Source of the DNA: a virus
Virus record (IMG/VR): IMGVR_UViG_3300022918_000016
Span: 1 to 52,569 of that record
Length of the DNA stretch: 52,569 nt
Direction: 5' to 3' (one strand)
Each line of letters starts with the position of its first letter. The first letter of the stretch is position 1. The notes below the pieces were generated by a model. That model was given only the letters and a program-made list of their open reading frames with translations, ran no database searches and was not told the DNA's origin. The position numbers were made by a program, and so were the translations under genes. Below are positions 1 through 52,569 of the stretch, one piece after another.

Positions 1-130
1 TTACCTTCCGTGGCAGGCGAAGCCCCGAATATAATCTCACTATTAACCTTTGTAGCGCGTGATTTCGTCTTAGAACCGAACACTATACCATCTACCTTAA
101 CTGCGCCCTCTAAACGCATTAAAAACCCTG
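1..130. repeat. Terminal direct repeat, left copy
   Basis: These 130 bases recur at the right end (52440-52569). The only difference is position 127, C here and A at 52566. The primase-helicase reading frame continues across the join in phase, so the contig closes into a circle. The overlap may be a true terminal redundancy or the leftover overlap of an assembler; a mismatch three bases from the contig end favours an assembly or read-end artefact. Confidence 0.95.
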
Positions 131-2711
131 CGTAGTTGTTTTCGTGTTGCGTGCCTGCGAATACTTTAGATATAAATTTTGACGTATCGCTGAATAATAT
201 ATAGTTACCATCTACTCGCATACCGGCGCGTAGCAGCGTTATTTGTGCGAGTGAAACGGTAATTAAATAATCTGCATTTTCTGATCCTGTAGCGACCGAT
301 ATTAATTCTCCAACTGTACGCTGCATTACCCCGGCCTCCGTCTCAACGCGAATATCTGCTTCCATCAACTTATTAATAACCTTAGTCTCATCTTTAGTAC
401 TATCCTGTAGTTTTTCTCCTGACCAATCTTTTTGCCTGATAAATTTACAGGCATCCTCATACGATATTAAATCGTCGTTTTTCAGGCTGTACGCACCGGC
501 TAATAAGATTCCGATTTGGTCGCCTGCACGCTGGCTGTCTAATTCTGCTGCTGCAGCCGTAGAAAACATTTTACTATTTTCTAATATTACGGGCAGCATT
601 TTTATAGAGCGCGATATAAACGCTTGTACATATTCAGGTGTAAATATTTCAGCATACATTTTAAGCGTTTCATTCCATTTTTCGCGCTTATTCTCTGATT
701 TATCTTCGAGCAGTTCCACTACAGTAATCCTGGATATATCTGAACGCTGCGTCAAATTAATTCCTACCGAAGAGAACGCGAACACCGAACGTAAATCGTA
801 CTGGCTGTAACCGCCGTTTGCCGTACCTTTTAAAATAAAACCGCCTTCTGATGTGGAGCTGGCGCGCATTAACTCAATTACAGACTGTCCGCGTTCCTGC
901 GCCTGCTTGCTTTCGCCTTCCATTTCATCAATGATAACGGGGCGCGCATCCATGCCTAAATAACCGCGAATACCTGCAGATGTGGTGTCTGCCTGCGCAT
1001 GCACTCCTATACCCTCTGTAAAACGTTTTACGAACATTTGCAGAACGTGTGATTTACCCGATCCTGATGCGCCAGTAAGCCATAAATGCGACCTCCAATG
1101 TAGCGCACCGCACAACGGAGCTGATACTATCCACCCTGCCAGTAATCGTGAATTTACATCGCGTGCCCAATTCAAACGCTCTAACGTATCAGTTAATAGA
1201 CCTGCACGTTCTTTCGTAAGCGGTTCGGTAACTGAGAATTCTAACGCCTCGCCTGCTTCATAAATATATTTCGATTTATATTTTCCTAACGATTGTATTT
1301 TTCCATCAACAATTAAATGGTCGCCGCAATGAATTACCGGCACGCCGTTATCAATCCATGCACCACGACCACGAATATTTTTAGGATTAAAAATTCCTAT
1401 TTTTTTGCATGCCCATATTAATTTATCGGCGATATCGGTAATATTAAGTTTTCCTTTGGATGGATATTCATGCTCCCAATGATTCAATGGCGCAAGCTGA
1501 AATAAATTATTTACCGATATGCTGCTCGATGATAGTTTAACGATAACGTTACTTTGGAAAACGTAAAAAACATAATGCGCTCCGGAGTTTATATTCTCAA
1601 ATCCCAGGCATTTAAAGTAGGTATTTTCCATAGTATATTTTTCGGTTTTTATGAAAGGTAAAGCAGGTGGTATCTGTTTTAGCTGTAGTGGCTCAGGAAT
1701 AACTGGCGGCTCAGGAACAGAAACGGAAGGTAAAGGTACTTCATTAGGTGGGTATTCCGATATAATAGGTATATCAGAAATATTATTTTCAAAATAAACC
1801 CGTGCTTCAGTCTGGTTCCATGTAGCATCAGCTATATCCCATTTATTAGGGAAATCACGCTGATTATTGATGCGTTTAAAATTCGCCTCCACGCGTTCCA
1901 CGATGCCTTTAACCCGTCTGTATTCTCCTGATTTTTCATTTTTACGCCAGCCCCCAAACATACATACCACACCAGGAACGTCGTTATCTGCCCAGCCGTA
2001 AACATTACGGCCTGCAAGCGGTGTAAAATCCGCCGCACCTATCCCATCTGCGCCACCTATCCATGTAGTGCATACAAATTCAGGAAACAATATAGCGGCT
2101 GCATCGGCAGCTTTCTCGCCCTCAACCAGTAATATATCCCTGTCAGGGTATTTATGGATTAGGTGTAGGTTGTATAGCGGACGCGGCGTATTAAACCCTA
2201 ACGTAGTCCAGCCTGTGTTTTTATGCACGTAAGGGGTTATCGTTTTTGGCGTGGTGCAATCGAAGCGCAAAATATAACCGATAACCTCGCTGGCTGCATT
2301 ATGGTAAATCCAGTACCTATCAGGTTTGCCTAATAGTTTATTATGTACTGTAAAATCAATCACAGGAACGTTAGGTAAGAAATTTTGATCCGGTACAACG
2401 TCGAATAACTCCTGTTTAACTGGCGCAGGTGGTATGTATTTTGGCGCGGTGGTTAATCCGCCTGTAATGATGTTCATGGCTTCTTTCGGGGTAACTGAAT
2501 TGTACCTAACAAAAAAACCCACTACGTCGCCTTTAGCACCGCACGCAAAGCAGTTATAGCATTGGCGTTTAGAATTAACGATCAACGAAGCTCTATCATC
2601 GGTATGAAACGGGCATACGCCTGCCATGTTCTGCCCTTCTTTTTTAAGGGGAATGTGTTTACCTATAACCTCGGCTATATCGTAAGATTGTTTTATTTCA
2701 GCTATAGTCAT
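1..2711 (-). CDS. Primase-helicase (CHC2 zinc finger, TOPRIM, P-loop ATPase), N-terminal 903 codons
   Basis: This is the main part of a 921-residue replication protein whose last residues lie at the other window end (52385-52439). Order of domains: a CHC2-type zinc finger at about residues 33-57 (CPFH and CYNCFACG); a TOPRIM region with VEGEKAAD near 196-203 and GWADND near 239-244; a proline-rich linker; and a P-loop ATPase with Walker A GASGSGKS near 545 and Walker B PVIIDE near 590. It should make primers and unwind DNA at the phage fork; no polymerase gene is present, so the host enzyme is probably recruited. The ATG overlaps the TGA of the nuclease gene upstream (ATGA), implying coupled translation. 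Position 127 gives Gly here and Val in the repeat copy. Confidence 0.93.
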   Translation of the reverse strand, partial: MTIAEIKQSYDIAEVIGKHIPLKKEGQNMAGVCPFHTDDRASLIVNSKRQCYNCFACGAKGDVVGFFVRYNSVTPKEAMNIITGGLTTAPKYIPPAPVKQELFDVVPDQNFLPNVPVIDFTVHNKLLGKPDRYWIYHNAASEVIGYILRFDCTTPKTITPYVHKNTGWTTLGFNTPRPLYNLHLIHKYPDRDILLVEGEKAADAAAILFPEFVCTTWIGGADGIGAADFTPLAGRNVYGWADNDVPGVVCMFGGWRKNEKSGEYRRVKGIVERVEANFKRINNQRDFPNKWDIADATWNQTEARVYFENNISDIPIISEYPPNEVPLPSVSVPEPPVIPEPLQLKQIPPALPFIKTEKYTMENTYFKCLGFENINSGAHYVFYVFQSNVIVKLSSSSISVNNLFQLAPLNHWEHEYPSKGKLNITDIADKLIWACKKIGIFNPKNIRGRGAWIDNGVPVIHCGDHLIVDGKIQSLGKYKSKYIYEAGEALEFSVTEPLTKERAGLLTDTLERLNWARDVNSRLLAGWIVSAPLCGALHWRSHLWLTGASGSGKSHVLQMFVKRFTEGIGVHAQADTTSAGIRGYLGMDARPVIIDEMEGESKQAQERGQSVIELMRASSTSEGGFILKGTANGGYSQYDLRSVFAFSSVGINLTQRSDISRITVVELLEDKSENKREKWNETLKMYAEIFTPEYVQAFISRSIKMLPVILENSKMFSTAAAAELDSQRAGDQIGILLAGAYSLKNDDLISYEDACKFIRQKDWSGEKLQDSTKDETKVINKLMEADIRVETEAGVMQRTVGELISVATGSENADYLITVSLAQITLLRAGMRVDGNYILFSDTSKFISKVFAGTQHENNYAGFLMRLEGAVKVDGIVFGSKTKSRATKVNSEIIFGASPATEG

Positions 2712-3121
2712 AACCCTACTCCTTTCAAAGCCTCATCAGAATTACGGGCAATGAAACCCCTGCCTCCTGATTCGTTCAATACGTTAATAAATGCAATCTG
2801 TTCTTTTGTGGCTCGTCCTGATGCGTTTTTAACCTCACAGCCTACGAACACGGCTATTTTAGTGCCTACCATTTCAGTAGTTACCGTAATGGTTTTCCAG
2901 CCTATTAAATCGCTGCTCCCTACACATAACCCGGCATGTAAAATGCGGGCGTTTTGAATTAAAACATCGCCTGCCTGTACATTAACCGTTTGGCGCGTAG
3001 TGAATTTTTTTGAAGCTCCGATCCACGCTACGCCCTGGTTGTTTCTGAATATTTTAACTCCGGCTTTAGATAACGCTAACTGGATTAGGCGCATTATATT
3101 GGATTCTGTTTTATGTTCCAT
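2708..3121 (-). CDS. VRR-NUC domain nuclease
   Basis: A 137-residue PD-(D/E)xK-type nuclease. Near the N-terminus are the FRNNQG turn and then GSSDLIGW, which holds the catalytic Asp; EVKNASGR supplies the Glu and Lys; and KEQIAFINVLNESGGRG matches the family C-terminus. Phage VRR-NUC proteins cut branched DNA or flaps and often sit beside replication genes, as here. It overlaps its downstream neighbour, the primase-helicase, by ATGA and its upstream neighbour by about 10 bases, so the three are one translational unit. Family is clear; the exact substrate is not. Confidence 0.85.
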   Translation of the reverse strand: MEHKTESNIMRLIQLALSKAGVKIFRNNQGVAWIGASKKFTTRQTVNVQAGDVLIQNARILHAGLCVGSSDLIGWKTITVTTEMVGTKIAVFVGCEVKNASGRATKEQIAFINVLNESGGRGFIARNSDEALKGVGL

Positions 3122-3596
3122 AGATAAGGTTTTTGGCGGTTTGGGTTAATATTAATTCGTATCTATAGGAAATATCTTCAACTGTTTTGAAATTCCAGAT
3201 AAAGTAATCTGGTTGCGCTTTGTATATGCAAATCTGTTGGGTATTATTCGGTTTTATAATTTGAAATGATCCGCCCGGGTTAAATATATACTCCAGAACA
3301 AAGCCTTCAAACAAAACATTTTCTTTAGCTTTATTATAGATATGTAAATCATCAAAATAAACTTTGCATTCTCCTGATTCATTGAATGGTTTTGATGCGT
3401 AGTCAGATTTTAAGGGTTCTTCCGTGACTTCGCCATCTGAATTTACAGGCACAAACATTCCAAGCGTGAGCGGCTGTTTTAGAAATTCTGCGTATTTCAA
3501 TATCGCTTCATATTTACTATCTATATCCCAGTATTTTAAACTATCTATTTCGGCTACAAAATCCACCATCGGTATTAATTTTTCTATATCTGTCAT
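3111..3596 (-). CDS. Hypothetical protein, 161 aa
   Basis: I do not recognise this protein. A start at 3635 would extend into the exonuclease gene; the ATG at 3596 (MTDIEKLIPMV) lies just after that gene's stop and is preferred. It is mixed alpha/beta in composition and aromatic-rich in the second half, with no signal peptide or membrane segment. It lies between the DEDDh exonuclease and the VRR-NUC nuclease, so it may be an accessory to phage DNA metabolism; that is only context. Confidence 0.75.
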   Translation of the reverse strand: MTDIEKLIPMVDFVAEIDSLKYWDIDSKYEAILKYAEFLKQPLTLGMFVPVNSDGEVTEEPLKSDYASKPFNESGECKVYFDDLHIYNKAKENVLFEGFVLEYIFNPGGSFQIIKPNNTQQICIYKAQPDYFIWNFKTVEDISYRYELILTQTAKNLIYGT

Positions 3597-3600
3597 AATC

Positions 3601-4155
3601 TTAAATTTTAAATATTCCCCTCTTATATAACTCATAAACTATCTCTGCTTCAAAATACGCATCATCAGCGCCTCTGTGTTTTTCGATATAACCTACGTCG
3701 CCGAATAAAAATTTATGACACTCCTCGACGTTCGGCCATTTCCAACCGTAACCGGCTTTCTTGGGTATTTTACATATTTCAGTACTTAATTTCATAGGGC
3801 AGGCTAATTTCTTAGGAAAAATAAAACCCCTGGATTCTAAAAAATTAAAATCAAACGCATTATTGAATGCCGTTGCGCCTAATTGATAACTATTAACTAT
3901 ATCCTGAATTTCTGCCTGTACATGAATTAACTGAGGACTACGCTGTATTTCCGCTACCGTTAAATCTGAATTATTTACTATCCATGATTTTTCAACGTGT
4001 TCGCGAGTTATGGGGCGTTCATGGCAAACCTTATCGAAAATTATTTTACGTTCTCCTGTATTCAGGTTAAGGTCTACCATACCTACTTCAACTATTTTAC
4101 CGTTACGGGCTTGGAAGTCGGTTGTCTCTATGTCGATTATTAGGATGTTACTCAT
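3601..4155 (-). CDS. DnaQ-like 3'-5' exonuclease (DEDDh)
   Basis: A 184-residue stand-alone exonuclease of the RNase T/DnaQ superfamily. Exo I is IIDIETTDF at residues 6-14 (Asp8, Glu10), Exo II is AFNNAFDFNFL near 100, and Exo III is HRGADDAYFEA near 160 with the His of the DEDDh subclass. It should remove 3' nucleotides from DNA or RNA with two metal ions. With no phage polymerase present, a proofreading partner is not evident; a role in recombination or RNA turnover is as likely. It overlaps the upstream methyltransferase-like gene by 8 bases. Confidence 0.9.
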   Translation of the reverse strand: MSNILIIDIETTDFQARNGKIVEVGMVDLNLNTGERKIIFDKVCHERPITREHVEKSWIVNNSDLTVAEIQRSPQLIHVQAEIQDIVNSYQLGATAFNNAFDFNFLESRGFIFPKKLACPMKLSTEICKIPKKAGYGWKWPNVEECHKFLFGDVGYIEKHRGADDAYFEAEIVYELYKRGIFKI

Positions 4156-4774
4156 GTCGTACCGATTTTAATATTTCAACGCATAATTCTGCCGGTATTT
4201 TACTTCTGTTGTAAGCACCTTTCTTGCCCTGAGTGCCAGTTTTACTTCCTCTTGGCGCGCTTTCGTGATGGCAATTTTTATTTCCATTATGGCACATAGG
4301 GCGAGGAATCCACGTATCTGAATTAGTCCATATATCAGTTGGTTTAGCTCTTGTATCCCCATAAGCGCAGTACCATACTGTATGCCTTTTAAAATCCTGC
4401 ATGAACGGCATTTTACGCATCATTCCGCGAGGGTTCTCTATAAAGAACACCATTTTAGGATTAAGCTTCAAAAAGTCATTAATCAGTTCTATGAAGTTAA
4501 TATTTACAGCATCGCATTTCTTTGCATAATCGCTTTTAGGTTCTGTTCCGTTTCGGTGGTGGCTAATTGCTGCTATTGTATATGTAGTGCAATCAGGAGA
4601 AGCCCACACTACGTCCGGGATAAAAGGAACATCAAACATGTTCATTTCTTCTATATCTATAGCTAAATTTATATTTTCGTAAGGATGCCAATCCACAGAG
4701 AAAACATCAAAACCTAATTTATCAGCTTCGTTCCCAACTGACCTGCTGCCTGCGAATAACTCTAATAGTTTCAT
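4148..4774 (-). CDS. Compact DNA cytosine-5 methyltransferase-like protein
   Basis: 208 residues. Visible motifs: motif I LLELFAGSRSVG at 3-14 for AdoMet binding, motif IV SPDC (the usual form is PPC, catalytic Cys kept), and motif VI FFIENPRG (ENP in place of ENV). It is far shorter than bacterial Dcm enzymes, and I see no room for a normal target recognition domain. The likely role is modifying phage DNA against host restriction, but SPDC and the small size leave activity uncertain. A second protein of equal length and the same superfamily is at 26573-27199. Confidence 0.8.
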   Translation of the reverse strand: MKLLELFAGSRSVGNEADKLGFDVFSVDWHPYENINLAIDIEEMNMFDVPFIPDVVWASPDCTTYTIAAISHHRNGTEPKSDYAKKCDAVNINFIELINDFLKLNPKMVFFIENPRGMMRKMPFMQDFKRHTVWYCAYGDTRAKPTDIWTNSDTWIPRPMCHNGNKNCHHESAPRGSKTGTQGKKGAYNRSKIPAELCVEILKSVRHE

Positions 4775-4776
4775 AA

Positions 4777-4959
4777 TTACTTATCTCTTAAATTTTTATT
4801 TATAATCCTCAGCATTTCAGTATCGTGATCGTGCTGCCTGCATCGTAATCGGTATTTTTTAGCAGCGTAAAATAATATTACAATAATAATCAGCCATAAT
4901 ATCACACCGCTGAATATCAGTAAACGCCAGTACCATTGTAGGTCGTTTAGGTTTGTCAT
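4777..4959 (-). CDS. Small single-pass membrane protein
   Basis: 60 residues: a short polar N-terminus, one hydrophobic segment at about 11-33 (LLIFSGVILWLIIIVILFY) and a basic tail, predicting an inner-membrane protein with its C-terminus in the cytoplasm. It begins just upstream of the methyltransferase-like gene in the same operon. No known family. Confidence 0.65.
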   Translation of the reverse strand: MTNLNDLQWYWRLLIFSGVILWLIIIVILFYAAKKYRLRCRQHDHDTEMLRIINKNLRDK

Positions 4960-4965
4960 AATTTA

Positions 4966-5136
4966 TTATTTTAAAATAACCTCTTTATCATTGTCTAAAA
5001 TTAACTCCTTGCATTTTCCGTAAACGATATAGACTTTACCGGGTATTAAATTAAGGTCTATCTGTTTTATAAATCTAAATTTAGAGCTGCCTTTGACTCT
5101 GAATTCATTTCCTTGTTCTAATTCTTTCGCTGTCAT
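4966..5136 (-). CDS. Small hypothetical protein, 56 aa
   Basis: An ATG at 5136 (MTAKELEQGNEFRVKGSS) opens a 56-codon frame ending at TAA 4966, filling the gap between two operon genes with no spare sequence. The fold is probably a small beta barrel, judging from alternating hydrophobic residues (KFRFIKQI, KVYIVYG). No function assigned. Confidence 0.65.
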   Translation of the reverse strand: MTAKELEQGNEFRVKGSSKFRFIKQIDLNLIPGKVYIVYGKCKELILDNDKEVILK

Positions 5137-5139
5137 AAT

Positions 5140-5574
5140 TTAAAATAATATTTCGCCCTCATTAGGCTCTGTTAATAATTTATCTATCTCGTGGTATTTT
5201 TCAATATTTTCAGTCATGCTTAATAACTGAATATTCCAAATGTGATAGCCGTATTTATTATTTATCCGGTCAACGGTGTATCGGTAGCCGCGCATCCCCT
5301 TATTAATAATATATCCTGTCTGCTCACAAAACAATCGGAACTCAATTAAAGTAATTGTAAATTCCTTTTTACGGGTTAATGCCTTCTGTCTGAAATTAGC
5401 ATATCGGTTATACACCGGGTCTATAATTCGCCTGTACCTATGGTAGTGTTTATGGCATAATCCGCGCTTCTTAGCACACGGTTTATTACGGCATGAAATA
5501 GCACAGCAATATACGCCGTCTTTCTTTTTGTTTTGTGAAATTTGGAATAATATTTTTTTAGGTACGAAAACCAT
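5140..5574 (-). CDS. HNH endonuclease-like protein
   Basis: 144 residues. The N-terminal half has paired metal-ligand candidates (CCAISCRNKPCAKKRGLCHKH), and the C-terminal half has YTVDRINNKYGYHIWNIQLL, the DRI-(N)-GY-(N) pattern of phage HNH proteins, followed by a conserved-looking TENIEK. It may be a freestanding homing-type nicking enzyme or a recombination nuclease. Its start overlaps the end of the small HTH gene upstream by 17 bases. Confidence 0.65.
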   Translation of the reverse strand: MVFVPKKILFQISQNKKKDGVYCCAISCRNKPCAKKRGLCHKHYHRYRRIIDPVYNRYANFRQKALTRKKEFTITLIEFRLFCEQTGYIINKGMRGYRYTVDRINNKYGYHIWNIQLLSMTENIEKYHEIDKLLTEPNEGEILF

Positions 5575-5734
5575 GTTTCAGCGTTTTAATATACCTGTCC
5601 AAACATTTTTCAACCTGTAGCGATGTTACGCCTGTAGCCTCAGCTACCTGAGCTGATTTATTTTCGATATGTGTGCGCCAGTAATTTATAATTTCCTGTT
5701 CTTTTTCTTCGGATAATCTTGTTGGGTAAGCCAT
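5558..5734 (-). CDS. Small helix-turn-helix protein, 58 aa
   Basis: ATG at 5734 gives MAYPTRLSEEKEQEIINYW, then a likely helix-turn-helix (SAQVAEATGVTSLQVEKCL at about 28-46) and a basic end. It closes the gap between the helicase and HNH genes and stops inside the HNH gene. It is probably a small DNA-binding protein; targets are unknown. Confidence 0.6.
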   Translation of the reverse strand: MAYPTRLSEEKEQEIINYWRTHIENKSAQVAEATGVTSLQVEKCLDRYIKTLKHGFRT

Positions 5735-5737
5735 AAT

Positions 5738-7321
5738 TTAAAATTCTAAATCGTTACTGAATTCGTGTTCCATGTCCTGATTTACTGGTTCATGCTCAGG
5801 TTCTGCAACCACATCAATAATTACAGGCATCGGTGGCATTAGTTTTTCTCGCTTCTTAGCTTTAAGCATGTACTGAATGGTTGCCCATTTTGGATCGTAA
5901 CCGCGTTCTTTCGATATTTTTACCAATTCCTCTAACGTACTGGCGCGCCCAACCTCCTGCCGCTTCTGCTTCTTTAATATATCAACCTCGGTAATCTCCT
6001 GCAACTTTCCTTCTACCTGCTTAGGCGTGGTATCGCGTATCGGATATATATGTCCACATTCCGGACAAACGGGCGCAGGCTCGTGTACCGCAAAGCAACT
6101 CAAACATTGCGTAACTCTTACCGCGGTTTCCTGTTTTTTAGCACTGCGTTTTTTGCGTTCGCCTTCTAGTGTCCATTCTTGAATATCGGTCGGTAATCCA
6201 TGACGCTGAGTGTTGTTTACGTGATCTAAAATTATAGCGTAAGGTTTCTCGGATGCAGCGATTGCAGCTAAACGCCCTGCTTGCGTTTTTAAATCGTAAC
6301 CATCAGCATATACAGGTCTTAAAACCCTACCGCGCTGCTGCATATTAAGCGTTTTACTTTGTGTTGGGCGCAACTCTATAGCACAGGTCGCTCTTGGTAT
6401 ATCTGTTCCTTCTGATATTAACTCACACGATGTTAAACCCTGAACTTCGCCTGTAGCTAAACCATTGATGAGCCATTCGCGTTTATCATCATCAGTATTA
6501 CCGTCGATAGAATAGAACTTATGACCAGAGTCTCTAAATTCCTGCGCTACATGTTCTGCGTGCGCAACGGTAACACAAAATACAATTGTAGGCACTCCGT
6601 TACATAATTCCTCATAATGCTGCACCGCACTACCGGTAATTTTAGGTTTATCGACTAAATCCGAAAGTTGCTGTTTATTGTAATCCGAACCTGACTTATC
6701 AACGCCGGACAAATCTAAATATTCAGGAGTTCCGTAAACTTTTGGATATACCAAATATCCCTGCTCCATTAGCCACTTAGCTTGTGGCCCCATTATTAGT
6801 TTACTAAAATGCCCACCGTAATCAATACCCAACCCCTGACCGTCCGAACGGGTTGGTGTGGCAGTTACGCCTATAATCCGTAATTTTGAATTTTGTTCTT
6901 TAAAGAAATCAATTATTTTAGTATACGATTTAGCATTACTGTGATGGCATTCGTCAATTATTATAAAATCAGGTATCCAGTTTATTGAAGCGAAATAATT
7001 TAATCTTCCAACTATTGTACCAACGCTTGCGACCTGGATGTTGGTTTGAAAATTTGGCGTATACAATGAATTAACCATACCATGCTCCACTTCGAATTTA
7101 AGCAGGGCTTTTGAGGTTTGGCGTAGTAATTCTATACGGTGGACTAAAATAATACCTTTAGAGCCTTTTAAATTAGCCTTAAGAGAAATATATGTAAATA
7201 GCACAGTTTTGCCAGAACCTGTTGGGCTTACGTATAAAACTTCGTTGCATGATTCCTTAAAAGCCTGCGTAATATCTGTTAAACCATCTTCTTGATAGTC
7301 TCGCGGGGTTAAGGCTATCAT
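5738..7321 (-). CDS. SF2 DNA helicase (DEAD/DEAH family)
   Basis: 527 residues. Motif I SPTGSGKT at 32-39, motif II DECH at 123-126, motif III TAT at 153-155, and a helicase C domain including QQRGRVLRP (motif VI). A C-terminal zinc-ribbon-like element follows (CLSC and CPEC around 415-440), then an acidic tail. Similar phage proteins are ATP-driven duplex or branch translocases used in replication and recombination. The operon pairing with primase, exonuclease and VRR-NUC nuclease fits that role. Confidence 0.92.
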   Translation of the reverse strand: MIALTPRDYQEDGLTDITQAFKESCNEVLYVSPTGSGKTVLFTYISLKANLKGSKGIILVHRIELLRQTSKALLKFEVEHGMVNSLYTPNFQTNIQVASVGTIVGRLNYFASINWIPDFIIIDECHHSNAKSYTKIIDFFKEQNSKLRIIGVTATPTRSDGQGLGIDYGGHFSKLIMGPQAKWLMEQGYLVYPKVYGTPEYLDLSGVDKSGSDYNKQQLSDLVDKPKITGSAVQHYEELCNGVPTIVFCVTVAHAEHVAQEFRDSGHKFYSIDGNTDDDKREWLINGLATGEVQGLTSCELISEGTDIPRATCAIELRPTQSKTLNMQQRGRVLRPVYADGYDLKTQAGRLAAIAASEKPYAIILDHVNNTQRHGLPTDIQEWTLEGERKKRSAKKQETAVRVTQCLSCFAVHEPAPVCPECGHIYPIRDTTPKQVEGKLQEITEVDILKKQKRQEVGRASTLEELVKISKERGYDPKWATIQYMLKAKKREKLMPPMPVIIDVVAEPEHEPVNQDMEHEFSNDLEF

Positions 7322-7325
7322 AATA

Positions 7326-7763
7326 TTAAAAATTAATAGTTAGTTCTTTACCTGTGAGTGCGTGATATATATTTTGTAGCCTATGAACGAATAAAAATTT
7401 ATCATAATCATAGTTATGTAAACATATTAAGTCATTAATAGTTTTACCGTCATCAACTAATTCTTGTATAAAAAGCATTTCATTTGGATTCCCAACGCAT
7501 CCTATTGATAATTGACGATTCCTTCCAACATCTTTAATTAAACTGTTACTTATAGTAAAATGAGGTATTTTTTCAAACCCAGCCTTCAATAAAATATCTT
7601 CGGTTATTGGTATTCCTGTAAATTGAAATAAATCAATCCATTCCGTTTCTTCAGTTTTAGGTATATACACTACTACACCTTGTTCGTCAATTTCTTTTAC
7701 ATGACTTACTAATCCATCGAAATCTATACAATTCCCTCTACGCAATTCATTCGCCTGTATCAT
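7326..7763 (-). CDS. Bacteroidetes phage conserved hypothetical protein, 145 aa
   Basis: It opens with MIQANELRRGN and ends with FVHRLQNIYHALTGKEL, the two signatures I recall from a family widespread in Bacteroidetes phages and prophages but without a known function. The central part (FQFTGIPITEDILLKAGFEK) also fits that family. The ATG overlaps the TGA of the HTH gene upstream (ATGA). Confidence 0.8.
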   Translation of the reverse strand: MIQANELRRGNCIDFDGLVSHVKEIDEQGVVVYIPKTEETEWIDLFQFTGIPITEDILLKAGFEKIPHFTISNSLIKDVGRNRQLSIGCVGNPNEMLFIQELVDDGKTINDLICLHNYDYDKFLFVHRLQNIYHALTGKELTINF

Positions 7764-7960
7764 AAACTTTCAGATTTACTGGCAGCCAATGCCGTGATGG
7801 TTTCTTTAATTTTGTCGTAGGTCTGGAATGCTTTTGGATCTTCCTCCCAGTTCTGCATCGTCGCATAAGGTATTTTAGCCTCTCGCAATACTTCTGCGGG
7901 TTTTAGTCCGTTTTCGTCGCACAAACGAACTATCTCTTGTTTTCGTGTTTCTTTTTGCAT
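7760..7960 (-). CDS. Small helix-turn-helix protein, 66 aa
   Basis: The segment EIVRLCDENGLKPAEVLREA and then IPYATMQNWEEDP reads as a helix-turn-helix of the Cro or transposase-like type, with Trp in the recognition helix. It is the second gene behind the divergent promoter at 8239, a good place for a regulator of the two divergent early operons. That regulatory role is inference. Confidence 0.65.
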   Translation of the reverse strand: MQKETRKQEIVRLCDENGLKPAEVLREAKIPYATMQNWEEDPKAFQTYDKIKETITALAASKSESL

Positions 7961-7969
7961 GGTTTATAT

Positions 7970-8215
7970 TTAAAAAGGTAAATGTGTAATTTTGTCTTTC
8001 GTAATCTCTTGTAACGAATTATATAAATCCTCTTTTGTGTTAAAAACACCTGTATCATTTATAGTTGCTACAGACCCTCCGTTAACAACGAATTCATAAG
8101 TGGTTCTTGAATAAGTTTCTGTTTGCTCAAATTTTACTTTATTTATAGGCAGGAAATAAAGTTCATTATTGTGCAGAAAAAACACAGTGTCTTTTGGTTT
8201 TCTTAAATTTTGCAT
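7970..8215 (-). CDS. Hypothetical protein, 81 aa; first gene of the left operon
   Basis: Strand-rich small protein (DTVFFLHNNELYFLPINKV) with no motif I recognise. It starts about 24 bases after the -7 box at 8239-8246 and leads the minus-strand DNA-metabolism operon. Confidence 0.7.
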   Translation of the reverse strand: MQNLRKPKDTVFFLHNNELYFLPINKVKFEQTETYSRTTYEFVVNGGSVATINDTGVFNTKEDLYNSLQEITKDKITHLPF

Positions 8216-8238
8216 TTTTATAAATTATTTTGATACCG

Positions 8239-8246
8239 CAAATATA
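8239..8246 (-). promoter_or_regulatory. Promoter -7 box, left DNA-metabolism operon
   Basis: On the minus strand this reads TATATTTG, matching the Bacteroidetes -7 consensus TAnnTTTG. No TTTG lies at the ideal distance upstream; the region above it is a long A/T tract. It is placed to drive 8215 and the genes beyond, down to the primase. Confidence 0.6.
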
Positions 8247-8294
8247 ATACATTAATTTTAATGAAAAATATTTTTTTATTCAAAATGTTAGTTG

Positions 8295-8302
8295 TAGGTT
8301 TG
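8295..8302 (+). promoter_or_regulatory. Promoter -7 box, rightward early operon
   Basis: TAGGTTTG matches TAnnTTTG exactly and sits 20 bases before the ATG at 8323. With the box at 8239 it makes a divergent pair in the roughly 107-base gap between the two early operons. Confidence 0.6.
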
Positions 8303-8322
8303 CTGAACTAAAAATAGAAATT

Positions 8323-8538
8323 ATGACACCAACCGAAAAATTAATAATACTTAAAGAGTATGAGAACTTAGGCTTAGATACTGAGTTTGTAGAATCTATA
8401 ATGGATGACAGGGGTTTTATACCTGAACACGAATGGGAAGAATTTAATCCTTATTTGCATGAGTGGGATATGGAATGTTCTTTCGGTGTTACTAAATTCA
8501 GGCCAGTAAACATTTATCCGAAACTTAAATCTTTGTAA
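8323..8538 (+). CDS. Small acidic hypothetical protein, 71 aa
   Basis: Highly acidic and aromatic (FIPEHEWEEFNPYLHEWDME). It is the first gene of the rightward early operon, the usual place for host-takeover or DNA-mimic proteins, but nothing in the sequence proves such a role. Its first 17 coding bases nearly match those of the next gene. Confidence 0.65.
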   Translation: MTPTEKLIILKEYENLGLDTEFVESIMDDRGFIPEHEWEEFNPYLHEWDMECSFGVTKFRPVNIYPKLKSL

Positions 8539-8541
8539 CCG

Positions 8542-8733
8542 ATGACACCAACTGAAAAAACCCAACTCCGCCACGCCATCGTAAAATCTCCCGGATTAAT
8601 CGATATGCTCAAAACAGCTATTAAAAACGATAATCAGTTAAATAAAACGAATGCTATCTGTGTTTTAGCTGTTCGCTCAGGTCTAAGTAAAGAGTTTGTA
8701 AGTGAAAATATTAATGAAATAATAGAGCTATGA
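8542..8733 (+). CDS. Small hypothetical protein, 63 aa
   Basis: Helical protein starting MTPTEKTQLRHAIVKSPG, with the same first six residues as its neighbour at 8323. No domain recognised. It overlaps the next gene by ATGA. Confidence 0.65.
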   Translation: MTPTEKTQLRHAIVKSPGLIDMLKTAIKNDNQLNKTNAICVLAVRSGLSKEFVSENINEIIEL

Positions 8734-9029
8734 GTAATTTTAAAGTAGGGCAGAAAGTTGTTTGTGTTGAAAGACCGCCAAGAGATAATTTTGATGAATT
8801 CTATGGTCTTGTAGATCCTCTTTTGAATGATATTTATACAATCAGAGAATTAGATGGTATTTACATTAGATTAGAAGAAATAAAAAATCCTTTATTGCAA
8901 TATAGTGATGGTGTCAACGAATGTGCTTTTAAAGCGTCATATTTCCGCCCCTTAGACCATGCTTTCGCCGATGAAGTAGAGGCTATGATTAAAGAGCAGA
9001 TTAAACAGGATGAATTAATAAATATATAA
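8730..9029 (+). CDS. SH3-like conserved phage protein, 99 aa
   Basis: Opens FKVGQKVVCVERP, a KOW/SH3-like first strand, and ends its domain with ASYFRPLDHAF, the FRPL close I recall from a small family frequent in phages. It is probably a compact beta barrel; function unknown. An acidic helical tail follows. Confidence 0.7.
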   Translation: MSNFKVGQKVVCVERPPRDNFDEFYGLVDPLLNDIYTIRELDGIYIRLEEIKNPLLQYSDGVNECAFKASYFRPLDHAFADEVEAMIKEQIKQDELINI

Positions 9030-9031
9030 TT

Positions 9032-9544
9032 ATGACAAACCTAATAAAAGAATGGGCAATATCCTGCCACGAAGATACCAATCACAAGTATGATGGTAAA
9101 CCTTACGAATTGCATTTAAATTTAGTTGTTAGTGTTGCAAGAGAGTTTTTATACCTTGTACCTTTATCGGATGCAGACGCTGTTATACAGGCGTGCTGGT
9201 GTCACGATGTAATTGAGGATTGCCGAAAAACCTACAACGATGTTAAGGAAGCGGCAGGCGTTCAGGTAGCAGAAATAGTTTATGCGCTAACTAACGAAAA
9301 GGGCAAGAACAGAAAAGAGCGCGCTAATGATAAATATTACAAAGGCATAAGAGATACTCAATATGCTGCTTTTGTAAAAATATGCGATCGTATTGCTAAT
9401 ATTCAATATTCCGTGGCTACGAATAGCAGAATGCTTGATGTTTACAGAAAGGAATCAAGTAATTTTGAGCAGGAGTTATTTTCGCCCGTATATCAGGTTA
9501 TGTTTAATAGGATAGACTTTTTTCTGAAACATTATGCAATCTAA
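9032..9544 (+). CDS. HD-domain hydrolase, RelA/SpoT-hydrolase or MESH1-like
   Basis: 170 residues with an N-terminal His-containing helix (HLNLVVSVAREF), the HD motif CWCHDVIEDC at about 56-65, YALTNEKGKNRKER, and KICDRIANIQYS, the K-x-DR-x-AN motif of (p)ppGpp hydrolases. The size fits a stand-alone alarmone hydrolase. Lowering ppGpp during infection would keep host synthesis running; the substrate is inferred from the motifs only. Confidence 0.75.
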   Translation: MTNLIKEWAISCHEDTNHKYDGKPYELHLNLVVSVAREFLYLVPLSDADAVIQACWCHDVIEDCRKTYNDVKEAAGVQVAEIVYALTNEKGKNRKERANDKYYKGIRDTQYAAFVKICDRIANIQYSVATNSRMLDVYRKESSNFEQELFSPVYQVMFNRIDFFLKHYAI

Positions 9545-10286
9545 CTCTATAACCAAACACGGCTTAGACCTCATTCTAAAATCCCCTAAGCAATACTGGT
9601 ATCATTACCTACGTGAGGGCAGGGAGGAATACGCACCATCATCCGCCACGGTTTTCGATATGGCTTTGCGCGCATCGGTTTTACATAAATATGAATTTAA
9701 TAAGCTGTATGTTCGGCGACCTAATTACGACCGCAGGAAAACACTTGAAAAACACGATGATGATTTACTCATTGCTGCATGTAAAAATAACGGACAGTTT
9801 CTATTACCGGCAGAAAAATACGATACGGTTATCGAAATGACAGCCGCTATTAAGGAACATAAAACCTGCAACATATTATTCAATTCAGGCAGTTCAGGAG
9901 AAAACACAGAATTTATGCATCCTGATAGCGAAGCGGTAATTTCTATAAAACCGCATTGGGTTTCAGATAACGGATTAATCGTGAATTTAACCAGCACAAC
10001 TGATATTTCAAAAACCGCTAAAGATGCAGTGTTATTTAACAGGCATCGTAAAGCAGCGATTTTAACCGACGTATTTCATTTGCCTGTAGTTTTTGTTATT
10101 GTTGAGGAAAAACCGCCTTACAACATCGAAATATCAGTTTTAGACAGCCGAAGCTTGCAGTTGGGGCGTGAGGAATATATAGCTGCCAGTAAAATATATT
10201 CTGAATGCCTTAGTTCCGGTAAATGGGGCGGCATGAGTGAAGAAATTAAAATAATAAGTTTACCTGAATGGGTATTTAATAAGTAG
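9534..10286 (+). CDS. RecE/exonuclease VIII-like (DUF3799) protein with altered nuclease motifs
   Basis: 250 residues with the family layout: FNSGSSGENTEF near 120, a core strand, VVFVIVEEKPPYNIEISVLD near 185-205, LQLGREEY, and the end SLPEW. In active relatives the core reads about RPDW then (V)DLKT with a following Gln. Here it is KPHW then VNLTST, and the later Gln position appears to be Lys, so the catalytic Asp and Lys positions look lost. It may be a catalytically dead scaffold for the annealing protein at 12282, or a diverged enzyme. Alignment was by eye. Confidence 0.65.
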   Translation: MQSNSITKHGLDLILKSPKQYWYHYLREGREEYAPSSATVFDMALRASVLHKYEFNKLYVRRPNYDRRKTLEKHDDDLLIAACKNNGQFLLPAEKYDTVIEMTAAIKEHKTCNILFNSGSSGENTEFMHPDSEAVISIKPHWVSDNGLIVNLTSTTDISKTAKDAVLFNRHRKAAILTDVFHLPVVFVIVEEKPPYNIEISVLDSRSLQLGREEYIAASKIYSECLSSGKWGGMSEEIKIISLPEWVFNK

Positions 10287-10320
10287 TGTTACGAGAAAAG
10301 GATTTAAAGTAGGTTATTCA

Positions 10321-10488
10321 TTGACTCAGAAATCCACATGCGTATTGGTATATAATGTAGAAGAAAGCAATTTTATAAGTATTATTGGGTGGATAAGTCC
10401 GTGGGCGGCTAAATTTACTATGGCCGGCTATTCTGATTGCGTTGGAATATGGCAGCCCAAAGGAACTAAACAAAACCGTAAGCCATGA
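10321..10488 (+). CDS. Possible small protein with TTG start, 55 aa
   Basis: An open frame with plausible protein composition fills the roughly 200-base gap before 10485 and ends in an ATGA overlap with the next gene. It has no ATG; TTG at 10321 (MTQKSTCVLVYNVEE) is the best start. The frame stays open upstream to about 10263, so a longer form or a lost start is possible. Confidence 0.4.
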   Translation: MTQKSTCVLVYNVEESNFISIIGWISPWAAKFTMAGYSDCVGIWQPKGTKQNRKP

Positions 10489-10880
10489 GCGAACACATCG
10501 AAACATTCAATTCCTTCATCGGCAAGCGTGACCGTGTAGCCGTAATCGGATCACGAGGTTTCAGCGATTATAAATTATTTGCTGATAAAATACACCATTT
10601 CACTAAAAACATTGAAAATATATGCTTCATAAGTGGTGGTTGTAAAACAGGTGCGGATAACTTAATTGAAAGGTACTGCAACGATAATAATTTACCAATA
10701 CTGATATTTTACCCTAACTATGCGGAATTTGGTAAATTAGCACCTTTGAAACGTAACCATCAGATAGTGGATAACTGCGATATGCTGATTGCGTTTTGGG
10801 ATGGCGTAAGCACAGGAACAAAATATACGTTGGATTTGGTGGATGAAAAATTAATACCTAATAGAATAGTAAAAATATGA
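10485..10880 (+). CDS. DUF2493 (SLOG/YspA-like) nucleotide-binding protein
   Basis: 131 residues: VAVIGSRGFSDY at 18-29, FISGGCKTGADNLIERY at about 48-64, the RNHQIVDNCDMLIAFWDG stretch and a GTKYTLDL end. These are the hallmarks of DUF2493, a Rossmann-type SLOG-fold family thought to bind a nucleotide or related ligand. Such proteins are common in phages and often lie near recombination genes; the ligand is unknown. Confidence 0.85.
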   Translation: MSEHIETFNSFIGKRDRVAVIGSRGFSDYKLFADKIHHFTKNIENICFISGGCKTGADNLIERYCNDNNLPILIFYPNYAEFGKLAPLKRNHQIVDNCDMLIAFWDGVSTGTKYTLDLVDEKLIPNRIVKI

Positions 10881-10881
10881 A

Positions 10882-11193
10882 ATGAAACGAGATAAAAATG
10901 AGTATCAGGCTAAGTATATTTATTTAACTAAGTCTATAATACCTGATAATTTCGACATACATCATATAGACGGCAATAGAAATAATAATCTTATAGATAA
11001 TTTAGTTTGTCTGCCCGTAAAGTTGCATAGTGATTATCATAAGTATTTTATGAATGGAGATTTTGAGAAATTAGAACAAACTGAATTAAACATAACCTAT
11101 TGGGTTATATTCAGAAATTATTTATTAGGTAAGCTGCATTATTTTATAGACGGCTTCAGTTACGAAAACAATAATTTAAATCCGGCGGGATAA
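10882..11193 (+). CDS. HNH endonuclease, small
   Basis: 103 residues. The beta-beta-alpha metal motif is IHHIDGNRNNNLIDNLVCL (about 26-44), followed by a His in LHSDYHKY. No DNA-recognition domain beyond it is visible. It begins one base after the DUF2493 stop, so it is translated in the same unit. It may be a freestanding homing nuclease or a resolvase-like accessory. Confidence 0.8.
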   Translation: MKRDKNEYQAKYIYLTKSIIPDNFDIHHIDGNRNNNLIDNLVCLPVKLHSDYHKYFMNGDFEKLEQTELNITYWVIFRNYLLGKLHYFIDGFSYENNNLNPAG

Positions 11194-11205
11194 CGCATAA
11201 AAATT

Positions 11206-11709
11206 ATGTCAGAAATAACAGTTACAGGCAGGGTTAAATTCATTGGAGAAATGGTAACCCGAGGAACATTTAGCAGTAGGGAAATTGTAGTAACTACAGA
11301 CGAGCAATACCCGCAACACATAAATATCCAATTTGCCCAGGATAAATGCGATTATCTCGATAAATATTCTATAGGTCAGCCTGTAGAAATAGCAGTAAAT
11401 TTACGTGGCCGCGAATGGGTCAACCCACAAGGCGAAACAAAATACTTCAATACCATTCAGGGGTGGAGGATAAAGGCAGGAGAAGGAGCTGCACCACAAC
11501 AACCAGCACCCGTATTCCCTGCTCCGTGGCCGAGTGCCGCGCCCGTAAAAACATATCAGCATACCGATGCGACCATTACATTAGACAGGTATTTAGCAAC
11601 GCTAGGGTGGACTTATGATGTTTTAGTAGCTAAAGGTAAAGGTATTTGGGTTGAAGCCACACCGGGCGTGCCTGCTGCTGAGGATGATAACGATGGATTG
11701 CCATTTTAA
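11206..11709 (+). CDS. Single-stranded DNA-binding-like protein (DUF3127-type OB fold)
   Basis: 167 residues. The N-terminal 90 form an OB-like domain typical of DUF3127 (VTGRVKFIGEM, REIVVTTDEQYPQHI). A proline-rich linker follows, then a second small region and an acidic tail ending DDNDGLPF, like the partner-binding tip of SSB proteins. It lies between the RecE-like and annealing proteins, consistent with ssDNA handling in recombination. The 3' end also forms a terminator hairpin. Confidence 0.75.
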   Translation: MSEITVTGRVKFIGEMVTRGTFSSREIVVTTDEQYPQHINIQFAQDKCDYLDKYSIGQPVEIAVNLRGREWVNPQGETKYFNTIQGWRIKAGEGAAPQQPAPVFPAPWPSAAPVKTYQHTDATITLDRYLATLGWTYDVLVAKGKGIWVEATPGVPAAEDDNDGLPF

Positions 11710-11725
11710 AATGGTAATTTTTTTA
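11697..11725 (+). terminator. Terminator hairpin over the SSB-like gene stop
   Basis: A 9-10 bp stem (ATTGCCATTT at 11697-11706 with AAATGGTAAT at 11709-11718, one G-U pair) includes the stop codon and is followed by a run of T. It should cut transcription between the SSB-like gene and the HNH and annealing genes, giving step-down expression. Confidence 0.6.
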
Positions 11726-11782
11726 AATTTATATTTTTACCTTTCTAAATAAAAACATATCTTTATATAAAATAAATAATAT

Positions 11783-12277
11783 ATGAAGATATGTTTTAAA
11801 TGCAATTTAGAATTACCATTTAGTGATTTCTATAAACACGCACAAATGAAGGATGGCTACTTAGGTAAATGCAAAACATGTACCAAAAAAGACAGTTCTG
11901 TTAATGAAGCCAAAATAAGATCTACACCCGAGGGGCTTGAAAGAGACAGGCAAAGGCATCGTGATAAATATTTTAAGCTAAACTATCGAGAGAAGCAAAA
12001 AATTTGGGATAAAGATAAACCGTGGAAACAAAGTCCTATTTATAAAAGCCTACACAAACGGTTTAAAGTACCTAAAGGTTTTGAATTGCATCATTGGAAT
12101 TATGAAGATAAATATTTAGAAGATGTATTTTTAATGACTGTTTCAGAACACAGAAAATCTCACATGCATATTAAATTAGATTTAGAAAACAAAATATTTA
12201 AAACTGATACAGGCGAATTATTAAAAACAAAATCAGACCATTTACAATACTTAATTTCAAAGGGTATTAAATTTTAA
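11783..12277 (+). CDS. HNH endonuclease with N-terminal zinc ribbon
   Basis: 164 residues. [15 protein letters not shown] and then CKTCTKK give a CxxC...CxxC ribbon at the start; a basic linker follows; and [19 protein letters not shown] then SEHRKSHMH make the HNH core near 105-135. It lies behind a terminator and a 73-base AT-rich gap, unlike its close-packed neighbours, and is more AT-rich, suggesting a later insertion of a freestanding homing-type nuclease. Confidence 0.8.
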
Positions 12278-12281
12278 AATT

Positions 12282-12971
12282 ATGTCAGAAAATAAACTAC
12301 CAAAAATTAATGACCTGTACAAAGATGTGCAGCTTGCTCAATCTAACGATGTATTAACCGCATTGCTTAATCAGCCTCCAAAACAGGAATGGGTAAAAAC
12401 CCATCCTTACATTGCTAATTACAAGTATCTGCCTATAGATAAGGTGGAGTTCCTGCTTAAAAAAATATTCAAGGCCTATAGAATTGAGGTTTTACGTGAG
12501 GGAACGGCCTTTAATGGTGTATACGTTATTGTTAGGGTTCATTACCAAAATCCGGTTACAGGCAATTGGGATTATCACGATGGTGTAGGAGCAAAGGAAC
12601 TACAGACCAAAAAAGGAGAATCCGCTGCTAATTTAGCGATGATAAATCCAGGCGCATTAGCAATGGCATTTCCTATAGCCAAAACAGTTGCTATAAAAGA
12701 TGCTTGTGATCATTTCGGGATGCTGTTCGGATCTGACCTTAACCGTAAGGACGTAATGAGTATCGGTGTAGATGAAAATCTGCAATCAAAAAATGCTATA
12801 GACGAAATAAACAAACTCGTTAAACAGCCTGTAACTGAAACGCACGATTTCGAAGTTATTCAGCCCGATATTGTTTCGCCTGTAAATAATTCGATTGAAG
12901 TTACTGAACCGCTGGATATTCCAGCCCCCGAACCATTGATGCCGGAATTACCAAACGATAAGGATTTTTAA
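12282..12971 (+). CDS. Rad52/DdrA-like single-strand annealing protein
   Basis: 229 residues. The N-terminal 165 match the Sak/Rad52/DdrA type of phage recombinase: THPYIANYKYLPIDKVEFLL, VIVRVHYQNPVTGNWDYHDG, GALAMAFPIAKTVAIKDAC and FGMLFGSDLNRKD, with the typical lysine-rich core and G-(x)-FG-(x)-LNR end. The last 60 residues are acidic and proline-rich. It should anneal complementary ssDNA, working with the SSB-like protein and perhaps the RecE-like protein. It is last in the operon, before the terminator at 13012. Confidence 0.8.
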   Translation: MSENKLPKINDLYKDVQLAQSNDVLTALLNQPPKQEWVKTHPYIANYKYLPIDKVEFLLKKIFKAYRIEVLREGTAFNGVYVIVRVHYQNPVTGNWDYHDGVGAKELQTKKGESAANLAMINPGALAMAFPIAKTVAIKDACDHFGMLFGSDLNRKDVMSIGVDENLQSKNAIDEINKLVKQPVTETHDFEVIQPDIVSPVNNSIEVTEPLDIPAPEPLMPELPNDKDF

Positions 12972-13011
12972 AATATAATCACTATATTTACCCCGTCATA
13001 ATTTCTATCTA

Positions 13012-13067
13012 AAACCAGTTTACTGTATAGCTGCTAACATAGCCCTTATACATGAACTGGTTTTTTT
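13012..13067 (+). terminator. Terminator of the rightward early operon
   Basis: AAACCAGTT (13012-13020) pairs perfectly with AACTGGTTT (13055-13063) and a run of T follows. The 34-base loop can itself fold (GTATA with TATAC). It ends the plus-strand early operon about 40 bases after its last stop codon. Confidence 0.8.
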
Positions 13068-13075
13068 ATTTCCAT

Positions 13076-13111
13076 AAAATACAAAACCCGACAACAATTC
13101 AATATGCCGGG
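13076..13111 (-). terminator. Terminator of the tail/lysis operon
   Basis: On the minus strand CCCGGCA (13111-13105) pairs with TGTCGGG (13093-13087) with one G-U pair, followed by TTTTGTATTTT. It lies about 30 bases beyond the last minus-strand stop at 13142. Confidence 0.65.
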
Positions 13112-13141
13112 CTTCGAAACTAATTCCGTGTGGAATCAATA

Positions 13142-13366
13142 TTATTCTGCTTCTTTGAATTCGCAAACATATTCTTTCCCGGGCTTAAAAAATAATAATG
13201 CATCGGGATTTGTTATATGCATCTTTACAGAGGCATTTGGGGTATAAATGCTAAATGTTTTGTTTTCTTCCGAAGTATTTGTTACGGCAGAAAGATTAGC
13301 TTCTACATTGTTGTTTCCGTAATCTACAACAGAACCAACTTTAAATTTTGCTAAAAGTGTTTTCAT
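13142..13366 (-). CDS. Bacteroidetes phage conserved small protein, 74 aa
   Basis: LAKFKVGSVVDYGNNNVEAN with VTNTSEENKTFSIYTPNAS and FFKPGKEYVCEF matches a small beta-rich family I recall from many Bacteroidetes phages, function unknown. It has its own promoter box at 13396 and lies after the endolysin gene. Confidence 0.75.
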   Translation of the reverse strand: MKTLLAKFKVGSVVDYGNNNVEANLSAVTNTSEENKTFSIYTPNASVKMHITNPDALLFFKPGKEYVCEFKEAE

Positions 13367-13395
13367 TATTTGCTTAATTTTTTAAATGTTAGCTG

Positions 13396-13403
13396 CAAAT
13401 ATA
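13396..13403 (-). promoter_or_regulatory. Promoter -7 box before 13366
   Basis: Minus-strand TATATTTG about 30 bases before the ATG at 13366, in the short gap after the endolysin stop. It matches TAnnTTTG; no clear TTTG upstream. Confidence 0.5.
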
Positions 13404-13407
13404 TGAA

Positions 13408-13932
13408 TTATATATTCGGATAAATAAACCCGTTTTCATTTATATATTTACCGGAATTTACCGTGTTCTGCAGTCCCTGCCAATTGTAACCGAAGGTTTT
13501 TTCAAAGTGCGGCATATCAGGAAACGATCGCCAGTCTCCGCCCCATACCCAACCAATGGACTTAAAATATTTTACTACTTCCATCCAATCGGCTATCCCG
13601 TCTTTGTCATTATCAGCCACAACACTCCATGATGCGGTTTCGAAAATCCCGTCGTTATTTTTATCTAAAAGCAACACAATGTCAAAAGCCAGCCCGTAAT
13701 TATGTATGGATTGTCCGGCTTTAGCATTCGTAACCTTATTACCTGGTTTAGTCCTTCCCTGAGCGTATAAGGCTGCTTGCTCTGTTAAACTCCTGTAGGT
13801 GTACGCAAAACGTAATCTAACGCCTTTTCCAAGTAGTTTATCGTTTACGTGCCTGTAAGCCTGTAAAACCTCATTGCGTACTTTAGGATGCATCTGCTGT
13901 ATTCGGTATATGGTTATTAAATCGTCTGCCAT
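13408..13932 (-). CDS. Endolysin, M15-family L,D- or D,D-peptidase with calcium-loop motifs
   Basis: 174 residues. YRS at 46-48, the zinc motif SIHNYGLAFD with His77 and Asp84, and PDMPHFE with His142 define the M15 (VanY/L-alanyl-D-glutamate peptidase) fold, which cuts the peptide part of peptidoglycan. Between Asp84 and His142 are two DxNxDG-type loops, DKNNDG at 90-95 and DNDKDG at 107-112, like EF-hand calcium sites; calcium control is known for the related phage T5 endolysin. There is no signal peptide, so a holin is needed; candidates are the membrane proteins just upstream. Confidence 0.9.
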   Translation of the reverse strand: MADDLITIYRIQQMHPKVRNEVLQAYRHVNDKLLGKGVRLRFAYTYRSLTEQAALYAQGRTKPGNKVTNAKAGQSIHNYGLAFDIVLLLDKNNDGIFETASWSVVADNDKDGIADWMEVVKYFKSIGWVWGGDWRSFPDMPHFEKTFGYNWQGLQNTVNSGKYINENGFIYPNI

Positions 13933-13937
13933 AATAT

Positions 13938-14309
13938 TTAATTTTTATCGTTTTTCTGATACTCCTTCAATTTATCATCCCGGTATTTATTGTAATGTAT
14001 TAAACAAACCCAAAACACAACTGCTGCAATAATCGCTATTTCAGGTCTAACATGTATTAATCCGTCTTTAAGCTGTTTCAGGTACGCCAGTATAATTACA
14101 AATACACTTAGCATTAAAGGAGGCACTGATAGCAAATATTTATTACTCATGAGCCATTCGTAGGGCTTTCGGTCTTTATGCCTTATACAGCGCATAAACA
14201 CGTACCAGTAACTGTATTTCATTCCGGACACGATGTAACTCATATAAACTATAAAAGTCATCATAAGTATAATCAATAATATGTTTGCAGCATCAATCAT
14301 GGTTTTCAT
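13938..14309 (-). CDS. Membrane protein in lysis block, 123 aa
   Basis: Three hydrophobic segments (about 6-28, 60-80 and 88-106) joined by basic loops and a lysine-rich tail. It is next to the endolysin and overlaps the membrane gene upstream. It may be a holin or holin partner; the sequence alone cannot decide. Confidence 0.7.
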   Translation of the reverse strand: MKTMIDAANILLIILMMTFIVYMSYIVSGMKYSYWYVFMRCIRHKDRKPYEWLMSNKYLLSVPPLMLSVFVIILAYLKQLKDGLIHVRPEIAIIAAVVFWVCLIHYNKYRDDKLKEYQKNDKN

Positions 14310-14694
14310 CTTTTATTTCTTCATCAGCTAATAACTTTTTTAGCATACCTTTAAAATAAGCGGTTAAACCCTGCTTAAATATTTTATCCATCAAACTTAC
14401 AATGAAAACACTAAATATACTCACAAAGAAAATATAAGTTGTTACAGGCCATTTAGTTTCAAGTAAAGGCCACATGTTTAGACCGAACCAAGATAACCCG
14501 ACAATGTACAGTATCTGAATAAGGGTTCTTGTCCATGTTAATTGTTTATTCTGTATGTCCATACCTAAGCGTATAGCGTATCCCGTAAGAGCTGCTAAAA
14601 ATATAGATAACGAAAGCATAGGAGCTTCCTGCGAGGTTTCGGATACTATTACCGTGGTAATTAATATAAATATCTTGTTTAGCATAGTTAGCAA
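14293..14694 (-). CDS. Holin-like membrane protein, 133 aa
   Basis: Hydrophobic segments at about 5-20, 25-42, 60-78 and 86-104, then a charged C-terminal tail (DEEIKDENHD). Position beside the endolysin, size and three or four membrane segments fit a phage holin. It overlaps the next membrane gene by 17 bases. Best holin candidate by topology and place; family not proven. Confidence 0.65.
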   Translation of the reverse strand: MLTMLNKIFILITTVIVSETSQEAPMLSLSIFLAALTGYAIRLGMDIQNKQLTWTRTLIQILYIVGLSWFGLNMWPLLETKWPVTTYIFFVSIFSVFIVSLMDKIFKQGLTAYFKGMLKKLLADEEIKDENHD

Positions 14695-14711
14695 TTACAC
14701 GGTAAAGATAA

Positions 14712-15140
14712 TTAAATTCTGTGGGTTATTTTACCCATAACGAAAACTGTTATCGTACAGTAAATTACAATAGAGAACCATGCAAAATACTGCGCTGTAT
14801 CTATCCCAAATAAAATATAGTATTCATTGGTTAGCCACATAAAAATTAACCCAGCGTAGGATGTTTTACCTATCGTGTTAAACCTCCCGCTAAACATGAA
14901 TAAAAGAAACAGCGTAGCTAATGAGGTGTTAAAAAATAAAAAACCCTGTTCGTTAAAATTTTCATATAAATTATTTACAGGCTCGTTATTGAAATACGGA
15001 AATAGCCTGTATTTACAGTAGGCTAAATACCCTATCACATTACACATATAGATAACAAAAACAACAATATTAATATCTATTTTTGTTAAATAAAATAAGC
15101 AGGCGTAAACCTGCTTAAATATATTTTTTAAACGTTCCAT
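14712..15140 (-). CDS. Multi-pass membrane protein, 142 aa
   Basis: Four hydrophobic segments (about 24-44, 66-84, 92-110 and 116-136) in a small protein rich in Phe and Tyr. It overlaps the preceding gene by one base (TAATG). No family recognised; lysis-block membership is inferred from its neighbours. Confidence 0.65.
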   Translation of the reverse strand: MERLKNIFKQVYACLFYLTKIDINIVVFVIYMCNVIGYLAYCKYRLFPYFNNEPVNNLYENFNEQGFLFFNTSLATLFLLFMFSGRFNTIGKTSYAGLIFMWLTNEYYILFGIDTAQYFAWFSIVIYCTITVFVMGKITHRI

Positions 15141-15391
15141 TATCTCGGGAACATTTTACGCGGGCGAATTATAGGCCATGCGTTATTTACCGAATCATAA
15201 GTTATCTCCCCTAAAGTTTCATTTCTTTTATCTGAAATTTCAACCGACTGAAATGTATCGAGAGGTAATACTTCGGTTGCATCATCGAGATAACCGTAAT
15301 ATTTAGTTCCTCCGATAAATGCTTTTTTACCTGCTGCAACTAATTTGTGCGCATCACTTTCGATAAAAACCTCTGCTACTGTGTAAGGCAT
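15140..15391 (-). CDS. Small hypothetical protein, 83 aa
   Basis: The ATG at 15391 (MPYTVAEVFIESDAHKLV) is chosen over an upstream one at 15442 because it clears most of the preceding membrane gene. Soluble, alpha/beta, no signal or membrane segment. It sits inside a run of membrane-protein genes. Confidence 0.65.
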   Translation of the reverse strand: MPYTVAEVFIESDAHKLVAAGKKAFIGGTKYYGYLDDATEVLPLDTFQSVEISDKRNETLGEITYDSVNNAWPIIRPRKMFPR

Positions 15392-15549
15392 AAAAATATT
15401 TTTAAAAATTGATAAAATGCGTAAATCATAAATGCTGCCCAAAACAGGACGGCTATTTTATAGGTTTTTCTGGAAAACCCCATTTCCCGGGTAATCTCGC
15501 TGAATATGTTTTGACGTTTTAATGCTGTCAGTTTGTTTTTTAAGGTCAT
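15376..15549 (-). CDS. Small membrane protein, 57 aa, overlapping its neighbour
   Basis: MTLKNKLTALKRQ leads to a basic helix and one strong membrane segment (IAVLFWAAFMIYAFYQF at about 32-48). The start at 15549 is favoured over 15579. It overlaps the upstream small membrane gene by 92 bases in another frame; both frames look protein-like. It may be a lysis accessory. Confidence 0.5.
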   Translation of the reverse strand: MTLKNKLTALKRQNIFSEITREMGFSRKTYKIAVLFWAAFMIYAFYQFLKIFLCLTQ

Positions 15550-15655
15550 CAGTGTTTTTGTTAATCTTGCCTGCATCACAACACCCGAAGTTTATTACTA
15601 TAACCACAACGATTACAACGGCAACCCCTGTTAAACGGCTTAGAAATTCTTTCAT
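15458..15655 (-). CDS. Small N-terminally anchored protein, 65 aa
   Basis: After MKEFLSRLTG comes a very hydrophobic VAVVIVVVIVINFGCC segment, then a polar, helix-forming tail (INKNTDDLKKQTDSIK). NFGC resembles but does not meet the lipobox rule. The topology recalls an inner-membrane spanin, and the overlapping gene recalls Rz/Rz1 nesting, but neither match is firm. Starts by ATGA overlap. Confidence 0.55.
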   Translation of the reverse strand: MKEFLSRLTGVAVVIVVVIVINFGCCDAGKINKNTDDLKKQTDSIKTSKHIQRDYPGNGVFQKNL

Positions 15656-15876
15656 TGTTTTTTAGCTAAATCAGAAATAGTTTCGTCTTTTTTAGTACCG
15701 CCTGTTGAAGCTCCAAAAAAGTAAGATATAACGCTGCTGGTTGTAGAAACTATAGCAATTAGTATCTGATCGTTCGGCTTAGTATGCTGCAATAGGTTTA
15801 TGAAATAATAAGTAAATCCCAATAATATAACTATTAAAGCCAGTATAGGTTTAATGTGTTCACTTAGTGTTTTCAT
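15652..15876 (-). CDS. Small holin-like membrane protein, 74 aa
   Basis: ATG at 15876 (MKTLSEHIKPILAL) is used because an upstream ATG at 15918 falls inside a hairpin. Two hydrophobic segments (about 10-29 and 38-56) are followed by FFGASTGGTKKDETISDL, an end I recall from small phage holin-like proteins. Confidence 0.65.
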   Translation of the reverse strand: MKTLSEHIKPILALIVILLGFTYYFINLLQHTKPNDQILIAIVSTTSSVISYFFGASTGGTKKDETISDLAKKQ

Positions 15877-15890
15877 AGAGTAGTGATTTA

Positions 15891-15920
15891 AAATGCAGGA
15901 GTGTATGTCCTCCTGCATTT
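15891..15920 (-). terminator. Perfect 11-bp hairpin between fibre and lysis genes
   Basis: AAATGCAGGAG (15891-15901) pairs perfectly with CTCCTGCATTT (15910-15920) around an 8-base loop. On the minus strand it is followed by TTTTAAA, so it may terminate transcripts from the tail genes. A TATATTTG box at 15929-15922 lies just before it and could restart transcription for the lysis genes, with the hairpin then at the 5' end of the message. Confidence 0.6.
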
Positions 15921-15934
15921 ACAAATATACTAAA

Positions 15935-16342
15935 TTATTGCTTTGCTGTAATTAAAAAATCTACATCCGCGTTAGCTACGGGCGTTGTGCTTGCTAAAAG
16001 TATCTCTAAATTTAATAACGCTGGTATTACGCTCGTTTGTTGATACACTTGGCAGGTAAACCCGGACACGGTGTTATTGTATATCCTGATTAGCTGCCTG
16101 CCTGTTGATGCCTGGTTTACGATGTTAGCCTGCACGTTAGGTATTATCTGATACGGGTTAGGGTATACTACCGTAATTATCCCGGATGCGTTGCTGGTGT
16201 ACGTGTAGGGAACGGATAGTCCAGCTACAGGGGTTTCTTTAAACGATAGTCCCCACAACGAAATCATCGTAACGCATAGCAGCACTAAACCGATACTTAA
16301 AACTTTACTGAACGCATTTTTTTTCTTTACTTCTTCTTTCAT
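15935..16342 (-). CDS. Membrane-anchored protein after the fibre genes, 135 aa
   Basis: A lysine-rich start, one membrane segment at about 14-31 (VLSIGLVLLCVTMISLWG), then a beta-rich domain of about 100 residues (ASGIITVVYPNPYQIIPN). The cargo would face the periplasm. Between the fibre and lysis genes it could be a lysis factor, an exclusion protein or a virion component; no family recognised. Confidence 0.65.
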   Translation of the reverse strand: MKEEVKKKNAFSKVLSIGLVLLCVTMISLWGLSFKETPVAGLSVPYTYTSNASGIITVVYPNPYQIIPNVQANIVNQASTGRQLIRIYNNTVSGFTCQVYQQTSVIPALLNLEILLASTTPVANADVDFLITAKQ

Positions 16343-16360
16343 GTTATATAAATTAATTGA

Positions 16361-17446
16361 TTAAAATGATCCCGTTTTATCAAATGCTGTACCGTTCCAT
16401 TGTACCCTAAGCCCTGAACCCTGCGTATTAAACTGAGGATTTGTAATGCCATCAACAGTACCGCCAACAGTTAGAACTCCAGTTCCTTTGTTTTTAATAA
16501 CAAACTCCATATTAGTGGTTAACCCTGTAGGAAGGGTAAATGTACCGTTTCCAGAGGTAAGTGCTACATAATAATCAGCAGTAGTTATAGTGGTATTGCC
16601 GGTAAGCATTCTAACGGGTTTATTGTTGGCTACGGCGTTTAGTTGGGATAGGTTTACTGCATGCCCTGACAGAGTACCATTCGGCACGGTTACTGGCAAT
16701 GAAAAACTTGCGCCGCTGGTAGAATTAAACGGTATAGAAGTTACAATCTGATCTAACAATACCCTGAATACACTCGTATGTACAGGACTGACACCTCCTG
16801 CAGCAACGGTATTACTACCTAAATCTAATAGTATTTTTTCGCCTGTACCGGCAGAACTTATAAATGGACTAACTAATATGCAACCAAAAGATGAATCTCC
16901 TGATTTATTTATAGTAGGCCTTAAAGCAAGCCCATGTGTCCTTCCTGTAGTTCCTGTCTGAGTTCCTGCTACTACGTTTTGATTTGCACCTGGTTGACTT
17001 GCTGAAGATATAGATCTAACCGCCCCTGAATCCCCTTGTGATGGCGAAACTATTAATTGATTACCGGCTACATCAAATATCATCCCTCCGAGAGTGCCGT
17101 TACCACCCTGTTCTGCGGTAATAGTCAAATTGCCTCCGTTTTCCCTAATAACAAACCTCCTGTAGTTAGTGCCGTCGTTATTAGTATAGAACGCAATACC
17201 CGTAGAACCAGCGTTAATTGTAATTGGATGCGTGATGCCGCTATTAGTACCGAAGCCTATACCTAATCCATTTGTTCCTTCAAATAGCTTAGTGCTTTCT
17301 GCCAATCCTGTGGCTGCGTATATCACAAACCTACCTGCAGTACCGTTTATTTGCGTTTTATCAGCTTTTAATCCTAAAGCTGTAGATAGTCCAGTTATTT
17401 CAGCTAACTGATAATCGTCTATTTGTGCGTGTTTTATTTTTGCCAT
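16361..17446 (-). CDS. Tail fibre or spike protein, 361 aa
   Basis: Starts AKIKHAQIDDYQLAEITGL, a fibre N-terminal attachment pattern with AL-x-LKADK, and continues as Gly, Ser, Thr and Asn-rich beta repeats typical of trimeric fibres. The last 70 residues (FTLPTGLTTNMEFVIKNKG onward) form a small beta domain at the tip, probably the receptor-binding end. Last of the tail genes, the usual place for the host-range fibre. Confidence 0.75.
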   Translation of the reverse strand: MAKIKHAQIDDYQLAEITGLSTALGLKADKTQINGTAGRFVIYAATGLAESTKLFEGTNGLGIGFGTNSGITHPITINAGSTGIAFYTNNDGTNYRRFVIRENGGNLTITAEQGGNGTLGGMIFDVAGNQLIVSPSQGDSGAVRSISSASQPGANQNVVAGTQTGTTGRTHGLALRPTINKSGDSSFGCILVSPFISSAGTGEKILLDLGSNTVAAGGVSPVHTSVFRVLLDQIVTSIPFNSTSGASFSLPVTVPNGTLSGHAVNLSQLNAVANNKPVRMLTGNTTITTADYYVALTSGNGTFTLPTGLTTNMEFVIKNKGTGVLTVGGTVDGITNPQFNTQGSGLRVQWNGTAFDKTGSF

Positions 17447-17452
17447 GATTTA

Positions 17453-18154
17453 TTATAATTGAAATACTCCTACGAACCATATATTACTTGATGCAAATGC
17501 TGAATTCGCAGTAGTGAGCGAATACGTTCCTCTCCTTGAAAAATACAACTTCATATTTGTATTTGCTACACCTGTGTATTGCGTACCATCAGGGTTGTAG
17601 AATTTTATTTGCGCAGATACGTTATTTACCGATCCTATCCTTACATCATAAGCTGACGTGTCTCTTGCGGTTGCCTGCACATCGTAAGTAGTACCGAAAT
17701 TTTCAGTAGTAATAGTTAATACTCCCGATGCATACGACATCGTAGGGAATATATTATTAGTAGATGTAAATAAACCTGTAGTTGAATTATAGGTTATGTA
17801 ATCGGATTGGTCGCTCTTGTACATAGAAATCTCAGCACTTCCTCTCAATACTGAGCTGCCCATAGTAACACCGTTTTTGGCATAAGTTTCATCAGGGGTT
17901 GCTATAAAACTTATTATATTATCGTAGGTTTTATTATAAGTTATTACAGGCATACCTGTACCGCTTGTTGTTACGCTAAGGCATCCACTCCTGCCGTAAT
18001 GAGTGGCATCTTCTATAAATTCCCAAGTTCCGGCATTATTTCTAATAACACCCGCTATTATCTCTATAGTTCTGCCTGTTTCTCTTTGTATTGCCGGTAT
18101 TTGAGATTGAGCCGCTTGCAGCTCTGCTATTGTTATGTAAGGAACTACTACCAT
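17453..18154 (-). CDS. Tail-associated structural protein, 233 aa
   Basis: Beta-rich and Thr/Ser-rich, with a short helical N-terminus (TIAELQAAQSQIPAIQ) that may attach to a neighbour. Its start overlaps the upstream gene by one base. Likely part of the fibre or baseplate assembly by position and composition only. Confidence 0.65.
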   Translation of the reverse strand: MVVVPYITIAELQAAQSQIPAIQRETGRTIEIIAGVIRNNAGTWEFIEDATHYGRSGCLSVTTSGTGMPVITYNKTYDNIISFIATPDETYAKNGVTMGSSVLRGSAEISMYKSDQSDYITYNSTTGLFTSTNNIFPTMSYASGVLTITTENFGTTYDVQATARDTSAYDVRIGSVNNVSAQIKFYNPDGTQYTGVANTNMKLYFSRRGTYSLTTANSAFASSNIWFVGVFQL

Positions 18155-19440
18155 TATGTATTTATTATATATTCGTAAACAGGATTTATTTCTTCTCCTG
18201 AAACTAAGGTTGGTAAAATTGTTATTGTTTTAGGCAGTGTTAAAGTATAATCTGTATTTAATTTTAGTTTAACTCCATTCCTGAATACAGCCCTTAGATT
18301 AGCTATGTTATTTGCTACAGTAAAAATATTAGACGAACTGTAAGTAAAATATTCATTGTCGCTTCCCGCTATATTTAACCCAATAACATCGGAATCGCTA
18401 ATGTATAGAGTATTATCTGTTGTTAAATTCGGGGATGCACCTGCTATCATAGCCGCTATACCCTTCCTCTGTACATAGTCCAAATCCCCTGTAGCATTAG
18501 CTGTGAAATCTTGTAAACCCGTAAGTCCTGATGATAAAGGATAGTTAGATCCAATTACAGTGCCTTCCGCCTGTACACTTATGTTTGACTGGTAATTAGT
18601 AGTATTCTCTACTGTGTTTAACGATATTAAACCCTCGCCAAACAACATAAATGATTTTGAATCACTACTATTACTAAAAATTGTGAGATCGTTTTCTTCT
18701 CCTATAAATTCTATATCCCCCGTTACCGGAATTCCGCCAACAGTTCCTGTAAGCGGAATATAGTAAGGCGGCGTAGCATTTTCACTCAACAGCTGAAAAT
18801 CACTAACCGTAGACTGCAATTGCCCCACTCCGTAAATACCCGATGCGCCTACAAATAAATACGACTGCTCTAAACCGTTTACAGTACCTTTAAATAACGT
18901 GTATCCATCGGTTTGCGGCTGTATTACAATAGGTGTAGTCTGAGTATTTAGCCACTCCGAAACATTCTGTGTAGTTAAAGCGCCGTAATTCACGATATCT
19001 GTTGTGGGGTCACTTTCTACTTCATCGGCAGCAGGAACATTAGCATTTATTAATCCTAAATCGCCTCGTGTTATCTGAATACCGCCCACCCCGTAAGTAC
19101 CTTTACCTTTATTGAATAATTTATAAAAATAAGTAGACACAGTGTCGTTTTCGTTTACGCTAACCATAAACCAAACGCTTTGAATTTGGCTAACTGTGTA
19201 TGAGGGTAAAGCGTTTATAGCCGCCAGTACATTTGTTAGGTCAGAACTATTGGTTAACACGTTTTTCCTTATATCGATATTATCCTGATCTATCCCTCCT
19301 GAAAATTCACTAAAAGGGATAGTTACTAATTCTCCTGCGTTTTCTCCGGAAATTATCCTGCCTATAGGCTCTACATTTTCTATGTCGGTTACAACATCAG
19401 GTTCGGTAACGAAATTAACTTTACCTTTTATAAGCTTCAT
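18154..19440 (-). CDS. Tail fibre or baseplate-associated protein, 428 aa
   Basis: Opens MKLIKGKVNFVTEPDVV and continues with repeated segments of the form YGVGGIQITRGDLGLINA and YGVGQLQSTVSDFQLL, hinting at an internal duplication. A VQRKGIAAMIAG segment near 320 resembles a coiled fibre joint. The C-terminal 90 residues are beta-rich. Structural role inferred from context. Confidence 0.65.
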   Translation of the reverse strand: MKLIKGKVNFVTEPDVVTDIENVEPIGRIISGENAGELVTIPFSEFSGGIDQDNIDIRKNVLTNSSDLTNVLAAINALPSYTVSQIQSVWFMVSVNENDTVSTYFYKLFNKGKGTYGVGGIQITRGDLGLINANVPAADEVESDPTTDIVNYGALTTQNVSEWLNTQTTPIVIQPQTDGYTLFKGTVNGLEQSYLFVGASGIYGVGQLQSTVSDFQLLSENATPPYYIPLTGTVGGIPVTGDIEFIGEENDLTIFSNSSDSKSFMLFGEGLISLNTVENTTNYQSNISVQAEGTVIGSNYPLSSGLTGLQDFTANATGDLDYVQRKGIAAMIAGASPNLTTDNTLYISDSDVIGLNIAGSDNEYFTYSSSNIFTVANNIANLRAVFRNGVKLKLNTDYTLTLPKTITILPTLVSGEEINPVYEYIINT

Positions 19441-19452
19441 ATAATAAATTGT

Positions 19453-20289
19453 TTAATTACTTTCTTCATAGCCTGGTTCTCCTTCCATTGGGTAAAAATC
19501 TCCGTCGCCCCATTCTATGCTTGCTAAATCCGTGAGGTCGCCGCCTTTCCACCTGCCTGTATATAATACGGGATAACCGTCTGTATTAATTATCATAGCC
19601 TGAAAATAATCGCCAACCTCCTGCACATAAATATCTTGATTTGGCGTTAAATCGCCGTCTATGTACTGGTAGCCTTTTTTAAAAAACCTTGCTTCGTTAA
19701 ACTCTGCTGGCCTGTCAATCAAATTCAATATCGGTGCAACCCCGAAACCTGTAGCATTTCCGCTTCCATCGGTTTGACTGCCTGTAATCAGGTAACTATC
19801 CGGTGGAAAATATCCGGGGTTTAAATAGTTTGCTAAATCCTGTAAATTAATATTCAGTAAAGGGTTTTGCATCGACCTGATAAATAACCCGTCTATGTAT
19901 AGTATCTGCCCGTTACGTCCCGTGAACGATGGAACGTCAACATCGGTTAACTGTTTGAATTCATCTACACCACCCGAACCGCCGCCGCCTGTTCCGCCTG
20001 TGGGTATCCTGAAAAATGTTTCTTCTATCAAGTGTCCCTGTAACAATTCTGCGCTTACAGGCGTAACCATATTTTTAGACGGATCTACTTCGCTGTAATA
20101 CGATATAACACTATAATATACATCGGGTAGTATTATCGCGCCTGTAATCGTATTTATCGTTATTAGATTTCCGTTACGGTTTCCTGTATACGCGTTGGCA
20201 TCCCTTGTATCGGGTTCGTCATTCAGAACATACACCCAATGGTTAGCTGATTTCCTCGTTATTATTAATCTGTTTACAGGTATAGCCAT
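19453..20289 (-). CDS. Tail structural protein with glycine-rich hinge, 278 aa
   Basis: An N-terminal beta domain of about 95 residues is joined by GGTGGGGSGG near residue 100 to a second domain with QLTDVDVPSFTGRNGQIL, a pattern frequent in phage fibres. It is acidic at the C-terminus. Likely a tail-tip or fibre linker. Confidence 0.65.
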   Translation of the reverse strand: MAIPVNRLIITRKSANHWVYVLNDEPDTRDANAYTGNRNGNLITINTITGAIILPDVYYSVISYYSEVDPSKNMVTPVSAELLQGHLIEETFFRIPTGGTGGGGSGGVDEFKQLTDVDVPSFTGRNGQILYIDGLFIRSMQNPLLNINLQDLANYLNPGYFPPDSYLITGSQTDGSGNATGFGVAPILNLIDRPAEFNEARFFKKGYQYIDGDLTPNQDIYVQEVGDYFQAMIINTDGYPVLYTGRWKGGDLTDLASIEWGDGDFYPMEGEPGYEESN

Positions 20290-20291
20290 AA

Positions 20292-21653
20292 TTAAGTTGT
20301 TGGTAGTGAAAATATAACTACGTTTGAAATTATCCCGTAAACAGGGTATGTTATTCTAAAATACCTGTATTGTATCGATGATGCCGGGGTAGCTACAATT
20401 AAAGGACTGCTGTTTCCTCGCGTGTTACGAATCCAGTTTATACCATCCGTTGATATTTCCGCGAAAAATCCTGCGCTTGGCGATGTTGATAACGTGAAAT
20501 CGTAGGTAAAATATAAACTGTAGGTATTTCCTATAGGGTTAAATTTCGGGTTATTTGTGCTTACTTGATTTAAATATATCGTTAATTCAGGTAACTGCAG
20601 AACATTAGAGCGTGTGCCTGTAATCGGATCGTAAACACTGTAATAAAAACCTCCGTTTATATGTCCCGGTACGCCAACGATATTTTCAGGAAACGAAGTA
20701 TTTGCAACGCTCATTTCATCCGTCCATGTTACGCCGTCCAAACTCCATTGGAACAATAAAAATTCAGGATCAAAATTTATTTGCTGGTGCGTATACTGCA
20801 CGACGTTTTCGTTTAGTGAATCTACAGCAGATAAAATTATCTCATATACTGGCAATGGTGGATCAGGTGGTATCGGTGGTACGTAATTAGGATTGTATAA
20901 ATCGAATGGATCGCGCAGTAATAAAACTTCGCTCTCTATAAAATTCTCCCTGCCTTCGGTGTCTGGCGTTTCAGGTGCTTCTTTTAAATCCGTTCCCTGT
21001 AAATCTGAATAAACATATTGATTTCGAAACATATCTTTAAAACGCTCGAAAACCTCAATATCTACAACCCCTGTTTGCCAGCGTTCGTATTTACTGATTT
21101 GGCTAACGCGGTTTGTTTCTTTACCGCTGCCTATCTGTTTATAATTAACAAGCGTTAAATCTGATTTTTTTTGCCTGAACCATATAAATAACTGCGTGGA
21201 TAGCATAGTATCTTCAAGGTTATTCCTGTAATCCCAACGTGAAGTATATTCTGCATTATCCTCAGATAAATAAAATGGTGTGCTATATATTGAGCCTGCT
21301 GCCTGCCTGAACTCGATGTAAACAGGCTGTAATCCGAAATCAAGCGATGTTATAGGTAAGAATGACCAGTCCACCTGTGGCAACCCTGTACGTGGATCGT
21401 TAAACGTTTGGATTATTTCAAAACACTCTGCCGGTATCTCGATTAATATATTGCCGCAAGCATCACGCAGCACCGCATCGTTAATTTCAAGGTTAATACC
21501 ATCGGGCGCATACGTGCGTTGAATGTATTTGTAATCTGAATTAGGTAATAGTTGCACGCCTTCAAAATTATAAATATCCATAAAGGGGCTGTTACGATAG
21601 TACATTGCCTCGTTAAATGTATTGTATAATGATATGAAAGTAGGTTGCTGCAT
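20292..21653 (-). CDS. Tail-tip/fibre protein with Ig-like C-terminal repeats, 453 aa
   Basis: The N-terminal 235 residues are a globular region; a proline-rich linker (PPIPPDPPLPVYE) follows; then two similar domains carry FQWSLDGVTWTDE and FAEISTDGINWIRN, the W-S-x-DG-x-x-W pattern of Ig-like repeats. It is the first gene of the distal tail block. The minus-strand box TATATTTA at 21669-21662 just upstream, one base off consensus, may be its promoter. Confidence 0.7.
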   Translation of the reverse strand: MQQPTFISLYNTFNEAMYYRNSPFMDIYNFEGVQLLPNSDYKYIQRTYAPDGINLEINDAVLRDACGNILIEIPAECFEIIQTFNDPRTGLPQVDWSFLPITSLDFGLQPVYIEFRQAAGSIYSTPFYLSEDNAEYTSRWDYRNNLEDTMLSTQLFIWFRQKKSDLTLVNYKQIGSGKETNRVSQISKYERWQTGVVDIEVFERFKDMFRNQYVYSDLQGTDLKEAPETPDTEGRENFIESEVLLLRDPFDLYNPNYVPPIPPDPPLPVYEIILSAVDSLNENVVQYTHQQINFDPEFLLFQWSLDGVTWTDEMSVANTSFPENIVGVPGHINGGFYYSVYDPITGTRSNVLQLPELTIYLNQVSTNNPKFNPIGNTYSLYFTYDFTLSTSPSAGFFAEISTDGINWIRNTRGNSSPLIVATPASSIQYRYFRITYPVYGIISNVVIFSLPTT

Positions 21654-21730
21654 TTCGAGTGTAAATATACCGAATAAAAATAAAGTAAAAAAATAAATGT
21701 AATTATGCGTGCGTAATTAAAATATAGTAG

Positions 21731-21738
21731 TATATTTG
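21731..21738 (+). promoter_or_regulatory. Promoter -7 box of plus-strand island 1
   Basis: TATATTTG 21 bases before the ATG at 21760, in the 106-base gap between the diverging tail operon and the island of small genes. No convincing TTTG upstream. Confidence 0.6.
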
Positions 21739-21759
21739 TGAAAAATAAAACTAAATATT

Positions 21760-21930
21760 ATGACACCAATTATCTTAAAAGCACTTAAAGATCACGGAGT
21801 ACCTTACAAAAACGAAAACGGTATTTTATTAGCAGGAGAAGAATATACCAAAGAGCAGAAATATTTTTGCGATTGGGTAAATACGTCAGCATGGTCTATT
21901 AAAGATTTAAAAAATTTCTTAGGATACTAA
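21760..21930 (+). CDS. Small hypothetical protein, 56 aa
   Basis: MTPIILKALKDHGVPY then GILLAGEEYTKEQKYF and a helical end. It leads plus-strand island 1 directly after the promoter box. No family recognised. Confidence 0.6.
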   Translation: MTPIILKALKDHGVPYKNENGILLAGEEYTKEQKYFCDWVNTSAWSIKDLKNFLGY

Positions 21931-21948
21931 ACCGCCAGTATATTAATC

Positions 21949-22092
21949 ATGAGTAAAATAAACCCAAAAAATGCAGGGCGTAAACTCGACTTCGGAGAAC
22001 CCAGCAAGCGCGAAACATTCCGATTACCGGCATCACAATCGGATAGGATTAAAGGAGTAATTAATAGGTATCTAAATAAATTTAAGAAATGA
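21949..22092 (+). CDS. Small ribbon-helix-helix-like protein, 47 aa
   Basis: The stretch KRETFRLPASQSDRIKGVI has the strand-then-helices form of Arc/MetJ-type DNA-binding proteins, and the ends are basic. Possible regulator of the island. Its TGA overlaps the next ATG. Confidence 0.55.
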   Translation: MSKINPKNAGRKLDFGEPSKRETFRLPASQSDRIKGVINRYLNKFKK

Positions 22093-22259
22093 AAAAAATT
22101 AACGCCGTCTCATTATTCTGTTTAGGTATCAGCTTCGGGATAAATATCATTAACATATTTGATAACATAATACTAAATAATATAAATTTAGTCATCATAA
22201 ATTGTATAACAGAGGTTTTTATAATAATAATGGTTTTTATAATATTTTTAAAGAAATGA
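22089..22259 (+). CDS. Small membrane protein, 56 aa
   Basis: Two hydrophobic segments (about 6-26 and 33-54) separated by a short Asn-rich loop, with a basic start and end. Overlaps both neighbours by ATGA within an AAGAAATGAA junction that is repeated at three successive gene borders. Confidence 0.55.
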   Translation: MKKINAVSLFCLGISFGINIINIFDNIILNNINLVIINCITEVFIIIMVFIIFLKK

Positions 22260-22522
22260 AACTGTTATTTAAAATATACCCTCTGTTTACGGTCTTAGGT
22301 TTAATAATGATGTTCGTGTCCATGTTTAGCGAGCATGAACCTTGGTTGTTGATATTTTTCTTTATAGGGTTTGGCTTAATGTTATTAGCTGCTAATCTTT
22401 ATGAATTATCGGGAGATTCAAAACGCGATGATGAATACATTTTAGCGAGCCAAAGGAGAATTACTGAATTAGAGAAAGAAATCGATGCTATTAAACTAAA
22501 AACTAAATTACTTAAGAAATGA
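22256..22522 (+). CDS. Membrane protein with C-terminal coiled coil, 88 aa
   Basis: Start at 22256 (MKLLFKIYPLFTVLG) is preferred over 22202 because it overlaps the preceding TGA. Two membrane segments (about 5-23 and 29-46) are followed by a charged heptad-like helix (QRRITELEKEIDAIKLK) in the cytoplasm. No family recognised. Confidence 0.6.
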   Translation: MKLLFKIYPLFTVLGLIMMFVSMFSEHEPWLLIFFFIGFGLMLLAANLYELSGDSKRDDEYILASQRRITELEKEIDAIKLKTKLLKK

Positions 22523-22674
22523 AAACAACCCTAAAAATAAAACACACCGATGGCGTAACCCCTGTATCAGTTACAGGTAATTTAATCGACGGAACATTTA
22601 CAGGAGAATATAAATTTCAGGGTATGATGTATGGTGTTAATATTACTTACCCACCTAAGCCATGCAAACCATAA
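22519..22674 (+). CDS. Small hypothetical protein, 51 aa
   Basis: MKTTLKIKHTDGVTPVSVTG, then a second strand pair, in the style of a small beta-sheet protein. Coupled to its neighbours by ATGA upstream and a 13-base overlap downstream. Confidence 0.5.
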   Translation: MKTTLKIKHTDGVTPVSVTGNLIDGTFTGEYKFQGMMYGVNITYPPKPCKP

Positions 22675-22778
22675 TAATAACCCAAAACCACCCCGACCCA
22701 AATTACGCCCTGCCTTTAAATAATTTATTTACAGATTACGGGAAAAATCCTAACTATGAAAAAATAATTGAATTATGA
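22662..22778 (+). CDS. Very small hypothetical protein, 38 aa
   Basis: MQTIIITQNHPDPNYALPL and a helical end, joined to the next gene by ATGA. Support comes only from the packing of start and stop codons. Confidence 0.4.
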   Translation: MQTIIITQNHPDPNYALPLNNLFTDYGKNPNYEKIIEL

Positions 22779-22975
22779 AATATTACAGAACGCCTATAAT
22801 TTTATTTTTAACACTCCTGATTATAGATTTAATTTTAACCTGTATATTAGGCTGGAATAGAGTTATTAATGCTCTTGTTCAAAATACTGACTTTTGGACT
22901 TTTGTTTCGTTATTAAATTTTGCATTTTCTATATGGTCGTTTAATATGGCTTACAAAACTTATAAAGGTCGGTAA
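22775..22975 (+). CDS. Small two-pass membrane protein, 66 aa
   Basis: Hydrophobic segments at about 8-26 and 42-60 and a basic end (YKTYKGR). Third membrane protein in this island; function unknown. Confidence 0.6.
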   Translation: MKYYRTPIILFLTLLIIDLILTCILGWNRVINALVQNTDFWTFVSLLNFAFSIWSFNMAYKTYKGR

Positions 22976-23030
22976 ATTATTATTCGGTTACTCGGTGTGC
23001 TTACGAATATTTGGAATAACAATAATTTAA

Positions 23031-23231
23031 ATACTAAACGATATCAGCAGTAAAGGAAATTACGAACCAGAGGGTTGAGAGAAAGCCGTTAAGGCAGCAA
23101 AGGAACAGAAATTATTTGATGCCATCGTGGAAACATCCGATGCCATAATTCAGGGATTCAAAAACCACGGCACAGGAAAAACCCGAAACAAAATGACACA
23201 TTTAAAACCTAAAAATAAAAAGAGGAAATGA
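23031..23231 (+). pseudogene. Probable decayed small gene with in-frame TGA
   Basis: This 250-base gap (22976-23227) has no intact gene. One frame reads as convincing protein (AVKAAKEQKLFDAIVETSDA and on to a Lys-rich end), stops at 23231 in an ATGA overlap with the next gene, but is broken by TGA at 23076-23078 and lacks an ATG upstream. The best reading is a gene that lost its start and gained a stop, or an assembly error. Confidence 0.45.
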
Positions 23232-23620
23232 TAGAAATTAAATTTAGAGTATTTGATGTTGATTCATCAGAAATGCTGTTTACAGACTCAGATAACAACT
23301 ACCGCGATTGGTTCTTTGAATTTCAAGGTGGGTTTTTGAAATTATTTACACCTGAAGAAGATGATTTTGCTGAAGAAAGAGAAGCTGTATTCATGCAATA
23401 TACTGGCTTTGAAGATGCAGGAGGTATAGAACTATATGTTGATGATATTATCGAAGAGGATGGGAAGTTCTATATAATTGAATGGGACGAAAGTATGGGT
23501 ATGTTCCAATGTACAAATATTCATTCGTTAGACAACATTGCTTTACATGAGTTTGACGGTGTTAATACGGTATGGCATCAGGGTAATAAACACGAAAACC
23601 CTGAATTACTAACTACCTAA
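23228..23620 (+). CDS. YopX family phage protein
   Basis: 130 residues opening IEIKFRVFDVDSSEML and carrying AVFMQYTGFEDAGGIELYVDDII, the QYTGLKD-(x)-G-(x)-Y-(x)-GDI signature of YopX proteins, which are common in Gram-positive and Bacteroidetes phages. Function unknown. It ends tail to tail with the 907-residue tail gene, overlapping it by 8 bases. Confidence 0.85.
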   Translation: MIEIKFRVFDVDSSEMLFTDSDNNYRDWFFEFQGGFLKLFTPEEDDFAEEREAVFMQYTGFEDAGGIELYVDDIIEEDGKFYIIEWDESMGMFQCTNIHSLDNIALHEFDGVNTVWHQGNKHENPELLTT

Positions 23621-26336
23621 TCGCATACAAATTCAGCCACCCGCTAACCTCCTGAGCACTTACTGCCGCCCCGCTATCATTAATCCTAATACGGTTATAT
23701 AGCACAGGCGGCAGTATTCGTTTACTGTTATAATCCTTTAGGGTTACGTATCCTAAACCGTCTATACTGTACCTAAATCCATCTTCGTAACCAACTCCGT
23801 TTATTACCCTGGCGTTACCCTCTGCGATAACAACCACCTGAAACTGATTGTACTTTTCCTCAAACATACCTTTCATTACCCCACCAAATTCTTCGGGAGT
23901 TTCTGCGCCGAATATTAAACCCGTCCACTCCATATTTTTAGGATAACCCTGAATAATTAAACCGTCCTGGTCTAATGTTTCAATATAACCTCTACTTAGC
24001 TTCACGGCGGACTGCAAGGCGAAATATTCAGCAATATTCATCTGTAACTCGCACTCAAAGTTAAAACGCGTTAAAATCGCTCCTTTAGGGTAGAATGTTT
24101 CGCCTTCAGTTATTACAGGCTCGCTACCGAATTGCGTAATCGCATTTTTACCATACAGGTATTTAGTATTTTTAATCGGTAAAGGATTATTTAATAATAT
24201 CGTGGCTAACTCTGAATTGTAGTAATTTTCTAAAATACGCTGTTTCGTAAATCGTAAATTACCGAAATTATCGCCGTCATTTAATCCGCTTATTATTGTA
24301 AATCCTTCGTCAGTTCTTAATTTCAATGCTATAGAACTATCTATGATGTACGTGTATCTTGTATTTACATCAAGTAAATCGAAAAATTCACGCCCTGTAA
24401 TATCGCCTATAGGCTGCAGGGTTAAATCCTGCCTTGTAACGCCTGTAACTACGTAATTTCCTGCATTAGTGGTATTCAGTATTTTAAATATACTTCCTAC
24501 GACAATACCCAGCGTTACCCAGCTAAATGAATTATCATTTTTAAGACTTACAATCGGTATCGCGCCTGCCCTGGCAACGCTATGTATTAACTGTGATGTT
24601 TCGCTGCGTTCGCGTGTACCTGAAAACTGTGTAACATCTAATATCGCTATTTTATCATCATCCTGTGTGGCGGTATCATCAGTAGTTTCATTAGCTTTAT
24701 TCAGCATGTCCTGAATATAGAACGGATCGCGGATAAAACCTATGGTTATATCACGGGTATCAGCAACCATATCGTTAGGGATATAGTTTTCGCTTTCGCC
24801 ATGTACAATATCCAACGTGTTACCTGTAGTTGATTCTTTTTGGGAGGCGTAATTCGTGAACGAAATATTTACGGCGTTGCAGGTGGTGCGCTCATTTATT
24901 AATAAGCGCCATGTATCGTACTGCCTTACCGGTAACTCCGGAGTGTGGACGGTATATGTACCCATTCTAACGTTCCTGTAAAAATCCTCCCGTAACCCGA
25001 AAAATACAGTACCGTTATTTATCTGATAATCCCCGTTCAGCTCAGGTCGTATCTGTTTGTCTAAAATATCTTTCATAGATACATAGAAAGGCCTATCCAA
25101 ACCACGCATCAACTGCGCGTTGGTTATAAACTGGTCGTAAAACTCGCCGCCAAACTCAAAACGGGGCGCGCTAACCGGTAAACCTGAATTAGACAGCGTA
25201 ACATATTTTATAGCGTCTATGTAACGCACTGCGTCGATTATGCTGTTATACGCTACCTCGCTACCTTTAATCGTGAATTTTGACGGGTAAAATGTGTTTT
25301 TAGAAACGGCTATATCTGTACCTGCTGCGTGTATAAATACGAAGTAGAGGCATTCTCCCCTGTTTAAATCAGGTAACTGAATATCTGCTATAGTGCCGTT
25401 GTACTCATACGTTCTGCGGCTCGTATTAAGCACGCCTGTATCATATACAGTTATTCCGTTAGCGATATTAGCAGCTTTAAAATCATCGAAGCTTTCGCCG
25501 TAGACACCTTTAAATATTCTGCCGCGTATCTGCATGTTCGTAGCAGGCGGCGATTCGTTAGTCCACTCTGATTTAAGGTGTAGCTGCAAAGTCGCGGTTA
25601 AGCCGGTAAGATTTGAATCTGCCCTAAGAAACACGAAATTTTGCGGCGGTGTATTATAATCAGAGACGCTGTTACCGCCTGCCGTATCGGTTTCATTAAC
25701 CAAATTAGTTAATGAGGCATCAATATCGCCTTTAGTAATATTCTGTATAGCGTTAAAAAAACCTGGCAGTATAGTATTACCCTGTGGTCCTAATGGTTGA
25801 AATCCTAACGGCCTGTAACGCGATATAACTATTTCAGACGGATTAGTCCACTCCGATTCCTTAGTATAGGGCTTAGCAGGCATGTAAATTTTATACTTAG
25901 CGCATGGCGTTATAGGCTCGCCCTTCAAATTTACCGTAGAAAATAAATCTACAGTAGTTTCCATCGTTTCTTTAAACTTCGCTTCGGTGCTATCCTGAAT
26001 AACGGTAAACTCAAAGAATGTTTTACCATCCGTGTCAGGATCTATCATGTTTACGTTACCCAGCACAATAATACCATCGCCATAATCGATGCTTATTTTA
26101 ACTTTAGCCTGATGCGATTGTAATTTCCAGTTCAGTAATAATAAATCAAGGCAGCCATTCATTTTATCCGTTACCCGGTATTTAAAACCTGAATCCCCGG
26201 CTGACTGCGTATCTCTGCCTTTCCTGCCGTCATCCTGTTTTATGGAGAACGAAACAGCATCAGCCCCTTGCGGTTCTTCAATTTCACGCACGCCGTGACC
26301 GGAAGTTATAAAGTCGAGATATATTCTTAATGCCAT
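23613..26336 (-). CDS. Large distal tail/tail-tip protein, 907 aa
   Basis: Starts ALRIYLDFITSGHGVREIEE and is beta-rich throughout, with no membrane segment. The position after the tape measure protein and before the fibre block fits a distal tail or tip/hub protein. Plus-strand islands lie on both sides and a two-way terminator at 29754 separates it from the tape measure gene, so it probably needs its own promoter; I see no exact consensus box before 26336. Structural role is from context, not from a recognised domain. Confidence 0.7.
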   Translation of the reverse strand: MALRIYLDFITSGHGVREIEEPQGADAVSFSIKQDDGRKGRDTQSAGDSGFKYRVTDKMNGCLDLLLLNWKLQSHQAKVKISIDYGDGIIVLGNVNMIDPDTDGKTFFEFTVIQDSTEAKFKETMETTVDLFSTVNLKGEPITPCAKYKIYMPAKPYTKESEWTNPSEIVISRYRPLGFQPLGPQGNTILPGFFNAIQNITKGDIDASLTNLVNETDTAGGNSVSDYNTPPQNFVFLRADSNLTGLTATLQLHLKSEWTNESPPATNMQIRGRIFKGVYGESFDDFKAANIANGITVYDTGVLNTSRRTYEYNGTIADIQLPDLNRGECLYFVFIHAAGTDIAVSKNTFYPSKFTIKGSEVAYNSIIDAVRYIDAIKYVTLSNSGLPVSAPRFEFGGEFYDQFITNAQLMRGLDRPFYVSMKDILDKQIRPELNGDYQINNGTVFFGLREDFYRNVRMGTYTVHTPELPVRQYDTWRLLINERTTCNAVNISFTNYASQKESTTGNTLDIVHGESENYIPNDMVADTRDITIGFIRDPFYIQDMLNKANETTDDTATQDDDKIAILDVTQFSGTRERSETSQLIHSVARAGAIPIVSLKNDNSFSWVTLGIVVGSIFKILNTTNAGNYVVTGVTRQDLTLQPIGDITGREFFDLLDVNTRYTYIIDSSIALKLRTDEGFTIISGLNDGDNFGNLRFTKQRILENYYNSELATILLNNPLPIKNTKYLYGKNAITQFGSEPVITEGETFYPKGAILTRFNFECELQMNIAEYFALQSAVKLSRGYIETLDQDGLIIQGYPKNMEWTGLIFGAETPEEFGGVMKGMFEEKYNQFQVVVIAEGNARVINGVGYEDGFRYSIDGLGYVTLKDYNSKRILPPVLYNRIRINDSGAAVSAQEVSGWLNLYAIR

Positions 26337-26361
26337 GTGGTAAAAGTAATAAATTTATTTG

Positions 26362-26369
26362 TATGTTTG
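26362..26369 (+). promoter_or_regulatory. Promoter -7 box of a short leader transcript
   Basis: TATGTTTG matches TAnnTTTG. About 12 bases later is the ATG of a 12-codon frame (MGLIGHNFGSVF, 26381-26419), and a strong terminator follows at 26422-26456. The unit would give a short transcript of roughly 80-90 bases. Confidence 0.5.
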
Positions 26370-26421
26370 TAGTCTATTAAATGGGTTTGATAGGTCATAA
26401 TTTTGGTTCGGTTTTTTAGGG

Positions 26422-26456
26422 ATACAGATATTTTTTAAATGTCTGTATTTTTTTTT
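26422..26456 (+). terminator. Terminator in the leader before the methyltransferase-like gene
   Basis: ATACAGATAT (26422-26431) pairs with ATGTCTGTAT (26439-26448), one G-U pair, followed by a run of nine T. It lies between two promoter boxes (26362 and 26480), so it ends the short upstream transcript. Confidence 0.8.
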
Positions 26457-26479
26457 GTGAAATAATTAAATATAAGTTG

Positions 26480-26487
26480 TATGTTTG
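26480..26487 (+). promoter_or_regulatory. Promoter -7 box of plus-strand island 2
   Basis: TATGTTTG with TTTG at 26454-26457, 22 bases upstream. The predicted start of transcription falls just at the 5' hairpin of the structured leader at 26491. Confidence 0.6.
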
Positions 26488-26490
26488 TGG

Positions 26491-26567
26491 CACGGACAGC
26501 GACCCGTAACTAAAAACTTAACAATAGCCCTTTATTATACTGTCGCTGGTATTTTAGAGGGTTTATT
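26491..26567 (+). ncRNA. Structured leader RNA, copy A (kissing-loop type)
   Basis: Hairpin 1 is ACGG/CCGT (26492-26495 with 26504-26507) with loop ACAGCGAC. Its loop bases CAGCGAC (26497-26503) are complementary to GTCGCTG (26542-26548), which lies in the loop of hairpin 2: AATAGCCCT (26523-26531) with AGGGTTTATT (26558-26567), one bulge and one G-U. A second copy at 27512 keeps all three pairings with different bases. It ends six bases before the ATG of the methyltransferase-like gene, so it is placed to control that gene. Confidence 0.7.
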
Positions 26568-26572
26568 ATTTT

Positions 26573-27199
26573 ATGAAAGTATTAAAAGTGTTGATTGCCT
26601 GTGAAGAAAGCCAGGCTGTTACGAAAGAGTTCAGAGCGTTAGGACATGAAGCTTTTAGCTGCGATATACTACCGTGCAGCGGTGGGCATCCCGAATGGCA
26701 CTTACAACAGGATGTAACCGAATTATTAAAACATGAGTGGGATTTAGTTATTGCATTTCCGCCTTGTACCCATTTAGCATGCTCAGGTTCCAGGCACTTT
26801 GCTAAAAAAATTGAAGACGGTAGGCAACAACAAGGTGTAGACTTTTTTATGTTATTTACTAATATTGATTGTCAGTATGTTGTGATAGAAAACCCTATAG
26901 GAGTTATGAGTTCAAAATACAGAAAACCTAACCAAATAATTCAACCATTTCAATACGGGCATCCATCTAAAAAATCTACTTGCTTATGGTTAAAAAATAC
27001 GCCATTACTCAAACCAACTAATATTGTTGAGCCTGAAATAATAACACTAAGTAATGGTAAGAAATTTTCTGCGGACTACATGAAAGGGGTAAAAAGAAGC
27101 AAAGCCGGTGAAAGTAGCGTAGAAAGGAGTAAGACTTATCCCGGCATCGCAAAAGCTATGGCAGAGCAATGGTCTGAATATATTTTATCTAAAATTTAA
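26573..27199 (+). CDS. DNA cytosine methyltransferase-like protein, second copy of the superfamily
   Basis: 208 residues. Motif I is VLIACEESQAVTKEF, motif IV is AFPPCTHLACSGSRHF with the catalytic Cys, and motif VI is VVIENPIGVMSS. The Ser/Lys-rich C-terminal third is short, so target recognition is minimal. It is not a duplicate of 4148-4774: the two share only superfamily motifs. It leads island 2 behind leader RNA A. It may modify phage DNA for defence against restriction; activity and target are unproven. Confidence 0.8.
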   Translation: MKVLKVLIACEESQAVTKEFRALGHEAFSCDILPCSGGHPEWHLQQDVTELLKHEWDLVIAFPPCTHLACSGSRHFAKKIEDGRQQQGVDFFMLFTNIDCQYVVIENPIGVMSSKYRKPNQIIQPFQYGHPSKKSTCLWLKNTPLLKPTNIVEPEIITLSNGKKFSADYMKGVKRSKAGESSVERSKTYPGIAKAMAEQWSEYILSKI

Positions 27200-27204
27200 T
27201 TATC

Positions 27205-27459
27205 ATGGAAGATCAATACAAAAAGTACAGAGAATTCACGAAAGAGGAACGTGAATGGGTGAACAGGCTTAAGAAATTAATGAATGAAAAAGCGTGTGGC
27301 AATTTACTTATGTTCATTGGAAGTGGTAGTATGGTTATTTACACTACTCCAGGAGATTATAAAAGCAATCTTTATATGACCAGTGAAGGAGGAGTAGATC
27401 AATACGCTCCAAATTTTAATATAAATACTAAATGCGCCTGCGACGGTGGGGACTGGTAA
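27205..27459 (+). CDS. Hypothetical protein, 84 aa
   Basis: A charged helical start (YKKYREFTKEEREWVNRLKK), a central strand region (NLLMFIGSGSMVIYTT) and a Cys-containing end (CACDGGDW). No family recognised. It begins five bases after the methyltransferase-like gene. Confidence 0.65.
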   Translation: MEDQYKKYREFTKEEREWVNRLKKLMNEKACGNLLMFIGSGSMVIYTTPGDYKSNLYMTSEGGVDQYAPNFNINTKCACDGGDW

Positions 27460-27500
27460 ATAATTTTTCACAAAACCCTACTTCAATTAAAATAAATAAT

Positions 27501-27508
27501 TATATTTG
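27501..27508 (+). promoter_or_regulatory. Promoter -7 box before leader RNA B
   Basis: TATATTTG, 42 bases after the 27459 stop, with no clear TTTG upstream. As in copy A the box ends a few bases before hairpin 1. Confidence 0.6.
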
Positions 27509-27511
27509 CAA

Positions 27512-27606
27512 TGCAGACCGCTACCTGCACAAACTCATAAGTCTTGAATGACTAACAGAGAAACCTCATAGAATGCTGTAGCGGCTTTTATGGGGTTTTC
27601 TTTTTA
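27512..27606 (+). ncRNA. Structured leader RNA, copy B, with terminator-like 3' hairpin
   Basis: Hairpin 1 is TGCAG/CTGCA (27512-27516 with 27525-27529) with loop ACCGCTAC. Loop bases CCGCTAC (27518-27524) are complementary to GTAGCGG (27578-27584) in the loop of hairpin 2, AAACCTCATA (27561-27570) with TATGGGGTTT (27589-27598). Hairpin 2 is followed by TCTTTTT, so it could act as a terminator whose loop is gripped by hairpin 1. An extra small hairpin (AGTC/GACT, 27539-27552) is absent from copy A. The gene at 27619 follows. Confidence 0.7.
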
Positions 27607-27618
27607 TATTTTATTATT

Positions 27619-27882
27619 ATGAAAACAATATTTAAGCAGAAATTAAAAATAACAGATTTACAGGTTGTTGAATTGCCTGTAAATTCTAAGTTTTTAACTG
27701 TTCAAATGCAGGATGGAATTCCTTGCTTGTGGTATGAGCATAATTCAGATGCCGTAACCGATAAATTCAATATTTATACTTTCGGTACTGGACACGAAAT
27801 AACAACTGATAATAAAATCAGTTATCTGGCTACGTACCAATCAGGAATGTTTGTAGGACACGTTTATTACGCTAAACAATGA
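27619..27882 (+). CDS. Conserved phage protein of the DUF7352 type, 87 aa
   Basis: LKITDLQVVELPVNSKFLTV, then VQMQDGIPCLWYEH, FGTGHEI and YLATYQSGMFVGHVYY follow the consensus I recall for this small beta-rich phage family. Function unknown. First gene behind leader RNA B; overlaps the next gene by ATGA. Confidence 0.75.
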   Translation: MKTIFKQKLKITDLQVVELPVNSKFLTVQMQDGIPCLWYEHNSDAVTDKFNIYTFGTGHEITTDNKISYLATYQSGMFVGHVYYAKQ

Positions 27883-28169
27883 TCCACTACAACGACCCAA
27901 AATACCAACAGGAACGCGCTAATGTAAAGCCTCTGAGTGTTGAGGAAATGCAGGAATGCATCGACGGTATTAACCAGCTTATACATAACACCAAGGAATA
28001 TACTCCCTACTCTCAGGATTTATCTATAGTCGCTAATCTACAACGCCTGATATGGGATTACGAAAACCTGCAGCATATGAGGGAGACATACGAAGCCGCA
28101 TTACAGGAAAAATACGATGAAGGATTTGAAAAGGGACACGCTTACGCAGTTAATACTTACATAAAATAA
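27879..28169 (+). CDS. Helical hypothetical protein, 96 aa
   Basis: Almost wholly helical and charged (VEEMQECIDGINQLIHNTKE, YEAALQEKYDEGFEKG), possibly coiled coil. No family recognised. Confidence 0.65.
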   Translation: MIHYNDPKYQQERANVKPLSVEEMQECIDGINQLIHNTKEYTPYSQDLSIVANLQRLIWDYENLQHMRETYEAALQEKYDEGFEKGHAYAVNTYIK

Positions 28170-28182
28170 AAACCAAAATATT

Positions 28183-28440
28183 ATGAGCAGACCAAAAGGA
28201 ATTTCCGTTATCGTAAAAACAGAAGCGGAGTACAAAAAAGTACAGGATTTTTTAACTAAAGAGGTACTTTATGTTAATTGGCATCCGGTTATGGAAACTA
28301 CAGAAACAGCTATAGTTTTAAAAGCTGATAAAAACAGCGATTTCTCTACAGGCAGTGTTGGATTGGCTGCATACCAGAGAGAGTGCGGAATAAAAACAAT
28401 GCCGTTTATAGAAAACCTATCATCTTATTTAACGAATTAA
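28183..28440 (+). CDS. Hypothetical protein, 85 aa
   Basis: Alpha/beta composition (GISVIVKTEAEYKKVQDFL), with no motif recognised. It lies between helical 27879 and the large 28445 gene. Confidence 0.65.
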   Translation: MSRPKGISVIVKTEAEYKKVQDFLTKEVLYVNWHPVMETTETAIVLKADKNSDFSTGSVGLAAYQRECGIKTMPFIENLSSYLTN

Positions 28441-28444
28441 AATT

Positions 28445-29725
28445 ATGAGAAACATTAAAGATTTAAAACCTAATGAGTGCATTAAAATTAGCACTAAGAA
28501 GGAGGCGCGTAAAATATTTGAATTACTGGGAAGAAATCCGACTTATAATTTAAAATTATATGTGGGTTTTTATGTATTTTTTTCAGAACCTTATCCTGAA
28601 ATGATTTTTAGCGAAAATTACCTCTCTAAAGGCATGGTATCTGTTAACGCCTCCGAATTCCTACCCAAGAAGCACAGCCGTAAAAAACAGCTTTATAACA
28701 GCATAGCGGAAAATACGCATGATATACAGGCGTTGCAATCAGCTTTTAAAATATTGGCTGATAAGGTTGATTCGTTGCCGTCAGTTAACTGGAGCGATAA
28801 CGGTATTGTTAAGGTAAATATTCCAGGGCTTAAACTTGAAGATTCCGTCACTATAAGTCCCGAAGCGTTATTATTCGAGCCTGCCAGTAAACCTGAATCG
28901 TTAACTGAATTGCCTGAAAAGTGGTATATATCCGTAAACGATGGAAACCGTGGTATGATCGAGAAATGGCGCTCAGGACTTGAATCACTCAGAAATAAAA
29001 CCCTTAGTTATGGGCTCTATGTTAATGAATCTGGCAGAGGTTTTTCAGGAATTCCCGAATCTACCGAAATATCGACCGAAGATTTTAAACGCTTAGTGCT
29101 TAAGGAAAATGTTTTGGAGGTGGGTAATTGGTATAAAGATAAATCCCGTGTCGATACAAGTGTTCCTTATAGGTTTATTTTTATAAAAAACATAAATGAA
29201 GGGAGTATTGAAACTTGTGGCTTTGATGGTTTTGGAAATTGGTTTACTGAATCATATTATAATTTAGATGAAGCTGTTTTAGCGACCCAACAAGAAGTTC
29301 AGTCCTCTTTAATAAACGAGGCTGAAAAAAGATACAAATTTGAACAAGAAATCAATGCTATAGATGATACTGAAAATGGCAGTCCAGTAAGAAAACAGCC
29401 CTTAATAGGCAGTGATTATCAATTTAAAGATGGACGATTATTTTCTTTAGGGTTTGGTAAATGGTGTGTTTTTAAAAACGGCATCTGGGCAGAGATAGTT
29501 AAGCCTGTTAAAGAAGAAATTGATTGGAGTAAGCCGGGGCAGTTGTTTGAGGCTGTAAGTGACGGTTGTATAATTTTAAACTCAGGAGAAAGCAACGAAA
29601 GGCAAATGCAAGGAATAATAGTTTATTCAACAACCAACGCGTATCCGTTAGGCTGTTTTAAATGTGGATGGTTAAAAAGCGACTTAAAACTATACACCGG
29701 CGAACCCATAACATTATCAAATTAG
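28445..29725 (+). CDS. Composite multi-domain phage protein, 426 aa
   Basis: It looks assembled from small modules: an N-terminal domain (1-80, IKDLKPNECIKISTKKEARK), a helical spacer (QLYNSIAENTHDIQALQSAF), then WY-containing modules (LPEKWYISVNDGNRGM near 157, LEVGNWYKDKSRVD near 223), a helical stretch and two further small beta modules with GFGKWCVF and LFEAVSDGCI. Related Bacteroidetes phage proteins carry similar units in varied orders. Last gene of island 2, ending before a two-way terminator. Function unknown. Confidence 0.65.
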   Translation: MRNIKDLKPNECIKISTKKEARKIFELLGRNPTYNLKLYVGFYVFFSEPYPEMIFSENYLSKGMVSVNASEFLPKKHSRKKQLYNSIAENTHDIQALQSAFKILADKVDSLPSVNWSDNGIVKVNIPGLKLEDSVTISPEALLFEPASKPESLTELPEKWYISVNDGNRGMIEKWRSGLESLRNKTLSYGLYVNESGRGFSGIPESTEISTEDFKRLVLKENVLEVGNWYKDKSRVDTSVPYRFIFIKNINEGSIETCGFDGFGNWFTESYYNLDEAVLATQQEVQSSLINEAEKRYKFEQEINAIDDTENGSPVRKQPLIGSDYQFKDGRLFSLGFGKWCVFKNGIWAEIVKPVKEEIDWSKPGQLFEAVSDGCIILNSGESNERQMQGIIVYSTTNAYPLGCFKCGWLKSDLKLYTGEPITLSN

Positions 29726-29753
29726 ATCAACTTGGCGAGTGGGGTTTAATTTT

Positions 29754-29789
29754 AAAAGCCAGTAATATTATGTTACTGGCTTTTTACTT
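29754..29789. terminator. Two-way terminator between island 2 and the tape measure gene
   Basis: AAAAGCCAGTAA (29754-29765) pairs perfectly over 12 bases with TTACTGGCTTTT (29773-29784) around a 7-base loop, flanked by A and T runs so that it works on both strands. It separates the converging operons. Confidence 0.92.
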
Positions 29790-29797
29790 TTTATAAA

Positions 29798-32700
29798 TTA
29801 TTTAATCTTCCTCCCCTGAAAACTCGCTATCCTATTTTTATATTCGGTGCGTTGCCCTTGTCGTTCGCTGTAAGCTGAATATCCCTTAGCATCAAATGTA
29901 ACACCGTTTACAGGCATCTTAGCTAATGTTTTATCCATGATACGCTCCATATCCGATGCGCTAACCCCTTCGACGCGGTTCATCGCCACCGCAGGCAACC
30001 CGCTATTTAAAATACCGCTGCTGGCAATATCAGGATAAACCTGCGAACCTTTAGGTAAATCAATCAACGTGTTTTTATTTGGCGTTAATGCCATTTTGCC
30101 ATCAGGGTAACGGATAACCTCATGTTTGCCGCCATCCCCTACTAAGGCCTTGCCGCCTGGGTGGTAATCCGTACCTTCAGCATAAGCAGGAACAGGTTTA
30201 GACGCTATCAAACCGATTTGTATAGCTCCTAACGTACCTACTAATATTGATGCCGCTATATTAGGCAATGCTGCTACAACTGCGCTGGCAGTGTTTATAA
30301 TAGCGTTAAACAACGCTGTTTCTTTAGCTGCCTTCGCTTCACGTGTGCGTATTTCACGTTTCTTGTCTGCTAATTGTTTTTCGAGTTCTTCTTCGGCATC
30401 AGCATTGCCACCTGCGAATTTTTTACGTATCTCATATTCACGCTCAATATTCGTTAATTCAGCATCGAAACGCGCCTGGTTATTCTGTTGCATGAAATTA
30501 AATACCTCCTGAAATGTAGACAATGCTGTTGTACCGATAACTTTTAATTTCTCCCCGGCGGTTTGTGCCTGGTCAATCATTTTATCGAATGTACTGCCGG
30601 TCTTACTTTCGATTTCTCCGGCCGAATTTACAAACTGGTATGTTACCTGATCGGTAAATTTAGCCAGCGAGCTTAAACCCATATCGCTAAGGAAACCTGA
30701 TTTAATACTGTTGAATAATTCATCAGTAGCGGTTTTCATTTCATGGCGTAAATCTGCTACTTTTTGTAAACGTTCCGTTTCTGTATCTTTTAACGCCTGC
30801 TCATAACCTATTTGCTCTTTTAATAATTCATTTATCGCCTGGTTGTTTTCGATGTTAGGTTCTTGCAGTTTTATTTCTTCTATTTTAGCTTTAACCCGGT
30901 CTAAATCTATTTGCGTTAATTTATCAGCTCTGTCTAACGCTGCGTTATCCAAATCACGCATTTTATTAGCCAAATCGGTATATTGTTTCTCGGTGGTGCT
31001 ACCTGAAACGCTCGCCAGTAATGAATTACGTTCTGATGTATCGCCTAATCCTAAACGTCCCTGAGTATTACGTGCATTTTGCGCCTGTATATCCAGTAAT
31101 ACGCCTTGCAGCTTACGCGCCGATTCAATCGTTAGTTTCGTTTTGTCATACTCGTATTTTTCATCAATTCGTTTTTTCTTGATGATGTATTTATAGTTTA
31201 TTTCATCTAAATTAGCCTGCGTGGCTTTACCTTCTGAGATAGCTGTTTTATACGTTTCATTCTGGTTCTCGTTTTCAAGCTTATTTAAACGTATTTCTTC
31301 GTCATGCTCTAATTTCAATAACGCTTCTTTCTGGAAATAAAAATTATTTGCCGCAGCTAAACGGGTTTCATAATTTTTCTTGTCGTTATTCATTATTTCT
31401 TCTTCATCGGCAATATGATTTTCAGTATTTTGTCGTTGTAAATTATAGACTTCTTTCAGGTAATCGATGTCGGATTTTTGTTTCTTTGGTTTGCCTACAC
31501 CTGCATAATCCTGCTTAGGTAGCGGTTTCTTTAAAAAGTCGTAAGCTGCCTGTAATTGTCCTAATGAAGTTTTAGTAGTATTCAAACTTGCATCATATAG
31601 AGTATTTAATTTTTTAATCTGGGATTCTATTTCTCCATTTCCAAAACCACCTATATTACCAAATTCCGCCTTAAATGCATCATTCTTTTTTTCTAAAGCA
31701 ACGATCTGTTCGTTTATTGCGTCTCTTTCATCCCTTAACTCTTTTAATCGTTTTGGATTCTCAATTATTCTGTCTTTTGCCGCGTATTCAGCTAAATCTT
31801 GCTGTTGTTTAGTTAATTCTGCAAATCTTTTTTTATCATTAACAGCCTCTTTGTCTTTTACCGTAGCTAATTCTTTTAACTCTTTTAATTCCTGAGCATA
31901 GGCGGAATCTTCTATATACTTCAATTGTTCGTCCCTACGTTGTTCTTCTGATTTAGCTAAATCTGCCATTCCTTCGGCTGCGCCTTTTAAAAACTTAACC
32001 AATCCTGTTAAGCTTTTAGTGATTACGCTATCCCCTTCGCTTATCTGTTTTATTAAATTAGTCCACGCGTTACCTAAACGTGTAGTTTCTGCTGTAAGAT
32101 TCTCTACTCTATTCAGGTTTTCAACGCCGTAGGCTTTTTCTAACTCTGCCGCGAATGCCGGCAATACTTCGGCCGCCAATACTTTACCATCCTTTAGTAG
32201 CTTGTTTAACTGAATTTCTGTAACACCCATAGATTTAGCAAGAATGCCAAATGCACCAGGCAAACGTTCTGCGAGCTGCCCGCGTATCTCCTCTGCTTGT
32301 ACATTGCCTTTAGAAATCATTTGTTGCAAGGCTAAAAATGCACCCTGCTGCTGATCTACAGATAATCCCATTGCCCCGGCTGCTTTAGATACCGATTCAA
32401 ATATCCCGTTTATCTGTTCTGCTGTAATAGCCCCCGATTCAATAGCGTTTTTACTGGCGGCATAAAATCCAGTATAAGAACGCGTCAATCCTTTTATTTC
32501 TATACCGTAAGCCTCGGATATACGTTGCAAAAAAGCCTGTGATTGCCCGAATAATTCATTTGTCCCAAGTACTTGTTTTAACGCAAAATCAAGGGATTGT
32601 AATTCACGGGTAGTGTTGAATATGTCTTTAGATATTGCCGCAAACGCCTGCACGCCACCAACAACACCAAAAGCCATTAAGAGGTCTTTTAAGCCTCTTG

Positions 32701-33322
32701 CCGCCTGCATAGGATAATTACCTACATTACGGTTAAATCTACCCACAGCACGATCCGCTGCAAGCACTCGTGTGTTTAAAGCATCGAACTGGCGTTGTGC
32801 ATTTTGTAATTCACGGTTATACTGACGTTGTGTTTGCTCCCCGGTACGCCCACGCGCTATTAAATTTTGAACTGCACGGGCTGCAATATTTTGTTGTGCA
32901 GATAATCGTTCATAGGAATTAGCGAATGTAGAATTAGCCTGAGCCACCCTTGAAGCGTTAGCTGCCAGTAGACGTGTGTTAGTTATTTCCTCCTGTGTAC
33001 GCTGATTACCTGCAGCACGCGCCTGAGTTTGCCTTGTTATAGCTTGGTTAGTAGTATCTATACCTGCTCTTAATCTGTTTTGCAGGTCAATTTGTTGCTG
33101 TATCAACTGATTGTTAGCCGCTAAAACCGTATTCAACTGCGTAATCAGCCCTCGCGCCTGACTGGGTATCTTAATATTTTTAAAAGCATTATTCAGCGTG
33201 TTAGCCTGCGTAACAGCAAGCTGCAAGTCTTTAGTAAGCTGCGTAACGCCTTTAATGCCTTTATTAAGATCGGTTATCGCGCCTTTTTCTAAAATACCTA
33301 TAAATTCTCCGTTACTTGCCAT
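29798..33322 (-). CDS. Tape measure protein, 1174 aa
   Basis: The N-terminal 240 residues are helical and coiled. The conserved tape-measure domain follows (TTRELQSLDFALKQVLG, then GAITAEQINGIFESVSKAAG, QMISKGNVQAEEIRGQLAER and LPGAFGILAKSMG, about 240-400). Next come long charged helices (QRRDEQLKYIEDSAYAQELK), then a hydrophobic stretch near 1035-1075 (TASAVVAALPNIAASILVGT) and a small C-terminal domain. It sets tail length, which by the usual rule would be roughly 170 nm (an estimate), and passes into the host envelope at DNA entry. Confidence 0.92.
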   Translation of the reverse strand: MASNGEFIGILEKGAITDLNKGIKGVTQLTKDLQLAVTQANTLNNAFKNIKIPSQARGLITQLNTVLAANNQLIQQQIDLQNRLRAGIDTTNQAITRQTQARAAGNQRTQEEITNTRLLAANASRVAQANSTFANSYERLSAQQNIAARAVQNLIARGRTGEQTQRQYNRELQNAQRQFDALNTRVLAADRAVGRFNRNVGNYPMQAARGLKDLLMAFGVVGGVQAFAAISKDIFNTTRELQSLDFALKQVLGTNELFGQSQAFLQRISEAYGIEIKGLTRSYTGFYAASKNAIESGAITAEQINGIFESVSKAAGAMGLSVDQQQGAFLALQQMISKGNVQAEEIRGQLAERLPGAFGILAKSMGVTEIQLNKLLKDGKVLAAEVLPAFAAELEKAYGVENLNRVENLTAETTRLGNAWTNLIKQISEGDSVITKSLTGLVKFLKGAAEGMADLAKSEEQRRDEQLKYIEDSAYAQELKELKELATVKDKEAVNDKKRFAELTKQQQDLAEYAAKDRIIENPKRLKELRDERDAINEQIVALEKKNDAFKAEFGNIGGFGNGEIESQIKKLNTLYDASLNTTKTSLGQLQAAYDFLKKPLPKQDYAGVGKPKKQKSDIDYLKEVYNLQRQNTENHIADEEEIMNNDKKNYETRLAAANNFYFQKEALLKLEHDEEIRLNKLENENQNETYKTAISEGKATQANLDEINYKYIIKKKRIDEKYEYDKTKLTIESARKLQGVLLDIQAQNARNTQGRLGLGDTSERNSLLASVSGSTTEKQYTDLANKMRDLDNAALDRADKLTQIDLDRVKAKIEEIKLQEPNIENNQAINELLKEQIGYEQALKDTETERLQKVADLRHEMKTATDELFNSIKSGFLSDMGLSSLAKFTDQVTYQFVNSAGEIESKTGSTFDKMIDQAQTAGEKLKVIGTTALSTFQEVFNFMQQNNQARFDAELTNIEREYEIRKKFAGGNADAEEELEKQLADKKREIRTREAKAAKETALFNAIINTASAVVAALPNIAASILVGTLGAIQIGLIASKPVPAYAEGTDYHPGGKALVGDGGKHEVIRYPDGKMALTPNKNTLIDLPKGSQVYPDIASSGILNSGLPAVAMNRVEGVSASDMERIMDKTLAKMPVNGVTFDAKGYSAYSERQGQRTEYKNRIASFQGRKIK

Positions 33323-33953
33323 TTTTATTATGTAGTTTTTTGAAGCTGTTAGATCGCTCTATAGCCGATTGTTTCAGGGCAATATATTTATACAGGCTTA
33401 CATCGTCTGGTATTGTTCTTTCAAGAGCGTTTTCGATGGAAACCAAATCATTTTCGAATGAATGCTTTACTTTTTCGTTAACGGTTTTTTCGCTGGCTAT
33501 TTCTTGGTTAAGCTGATTTTTTAGCTGCCCAATAACCGATGTTTGTACTCTTGATATTTCCTCTAACGGATCTTTTTTTAAGGAGAAATTAATCCTAACT
33601 CCTTCAATTGAGTTCAAAATATCCACAGCCTCTTTACGCTCCGCATGGGTCATAACAGTCATAGCTATATGATGCAAGCACAAATTAATCGTACTTATCT
33701 TAGTGTTTATGTCAAGCACACGGCATTTTTTTTTAAACCATTGGATTACTTTATCGTTGTTGTCAAGTAATACATATTCATCAAAAATAACATCGTAAGC
33801 GGCTTGTAATTCAGTTTCTGAAGCCTTGCCTAACTTAGTATAATCACTCGAATACATGACCTCAAAAAACAGTTTTGCAGGAATGTTACAATCATGCCAG
33901 TAAATTAGTGGTGCTGGCTGTTCGGTAGTGCGTTTACGTTTGAATAGAATCAT
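33312..33953 (-). CDS. Tail assembly chaperone-like protein, downstream frame
   Basis: ATG at 33953 (MILFKRKRTTEQPAPL) is preferred, giving 213 residues; the frame is open upstream to 33983. Helical and charged. It sits immediately before the tape measure gene and overlaps the preceding gene, the position of the gpG/gpGT chaperone pair. The overlap contains GATAAAAAACTT; moving from the upstream frame into this one there would need a +1 (or -2) shift. Chaperone role is inferred from order. Confidence 0.6.
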   Translation of the reverse strand: MILFKRKRTTEQPAPLIYWHDCNIPAKLFFEVMYSSDYTKLGKASETELQAAYDVIFDEYVLLDNNDKVIQWFKKKCRVLDINTKISTINLCLHHIAMTVMTHAERKEAVDILNSIEGVRINFSLKKDPLEEISRVQTSVIGQLKNQLNQEIASEKTVNEKVKHSFENDLVSIENALERTIPDDVSLYKYIALKQSAIERSNSFKKLHNKNGK

Positions 33954-34233
33954 ATCCCTTAAGTTTTTTATCAAAATATACAACCCACTCGTCTTTGGTC
34001 ATATTTAACCTATCCCAAGGCTCATAATTAGATACAGAGCGTTTTACGGGTATTTTTTCATCGTAATTTTCAAGAGCTTTTTTTAATCTGACAACAAATC
34101 CTTTTATGAATTCATTTTCAGGTTCTTCTTTCAGCCATTTAACAGCAGCCTGTAATTCATTAGATAATTTTTCGTAAGTTAAATAGTCAACTTTTACAGG
34201 CTTTTTAAATATCGATTTTATAAATTTCAGCAT
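33934..34233 (-). CDS. Tail assembly chaperone-like protein, upstream frame, 99 aa
   Basis: ATG at 34233 (MLKFIKSIFKKPVKV) is preferred over 34260. Helical (YEKLSNELQAAVKWLKEE), it ends in the overlap with the larger gene. By size and place it matches the shorter gpG-like partner. No sequence family recognised. Confidence 0.6.
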   Translation of the reverse strand: MLKFIKSIFKKPVKVDYLTYEKLSNELQAAVKWLKEEPENEFIKGFVVRLKKALENYDEKIPVKRSVSNYEPWDRLNMTKDEWVVYFDKKLKGYDSIQT

Positions 34234-34427
34234 AGCGATACGTATATTATTTCCCCGCATTCCAGCGTTACAGGAATTTCTTTTAAATCACGATTATCCA
34301 TTAACTTATCACAGGCAATATTTATATTTTTTTCATCAGCAGACGTGAACGCGGGTAATACCCTATCGAAATCAAGTAATTCCGATAATCTATTTATAAA
34401 CACCTCTATACCTTTAATTATCCTCAT
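34227..34427 (-). CDS. Small hypothetical protein in tail module, 66 aa
   Basis: Short alpha/beta protein (IIKGIEVFINRLSELLDFDR) overlapping both neighbours by a few bases. It may be part of the tail assembly group; no family recognised. Confidence 0.6.
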   Translation of the reverse strand: MRIIKGIEVFINRLSELLDFDRVLPAFTSADEKNINIACDKLMDNRDLKEIPVTLECGEIIYVSLC

Positions 34428-34867
34428 TGCCCTAACTGTCTTTTAATAAACCTGATTAATAATGGCGCATGCACCTCACGCTGTAACCGTATCCATTCGC
34501 CCTGATTTAAACCCATAATATCTTTACCGTATTTACCTATTAAATCATTGGTCTTATCATCGGTGCTGTCAAAAGTGTACCTGCTATTTCCTAATGATTC
34601 AACAAACAACCCCCTTGTAAACGAACCTGTCAATATCAAATCGACTGTACCGCCTGCAAGAGGGTTCATTCTTTGCTTGAATAATCCGTATTCAGTATTA
34701 CGGTAAAATCCTATAGCTGTGCCATCGGGCTTATCGCCGCGTTGAAATTCTTTATACTTCGCTGCTATTACCTGAGGATCCCTTTGGATTATCCTTCGTG
34801 TTTCCTCCGGTATTTCCGTTACTAACCGGTTTAACCTGCGTAGCATTTCCGCCGCTGATATTGCCAT
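34424..34867 (-). CDS. Tail completion/neck-like protein, 147 aa
   Basis: Helical start (ISAAEMLRRLNRLVTEI) and a beta region with TVDLILTGSFTRGLF, a pattern of phage virion-morphogenesis (gp10/tail completion) proteins. Its first 116 bases are also read in another frame by 34752-35024. A start at the ATG at 34846 would shorten but not remove the overlap. Confidence 0.6.
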   Translation of the reverse strand: MAISAAEMLRRLNRLVTEIPEETRRIIQRDPQVIAAKYKEFQRGDKPDGTAIGFYRNTEYGLFKQRMNPLAGGTVDLILTGSFTRGLFVESLGNSRYTFDSTDDKTNDLIGKYGKDIMGLNQGEWIRLQREVHAPLLIRFIKRQLGQ

Positions 34868-35024
34868 CTTTTAAGATTTTTTCAGCCAGTACATAGTCTT
34901 TAGGGCTTAACGATTCGTAAACCTGATCTACCTGGTCTTTGTGAGGTAAAGATAGGAAATTATCGTATGCCTCCTGCGAGCCGAAAGTAATATTACCAAC
35001 GGCTGGTATTTTTTTACGTTTCAT
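34752..35024 (-). CDS. Small structural protein, 90 aa, with low-complexity tail
   Basis: ATG at 35024 overlaps the tail tube stop by one base (TAATG), which picks it over 35120. The N-terminal 55 residues are a helical domain (GSQEAYDNFLSLPHKDQVDQ); the last 35 are Gly, Asn and Ser-rich and share bases with the next gene in another frame. Perhaps a minor tail protein. Confidence 0.65.
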   Translation of the reverse strand: MKRKKIPAVGNITFGSQEAYDNFLSLPHKDQVDQVYESLSPKDYVLAEKILKDGNISGGNATQVKPVSNGNTGGNTKDNPKGSSGNSSEV

Positions 35025-35959
35025 TATGCTACGGTTGTTAATGTTGCTGAAATTCCTTTGTATAGTTGGTTTTCGCCAACTAACGCTACATTTACAGGCG
35101 GCGTTGCTGTGGCATCCCATAATTCAACAACTACAGGTGTGCCAACAGTAAGTGCAGGTGTTGTAGTTATCCTGTAAGACCCCTCATTGATAAGCGGCAC
35201 AACGGTAGCTATTGTTATAGCGGCATTCGTTACCGGGTTATATACCCTGAAGTTAGCCGCTGTAAGGGCTTCGATACCGTAAGAGGTATTAGTAGCCGCG
35301 TTAACCTGAATAGTTATTCCCGCAACCGCTGCGATGCCTGTAATAGTCGTGCCTGTTACTGCCGGTAAATCGTTAAAATCAACCTCTGACTGGTCAATGT
35401 TATACGTTACCATACGGCGGTTAAATTGCTGCTCATTCGTTAACTGGAACGAGAACCCTGTCATTGAATCGGTATCCCCTGTACGAGGCGTATATGTAGC
35501 AGCGTTAACCATTCCTGCCGTTAAACCTGTCACGTATTGACCATCCGGAGAAAGCGCCAAAATAAGCGTCCCTGAATCGTCGACAATGCCAATATCAAAG
35601 CGGTTAAATCCGTTTTTAGAGTATATAGCCTTGTGGTATCCGATGCCGTTATCAATATCAAATTGATACTGCGGTTTCGCGTTACGCACCACACTAAGTA
35701 CACCACCTGTAAATTCCTGAGTAGTAACGTCCGGCGTGTTGTTGGTAAACTGTTTAGAACCCAGTACCGGTTGCCAATCTCCTGATTGAACCAACGCTAC
35801 AAATCCCTCCTGGTCTAACGCTTCAAAAGCCGTGCGCAGCATTCTCCATCCTTTACGGATAAGAATAGGTGTTTTAAATTCGGTAAGGTACTGCTCGCAG
35901 CTTACGATACCTAATTCAAGGGTATCTTTATCGCAATTAATAGCATTTATTAATCCCAT
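35024..35959 (-). CDS. Major tail tube protein with Ig-like C-terminal domain
   Basis: 311 residues. The first 205 form a globular domain (INAINCDKDTLELGIVSCEQ start); then ITGIAAVAGITIQVNAAT and VVVELWDATATPPVN form an Ig-like C-terminal domain of about 90 residues, a common decoration on siphovirus tube proteins. Its place between tail terminator-like and chaperone-like genes supports the call. Confidence 0.75.
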   Translation of the reverse strand: MGLINAINCDKDTLELGIVSCEQYLTEFKTPILIRKGWRMLRTAFEALDQEGFVALVQSGDWQPVLGSKQFTNNTPDVTTQEFTGGVLSVVRNAKPQYQFDIDNGIGYHKAIYSKNGFNRFDIGIVDDSGTLILALSPDGQYVTGLTAGMVNAATYTPRTGDTDSMTGFSFQLTNEQQFNRRMVTYNIDQSEVDFNDLPAVTGTTITGIAAVAGITIQVNAATNTSYGIEALTAANFRVYNPVTNAAITIATVVPLINEGSYRITTTPALTVGTPVVVELWDATATPPVNVALVGENQLYKGISATLTTVA

Positions 35960-35963
35960 GATT

Positions 35964-36482
35964 TTAAGTGTATTTTATTGTTTTTAAACATTTATCGTTT
36001 ATTGTAATCGTGGTATCGAAGCGTAATGCGTCGATAATATCAGTTGTTTTATTTTTTTCGCCGTCTCCGTAATTAGGAAACTCTACGGTAGTAAAAACTC
36101 CGTCCCAAACGAATATTTGCGATTTCGTAAATAACTGTTCAATGTTGCGGGCTAATGGAAATAGTATGTTATTATATGATGTAGCCCAACGCTGTGAGTT
36201 AGTCATATCAATAGCCGTGTTCCTTGTTGCCAGTATAAGCGTTAATGTAGCCGTTGCAGCTACCTGTTTCGTGTCATGCTCAATAGTATTCGCCGAATTA
36301 TAAATAATCGGGTATACAGGCTTGCTTGGATCGTTACCGAACAACTTAATTAGTTTATTCAGATGATAATCGTCTCCCCATTCGTAACGCGGTTTAAACC
36401 CCTCCGAAACAGGATCTAACGTGGCTCCAATGTAAGGCAGCGTATCGAACGCATCAATCAGCCTTTTATGTACGTTTATCAT
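35964..36482 (-). CDS. Tail terminator/neck-like protein, 172 aa
   Basis: Central strand run (VAATATLTLILATRNTAID) with a helical C-terminal half. Gene order (after connector, before tail tube) and size fit a tail terminator. ATG overlaps the preceding stop (ATGA). Confidence 0.6.
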   Translation of the reverse strand: MINVHKRLIDAFDTLPYIGATLDPVSEGFKPRYEWGDDYHLNKLIKLFGNDPSKPVYPIIYNSANTIEHDTKQVAATATLTLILATRNTAIDMTNSQRWATSYNNILFPLARNIEQLFTKSQIFVWDGVFTTVEFPNYGDGEKNKTTDIIDALRFDTTITINDKCLKTIKYT

Positions 36483-37060
36483 ATCCCTAAAATATTTTGA
36501 ATTTGATAAAACCCAAAATTACCTATACTGTAATCGGCTTGGTTTTCATTTAGGAATTGGTACAAGCTCACAAAATTAGGCGTGTAACTTCCGTATAATA
36601 TACAGCCGCATCCATGATGATACTGATACATGCTAACGAATTCATTCCAGTAATCGATAACACGCTGCTCTGCTAAAACGGGTGTTGAATTAGCGGATTC
36701 TGCGCGCTCCAATCCAGTTGTATTAAATTGTACTGATTCGTATTTCAGGAAATTAACATACACATAGTATCCGATTATATCGCGTAAACCGTCAAATCGT
36801 TTATTATCGTAAGTTTTACCGTTTACGAGGTCATACCATTTGTTGCCCGGCACATAATCTGTTACAGACCCCATTACGGCTACCAGTAAATCATACTGCT
36901 CAGCTCCTAACGCATTAATCAATAACAATCGCTCATACTTCACTATGGCAGCCGTTAATTTATCCTGATTGTTAGGCTGCGTACCACCGTGTATATCGGG
37001 TACTGCCTGAACGTTCGGGATAAAAAGTTTGCCTGTAAAGTATGATTTATCGATTATCAT
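36479..37060 (-). CDS. Head-tail connector (adaptor)-like protein, 193 aa
   Basis: Mostly helical: AAIVKYERLLLINALGAEQY, a middle region with GLRDIIGYYVYVNFLKY, and a helical end (NEFVSMYQYHHG). This is the style of the gp6-like head completion family. It follows the capsid gene and a small head gene. Starts by TAATG overlap. Confidence 0.65.
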   Translation of the reverse strand: MIIDKSYFTGKLFIPNVQAVPDIHGGTQPNNQDKLTAAIVKYERLLLINALGAEQYDLLVAVMGSVTDYVPGNKWYDLVNGKTYDNKRFDGLRDIIGYYVYVNFLKYESVQFNTTGLERAESANSTPVLAEQRVIDYWNEFVSMYQYHHGCGCILYGSYTPNFVSLYQFLNENQADYSIGNFGFYQIQNILGI

Positions 37061-37326
37061 TATAGTTTCTCTATTACTCCTGCTTTATCGTAAATAGCGT
37101 ATGCAACGTCAGAAACAGACAACTCGTCTCCTTCTTTCATATGTTTACCGAAATCCCTTGTAAACCTTACAGGCGTAGTTCTTTCAAGGTTTATCACAAC
37201 GCCTTCCGTTTTGCCCTCGGCAATTAATTTTTTACTTTTTGCGCCCTGCTCTTTGTAGTAGGCGTTAGTAATTCCTGCCACTTCGTTTTTTACAGGTGTT
37301 TCATCTACTGTTAGCCCTTTAGCCAT
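37060..37326 (-). CDS. Small head-associated protein, 88 aa
   Basis: Begins with an unstructured stretch, then VVINLERTTPVRFTRDFGKH and LSVSDVAYAIYDKAGVIE. Between capsid and connector genes it could be a head decoration or adaptor protein. No family recognised. Confidence 0.6.
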   Translation of the reverse strand: MAKGLTVDETPVKNEVAGITNAYYKEQGAKSKKLIAEGKTEGVVINLERTTPVRFTRDFGKHMKEGDELSVSDVAYAIYDKAGVIEKL

Positions 37327-37350
37327 GATGTTTTAAATTTATAGGTTAAA

Positions 37351-37366
37351 CCCCGCCGAAACGGGG
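37351..37366 (-). terminator. Hairpin after the major capsid gene
   Basis: CCCCG (37366-37362 on the minus strand) pairs with CGGGG (37355-37351) around six bases, followed by only three T. It is probably a partial terminator or RNA-end stabiliser that keeps capsid mRNA in excess over the downstream connector genes. Confidence 0.5.
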
Positions 37367-37376
37367 ATGTAATAAT

Positions 37377-38702
37377 TTATGCTGCTGTAATTAAAGTTTT
37401 CACGTTAGCGAACGTATCAGATACAATCGCCGTACGTGTTGCGTTAGGTATTAGCGTAGCCACGAAACGCTCTACAACATGCGTACGTATGTTTCGCGAT
37501 AAACCTGAAGCACCTGCTGTAGTAGCATCTGTACGTCCGTCTGTCTCGAAATACAATAATTCGCCGTCCAAGCCAACTTTAACACCTTGTATAAAGTCGC
37601 CTACAAGGAATCTGTCAGCCGCTATAGTAGGATCAATTACCCATCGAATTATACGCCCCTGGTAAGATATTCCGATTTCTCCAACAAGAGAAATAGCGTT
37701 ACCATTCCAAACAGAGTAGTGTCCGTCTGAAGCTTTAGAATGTATCATCCTGTACCACGCAGCAGGCGAAAGAACAACAGCGTTAGGCACGTAACCAAGT
37801 GTCTGAAGCTGCGCTATAACAGCACCTATAGCATCGTAATCGTTAGGATCTTCGTTCACTACGAGCGAAGCATTAGGAGTAAACGCGGTTCCTGCCGCTA
37901 CTACTGCTGCCAGTACAGATGCAGGTGTTTTGTCCATTACAAGCTCAGCGATTTTACTCTGTATAGCGTTAGCTATTGTAGGATAAAAACGTCTTAGTTG
38001 GGTTGTCGTAGCCCACTCTGCTGCTACCGCTAAAGCTTCCGCCTGTTGCCCGGCATACGTTACTTTAACTATAGGTTTTAATGTACATTCAGGCGTGATA
38101 GCCGCATCGCCCGTAAAACTTTCGTTTAGGATATACAGGTTAGCCTCCTGAAGCGGCCTAACATCTACAACTTCCATTATAGGGCTGTATGGCTTCCTGT
38201 AACGTGCAATACCTATATTTTGCGAAGCCCTCAACACGTAACCGGAATCTATAGCCTGCGTTGCGCCTGCGGTTGGAAATTGAGTAGAGTTAACAAGAGT
38301 AGATGATAAAACATCGCTTGATATAGTTACTTTCTCTACATCAATTTTAATTTTATCCTGCCCTTTTATAGAAAACTCGCCGTCTTTAGGGACTTCATCA
38401 TAAGCCGCTTTAAACGCCTCCATGATATCCATTTTATTATTAGCCTCACTAACCGTTTTAAGAGCTACAAGAGATTTACCCTGCTCCTCGATTATAGCTT
38501 TTTGCTCGTTAAGCGCATCGTTAGCTGTTTTAAGTTCAGCTTTCAGCGAGTCGCCGATAACTTTAACCTGTTCAGCAACCTGCGTTTTAACAGCCTCGCT
38601 TTGTTTATTGTCTTCGTACTCCCTTTTGGCAGTAACATATTTTTCCTGTTCTTCAGGTGTCATTGCGGAAAGTTCTGCCGCGCTTTTGTACTTAAAATCC
38701 AT
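37377..38702 (-). CDS. Major capsid protein, HK97 fold
   Basis: 441 residues. The first 110 are a charged coiled coil (QEKYVTAKREYEDNKQSEAV, NDALNEQKAIIEEQGKSL), the scaffold-like delta domain removed by protease in HK97-type heads. The rest has the capsid fold: IARYRKPYSPIMEVVDVRPL, AVAAEWATTTQLRRFYPTIA, VVLSPAAWYRMIHSKASDGH and GISYQGRIIRW. It follows the protease gene directly. Confidence 0.9.
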   Translation of the reverse strand: MDFKYKSAAELSAMTPEEQEKYVTAKREYEDNKQSEAVKTQVAEQVKVIGDSLKAELKTANDALNEQKAIIEEQGKSLVALKTVSEANNKMDIMEAFKAAYDEVPKDGEFSIKGQDKIKIDVEKVTISSDVLSSTLVNSTQFPTAGATQAIDSGYVLRASQNIGIARYRKPYSPIMEVVDVRPLQEANLYILNESFTGDAAITPECTLKPIVKVTYAGQQAEALAVAAEWATTTQLRRFYPTIANAIQSKIAELVMDKTPASVLAAVVAAGTAFTPNASLVVNEDPNDYDAIGAVIAQLQTLGYVPNAVVLSPAAWYRMIHSKASDGHYSVWNGNAISLVGEIGISYQGRIIRWVIDPTIAADRFLVGDFIQGVKVGLDGELLYFETDGRTDATTAGASGLSRNIRTHVVERFVATLIPNATRTAIVSDTFANVKTLITAA

Positions 38703-38705
38703 TGT

Positions 38706-39527
38706 TTATAGATTAAGATTAAAATAATTTTTTTCTACTCCGTTTTGAGTGGATTCCTCCGGCTCTATTTTTGAAGTGCCTTCAGCGGCTTCATTTTCTT
38801 TTTGATATAATACAGGTGTTGCGCTGTTTGACCCAAATAATACAAGACTGCCCTCTTTTTCTACACTTGCCTCGTCGATTGCCCAGAAATACCCTGCAGC
38901 CTCAGCGGCTTCTTTGTTTACAACTAAATCTATCCTGTCTTTCCATAGCTGATTTTGCTTAGCCAGCCCCTCATCATCAGATTTAGCAGCCAACGCTATG
39001 GATATGTAACGCATCCTTACAGAGTTTTCAAAAGATACCATTTCACTAAAAAGATCTTTAACTTTTGGTATTCTTATTTTGTCTTTAGCGATCTCAAATA
39101 TTAATGCCTGTGTTTCTCCTTCATAAGGTAGGTTCAAATCGCTCCACGGCATGTTTTTTACAAATGCCCGTACATCGTTAGGGTATGCAATTACATTATC
39201 AATCGAAAGCTTATGTTCAAGAACGTAAAAAATCTTGTTTACCTTATCTTTTAGTGTTTTATTCCAAAGGTTAGGGAAATGCACATCGCCATGGCTATCT
39301 AAAAAATTGGTAGTATTAATTACTGGGTAAACAAAACCCTCTTTTATAAAATTTAGTGCTTTTTCTGCCCCGGCATCAGGAATTGAAATAAAGAAATTAA
39401 CGCTGTCAGTTTCTTTAATAGCAGCTTTTTTAAGCTCAACTATTTTAGATTCGTTAGCTGACAATTCTTTCAGCATTTCTGCTGTAGTATCAAAATGTTT
39501 ATTTAATTCCTTGCAAAATACTTTCAT
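38706..39527 (-). CDS. Prohead maturation protease
   Basis: 273 residues. VYPVINTTNFLDSHGDVHFP near 67-86 and SVRMRYISIALAAKSDD near 168-184 resemble the self-cleaving capsid proteases found beside HK97-type capsid genes. The C-terminal 40 residues are acidic and low complexity. It should trim the capsid delta domain during maturation. Its start overlaps the tiny gene upstream by ATGA. Confidence 0.75.
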   Translation of the reverse strand: MKVFCKELNKHFDTTAEMLKELSANESKIVELKKAAIKETDSVNFFISIPDAGAEKALNFIKEGFVYPVINTTNFLDSHGDVHFPNLWNKTLKDKVNKIFYVLEHKLSIDNVIAYPNDVRAFVKNMPWSDLNLPYEGETQALIFEIAKDKIRIPKVKDLFSEMVSFENSVRMRYISIALAAKSDDEGLAKQNQLWKDRIDLVVNKEAAEAAGYFWAIDEASVEKEGSLVLFGSNSATPVLYQKENEAAEGTSKIEPEESTQNGVEKNYFNLNL

Positions 39528-39649
39528 TTTTTCACGTCTTTATTGCTTTTCAGCGTTTCGATCTTACTGGCAATTTCTTTTTTCAAATCAGGATCGGTCG
39601 TTTTATCGGCTGTATCCTGTAGTTTTTTTATAGTTTCATCTACTTTCAT
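39524..39649 (-). CDS. Very small coupled gene between portal and protease, 41 aa
   Basis: MKVDETIKKLQDTADKTT and a Lys-rich helix. Its ATG overlaps the portal stop and its stop overlaps the protease start, both as ATGA, a strong sign that it is translated. Possibly a head assembly helper. Confidence 0.65.
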   Translation of the reverse strand: MKVDETIKKLQDTADKTTDPDLKKEIASKIETLKSNKDVKK

Positions 39650-40875
39650 GACAGTATTTTCATATCAGTTAGCATTTTTTTCATTTCAGGCGCGGTAATT
39701 ACACCGTCAGCCATGAGAACTGATAAATTATCAATAATCAGTTTGTTTGTCTCGTGTACCTGGTTATTTGTTTTAGCTACGCTGCTAACGTGGTCATAGC
39801 TTACTGAAATACCTGCTGTGAAATTAGCAAATTCCGCGTTAAACGTTTTCACTATGTTTGAGGCTATCGGCATTACTTCATTTTCATATAGCGATGATTC
39901 CGCAATTCCTTTATTGTCGAACGTATTATCTTTACCGTATGGGCTTAACTCTGCAGGCACGCCAAAAGCATCATAAATCGCCAGTATATCAGTTTCGACC
40001 ATTTCATAGAACTTCAAGCCATTCAACCCCTCCGCTAAATTGTAGCCGTCAACACCTTTTCTTGCGACTATGATCCTGTTACTGATACCACGAGAATTAA
40101 GTTTGTCCTCCATGTCATCTTTCTCGGTACGTGGGGCAGCTTGACCTGGAGCGGTTGGCATTGTTATCATTGGCGCATTTAAACCTTCATCGATTGGGCT
40201 GCCTGTAGTAGCTTTAGGGCTAATCAACGTAACCCCAGAGTTACATATCTGAATGTTCTTAGCTATCTGTGCATCTTCAATATTTTTAACCTGTGAACGT
40301 AGCGGTCTTATACGGCTGTAACCTTTATCATCGTTGATGTTCTTTTTAACATCGTAGAAGAATATAACATCTATTTTTTTTATCGTTTCTGACTTACCAT
40401 CTACCACCGTTTTAACTGAATTTGCCAGTATTTCAGTATCGTCAGGGTTAAGGTTAATCAGTTGAAGCGTTTCCATATTACCTACTGACTGCCATTTTTT
40501 CCAGATCATTGTATATCCGGGAGACAGCAGATAGATGCAAAACTCTTTTAAAAATTCCTCCGTAGTCTGTTTATCGTTAGGATTCTGAATAACCCTCAGT
40601 AATTTATCATTCTCATTCTCGCTTGTAAACTTAGCGTTAGAAAGCGATTTAGCTATCTTACCTATCACGTTACCTAACACGAAGTTGTTTTCTACCAGCT
40701 TAACGTACTTCGTTGAGTTATCGTAATTAATACCCTGAAACGTATAACCGTTGTAGACATCGAAACTTCCTTCTACAGGCTGACCGTTTATAATCATCAT
40801 TCGTTTATCGATGCTATTATCAGCTTCGCCCCTAAACGAAGGCCATGTCATTGGATTGTACCAGCTCATACCCAT
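39646..40875 (-). CDS. Portal protein
   Basis: 409 residues, HK97-like. FVLGNVIGKIAKSLSNAKF near 67, a helical wing with FCIYLLSPGYTMIWKKWQ, and the clip/crown part with ILAIYDAFGVPAELSPYGKD near 310 and NEVMPIASNIVKTFNAEF. The short length suggests a compact portal. It lies ahead of the protease and capsid genes and follows a structured leader. Confidence 0.88.
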   Translation of the reverse strand: MGMSWYNPMTWPSFRGEADNSIDKRMMIINGQPVEGSFDVYNGYTFQGINYDNSTKYVKLVENNFVLGNVIGKIAKSLSNAKFTSENENDKLLRVIQNPNDKQTTEEFLKEFCIYLLSPGYTMIWKKWQSVGNMETLQLINLNPDDTEILANSVKTVVDGKSETIKKIDVIFFYDVKKNINDDKGYSRIRPLRSQVKNIEDAQIAKNIQICNSGVTLISPKATTGSPIDEGLNAPMITMPTAPGQAAPRTEKDDMEDKLNSRGISNRIIVARKGVDGYNLAEGLNGLKFYEMVETDILAIYDAFGVPAELSPYGKDNTFDNKGIAESSLYENEVMPIASNIVKTFNAEFANFTAGISVSYDHVSSVAKTNNQVHETNKLIIDNLSVLMADGVITAPEMKKMLTDMKILS

Positions 40876-40883
40876 AAAGCATT

Positions 40884-40977
40884 AAAGGCTATGCCTAAAT
40901 TAATAAGCATAGCCTTTTGAGTTGTAATATGAGGGGTAACCTGTATCTTCACAGATTTTAATATTTTATGTTAACCC
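40884..40977 (-). ncRNA. Structured 5' leader of the portal-capsid operon
   Basis: On the minus strand the leader folds as GGGTTAAC (40977-40970) with GTTACCC (40940-40934), one bulged T, enclosing CTGT (40954-40951) with ACAG (40944-40941), and then a perfect 11-bp hairpin AAAGGCTATGC (40917-40907) with GCATAGCCTTT (40894-40884). The second hairpin lies nine bases before the ATG at 40875 and lacks a strong T run. It could be a terminator for the genes upstream, an attenuator or an mRNA stabiliser. Confidence 0.55.
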
Positions 40978-40997
40978 TGTAAAGGGATATTGTATTG

Positions 40998-41005
40998 CAA
41001 ATATA
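40998..41005 (-). promoter_or_regulatory. Promoter -7 box of the portal-capsid operon
   Basis: Minus-strand TATATTTG about 120 bases before the portal ATG, in the 155-base gap after 41031. No clear TTTG upstream. It leaves a long structured leader. Confidence 0.6.
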
Positions 41006-41030
41006 ACTAAAATTTGTTATAAGCAATAAA

Positions 41031-41261
41031 TTATTTTATTTTAGACGATTCCTGTAATTTATATAGCTGCGTATATAGAATATTCTGTATAGCATGAATG
41101 TGAAAACGAATATCGTTATTATCATCAGGGTGCTGTTCTGTGTGTGGTATTTTTAAATACTCATTCCATAAATCAGCAGAAATATTTAAGATTCTATCTT
41201 GCTGGGATTGGGTTGAGATTTTACAATCCTCTGTAGGTCTGTCTGATTTTGATATATACAT
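41031..41261 (-). CDS. Small conserved hypothetical protein, 76 aa
   Basis: LWNEYLKIPHTEQHPDDNND and FHIHAIQNILYTQ belong to a small family that I recall from Bacteroidetes phages near terminase or portal genes. Mostly helical. Function unknown. Confidence 0.7.
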   Translation of the reverse strand: MYISKSDRPTEDCKISTQSQQDRILNISADLWNEYLKIPHTEQHPDDNNDIRFHIHAIQNILYTQLYKLQESSKIK

Positions 41262-41289
41262 AATGCCAGTAATTAATGAGGATTAAAAT

Positions 41290-41514
41290 CTATAGAGCCT
41301 CAAACTCTTTATTTAAAACATCAATCTCTCTGATACAATAATCATCTATAGCAGCAAATACACCATCCCGGTATTTAGAATCTATCATGTTTATTTTTAC
41401 AGCTACAATAGCTAATCTTTCGGCTGTACTTTTATTATCAATCTCTATTATATCAGTAAGTTTCTCTATTCTAAAACTTAAATCGTTTGCTTTATTAAGT
41501 TGTTCTTGTGTCAT
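41290..41514 (-). CDS. Small helical protein, 74 aa
   Basis: A heptad-rich helical protein (DLSFRIEKLTDIIEIDNKST), no motif recognised, within the terminase-portal interval. Confidence 0.65.
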   Translation of the reverse strand: MTQEQLNKANDLSFRIEKLTDIIEIDNKSTAERLAIVAVKINMIDSKYRDGVFAAIDDYCIREIDVLNKEFEAL

Positions 41515-41521
41515 AGTTTTG

Positions 41522-41683
41522 TTATTTAAAATTAATCTCTAATACATTTTCTCTAAAAGAATGATCCTGATAAATAAAACCTTTTTGTTTCATTAATCCA
41601 GACCATCGTTCTATATGAGTTTCGATTACCCACTGGAAGATGTTTAAAACGTTGGGGGATATGTGGAATACTGAGGTTATCAT
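41522..41683 (-). CDS. Small hypothetical protein, 53 aa
   Basis: MITSVFHISPNVLNIFQW and a helical end. The start overlaps the upstream stop by ATGA. It fills the gap between 41514 and 41680 with no spare sequence. Confidence 0.6.
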   Translation of the reverse strand: MITSVFHISPNVLNIFQWVIETHIERWSGLMKQKGFIYQDHSFRENVLEINFK

Positions 41684-42009
41684 GGTATTAATTTTAATGC
41701 TTCCAGTAATCCTGCTTCTAAAGCTTGTTCGTAGGTTTCGTATTCTGAACTAAAAGAATATACGTTTCCTTTAAAATAAACTGATGGAAAATATTTCGTA
41801 TCAGGATATTCATCGTAAGTAAACATTGCATTTACCAAGGTTTTATGAACCTCCCTAAGCCATTTTTGTAGTAATGACTGTGTGCAGGTATTGTAAAGTT
41901 TTACCCTCCACTCTACAGCAGAATCCTGTTTAGTATAGCTATTAAAATATTCAAATCCTTTCTCTTTAGCTAACACAGCTGTTTGATAGGTTATTAATTG
42001 TTCTGTCAT
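41680..42009 (-). CDS. Bacteroidetes phage conserved protein, 109 aa
   Basis: ITYQTAVLAKEKGF, TQSLLQKWLREVHKTLVN and YEQALEAGLLEALKLI are the three signatures of a family widespread in Bacteroidetes phages and prophages, function unknown. Confidence 0.8.
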   Translation of the reverse strand: MTEQLITYQTAVLAKEKGFEYFNSYTKQDSAVEWRVKLYNTCTQSLLQKWLREVHKTLVNAMFTYDEYPDTKYFPSVYFKGNVYSFSSEYETYEQALEAGLLEALKLIP

Positions 42010-42021
42010 AATTTCATGGGT

Positions 42022-42291
42022 TTATCTAATTTTAATTTTAAGTATATCAGTTAAGTGCTGCAAATAATCCCCCTTTTTAATTCCAGCCTCTTTCATGCTT
42101 TGAATTAATCCATCAATTAAAATGTAATCTACAGCTAATCTTCCTGTATCGTTCAGTCTACCATCAGGATTAAAATAAATTTCGCTATCTGAATTAGAAA
42201 CTAACTCGTTTTTAGTAGTTACAATTTTACCTTTATTTTCGTCTGTGCAATCAAACGACTGGGTGGTTTTTACTTCAAAATTAAATTTCAT
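42022..42291 (-). CDS. Hypothetical protein, 89 aa
   Basis: ATG at 42291 (MKFNFEVKTTQSFDC) is chosen over a GTG at 42309 that lies in a promoter-like box. Small alpha/beta protein with an Asp-rich middle. No family recognised. Confidence 0.65.
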   Translation of the reverse strand: MKFNFEVKTTQSFDCTDENKGKIVTTKNELVSNSDSEIYFNPDGRLNDTGRLAVDYILIDGLIQSMKEAGIKKGDYLQHLTDILKIKIR

Positions 42292-42308
42292 GGGTTTAAT
42301 ATTTTTCA

Positions 42309-42316
42309 CAAATATA
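42309..42316 (-). promoter_or_regulatory. Promoter -7 box after the terminase gene
   Basis: Minus-strand TATATTTG between the terminase stop and the ATG at 42291, 18 bases from the start. It would drive the small genes before the portal. Confidence 0.5.
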
Positions 42317-43816
42317 CTAACTTATTTCAAACATCTGCCTATGATTCACATACATATATCGAATAAATTCAGTAACCGCATCTTCTATATCGTCGTGACC
42401 GTCCTCTGCCTTACCAATTTTAGGGTATGCCTGTAAATGTTTAACGGCCTGATTGTGCTGAGGCTGCGTTACAGGGTTAGCTCTCACAATATAAATCTTA
42501 CTCATAAACTGCGCAAACGAGGTTATGCGGTGATCTTTATTACCCGATGAATAATAGCCCTCTACATGCACACCCATGTTCTGCAGCAACGTAACATACA
42601 CGCTGCCCTGGTTGTTCGTTTCCATCTTGTTTATGATACTGCCATGCTCCTGTATTTTTTGCTTCAACAGCGGCGATGTAACCGCGCTGCCCTCCTGCGT
42701 GTAAATAGTATCGAACCAATACATTTTCCCGGCATTGACCTCAAAGAACGGCGTGGCAAAATAATCAGAACCGGTGTCGGCTACATCGGTAAAACTTAAA
42801 CGTATTTCGTCGCCCCGGCGCGGCGGTAATGCATCGACGAAATTTAATTCCGGATACAGTAACCCGTCAACCGATTGTGCTATCTGATTGTACTGGATGT
42901 TATATGCTACATCGGAAATCGGTTTATTATCATCCAACAACCCGGCGCGCTGGTCAGACAATACCTTACGGGATAAACGTTTCGGATCAAGCAGTCCATC
43001 GATATAAAATGCCCGTAATTCAGGAGGGTTAATATTCTGGTAAATATCCTCAGCAGGTAAACACAAATGCCTTACATCATCTTTAAGTACCTTAAGCGCA
43101 TGGCCTGCGGTGTCTTTATTTGACAAACGTTGCATGAATAAGATATACGGCGTTTTACGTTTATCTTTTTTACGGGATTGCAAGGCTTTGAACCCCTCGA
43201 TGCATTCTGCGGCTTCTGCAGGGCTTTGAGCCGTTGAGTAGTCCATTGCATCATCATCGGTAATTAAATCAACGTGCTTACCTGTTTTTGATTTAGAGTT
43301 TGTAGTTACGGAATATCGTATGCCGCCTTTTTCGGATTCGTAGTATGTTTTAGCCGACACGTCCCGGCGAACGCGTACAGTCGGGAAGTAAAGCCTGTAC
43401 TTATCAGATTTTATAATATCAAGCGAATCCTTAGCAAACCCGCTGGCATTTGATGCCGATATGGTGTTACTCATAATAGATTTAGAATCATCGATGCACC
43501 ATACCCACGCCGGTACTGCCCGAGATAGTATCGTTGACTTAGTTGTACCTGGCGGCATGTTGCCTACAAGGTTTTTTTTAATATCATCTAAAATAGTTGG
43601 ATACCATTTTCCTGCCTGTATATGTGGCGGTCTTTCAAAAACATACTTGTCAATTACTAACTGTATCTCATCGCAGAAGTATTCGATATTAAAATTGTCC
43701 TCATAAGGATTATTTATTATAACATCCCAAAATTCTTTTAAAAAGTAAAAAAGCCGTCGCTTACATAGCTCGGCTTTTACTTCATGTATTTTTGGTAGTA
43801 AAATCTGTTTAGTCAT
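42317..43816 (-). CDS. Terminase large subunit
   Basis: 499 residues. The ATPase half has a Walker A-like PPGTTKST at 88-95, preceded by NLVGNM, and a Walker B-like HVDLITDDDAMD near 185. The nuclease half has LSFTDVADTGSDYF near 340 with a metal-binding Asp, a further acidic site, and DGHDDIEDAVTEF near 480. It drives DNA into the prohead and cuts it. It overlaps the small subunit gene by 8 bases. Confidence 0.9.
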   Translation of the reverse strand: MTKQILLPKIHEVKAELCKRRLFYFLKEFWDVIINNPYEDNFNIEYFCDEIQLVIDKYVFERPPHIQAGKWYPTILDDIKKNLVGNMPPGTTKSTILSRAVPAWVWCIDDSKSIMSNTISASNASGFAKDSLDIIKSDKYRLYFPTVRVRRDVSAKTYYESEKGGIRYSVTTNSKSKTGKHVDLITDDDAMDYSTAQSPAEAAECIEGFKALQSRKKDKRKTPYILFMQRLSNKDTAGHALKVLKDDVRHLCLPAEDIYQNINPPELRAFYIDGLLDPKRLSRKVLSDQRAGLLDDNKPISDVAYNIQYNQIAQSVDGLLYPELNFVDALPPRRGDEIRLSFTDVADTGSDYFATPFFEVNAGKMYWFDTIYTQEGSAVTSPLLKQKIQEHGSIINKMETNNQGSVYVTLLQNMGVHVEGYYSSGNKDHRITSFAQFMSKIYIVRANPVTQPQHNQAVKHLQAYPKIGKAEDGHDDIEDAVTEFIRYMYVNHRQMFEIS

Positions 43817-44363
43817 TTTTTACGGCTCTGTCGTATTCTTCAAGTGCTGCATCAGATAGTTTAGACATATCGAAATTAACAGTTTGCTCTGCTTTCTTCT
43901 GTTCGTTGTCTTTTTCGTAAAAACCAATATGTTTGTTAATTTTCTCTATCGTCCAGTCCTTACCATGCAAGGTTAGCTCAACGCCAAATTTACCATTCTT
44001 AATGCTTTGGATGCACATCAGTTGGGTTTCGGTAAGCTCTGCGAAATCTTTGAAAATTAATTGGCCTTTCTCGAATTTAACATATTCATCGATACGGGCT
44101 TCTCGCAAAATATTTAGATGCCGTAGCATTTCTTCAGCACTAACAGAGAATTTAGTATTGGCTACTTTTTTCTTAATTTCAGTCAATTCGTCCATCCTTG
44201 CGGATACGTGGGGGACTTTGGATCGCCTTGAAGCTTCCTGGTTTATAGTTTCAGGCTTCATGCCTTTTGTGGAATAAACTTCACGATATGCGGCAGATTT
44301 ATCAAGCGACTTAGCGTAAGCCTGACAAAATTTCTCTTGCTTTATCGTTAGTTTTTTTTCCAT
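43809..44363 (-). CDS. Terminase small subunit
   Basis: 184 residues. KLTIKQEKFCQAYAKSLDKS at 4-23, AAYREVY and the helix VPHVSARMDELTEIKKK are the Terminase_2 N-terminal helix-turn-helix pattern. The middle (AEEMLRHLNILREARIDEYV) is the oligomer core, and an acidic end may contact the large subunit. It recognises the packaging site. Confidence 0.85.
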   Translation of the reverse strand: MEKKLTIKQEKFCQAYAKSLDKSAAYREVYSTKGMKPETINQEASRRSKVPHVSARMDELTEIKKKVANTKFSVSAEEMLRHLNILREARIDEYVKFEKGQLIFKDFAELTETQLMCIQSIKNGKFGVELTLHGKDWTIEKINKHIGFYEKDNEQKKAEQTVNFDMSKLSDAALEEYDRAVKND

Positions 44364-44365
44364 GA

Positions 44366-44695
44366 TTAAAAATTATCACACCCCACAAAATATCCGACTG
44401 ATTTACTCGGCTGTAGTGGCTGTTTGGTTTCGCAGTCAATCGGCATCCCGGAAACTAAGTAACTCCCGGATTCCGTTCTGTATTCTGCGGTACAATGGCA
44501 ATCTGGTTTATCGCTGGAGCAGGATGTTAGCCCCAGAATAAAAATAGCGATAACGCCGGTAATTTTAAGTTTTTGCCTCATCAGCTCAGATAGCGAAATT
44601 TTTTTATCTGCCGCTTCCTGTTCAAGCTGTTTTTTACTTTCAGGGGTTACCTGAACGTTGATGAATGGTTTTTTCTGTTTAGCTTCGGTCTGCAT
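44366..44695 (-). CDS. Ribbon-helix-helix domain joined in frame to a lipoprotein
   Basis: From the ATG at 44695: residues 11-40 read INVQVTPESKKQLEQEAADK, a ribbon-helix-helix DNA-binding domain, then straight into MRQKLKITGVIAIFILGL and a lipobox LTSC, followed by a Cys-rich domain (DCHCTAEYRTESGSY, GMPIDCETKQ). An ATG at 44581 (MRQKLK) gives an ordinary 71-residue lipoprotein by itself. Either one protein is made with an internal membrane segment, or two products arise from nested starts. A second gene of this type is at 47721. Confidence 0.75.
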   Translation of the reverse strand: MQTEAKQKKPFINVQVTPESKKQLEQEAADKKISLSELMRQKLKITGVIAIFILGLTSCSSDKPDCHCTAEYRTESGSYLVSGMPIDCETKQPLQPSKSVGYFVGCDNF

Positions 44696-44716
44696 TTTGT
44701 TCGATGTTGATACTGG

Positions 44717-44724
44717 CAAATATA
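44717..44724 (-). promoter_or_regulatory. Promoter -7 box of the terminase operon
   Basis: Minus-strand TATATTTG, with TTTG 17 bases upstream and 22 bases before the ATG at 44695. It heads the packaging and head operon. Confidence 0.6.
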
Positions 44725-45030
44725 AAACAATCTTTCACAATCAAACAAGAAAAATCGTAAAAAAAAATTTGTTGCATTTTTTCGCTGAAAAACAAAGAGA
44801 CATAGAAACAAATAAATATCTATTATATTAAATATATATTTAATTTAATATAAATTATTATTATTATAGGGCTCTTTATCTTTGGGATTTTTTACACACA
44901 TATTTTACACTTTCATTGATTATCAGTTACTTATATTTTTACTATGTTTTTTAATATTTATGTTAAATATAGTTTGTTTAATTTAAAATTAAAAATTACC
45001 TTTGAATCGTTAATATTAAATTAAAATATA
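44725..45030. other. AT-rich divergent control region
   Basis: A 306-base gap between the terminase operon (minus) and island 3 (plus). It is very rich in A and T with dense TATATTTAAT-type stretches near 44820-44870, which would melt easily. Apart from the two promoters I see no gene, tandem repeat array or tRNA. It could serve as an origin or as a late control region; both ideas are inference. Confidence 0.4.
44973..45004 (+). promoter_or_regulatory. Full Bacteroidetes promoter of island 3
   Basis: TTTG at 44973-44976, then 20 bases, then TACCTTTG at 44997-45004. This is the best full match in the window to the -33 and -7 consensus, 26 bases before the ATG at 45031. Confidence 0.75.
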
Positions 45031-45921
45031 ATGAAAGATTTTAAACTTGTTACTAAAAAAAACTACGTAAATGTATTTGCAGAAATTAAAAACCCGTACA
45101 TAATCGTTAAGTTTGATGTTGAAAAAACACGCGAAAAATTTAATTTTCTTATTAATTTAGGAAATAAGTTTTTTGTTGAAACACGATTTAAGGAAAAACC
45201 ATACTTTGAAACTGTCAGAAATGATGATGATGAAGTAGTGGAAAATGAAATTGAGGGGTATTATTTTATCTATTGCACTGATAAAAATTCAAATATTGAG
45301 TTTTTAGATGACGAAATCAATCTACAGGAGATCATTAAAAAAGCCTCAGAAACGCAAAAATCGATAGAAATAAACATCCGAAAAGAGCTATTTAAGTATG
45401 CTAAAACGCTTTGTTTTGAGTCCGGATGTAAATTTAAGGTAGAGCCTGACAGACAAATTATTGATGGTAAAAAGCCTGGTAAAAGTATTTTTAGGCTCAT
45501 GGAGGATGCGTTTAGAGCTGGGGATGCCAGTATATCATTCGATGCGAAAGATGTAAATTTCCCTACCTTAAGAACCTATACAAGCCAGTTAGGCGCACGT
45601 GCAGATAAGAAATTTAAACCCGTTGTTATCGGCGATACTATGACTGTATTTTTTAAAGAACCGGATACTATACAGGTTTTTGAAAATGATTTAAAAGTGT
45701 TACTCCGGGGTTTTGATGACAAAATAAGCGTTCCTGATCTATTCCGGGCGATGGTTAAAACGCGTGTTACCGAACATAACTCTACAGAGGTAGTGAAGAG
45801 CATTTTTAGCGCATTAGAGGGATTATTTGACTATACAGAGGCCGTAATGTTATTTAATGATATGATCCCGCAGCCGACAGAAAAACAGTATGATTTAGAT
45901 GAAAATGAAGAAATAAATTAA
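45031..45921 (+). CDS. Hypothetical protein, 296 aa
   Basis: Alpha/beta protein with an acidic end (QYDLDENEEIN). Strand pairs near the start (VNVFAEIKNPYIIVKFDV), a middle with FRLMEDAFRAGDASISFDAK, and a helical C-terminal third (SVPDLFRAMVKTRVTEHN). No domain recognised. Behind the strongest promoter in the window, it is probably made in quantity; a role in early host takeover or DNA binding is a guess. Confidence 0.7.
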   Translation: MKDFKLVTKKNYVNVFAEIKNPYIIVKFDVEKTREKFNFLINLGNKFFVETRFKEKPYFETVRNDDDEVVENEIEGYYFIYCTDKNSNIEFLDDEINLQEIIKKASETQKSIEINIRKELFKYAKTLCFESGCKFKVEPDRQIIDGKKPGKSIFRLMEDAFRAGDASISFDAKDVNFPTLRTYTSQLGARADKKFKPVVIGDTMTVFFKEPDTIQVFENDLKVLLRGFDDKISVPDLFRAMVKTRVTEHNSTEVVKSIFSALEGLFDYTEAVMLFNDMIPQPTEKQYDLDENEEIN

Positions 45922-45926
45922 ATATT

Positions 45927-46262
45927 ATGATAGTAGAAATTAAAAAAGCGAAAATTACAGCGGGTATTATGGCACAGGTTCAGTATTTACAGGTAATAAA
46001 TGGTTATAAATTTAAAGCTTTAGGCTGGTGTATTATTAAGGATGTTAAGTTTATTTTATTAGAGAGTTATCAGGATAAAACCCTGTGCAAAGTTCCGATA
46101 TGGAGTAAATTGGTTAAATATAATAATAGCATATCTTGTGAGTTCCCTGATAGTAGAGAATCTGTTAATCACTACATGAAAAACGAATACGTAGATAATG
46201 TTATTAAGCACATGGAAAGGATTAAAAAAGAGGCTCTGGATTTAGGTCAGTTCTTTATCTAA
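45927..46262 (+). CDS. Hypothetical protein, 111 aa
   Basis: A beta-rich N-terminal part (QVINGYKFKALGWCIIKDVK) and a helical end (EYVDNVIKHMERIKKEALDL). Second and last gene of island 3, followed by a terminator. No family recognised. Confidence 0.65.
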   Translation: MIVEIKKAKITAGIMAQVQYLQVINGYKFKALGWCIIKDVKFILLESYQDKTLCKVPIWSKLVKYNNSISCEFPDSRESVNHYMKNEYVDNVIKHMERIKKEALDLGQFFI

Positions 46263-46305
46263 AAAACAGAAATACACCGCATTAATTTACCCACTACGAA
46301 ATAAA

Positions 46306-46336
46306 AAACCCTGATTTAATAGTCAGGGTTTCTTTT
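46306..46336. terminator. Two-way terminator between island 3 and the right operon
   Basis: AAACCCTGA (46306-46314) pairs with TCAGGGTTT (46323-46331) and T-rich bases follow; A-rich bases before it allow use on the minus strand as well. The stop codon of 46316 lies in its loop. Confidence 0.85.
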
Positions 46337-46504
46337 TAGTATATACAGGAATATCTTTGATGCCTGCGTGTATTTATCGTTTCGGTCAGGGTAAGCTATA
46401 AGATTATGTTTAACGTGTTCTACAGCCTGTAATCGTTGCTCTGCGCCTACTTGGCTGTATTCATTCAGGGATATTTTAAGGAGGTGTTTTGCTTCGGGTG
46501 TCAT
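46316..46504 (-). CDS. Small helical protein, 62 aa
   Basis: ATG at 46504 (MTPEAKHLLKISLNEYS) is preferred to 46555. Two helices with VGAEQRLQAVEHVKHN in the middle. Last gene of the right operon; function unknown. Confidence 0.65.
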   Translation of the reverse strand: MTPEAKHLLKISLNEYSQVGAEQRLQAVEHVKHNLIAYPDRNDKYTQASKIFLYILKRNPDY

Positions 46505-46508
46505 AATA

Positions 46509-46724
46509 TTAAAGCACGTTTTCAGGCTCAGTATATTCCTGCCTTGATATCTCACACATTTCTAAATTATAAATTACCTGAAGCCTAATTCTGTAATTTA
46601 TAAATTCAGCTTCTGTCATTTCTATCTGAATTAGACCTTTATAAATGAGATGTATTAATTCAGGATGTGTCTCCTTAAAACCTTTATTGGTATCTAAACC
46701 AAAAACATAAATGTATTTTTTCAT
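46509..46724 (-). CDS. Small hypothetical protein, 71 aa
   Basis: MKKYIYVFGLDTNKGFKE followed by a helical, acidic part. No signal peptide is evident despite the basic start. No family recognised. Confidence 0.65.
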   Translation of the reverse strand: MKKYIYVFGLDTNKGFKETHPELIHLIYKGLIQIEMTEAEFINYRIRLQVIYNLEMCEISRQEYTEPENVL

Positions 46725-46729
46725 AACTT

Positions 46730-47260
46730 TTACTTATAAGGGTTGTTTTGTTCGGTTACTGGTATCCATGATCCATCCGGAAGGTTAATAGCGAAGTTCC
46801 ATTTGCGGAGTTTGTCGAACAGAACGTCCTGACCATTAACAACACTGTGCCTTGGGTGATTAGTAAATTCGTGTGGAATAGAATAAGCTATAAAAGAATT
46901 CATTCTAATATTAAAATCAAACCAAGTATTGGTATTTTTATCTCCTCTATCATAATAGGCCTTATTTTCTTTAAACTGCCATACTATAAACTTTTGATAT
47001 ATTTTAGCCAACTCCACAATAGGCACAAACGTTTCTCCTTTGTGAGTAATCTCTTTAGTAAGGTCTAAAGGGCGGGCTAATATGTGGTAGTCAACGCCTA
47101 TTTTGTCGAAATAAATAGTTTTAAATATTGCGGATGATTGCAGTTTTATTTTATTTTTTCTAAGTTCAACAATTGAATATTTAATATCAGTTTCGGATTC
47201 TAATATTTTGAATCCATTACCATATAGCGTTGCAGCTTGTTGTTTTGTTATTGTTTGCAT
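46730..47260 (-). CDS. Hypothetical protein, 176 aa
   Basis: Starts MQTITKQQAATLYGNGFKIL; aromatic and basic through the middle (VWQFKENKAYYDRGDKN) and ends WNFAINLPDGSWIPVTEQNN. Soluble, no motif recognised. Largest member of this small-gene run. Confidence 0.65.
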   Translation of the reverse strand: MQTITKQQAATLYGNGFKILESETDIKYSIVELRKNKIKLQSSAIFKTIYFDKIGVDYHILARPLDLTKEITHKGETFVPIVELAKIYQKFIVWQFKENKAYYDRGDKNTNTWFDFNIRMNSFIAYSIPHEFTNHPRHSVVNGQDVLFDKLRKWNFAINLPDGSWIPVTEQNNPYK

Positions 47261-47266
47261 GGTGGG

Positions 47267-47434
47267 TTATATTTTTTTATTGTGTGCTGCAATAGCATTA
47301 TGAAGAGACAAAGGCATTTTATTTAAAGGCGTAACCCCTATAGCTGCTTTTGGGTTATCAAGCATGTATTGCTTAATTTTATTAGCTGTCAGGGCTTTTG
47401 TAACACCTTTAGCCTGTATAGTATATTTTACCAT
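47267..47434 (-). CDS. Small hypothetical protein, 55 aa
   Basis: MVKYTIQAKGVTKALTANKI, then AAIGVTPLNKMPLSLHNA. ATG at 47434, TAA at 47267, filling the gap between neighbours. The repeated KGVTKALTANK pattern is basic and could bind nucleic acid. Confidence 0.55.
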   Translation of the reverse strand: MVKYTIQAKGVTKALTANKIKQYMLDNPKAAIGVTPLNKMPLSLHNAIAAHNKKI

Positions 47435-47468
47435 AATAATTTATTTTAAAGGCTTTCGCCTGTTGTTG

Positions 47469-47687
47469 TTAATCGGAATCGTAATACTCTTTAAGCATTT
47501 TTGAAAAGTCTGTATACACAGGTTTATCGGTTATTCTATCTGCTATTATAGATATTTGTTCCTGCAAGTATTTTATTTCTTCAAAACTAAATACCTCTTT
47601 TTCATCCATCAGCATCACTTCATCAGATGCATAGAGTATAGATTTTGCAATTCTTTTAGCAATCTCTTTAAGAATACGTTTATCCAT
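47469..47687 (-). CDS. Small helical protein, 72 aa
   Basis: Basic start (DKRILKEIAKRIAKSIL) and acidic middle; coiled-coil tendency (EEIKYLQEQISIIADRI). No family recognised. Confidence 0.6.
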   Translation of the reverse strand: MDKRILKEIAKRIAKSILYASDEVMLMDEKEVFSFEEIKYLQEQISIIADRITDKPVYTDFSKMLKEYYDSD

Positions 47688-47720
47688 AATAATTTATTTT
47701 AAAGGGAGGCGTTAACCTCG

Positions 47721-48266
47721 TTAGTTTTTAATTAATAATCCCGATACAAACCCAATGATACCCCATAAAATAGGGTGTTTAAACCATTTTACCGGCTTAC
47801 TGGCTTCAATTTTTACCGATTCAACCGTTAGATCCTCGTGTGCCTGGTTTAATTCTAAATTAAGAACCGTAAGCCGGGAATAAATAACCTGAAGGCTATC
47901 ATTCTGTTTCTGTATAATGATATTTAACTCCTGTGCTGCATTGTACGCCTGCTGATATTGTAACCGGTACTCATTGCTTGTTTTAAGTCCTTTGTAGATG
48001 TTTTTATACTGCGCTGGTGTTAGACATAGGGTATCCTGAGAATATGCCTGTAAACCGATAAATAATATAATTAAGGGTAATTTTTTAATCACTATTTCTA
48101 AATCATAACCGATGGAGTTGGCTATTTTTTTAAGCGTAGTAAATGCCAAAGGTTTATATCCTGAATTATAACCATACAGGTTACGTTTATCGATATTTGA
48201 TTTCTCGGAGATTACCGGTATTTTTAAACCGGATAGCTGTATTAGTTTTTGGAGTGTTTTTTGCAT
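47721..48266 (-). CDS. XRE-type HTH domain joined in frame to an exported coiled-coil protein
   Basis: 181 residues. Residues 1-62 are an XRE/Cro-like helix-turn-helix (QKLIQLSGLKIPVISEKSN, then LKKIANSIGYDLEIVIKK). Directly after comes LPLIILFIGLQAYSQ, a good Bacteroidetes signal peptide end; then TLCLTPAQYKNIYKGLK, a coiled coil (about 90-150) and a C-terminal membrane segment HPILWGIIGFVSGLL. A GTG at 48092 (V59) would start a normal exported protein of 123 residues, beginning I-K-K-L-P after the initiator. Same plan as 44366-44695: DNA-binding part plus envelope part. The coiled coil with a C-terminal anchor resembles spanin-like proteins. Confidence 0.75.
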   Translation of the reverse strand: MQKTLQKLIQLSGLKIPVISEKSNIDKRNLYGYNSGYKPLAFTTLKKIANSIGYDLEIVIKKLPLIILFIGLQAYSQDTLCLTPAQYKNIYKGLKTSNEYRLQYQQAYNAAQELNIIIQKQNDSLQVIYSRLTVLNLELNQAHEDLTVESVKIEASKPVKWFKHPILWGIIGFVSGLLIKN

Positions 48267-48271
48267 TTTAT

Positions 48272-48412
48272 TTATTCTATAAAATATTTAGCTATATATT
48301 TAAATAAAGGAAAAATAAACCTTATAAATATGTATATAAAAACACATACCCAGCATATCCCTATAGATATCCAGTTTACATTTTCCCAAAAATAATTTTT
48401 TTTATTTCTCAT
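48272..48412 (-). CDS. Small membrane protein, 46 aa
   Basis: One long hydrophobic aromatic segment (ISIGICWVCVFIYIFIRFIF at about 15-34) with a basic start. ATG at 48412, TAA at 48272. It precedes the HTH-exported fusion gene, so the two may be related in envelope function. Confidence 0.5.
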   Translation of the reverse strand: MRNKKNYFWENVNWISIGICWVCVFIYIFIRFIFPLFKYIAKYFIE

Positions 48413-48436
48413 TTTATTTAGTATTAAAATATTTTT

Positions 48437-48667
48437 TTATGTTATAACAATATAGACGGGCTCTAAGCAATCTAAATTGTACCATCCAGATACACCCATA
48501 AAACCCATGTTTCCAGAGACAGACGTGTCATCGCCTTCAATCACATGGACATCGACAAACGTATTAAAATTCCTTATAGATTCTACTACACCGTTTTTAA
48601 TTTCTTTGTAATGTCCATTACTTTCAATACGAACATTAACAATATCACCTTTTTTAAAATTTTTCAT
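48437..48667 (-). CDS. KOW/SH3-like small protein, 76 aa
   Basis: KKGDIVNVRIESNGHYKEIK and VVESIRNFNTFVDVHVIEGD give the strand pattern of a small barrel; the end is YNLDCLEPVYIV. Function unknown; overlaps the gene upstream by ATGA. Confidence 0.65.
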   Translation of the reverse strand: MKNFKKGDIVNVRIESNGHYKEIKNGVVESIRNFNTFVDVHVIEGDDTSVSGNMGFMGVSGWYNLDCLEPVYIVIT

Positions 48668-48825
48668 AATCCAAGTTTTTTGATTGCGTTATCTAAATCT
48701 CTAAGTTTTGTTTTACGTACTTTCTTAGCCTCTTCATGATCTTTAGAAATCCATTCCTTTAGAATAATTTCCAGATGCCGTTTCTCTTCTTTAAGCACGA
48801 ATAAGGCGTGATTATATTCTGCCAT
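48664..48825 (-). CDS. Small helical basic protein, 53 aa
   Basis: MAEYNHALFVLKEEKRHLEI, then a Lys-rich helix (EEAKKVRKTKLRDLDNAI). Its overlaps with both neighbours (TAATG upstream, ATGA downstream) support translation. Confidence 0.6.
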   Translation of the reverse strand: MAEYNHALFVLKEEKRHLEIILKEWISKDHEEAKKVRKTKLRDLDNAIKKLGL

Positions 48826-49070
48826 TAGTTATATTTTAAAATTATTTTACACTCCCATTCAAAACCCCAAGAGTAATCTATATCAAAAGATATTTTATTT
48901 GATTCTAAAACTTTTAACGTCTTAGATAATTTACTTACTGATATTGATATATTTTCAATATTAAAATCTATCAAAACTTTAGACAGGTCAGATATTTTGT
49001 AAATATTTACAAAGTTTTGACCTATTACATTTAGAACCTTATTGTATTTTAATGTCGCTCTAGCTTTCAT
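48825..49070 (-). CDS. Small hypothetical protein, 81 aa
   Basis: ATG at 49070 (MKARATLKYNKVLNV) is chosen because 49145 lies above the promoter. Contains ISISVSKLSKTLKVLESNKI and an aromatic end. First gene of its transcript; function unknown. Confidence 0.6.
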   Translation of the reverse strand: MKARATLKYNKVLNVIGQNFVNIYKISDLSKVLIDFNIENISISVSKLSKTLKVLESNKISFDIDYSWGFEWECKIILKYN

Positions 49071-49092
49071 AATTCCTATTGTTTTATACATA

Positions 49093-49126
49093 CAAATATA
49101 CACCATTATATAATACCCACAACAAA
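49093..49126 (-). promoter_or_regulatory. Promoter of the right small-gene operon
   Basis: Minus-strand TTTG at 49126-49123, 22 bases, then TATATTTG at 49100-49093, about 22 bases before the ATG at 49070. A terminator for the preceding gene lies just before it, so transcription restarts here. Confidence 0.65.
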
Positions 49127-49132
49127 ATTGTG

Positions 49133-49162
49133 AAAAAAAATACACCCGTTAAGGTGTATTTT
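49133..49162 (-). terminator. Terminator after the 49173 gene
   Basis: Minus-strand AAAATACACC (49162-49153) pairs perfectly with GGTGTATTTT (49146-49137) around six bases and runs into more T. It closes the transcript that includes the 715-residue gene. Confidence 0.88.
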
Positions 49163-49172
49163 ACAAATTAAG

Positions 49173-49487
49173 TTATTCTGATTTATAATTACGTAAATAC
49201 TGCTTCATATACTCATTTGTTGTATCCCTGATAACAGGTTTTTCTACACGTAATTTTTTAATTATTTCTTTTGATTTTTCTACTGAATTTTTAGAAACAT
49301 CTGAAGCTGATTTTATTTCTCCTGTAATAGAATCGTTTTTAGTTTTAATCGTTTTCTGTAGCTGCTCCGTTTTATTAGATACAGGCAGATGTTCACGAAG
49401 TGGCGCGGTTAAAAACCACACAGCTAAACCTGCTATTATTGCGGCTGCCAATACTGCCCATCCCGGGTATTTAGTTTCTTGTTCCAT
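49173..49487 (-). CDS. Membrane-anchored coiled-coil protein, 104 aa
   Basis: One N-terminal membrane segment (WAVLAAAIIAGLAVWFL at about 10-26) followed by a long charged helical region (KTEQLQKTIKTKNDSITGEI) in the periplasm. That is the plan of an inner-membrane spanin; the lipoprotein at 52098 could be its outer-membrane partner. The pairing is inference, and the lysis block lies far away at 13-16 kb. Confidence 0.6.
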   Translation of the reverse strand: MEQETKYPGWAVLAAAIIAGLAVWFLTAPLREHLPVSNKTEQLQKTIKTKNDSITGEIKSASDVSKNSVEKSKEIIKKLRVEKPVIRDTTNEYMKQYLRNYKSE

Positions 49488-49493
49488 GATTTA

Positions 49494-51638
49494 TTACTCC
49501 ATTTGTTTAATTACTATTTCGCACAACTCTTTAATCATAACCGATTTCATTTTACCGTTTGGATCTGGCGCGCGATTTAGAATATCGATTATTTCCAAAG
49601 CTAAATCCTTACGCCCTATGTTGCTATATGACCTGCATTTAATAAACGCATCAGGTACGGGATTAAGGTTTAAAAAATAAGCGTGTGCTTTATCGAAATG
49701 CTGCAGCGGAGTATTACCTGGCATTGCAGGTTTAAATGTTGTTTCGGGCTGATAACCTAAAGGTATGTTTGATTTTACTGGTTGCGGCGCAGGTGCTGGC
49801 TTAGATGGTTTAGGCTGCTCCATACCCTGTAATACAGTTTGTTTTAATCCGTCTACGATTTCGATGACGGGTTCGGGTTCTGTTATAGCTTCGGGAATAG
49901 GAGGTAAAACCTCGTTAATTACTGGTGTTGCAGGTTCGGGCGCAGGATTATTCATAGCAGCTAATTTAGCTTGCATTTCCGCTAATTGCTTTTCTAAATC
50001 CTGCTTCTCTTTCAGTAACTTATTATTTTCAGATTCTTGCGCTTCTAATTCAGATTTTTTCTGCTGCCCGTCAGTAACAAATTTTAAAAACTCTTCTTCG
50101 GTGGCTGTGTCGATTTGCGTGCCGGTAACAAATAAATTACGGATATTATACAGGTCGCCATTAAAAATATATCCGGCATCGAATAAATCCTGTTTTCGAT
50201 TATTCAGTTTAGCGATCTGGGCGGTGCGCTCTGCCTGGATTCGGATTTCTTCGGCGTTTTCAAAACGTAAGCGTTCTGTTTTTTGTTTTTCGTGAGCTTC
50301 ACGGGTTATTTTAGCGGCAGGCGTAACCAATGATTTGATAGTTGATTTTATAGAGTTTAGCAGCTTACTGGCACCTGCTTCTATTTTCTCAGTATCGGTG
50401 CTGGCTTTTAGTAATGCCGATTCATGTTTCTTAGCTAATTTAAGCGATTTAACATCTATTATAGATATAAACGGATTGGCGGCAGCTATAGCCTCCTGTT
50501 TGGCTACAAGGTTCTTTAGATCGCTTATTTTATCAGGTTGTATCGATAAAACTGTTTCGAGCGTGGCTAATCCCGTTTCATTATCTTCAGCAGCAGGTAA
50601 CTCCTGAAATTCTACCGTTTCAGCCGGATCTGTTTTTTTTATTTTAGGAGGGTTTAATTCCATTCCGATATGCATCAAACGTTCTTCCCATTCTTTCGGC
50701 TCTGCTTCCTGCAAGTAATCCATTTTTACAGATATAATACCCTTCTCGAATTTATCAGATTCCTGATTGTAAATTAATCCATAATACTGCATTGCAGAAA
50801 TTCTGCGCTGTCTTTCGATAGCGTGTTCCGGGATTGAAATATCGAATTTTTTATCTGCGGCGGGCGCGGCTGGTTGCTCCATAGGTTGTAATAGATTTTT
50901 AAGTTTTTTAGTTTCGTTTTCGGGGTATCCTGTAAGGTTATTTAATAATATTTTTTTAGCTTCGGTTACGGCTATCTCAGCAGATGGTAATTCAAATTTA
51001 GAACACGGAATAGAAAAGCCTGCACTCCTGTTGTGCATAAATTCAATACCATACGCCCAAAGATTTCTATCAGATTTAGCGATTACTATTTTACATTCTA
51101 TCCCACCTGCATCGAACATAAATTCGGTATCAGGATTAAGAGCAACACCGTTGTCATTTATTTTATAGTTTTTCATAGATGGTAAATTATTTTGCAGTTC
51201 CTGTATTCGCTGCGGTATTGTGATATTTTTACTGTTGATGTATTTTAATTCTGTTTTCAGCAGGTAAACCCCTGATTTATATCTTAGTGATAACAAATAT
51301 TCATGCAATACCTGTATGTGTTCAGGTGTGTTCGGCGGAAATAAAACCGATAACTCTGTGAAATGTTCCCCGGTTAAATCATGGCTTTGTTTCTCATGTA
51401 CGATATCGAAAACACCTAAATCTGAGAGGGTTAATTTTTCAGTGATAACCCTATTTTTAAAAGCCAGTAAATCTGATGGTGCTGTAATTTCGCGTAATGA
51501 ATCATCGATTTCAATCAGGATAGTGTTCCTGCGTAATAAACCCGATGTGTGCAGGTTGTAAACTTTATAAGGTTTTCCATCGATGTTTATTGTTTCATGA
51601 TGCTCTGAGGCGGTGTTGCCGCGTTTAAGGGGTTTCAT
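49494..51638 (-). CDS. Large hypothetical coiled-coil protein, 714-715 aa
   Basis: ATG at 51638 (MKPLKRGNTASEHHETIN) is preferred over 51647 to reduce overlap. N-terminal beta-rich region (1-260); then a helical region with ESALLKASTDTEKIEAGASK and THE-like charged helices near 400-480 (KITREAHEKQKTERLRFENA); coiled coil (KQDLEKQLAEMQAKLAAM) near 555; a long proline-rich linker; and a small helical end. Not a tape measure protein (too hydrophilic, too far from the tail genes). The middle resembles proteins found beside phage recombination genes. Function unknown. Confidence 0.7.
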   Translation of the reverse strand: MKPLKRGNTASEHHETINIDGKPYKVYNLHTSGLLRRNTILIEIDDSLREITAPSDLLAFKNRVITEKLTLSDLGVFDIVHEKQSHDLTGEHFTELSVLFPPNTPEHIQVLHEYLLSLRYKSGVYLLKTELKYINSKNITIPQRIQELQNNLPSMKNYKINDNGVALNPDTEFMFDAGGIECKIVIAKSDRNLWAYGIEFMHNRSAGFSIPCSKFELPSAEIAVTEAKKILLNNLTGYPENETKKLKNLLQPMEQPAAPAADKKFDISIPEHAIERQRRISAMQYYGLIYNQESDKFEKGIISVKMDYLQEAEPKEWEERLMHIGMELNPPKIKKTDPAETVEFQELPAAEDNETGLATLETVLSIQPDKISDLKNLVAKQEAIAAANPFISIIDVKSLKLAKKHESALLKASTDTEKIEAGASKLLNSIKSTIKSLVTPAAKITREAHEKQKTERLRFENAEEIRIQAERTAQIAKLNNRKQDLFDAGYIFNGDLYNIRNLFVTGTQIDTATEEEFLKFVTDGQQKKSELEAQESENNKLLKEKQDLEKQLAEMQAKLAAMNNPAPEPATPVINEVLPPIPEAITEPEPVIEIVDGLKQTVLQGMEQPKPSKPAPAPQPVKSNIPLGYQPETTFKPAMPGNTPLQHFDKAHAYFLNLNPVPDAFIKCRSYSNIGRKDLALEIIDILNRAPDPNGKMKSVMIKELCEIVIKQME

Positions 51639-51954
51639 CAGGCACAAGCTTAAGCGCGTTTAGGATGCGTTGTTTTGGGGTCTTGCCTAATGATATAGCA
51701 CTGTCGTTTATTTCGTAGACGTGATCCATAAAATCACTCGTTTGTCCGTGAAGATTTTTATATACTGGCGCGAGTAAATTACCTAAGCTAACCGCTTCTT
51801 CAACTTTATTTTCAAGGCTTAAAACCTGTAGCCCGCAATGACCAAGCGCGCAATGACAATCAGGATCTGATTTACTGGTTAAGATACCAACGCACCATTT
51901 CTCATCGGGTATAGCCTGAAATTTCTCTATAAAATATTGTTTAGTGTATTTCAT
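51625..51954 (-). CDS. Conserved small phage protein with CAxGHCG motif, 109 aa
   Basis: YTKQYFIEKFQAIPDEKWC leads to DCHCALGHCGLQ, then KTPKQRILNALKLV. I recall this arrangement from Bacteroidetes phage proteins of unknown function. The Cys/His cluster could bind metal. It overlaps the start of the large coiled-coil gene by 14 bases. Confidence 0.7.
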   Translation of the reverse strand: MKYTKQYFIEKFQAIPDEKWCVGILTSKSDPDCHCALGHCGLQVLSLENKVEEAVSLGNLLAPVYKNLHGQTSDFMDHVYEINDSAISLGKTPKQRILNALKLVPDETP

Positions 51955-52091
51955 TACTTGGTAGTATTTAAATCGTTAAATAATTCCGTAATCTCCAACT
52001 CCGTATAAAACCGATCCTTAAATCGGTATTTTTTACGGGTTATCGTTTTTACGGGTGTGGTCTGGGTTTCGATGAAGGTTTTTAGTGTCAT
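51954..52091 (-). CDS. Small basic protein, 45 aa
   Basis: MTLKTFIETQTTPVKTIT, then RKKYRFKDRFYTELEITE. Its stop overlaps the next ATG (TAATG), which supports translation. No family recognised. Confidence 0.55.
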   Translation of the reverse strand: MTLKTFIETQTTPVKTITRKKYRFKDRFYTELEITELFNDLNTTK

Positions 52092-52097
52092 GGGTTT

Positions 52098-52304
52098 TTA
52101 TTTAATTACAGTAGTGAATAATTTACCACCATGCACCAATGCATAAGCCTCTGGGTTATCGTAAAGCGTGTCATTGATGCTTATATAATATTTATCTGCG
52201 GGCTTTACGTTAACTGTTTCATAAGGTTGATTTTTAAATTCAGATTTTTTAACACATGAGGTTAGAGAGGTTAAAACGATAAGTGATACGATAATAATTT
52301 TCAT
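52098..52304 (-). CDS. Small lipoprotein, 68 aa
   Basis: ATG at 52304 begins a classic lipoprotein signal: MKIIIVSLIVLTSLTSC with lipobox LTSC, Cys17. The mature part (VKKSEFKNQPYETVNVKPAD) is short, and the ATG at 52379 falls before the promoter. Possible outer spanin, or a surface or exclusion protein. Confidence 0.75.
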   Translation of the reverse strand: MKIIIVSLIVLTSLTSCVKKSEFKNQPYETVNVKPADKYYISINDTLYDNPEAYALVHGGKLFTTVIK

Positions 52305-52339
52305 AATAGGTATTTTTAAATGCTGTTTTTTTATACATA

Positions 52340-52369
52340 CAAATATACACCTATTTTTCAATTCACAAA
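52340..52369 (-). promoter_or_regulatory. Promoter before the lipoprotein gene
   Basis: Minus-strand TTTG at 52369-52366, 18 bases, then TATATTTG at 52347-52340. It lies just beyond the primase-helicase stop and drives the genes 52304 to 49173. Confidence 0.65.
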
Positions 52370-52384
52370 CATTTTTCACAAAAA

Positions 52385-52569
52385 TTATTTAAATTTTATT
52401 TCTGTCTGTTCTTCGTTATTTCGTATCACTTCAAACGGCTTACCTTCCGTGGCAGGCGAAGCCCCGAATATAATCTCACTATTAACCTTTGTAGCGCGTG
52501 ATTTCGTCTTAGAACCGAACACTATACCATCTACCTTAACTGCGCCCTCTAAACGCATTAAAAACACTG
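52385..52569 (-). CDS. Primase-helicase, C-terminal end (continues the 1..2711 gene)
   Basis: This is the terminal part of the primase-helicase on the right end of the linear window; the stop is at 52385. Across the circular join the 18 residues after residue 903 complete a 921-residue protein, ending in a charged tail (RNNEEQTEIKFK). The repeat copy of codon 862 is GTG (Val) here and GGG (Gly) at the left end, so one of the two is likely an error. Confidence 0.9.
   Translation of the reverse strand, partial: VFLMRLEGAVKVDGIVFGSKTKSRATKVNSEIIFGASPATEGKPFEVIRNNEEQTEIKFK
52440..52569. repeat. Terminal direct repeat, right copy
   Basis: Matches 1-130 at 129 of 130 positions. See the left copy for the circular-closure argument. 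Confidence 0.95.

Follow-up and report, generated by a model that had tools for sequence, protein, structure and literature searches.

The question raised by this locus is why a phage gene should carry a helix-turn-helix (HTH) domain directly in front of a segment resembling a signal peptide, and whether such a gene gives one product or two. We considered it within the whole stretch of DNA analysed (the window), i.e. the 52,569 bases of IMGVR_UViG_3300022918_000016. Its first and last 130 bases (1-130 and 52440-52569) form a direct repeat with one mismatch, and the window is therefore probably a circularly assembled, complete genome. The large terminase is nearest to those of Cellulophaga phages and the promoters and signal peptides are Bacteroidota-like, so that a host among the Bacteroidota is very likely. 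A terminase-based search retrieved a sister contig, IMGVR_UViG_3300022924_000002 (L003), with a terminase 96% identical to that of the window. It carries both of the fusions discussed below, the HTH-signal one (215 aa) and one joining a ribbon-helix-helix (RHH) domain to a lipoprotein (Table 1).

Table 1. Features of the window discussed in the text (a slash marks a predicted cleavage site).
Feature	Coordinates	Strand	Remarks
HTH, signal peptide, coiled-coil-like segment and C-terminal hydrophobic segment (HTH fusion)	47721..48266	minus	181 aa, ATG start
Cro/C1-type HTH domain, residues 1-62	48081..48266	minus	weak in window copy; sister copy and alignment
Internal signal-peptide-like segment, residues 59-77, V-IKKLPLIILFIGLQAYSQ/D	48036..48092	minus	hydropathy, sister comparison
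Codon 59 GTG, candidate internal start	48090..48092	minus	ATA in sister
Long helical or coiled-coil-like segment, residues about 85-158	47793..48014	minus	heptad test
C-terminal hydrophobic segment, residues 165-178	47733..47774	minus	hydropathy
46-aa ORF, one hydrophobic segment	48272..48412	minus	directly upstream of HTH fusion gene
104-aa protein, N-terminal hydrophobic, then charged segment	49173..49487	minus	sister copy directly upstream of fusion in L003
RHH domain, lipoprotein signal (GLTSC) and short Cys-rich lipoprotein (RHH fusion)	44366..44695	minus	likely start ATG 44695
Bacteroidota-type two-box promoter	44717..44745	minus	just upstream of RHH-lipoprotein gene, conserved in sister
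Large terminase	42317-43816	minus	closest isolate terminases: Cellulophaga phages, ~35% identity
Endolysin	13408-13932		far from HTH fusion gene

The protein encoded by the HTH fusion gene reads MQKTL...DLEIVIKKLPLIILFIGLQAYSQDT...GIIGFVSGLLIKN. An earlier note on this DNA had described its layout while leaving the strand unstated, and the open reading frame, the signal-like stretch, the heptad segment and the C-terminal hydrophobic part were all recovered here; the HTH score of the window copy, in turn, proved weak. This copy matches the Pfam family HTH_26 (PF13443) with E=0.042 and 14.5 bits against a curated cut-off of 22, while its sister attains 24.4 bits against the same cut-off, and the two copies align at 63% over residues 1-62. 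The end of the domain, DLEIVIKK, passes without a gap into LPLIILFIGLQAYSQD. The signal-like stretch (residues 59-77) reads LPLIILFIGLQAYSQ/D and has a hydrophobic core of about 13 residues (58-70). A simple rule-based scan found in it the features expected by signal peptidase I, namely a basic n-region, a short h-region and a cleavage motif (IKK-LPLIILFIGLQA-YSQ/D); the sister counterpart is IKK-LPVLIIFISLHA-FSQ/D, with SQ/D kept. In layout and length the stretch is like N-terminal signal peptides of the sister phage, e.g. MKFKILIIMLFISLGLQAQ/D and MKKIALLLILITTSLSAQ/S, yet it is neither N-terminal, being preceded by 58 residues, nor provided with a conserved start of its own.

The middle segment shows heptad periodicity (shuffle p=0.0008 in the window, 0.0002 in the sister); AlphaFold2, run on the two-sequence alignment, returned a helix, but with a mean pLDDT of 37, too low for use. 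Lysines (KPVKWFKH) precede the C-terminal hydrophobic segment, whose hydrophobic stretch covers residues 166-178. As to the neighbourhood, the 46-aa ORF is missing from this position in the sister, where a homolog of the 49173-49487 protein precedes the fusion. This protein is a possible partner because of that position, and the two may form a pair.

The earlier note placed the second fusion far off in the genome, but the two share a strand and are only about 3 kb apart. Its N-terminal part matches RHH_1 (PF01402) with E=0.0013 and 19.1 bits, below the curated cut-off of 20.5, and a NikA-like RHH family with E=1.7e-4 and 22.1 bits, short of the cut-off of 27. Orthologs were found in the sister (L003:7932-8255) and in a further contig (L002); the window and sister copies are 50% identical and both keep the GLTSC lipobox. 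The start, judged by its sequence context, is most likely ATG 44695, and the conserved promoter stands in front of it. This promoter fits the Bacteroidota pattern TTTG-N17-TANNTTTG, a loose one that occurs 7 times in the window where chance alone would give 3.1. It is also the single one of three boxes proposed earlier that conforms to the pattern; those at 8239 and 8295 do not at spacings of 15-23. Elsewhere, the promoter-like sites at 49081-49126 and 52328-52369 (minus strand) both contain the extended core TGTATATTTGTATGTATAAAA, nearly the same as the core of one site in the sister (L056, 10216-10257). A 21-base inverted repeat (86%) at 44973-45025 covers a promoter-like site before the divergent gene 45031-45921 and is a possible operator.

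Are these joins real? The ortholog of the HTH fusion in the sister, L003:3880-4527(+), is 71% identical over the aligned residues and has the same in-frame join; it differs by one in-frame insertion of 34 codons just after the signal. The length differences between the two RHH fusions are likewise multiples of three. For the whole HTH fusion dN is 0.19 and dS 0.78 (dN/dS ~0.25), for its HTH core 0.41 and 1.05 (~0.4), and for the exported coil 0.11 and 0.81; in the second fusion the RHH domain gives 0.34 and 1.25 and the mature lipoprotein 0.19 and 1.34. By these values, purifying selection is acting on the HTH core, the exported coil and the HTH fusion as a whole, as well as on both parts of the RHH fusion. 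A sequencing or assembly error, the first of which the earlier note had named as a way in which its idea could fall, and a chance open frame at the join are excluded, because the join is in frame in an independent, diverged contig, the length differences are multiples of three and dN/dS is ~0.25. Comparison of two sequences for the HTH fusion and of three contigs for the RHH fusion thus indicates that both joins are real and selected. The suggestion that an odd design occurring twice, with unrelated DNA-binding folds, is more than chance finds support here, as both fusions are kept in the sister.

A rule-based scan covered the window, 4 isolate Bacteroidota phages and 10 related contigs or parts of contigs (several were fragments, and one was a region of a bacterial contig whose terminase is related). 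It looked for signal peptides placed internally, in the sense frame, after a leading domain of 36 aa or more. Only the two fusion genes and their counterparts in the sister showed this design; three further matches were judged, by non-exhaustive checks, to be antisense ORFs. Whole-protein searches of phages, plasmids, viral contigs and one genome set returned the sister contig only. Searches with the exported part alone in ~400 Flavobacteriaceae genomes and with the whole fusion in ~395 Bacteroidota genomes met only look-alikes, of the HTH or of the signal peptide, as inspection showed; this negative is weak, as the group was arrived at via a distant terminase match. All these searches reach close relatives only, since the profiles were built from just two sequences. 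A DNA pattern for the QDTLCLT motif gave chance matches only (7 genomes; the reversed pattern, used as a control, hit about as many), a sequence search of the PDB gave chance-level matches only, and in the open-licence literature no paper on a phage fusion of HTH and signal peptide was found.

More distant relatives possess the parts separately. In the cousin phages L010 and L070 there is an HTH domain 44-45% identical to that of the sister, with a different, charged tail and without a signal peptide; in L010 its gene lies upstream of the terminase. Near the site of the RHH fusion L010 further encodes a lipoprotein on its own (8179-8385). The fusions therefore look derived, the direction of change being unproven.

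What is kept in both phages is the full-length frames together with the processing motifs (YSQ/D or FSQ/D in the HTH fusion, GLTSC in the RHH one). Because of this, and because the internal stretch resembles ordinary N-terminal signal peptides, we tentatively favour the reading that each fusion gene gives one protein, which would insert with its N-terminus inside and be split by a signal peptidase. The earlier note had instead suggested that GTG 48092 could start the exported part and that the genes might overlap. Two in-frame products would then be made, the full-length fusion and the exported part. This GTG does have a start-like, A-rich upstream context, at the 99th percentile among the 234 internal start codons scored and at the 34th among true starts, by a matrix derived from 64 ATG starts of our own choice, this ORF's included, and to be taken as a rough guide. 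The local structure is weak (-3.4 kcal/mol, where starts average -2.5 and internal positions -6.2), and the product, VIKKLP..., would begin with a signal peptide of normal length. In the sister, however, an identical 20-nt upstream context is followed by ATA, and no ATG, GTG or TTG occurs between the HTH core and the signal, nor is there a usable start close by; GTG and ATA are both one step off ATG, so that an ancestral ATG is possible. An out-of-frame ATG ~14 nt upstream of the GTG also speaks against initiation there, such a pattern being under-represented near Bacteroidota starts (PMC6847099). Synonymous divergence has its minimum around the junction (pS 0.20, codons 45-64), but the dip is not significant by permutation (p 0.27-0.78) and was rejected as a sign of an overlapping signal. 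The internal ATG of the RHH fusion (44579..44581, minus strand), with which the lipoprotein signal segment begins, has an ordinary context, its score being that of a median internal start codon (51st percentile). ATG 48266 and the ATG of the sister have start-like contexts. Overlapping genes with an internal start are thus weakly supported and the two-product arrangement seems rather improbable; internal initiation is possible in the window phage, yet it is not the conserved feature.

Other readings accept one product and differ in its fate. The protein might stay uncut, as a membrane-tethered HTH protein that either anchors phage DNA or some host protein to the inner membrane or relays a periplasmic signal. 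The succession of HTH, membrane segment and extracytoplasmic segment is known in RodZ (PMC6946637), the phage phi29 membrane protein p16.7 helps to organise membrane-associated DNA replication (PMC11476376), and the coiled-coil-like segment would permit dimerisation. Nevertheless, we regard this as unlikely: the hydrophobic stretch is short, its signal-peptidase-like motif is kept in both phages, and processing at the lipobox kept by the RHH fusion would sever the link. The earlier note had also thought of a signalling device that links envelope and promoter; SQ/D and GLTSC argue for separation of the two parts by cleavage and against a single transducer. It is also doubtful that the exported part alone counts and the HTH is a passenger which does little, brought in by a chance gene fusion through a lost stop codon in the common ancestor of both phages. 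Nonsynonymous divergence is indeed higher in the HTH core (dN 0.41) than in the exported part (0.11), and the signal-less HTH of the cousins means that the join may be recent, but the dN/dS of the core is ~0.4 rather than 1, and the same design with an unrelated fold stands 3 kb off, both being kept. Finally, a separate HTH could arise if the A6 run at the junction caused slippage into the +1 frame; both phages have this run and an early stop in that frame (after IKNYP in the window and after IKNYLY in the sister). Early stops are commonplace in AT-rich DNA and A6 is a short run for slippage, and this origin of a free HTH appears very improbable.

Comparison with known systems gives partial likenesses. 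In its N-terminal 62 residues the HTH fusion is like the small XRE or Cro/C1 phage regulators (Pfam HTH_26 and HTH_3, PF01381), but here an export signal follows the HTH in frame, and the window copy is below the cut-off. In phi29 p16.7 the membrane segment is N-terminal and the DNA-binding part C-terminal, i.e. their order is the reverse of that in the HTH fusion. Like the fusion, RodZ joins a cytoplasmic XRE-type HTH to a membrane segment and, beyond it, an extracytoplasmic part (PMC6946637); it has, however, one full transmembrane segment after a linker, a periplasmic domain and an HTH without DNA binding, whereas in the fusion a stretch of ~13 residues with a cut-like motif comes directly after the HTH and a second hydrophobic segment is present. 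Regulators of the FecR/RseA type, cut by RseP, also have a cytoplasmic regulatory part on a membrane segment that is freed by proteolysis (PMC8144685); in our case the first cut would be that of signal peptidase, and no homology was seen. As for the Bacteroidota phage lipoproteins encoded near an amidase (phi12:1 gp64 and 6H AGN89419.1), they likewise have an exported N-terminus and a C-terminal hydrophobic segment, but differ in possessing a lipobox, in standing beside the amidase and in the lack of an HTH. A spanin or other lysis role was rejected for the HTH fusion: of the marks of a unimolecular spanin (N-terminal lipobox, C-terminal membrane segment, lysis locus) it has no lipobox, and it is distant from the endolysin. 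By layout, the amidase-adjoining lipoproteins of Cellulophaga phage phi12:1 and Flavobacterium phage 6H (L054:38652-39083 and L062:29452-30006) are unannotated spanin-like proteins, and the window itself has an o-spanin-like ORF of 65 aa at 15458-15655 (minus strand), lipoprotein-like (INFGC) and situated in the lysis-gene stretch.

Under the favoured reading of a single protein split at the membrane, translation of one mRNA frame from ATG 48266, as conservation suggests, would give a chain whose HTH folds in the cytoplasm and which is inserted, N-terminus inside, by an internal Sec signal at residues 59-77. Signal peptidase I would cut after AYSQ, provided that signal peptidases here cut signals preceded by a folded domain, which is an assumption of the scheme. 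One product would be an exported coiled-coil protein anchored by its C-terminal hydrophobic segment; the other would be an HTH fragment of ~77 aa on the cytoplasmic side with a short membrane tail, most likely acting as a small regulator, whose target may be its own operon. It might, speculatively, act either at the membrane or once an intramembrane protease has removed the tail. For release of a tailed fragment there is a precedent, since in Escherichia coli RseP clears the membrane of signal peptides and also processes FecR, a membrane regulator (PMC8144685). The RHH-lipoprotein would take the same route through lipoprotein signal peptidase, and the DNA-binding peptide and the exported protein of each gene would thereby be made in constant proportion. 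The topology is uncertain, because with a periplasmic coil the KPVKWFKH lysines would contradict the positive-inside rule. Resting on two genomes, the case as a whole is interesting, but not established.

Signal peptides are usually seen as discarded address labels. A bolder and rather unlikely extension of the above is that the DNA-binding domains serve as oversized signal peptides which, once cut, become cytoplasmic regulators, tying gene control to the amount of exported protein delivered; that HTH and RHH, unrelated folds, are used alike in one genome belongs to the same extension and is equally doubtful. For annotation such genes are a hazard, as the start codon may be moved to the signal peptide or the HTH alone may be called. 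If two unrelated DNA-binding folds have indeed been joined to export signals and kept, cut-off signal peptides may be working bacterial regulators.
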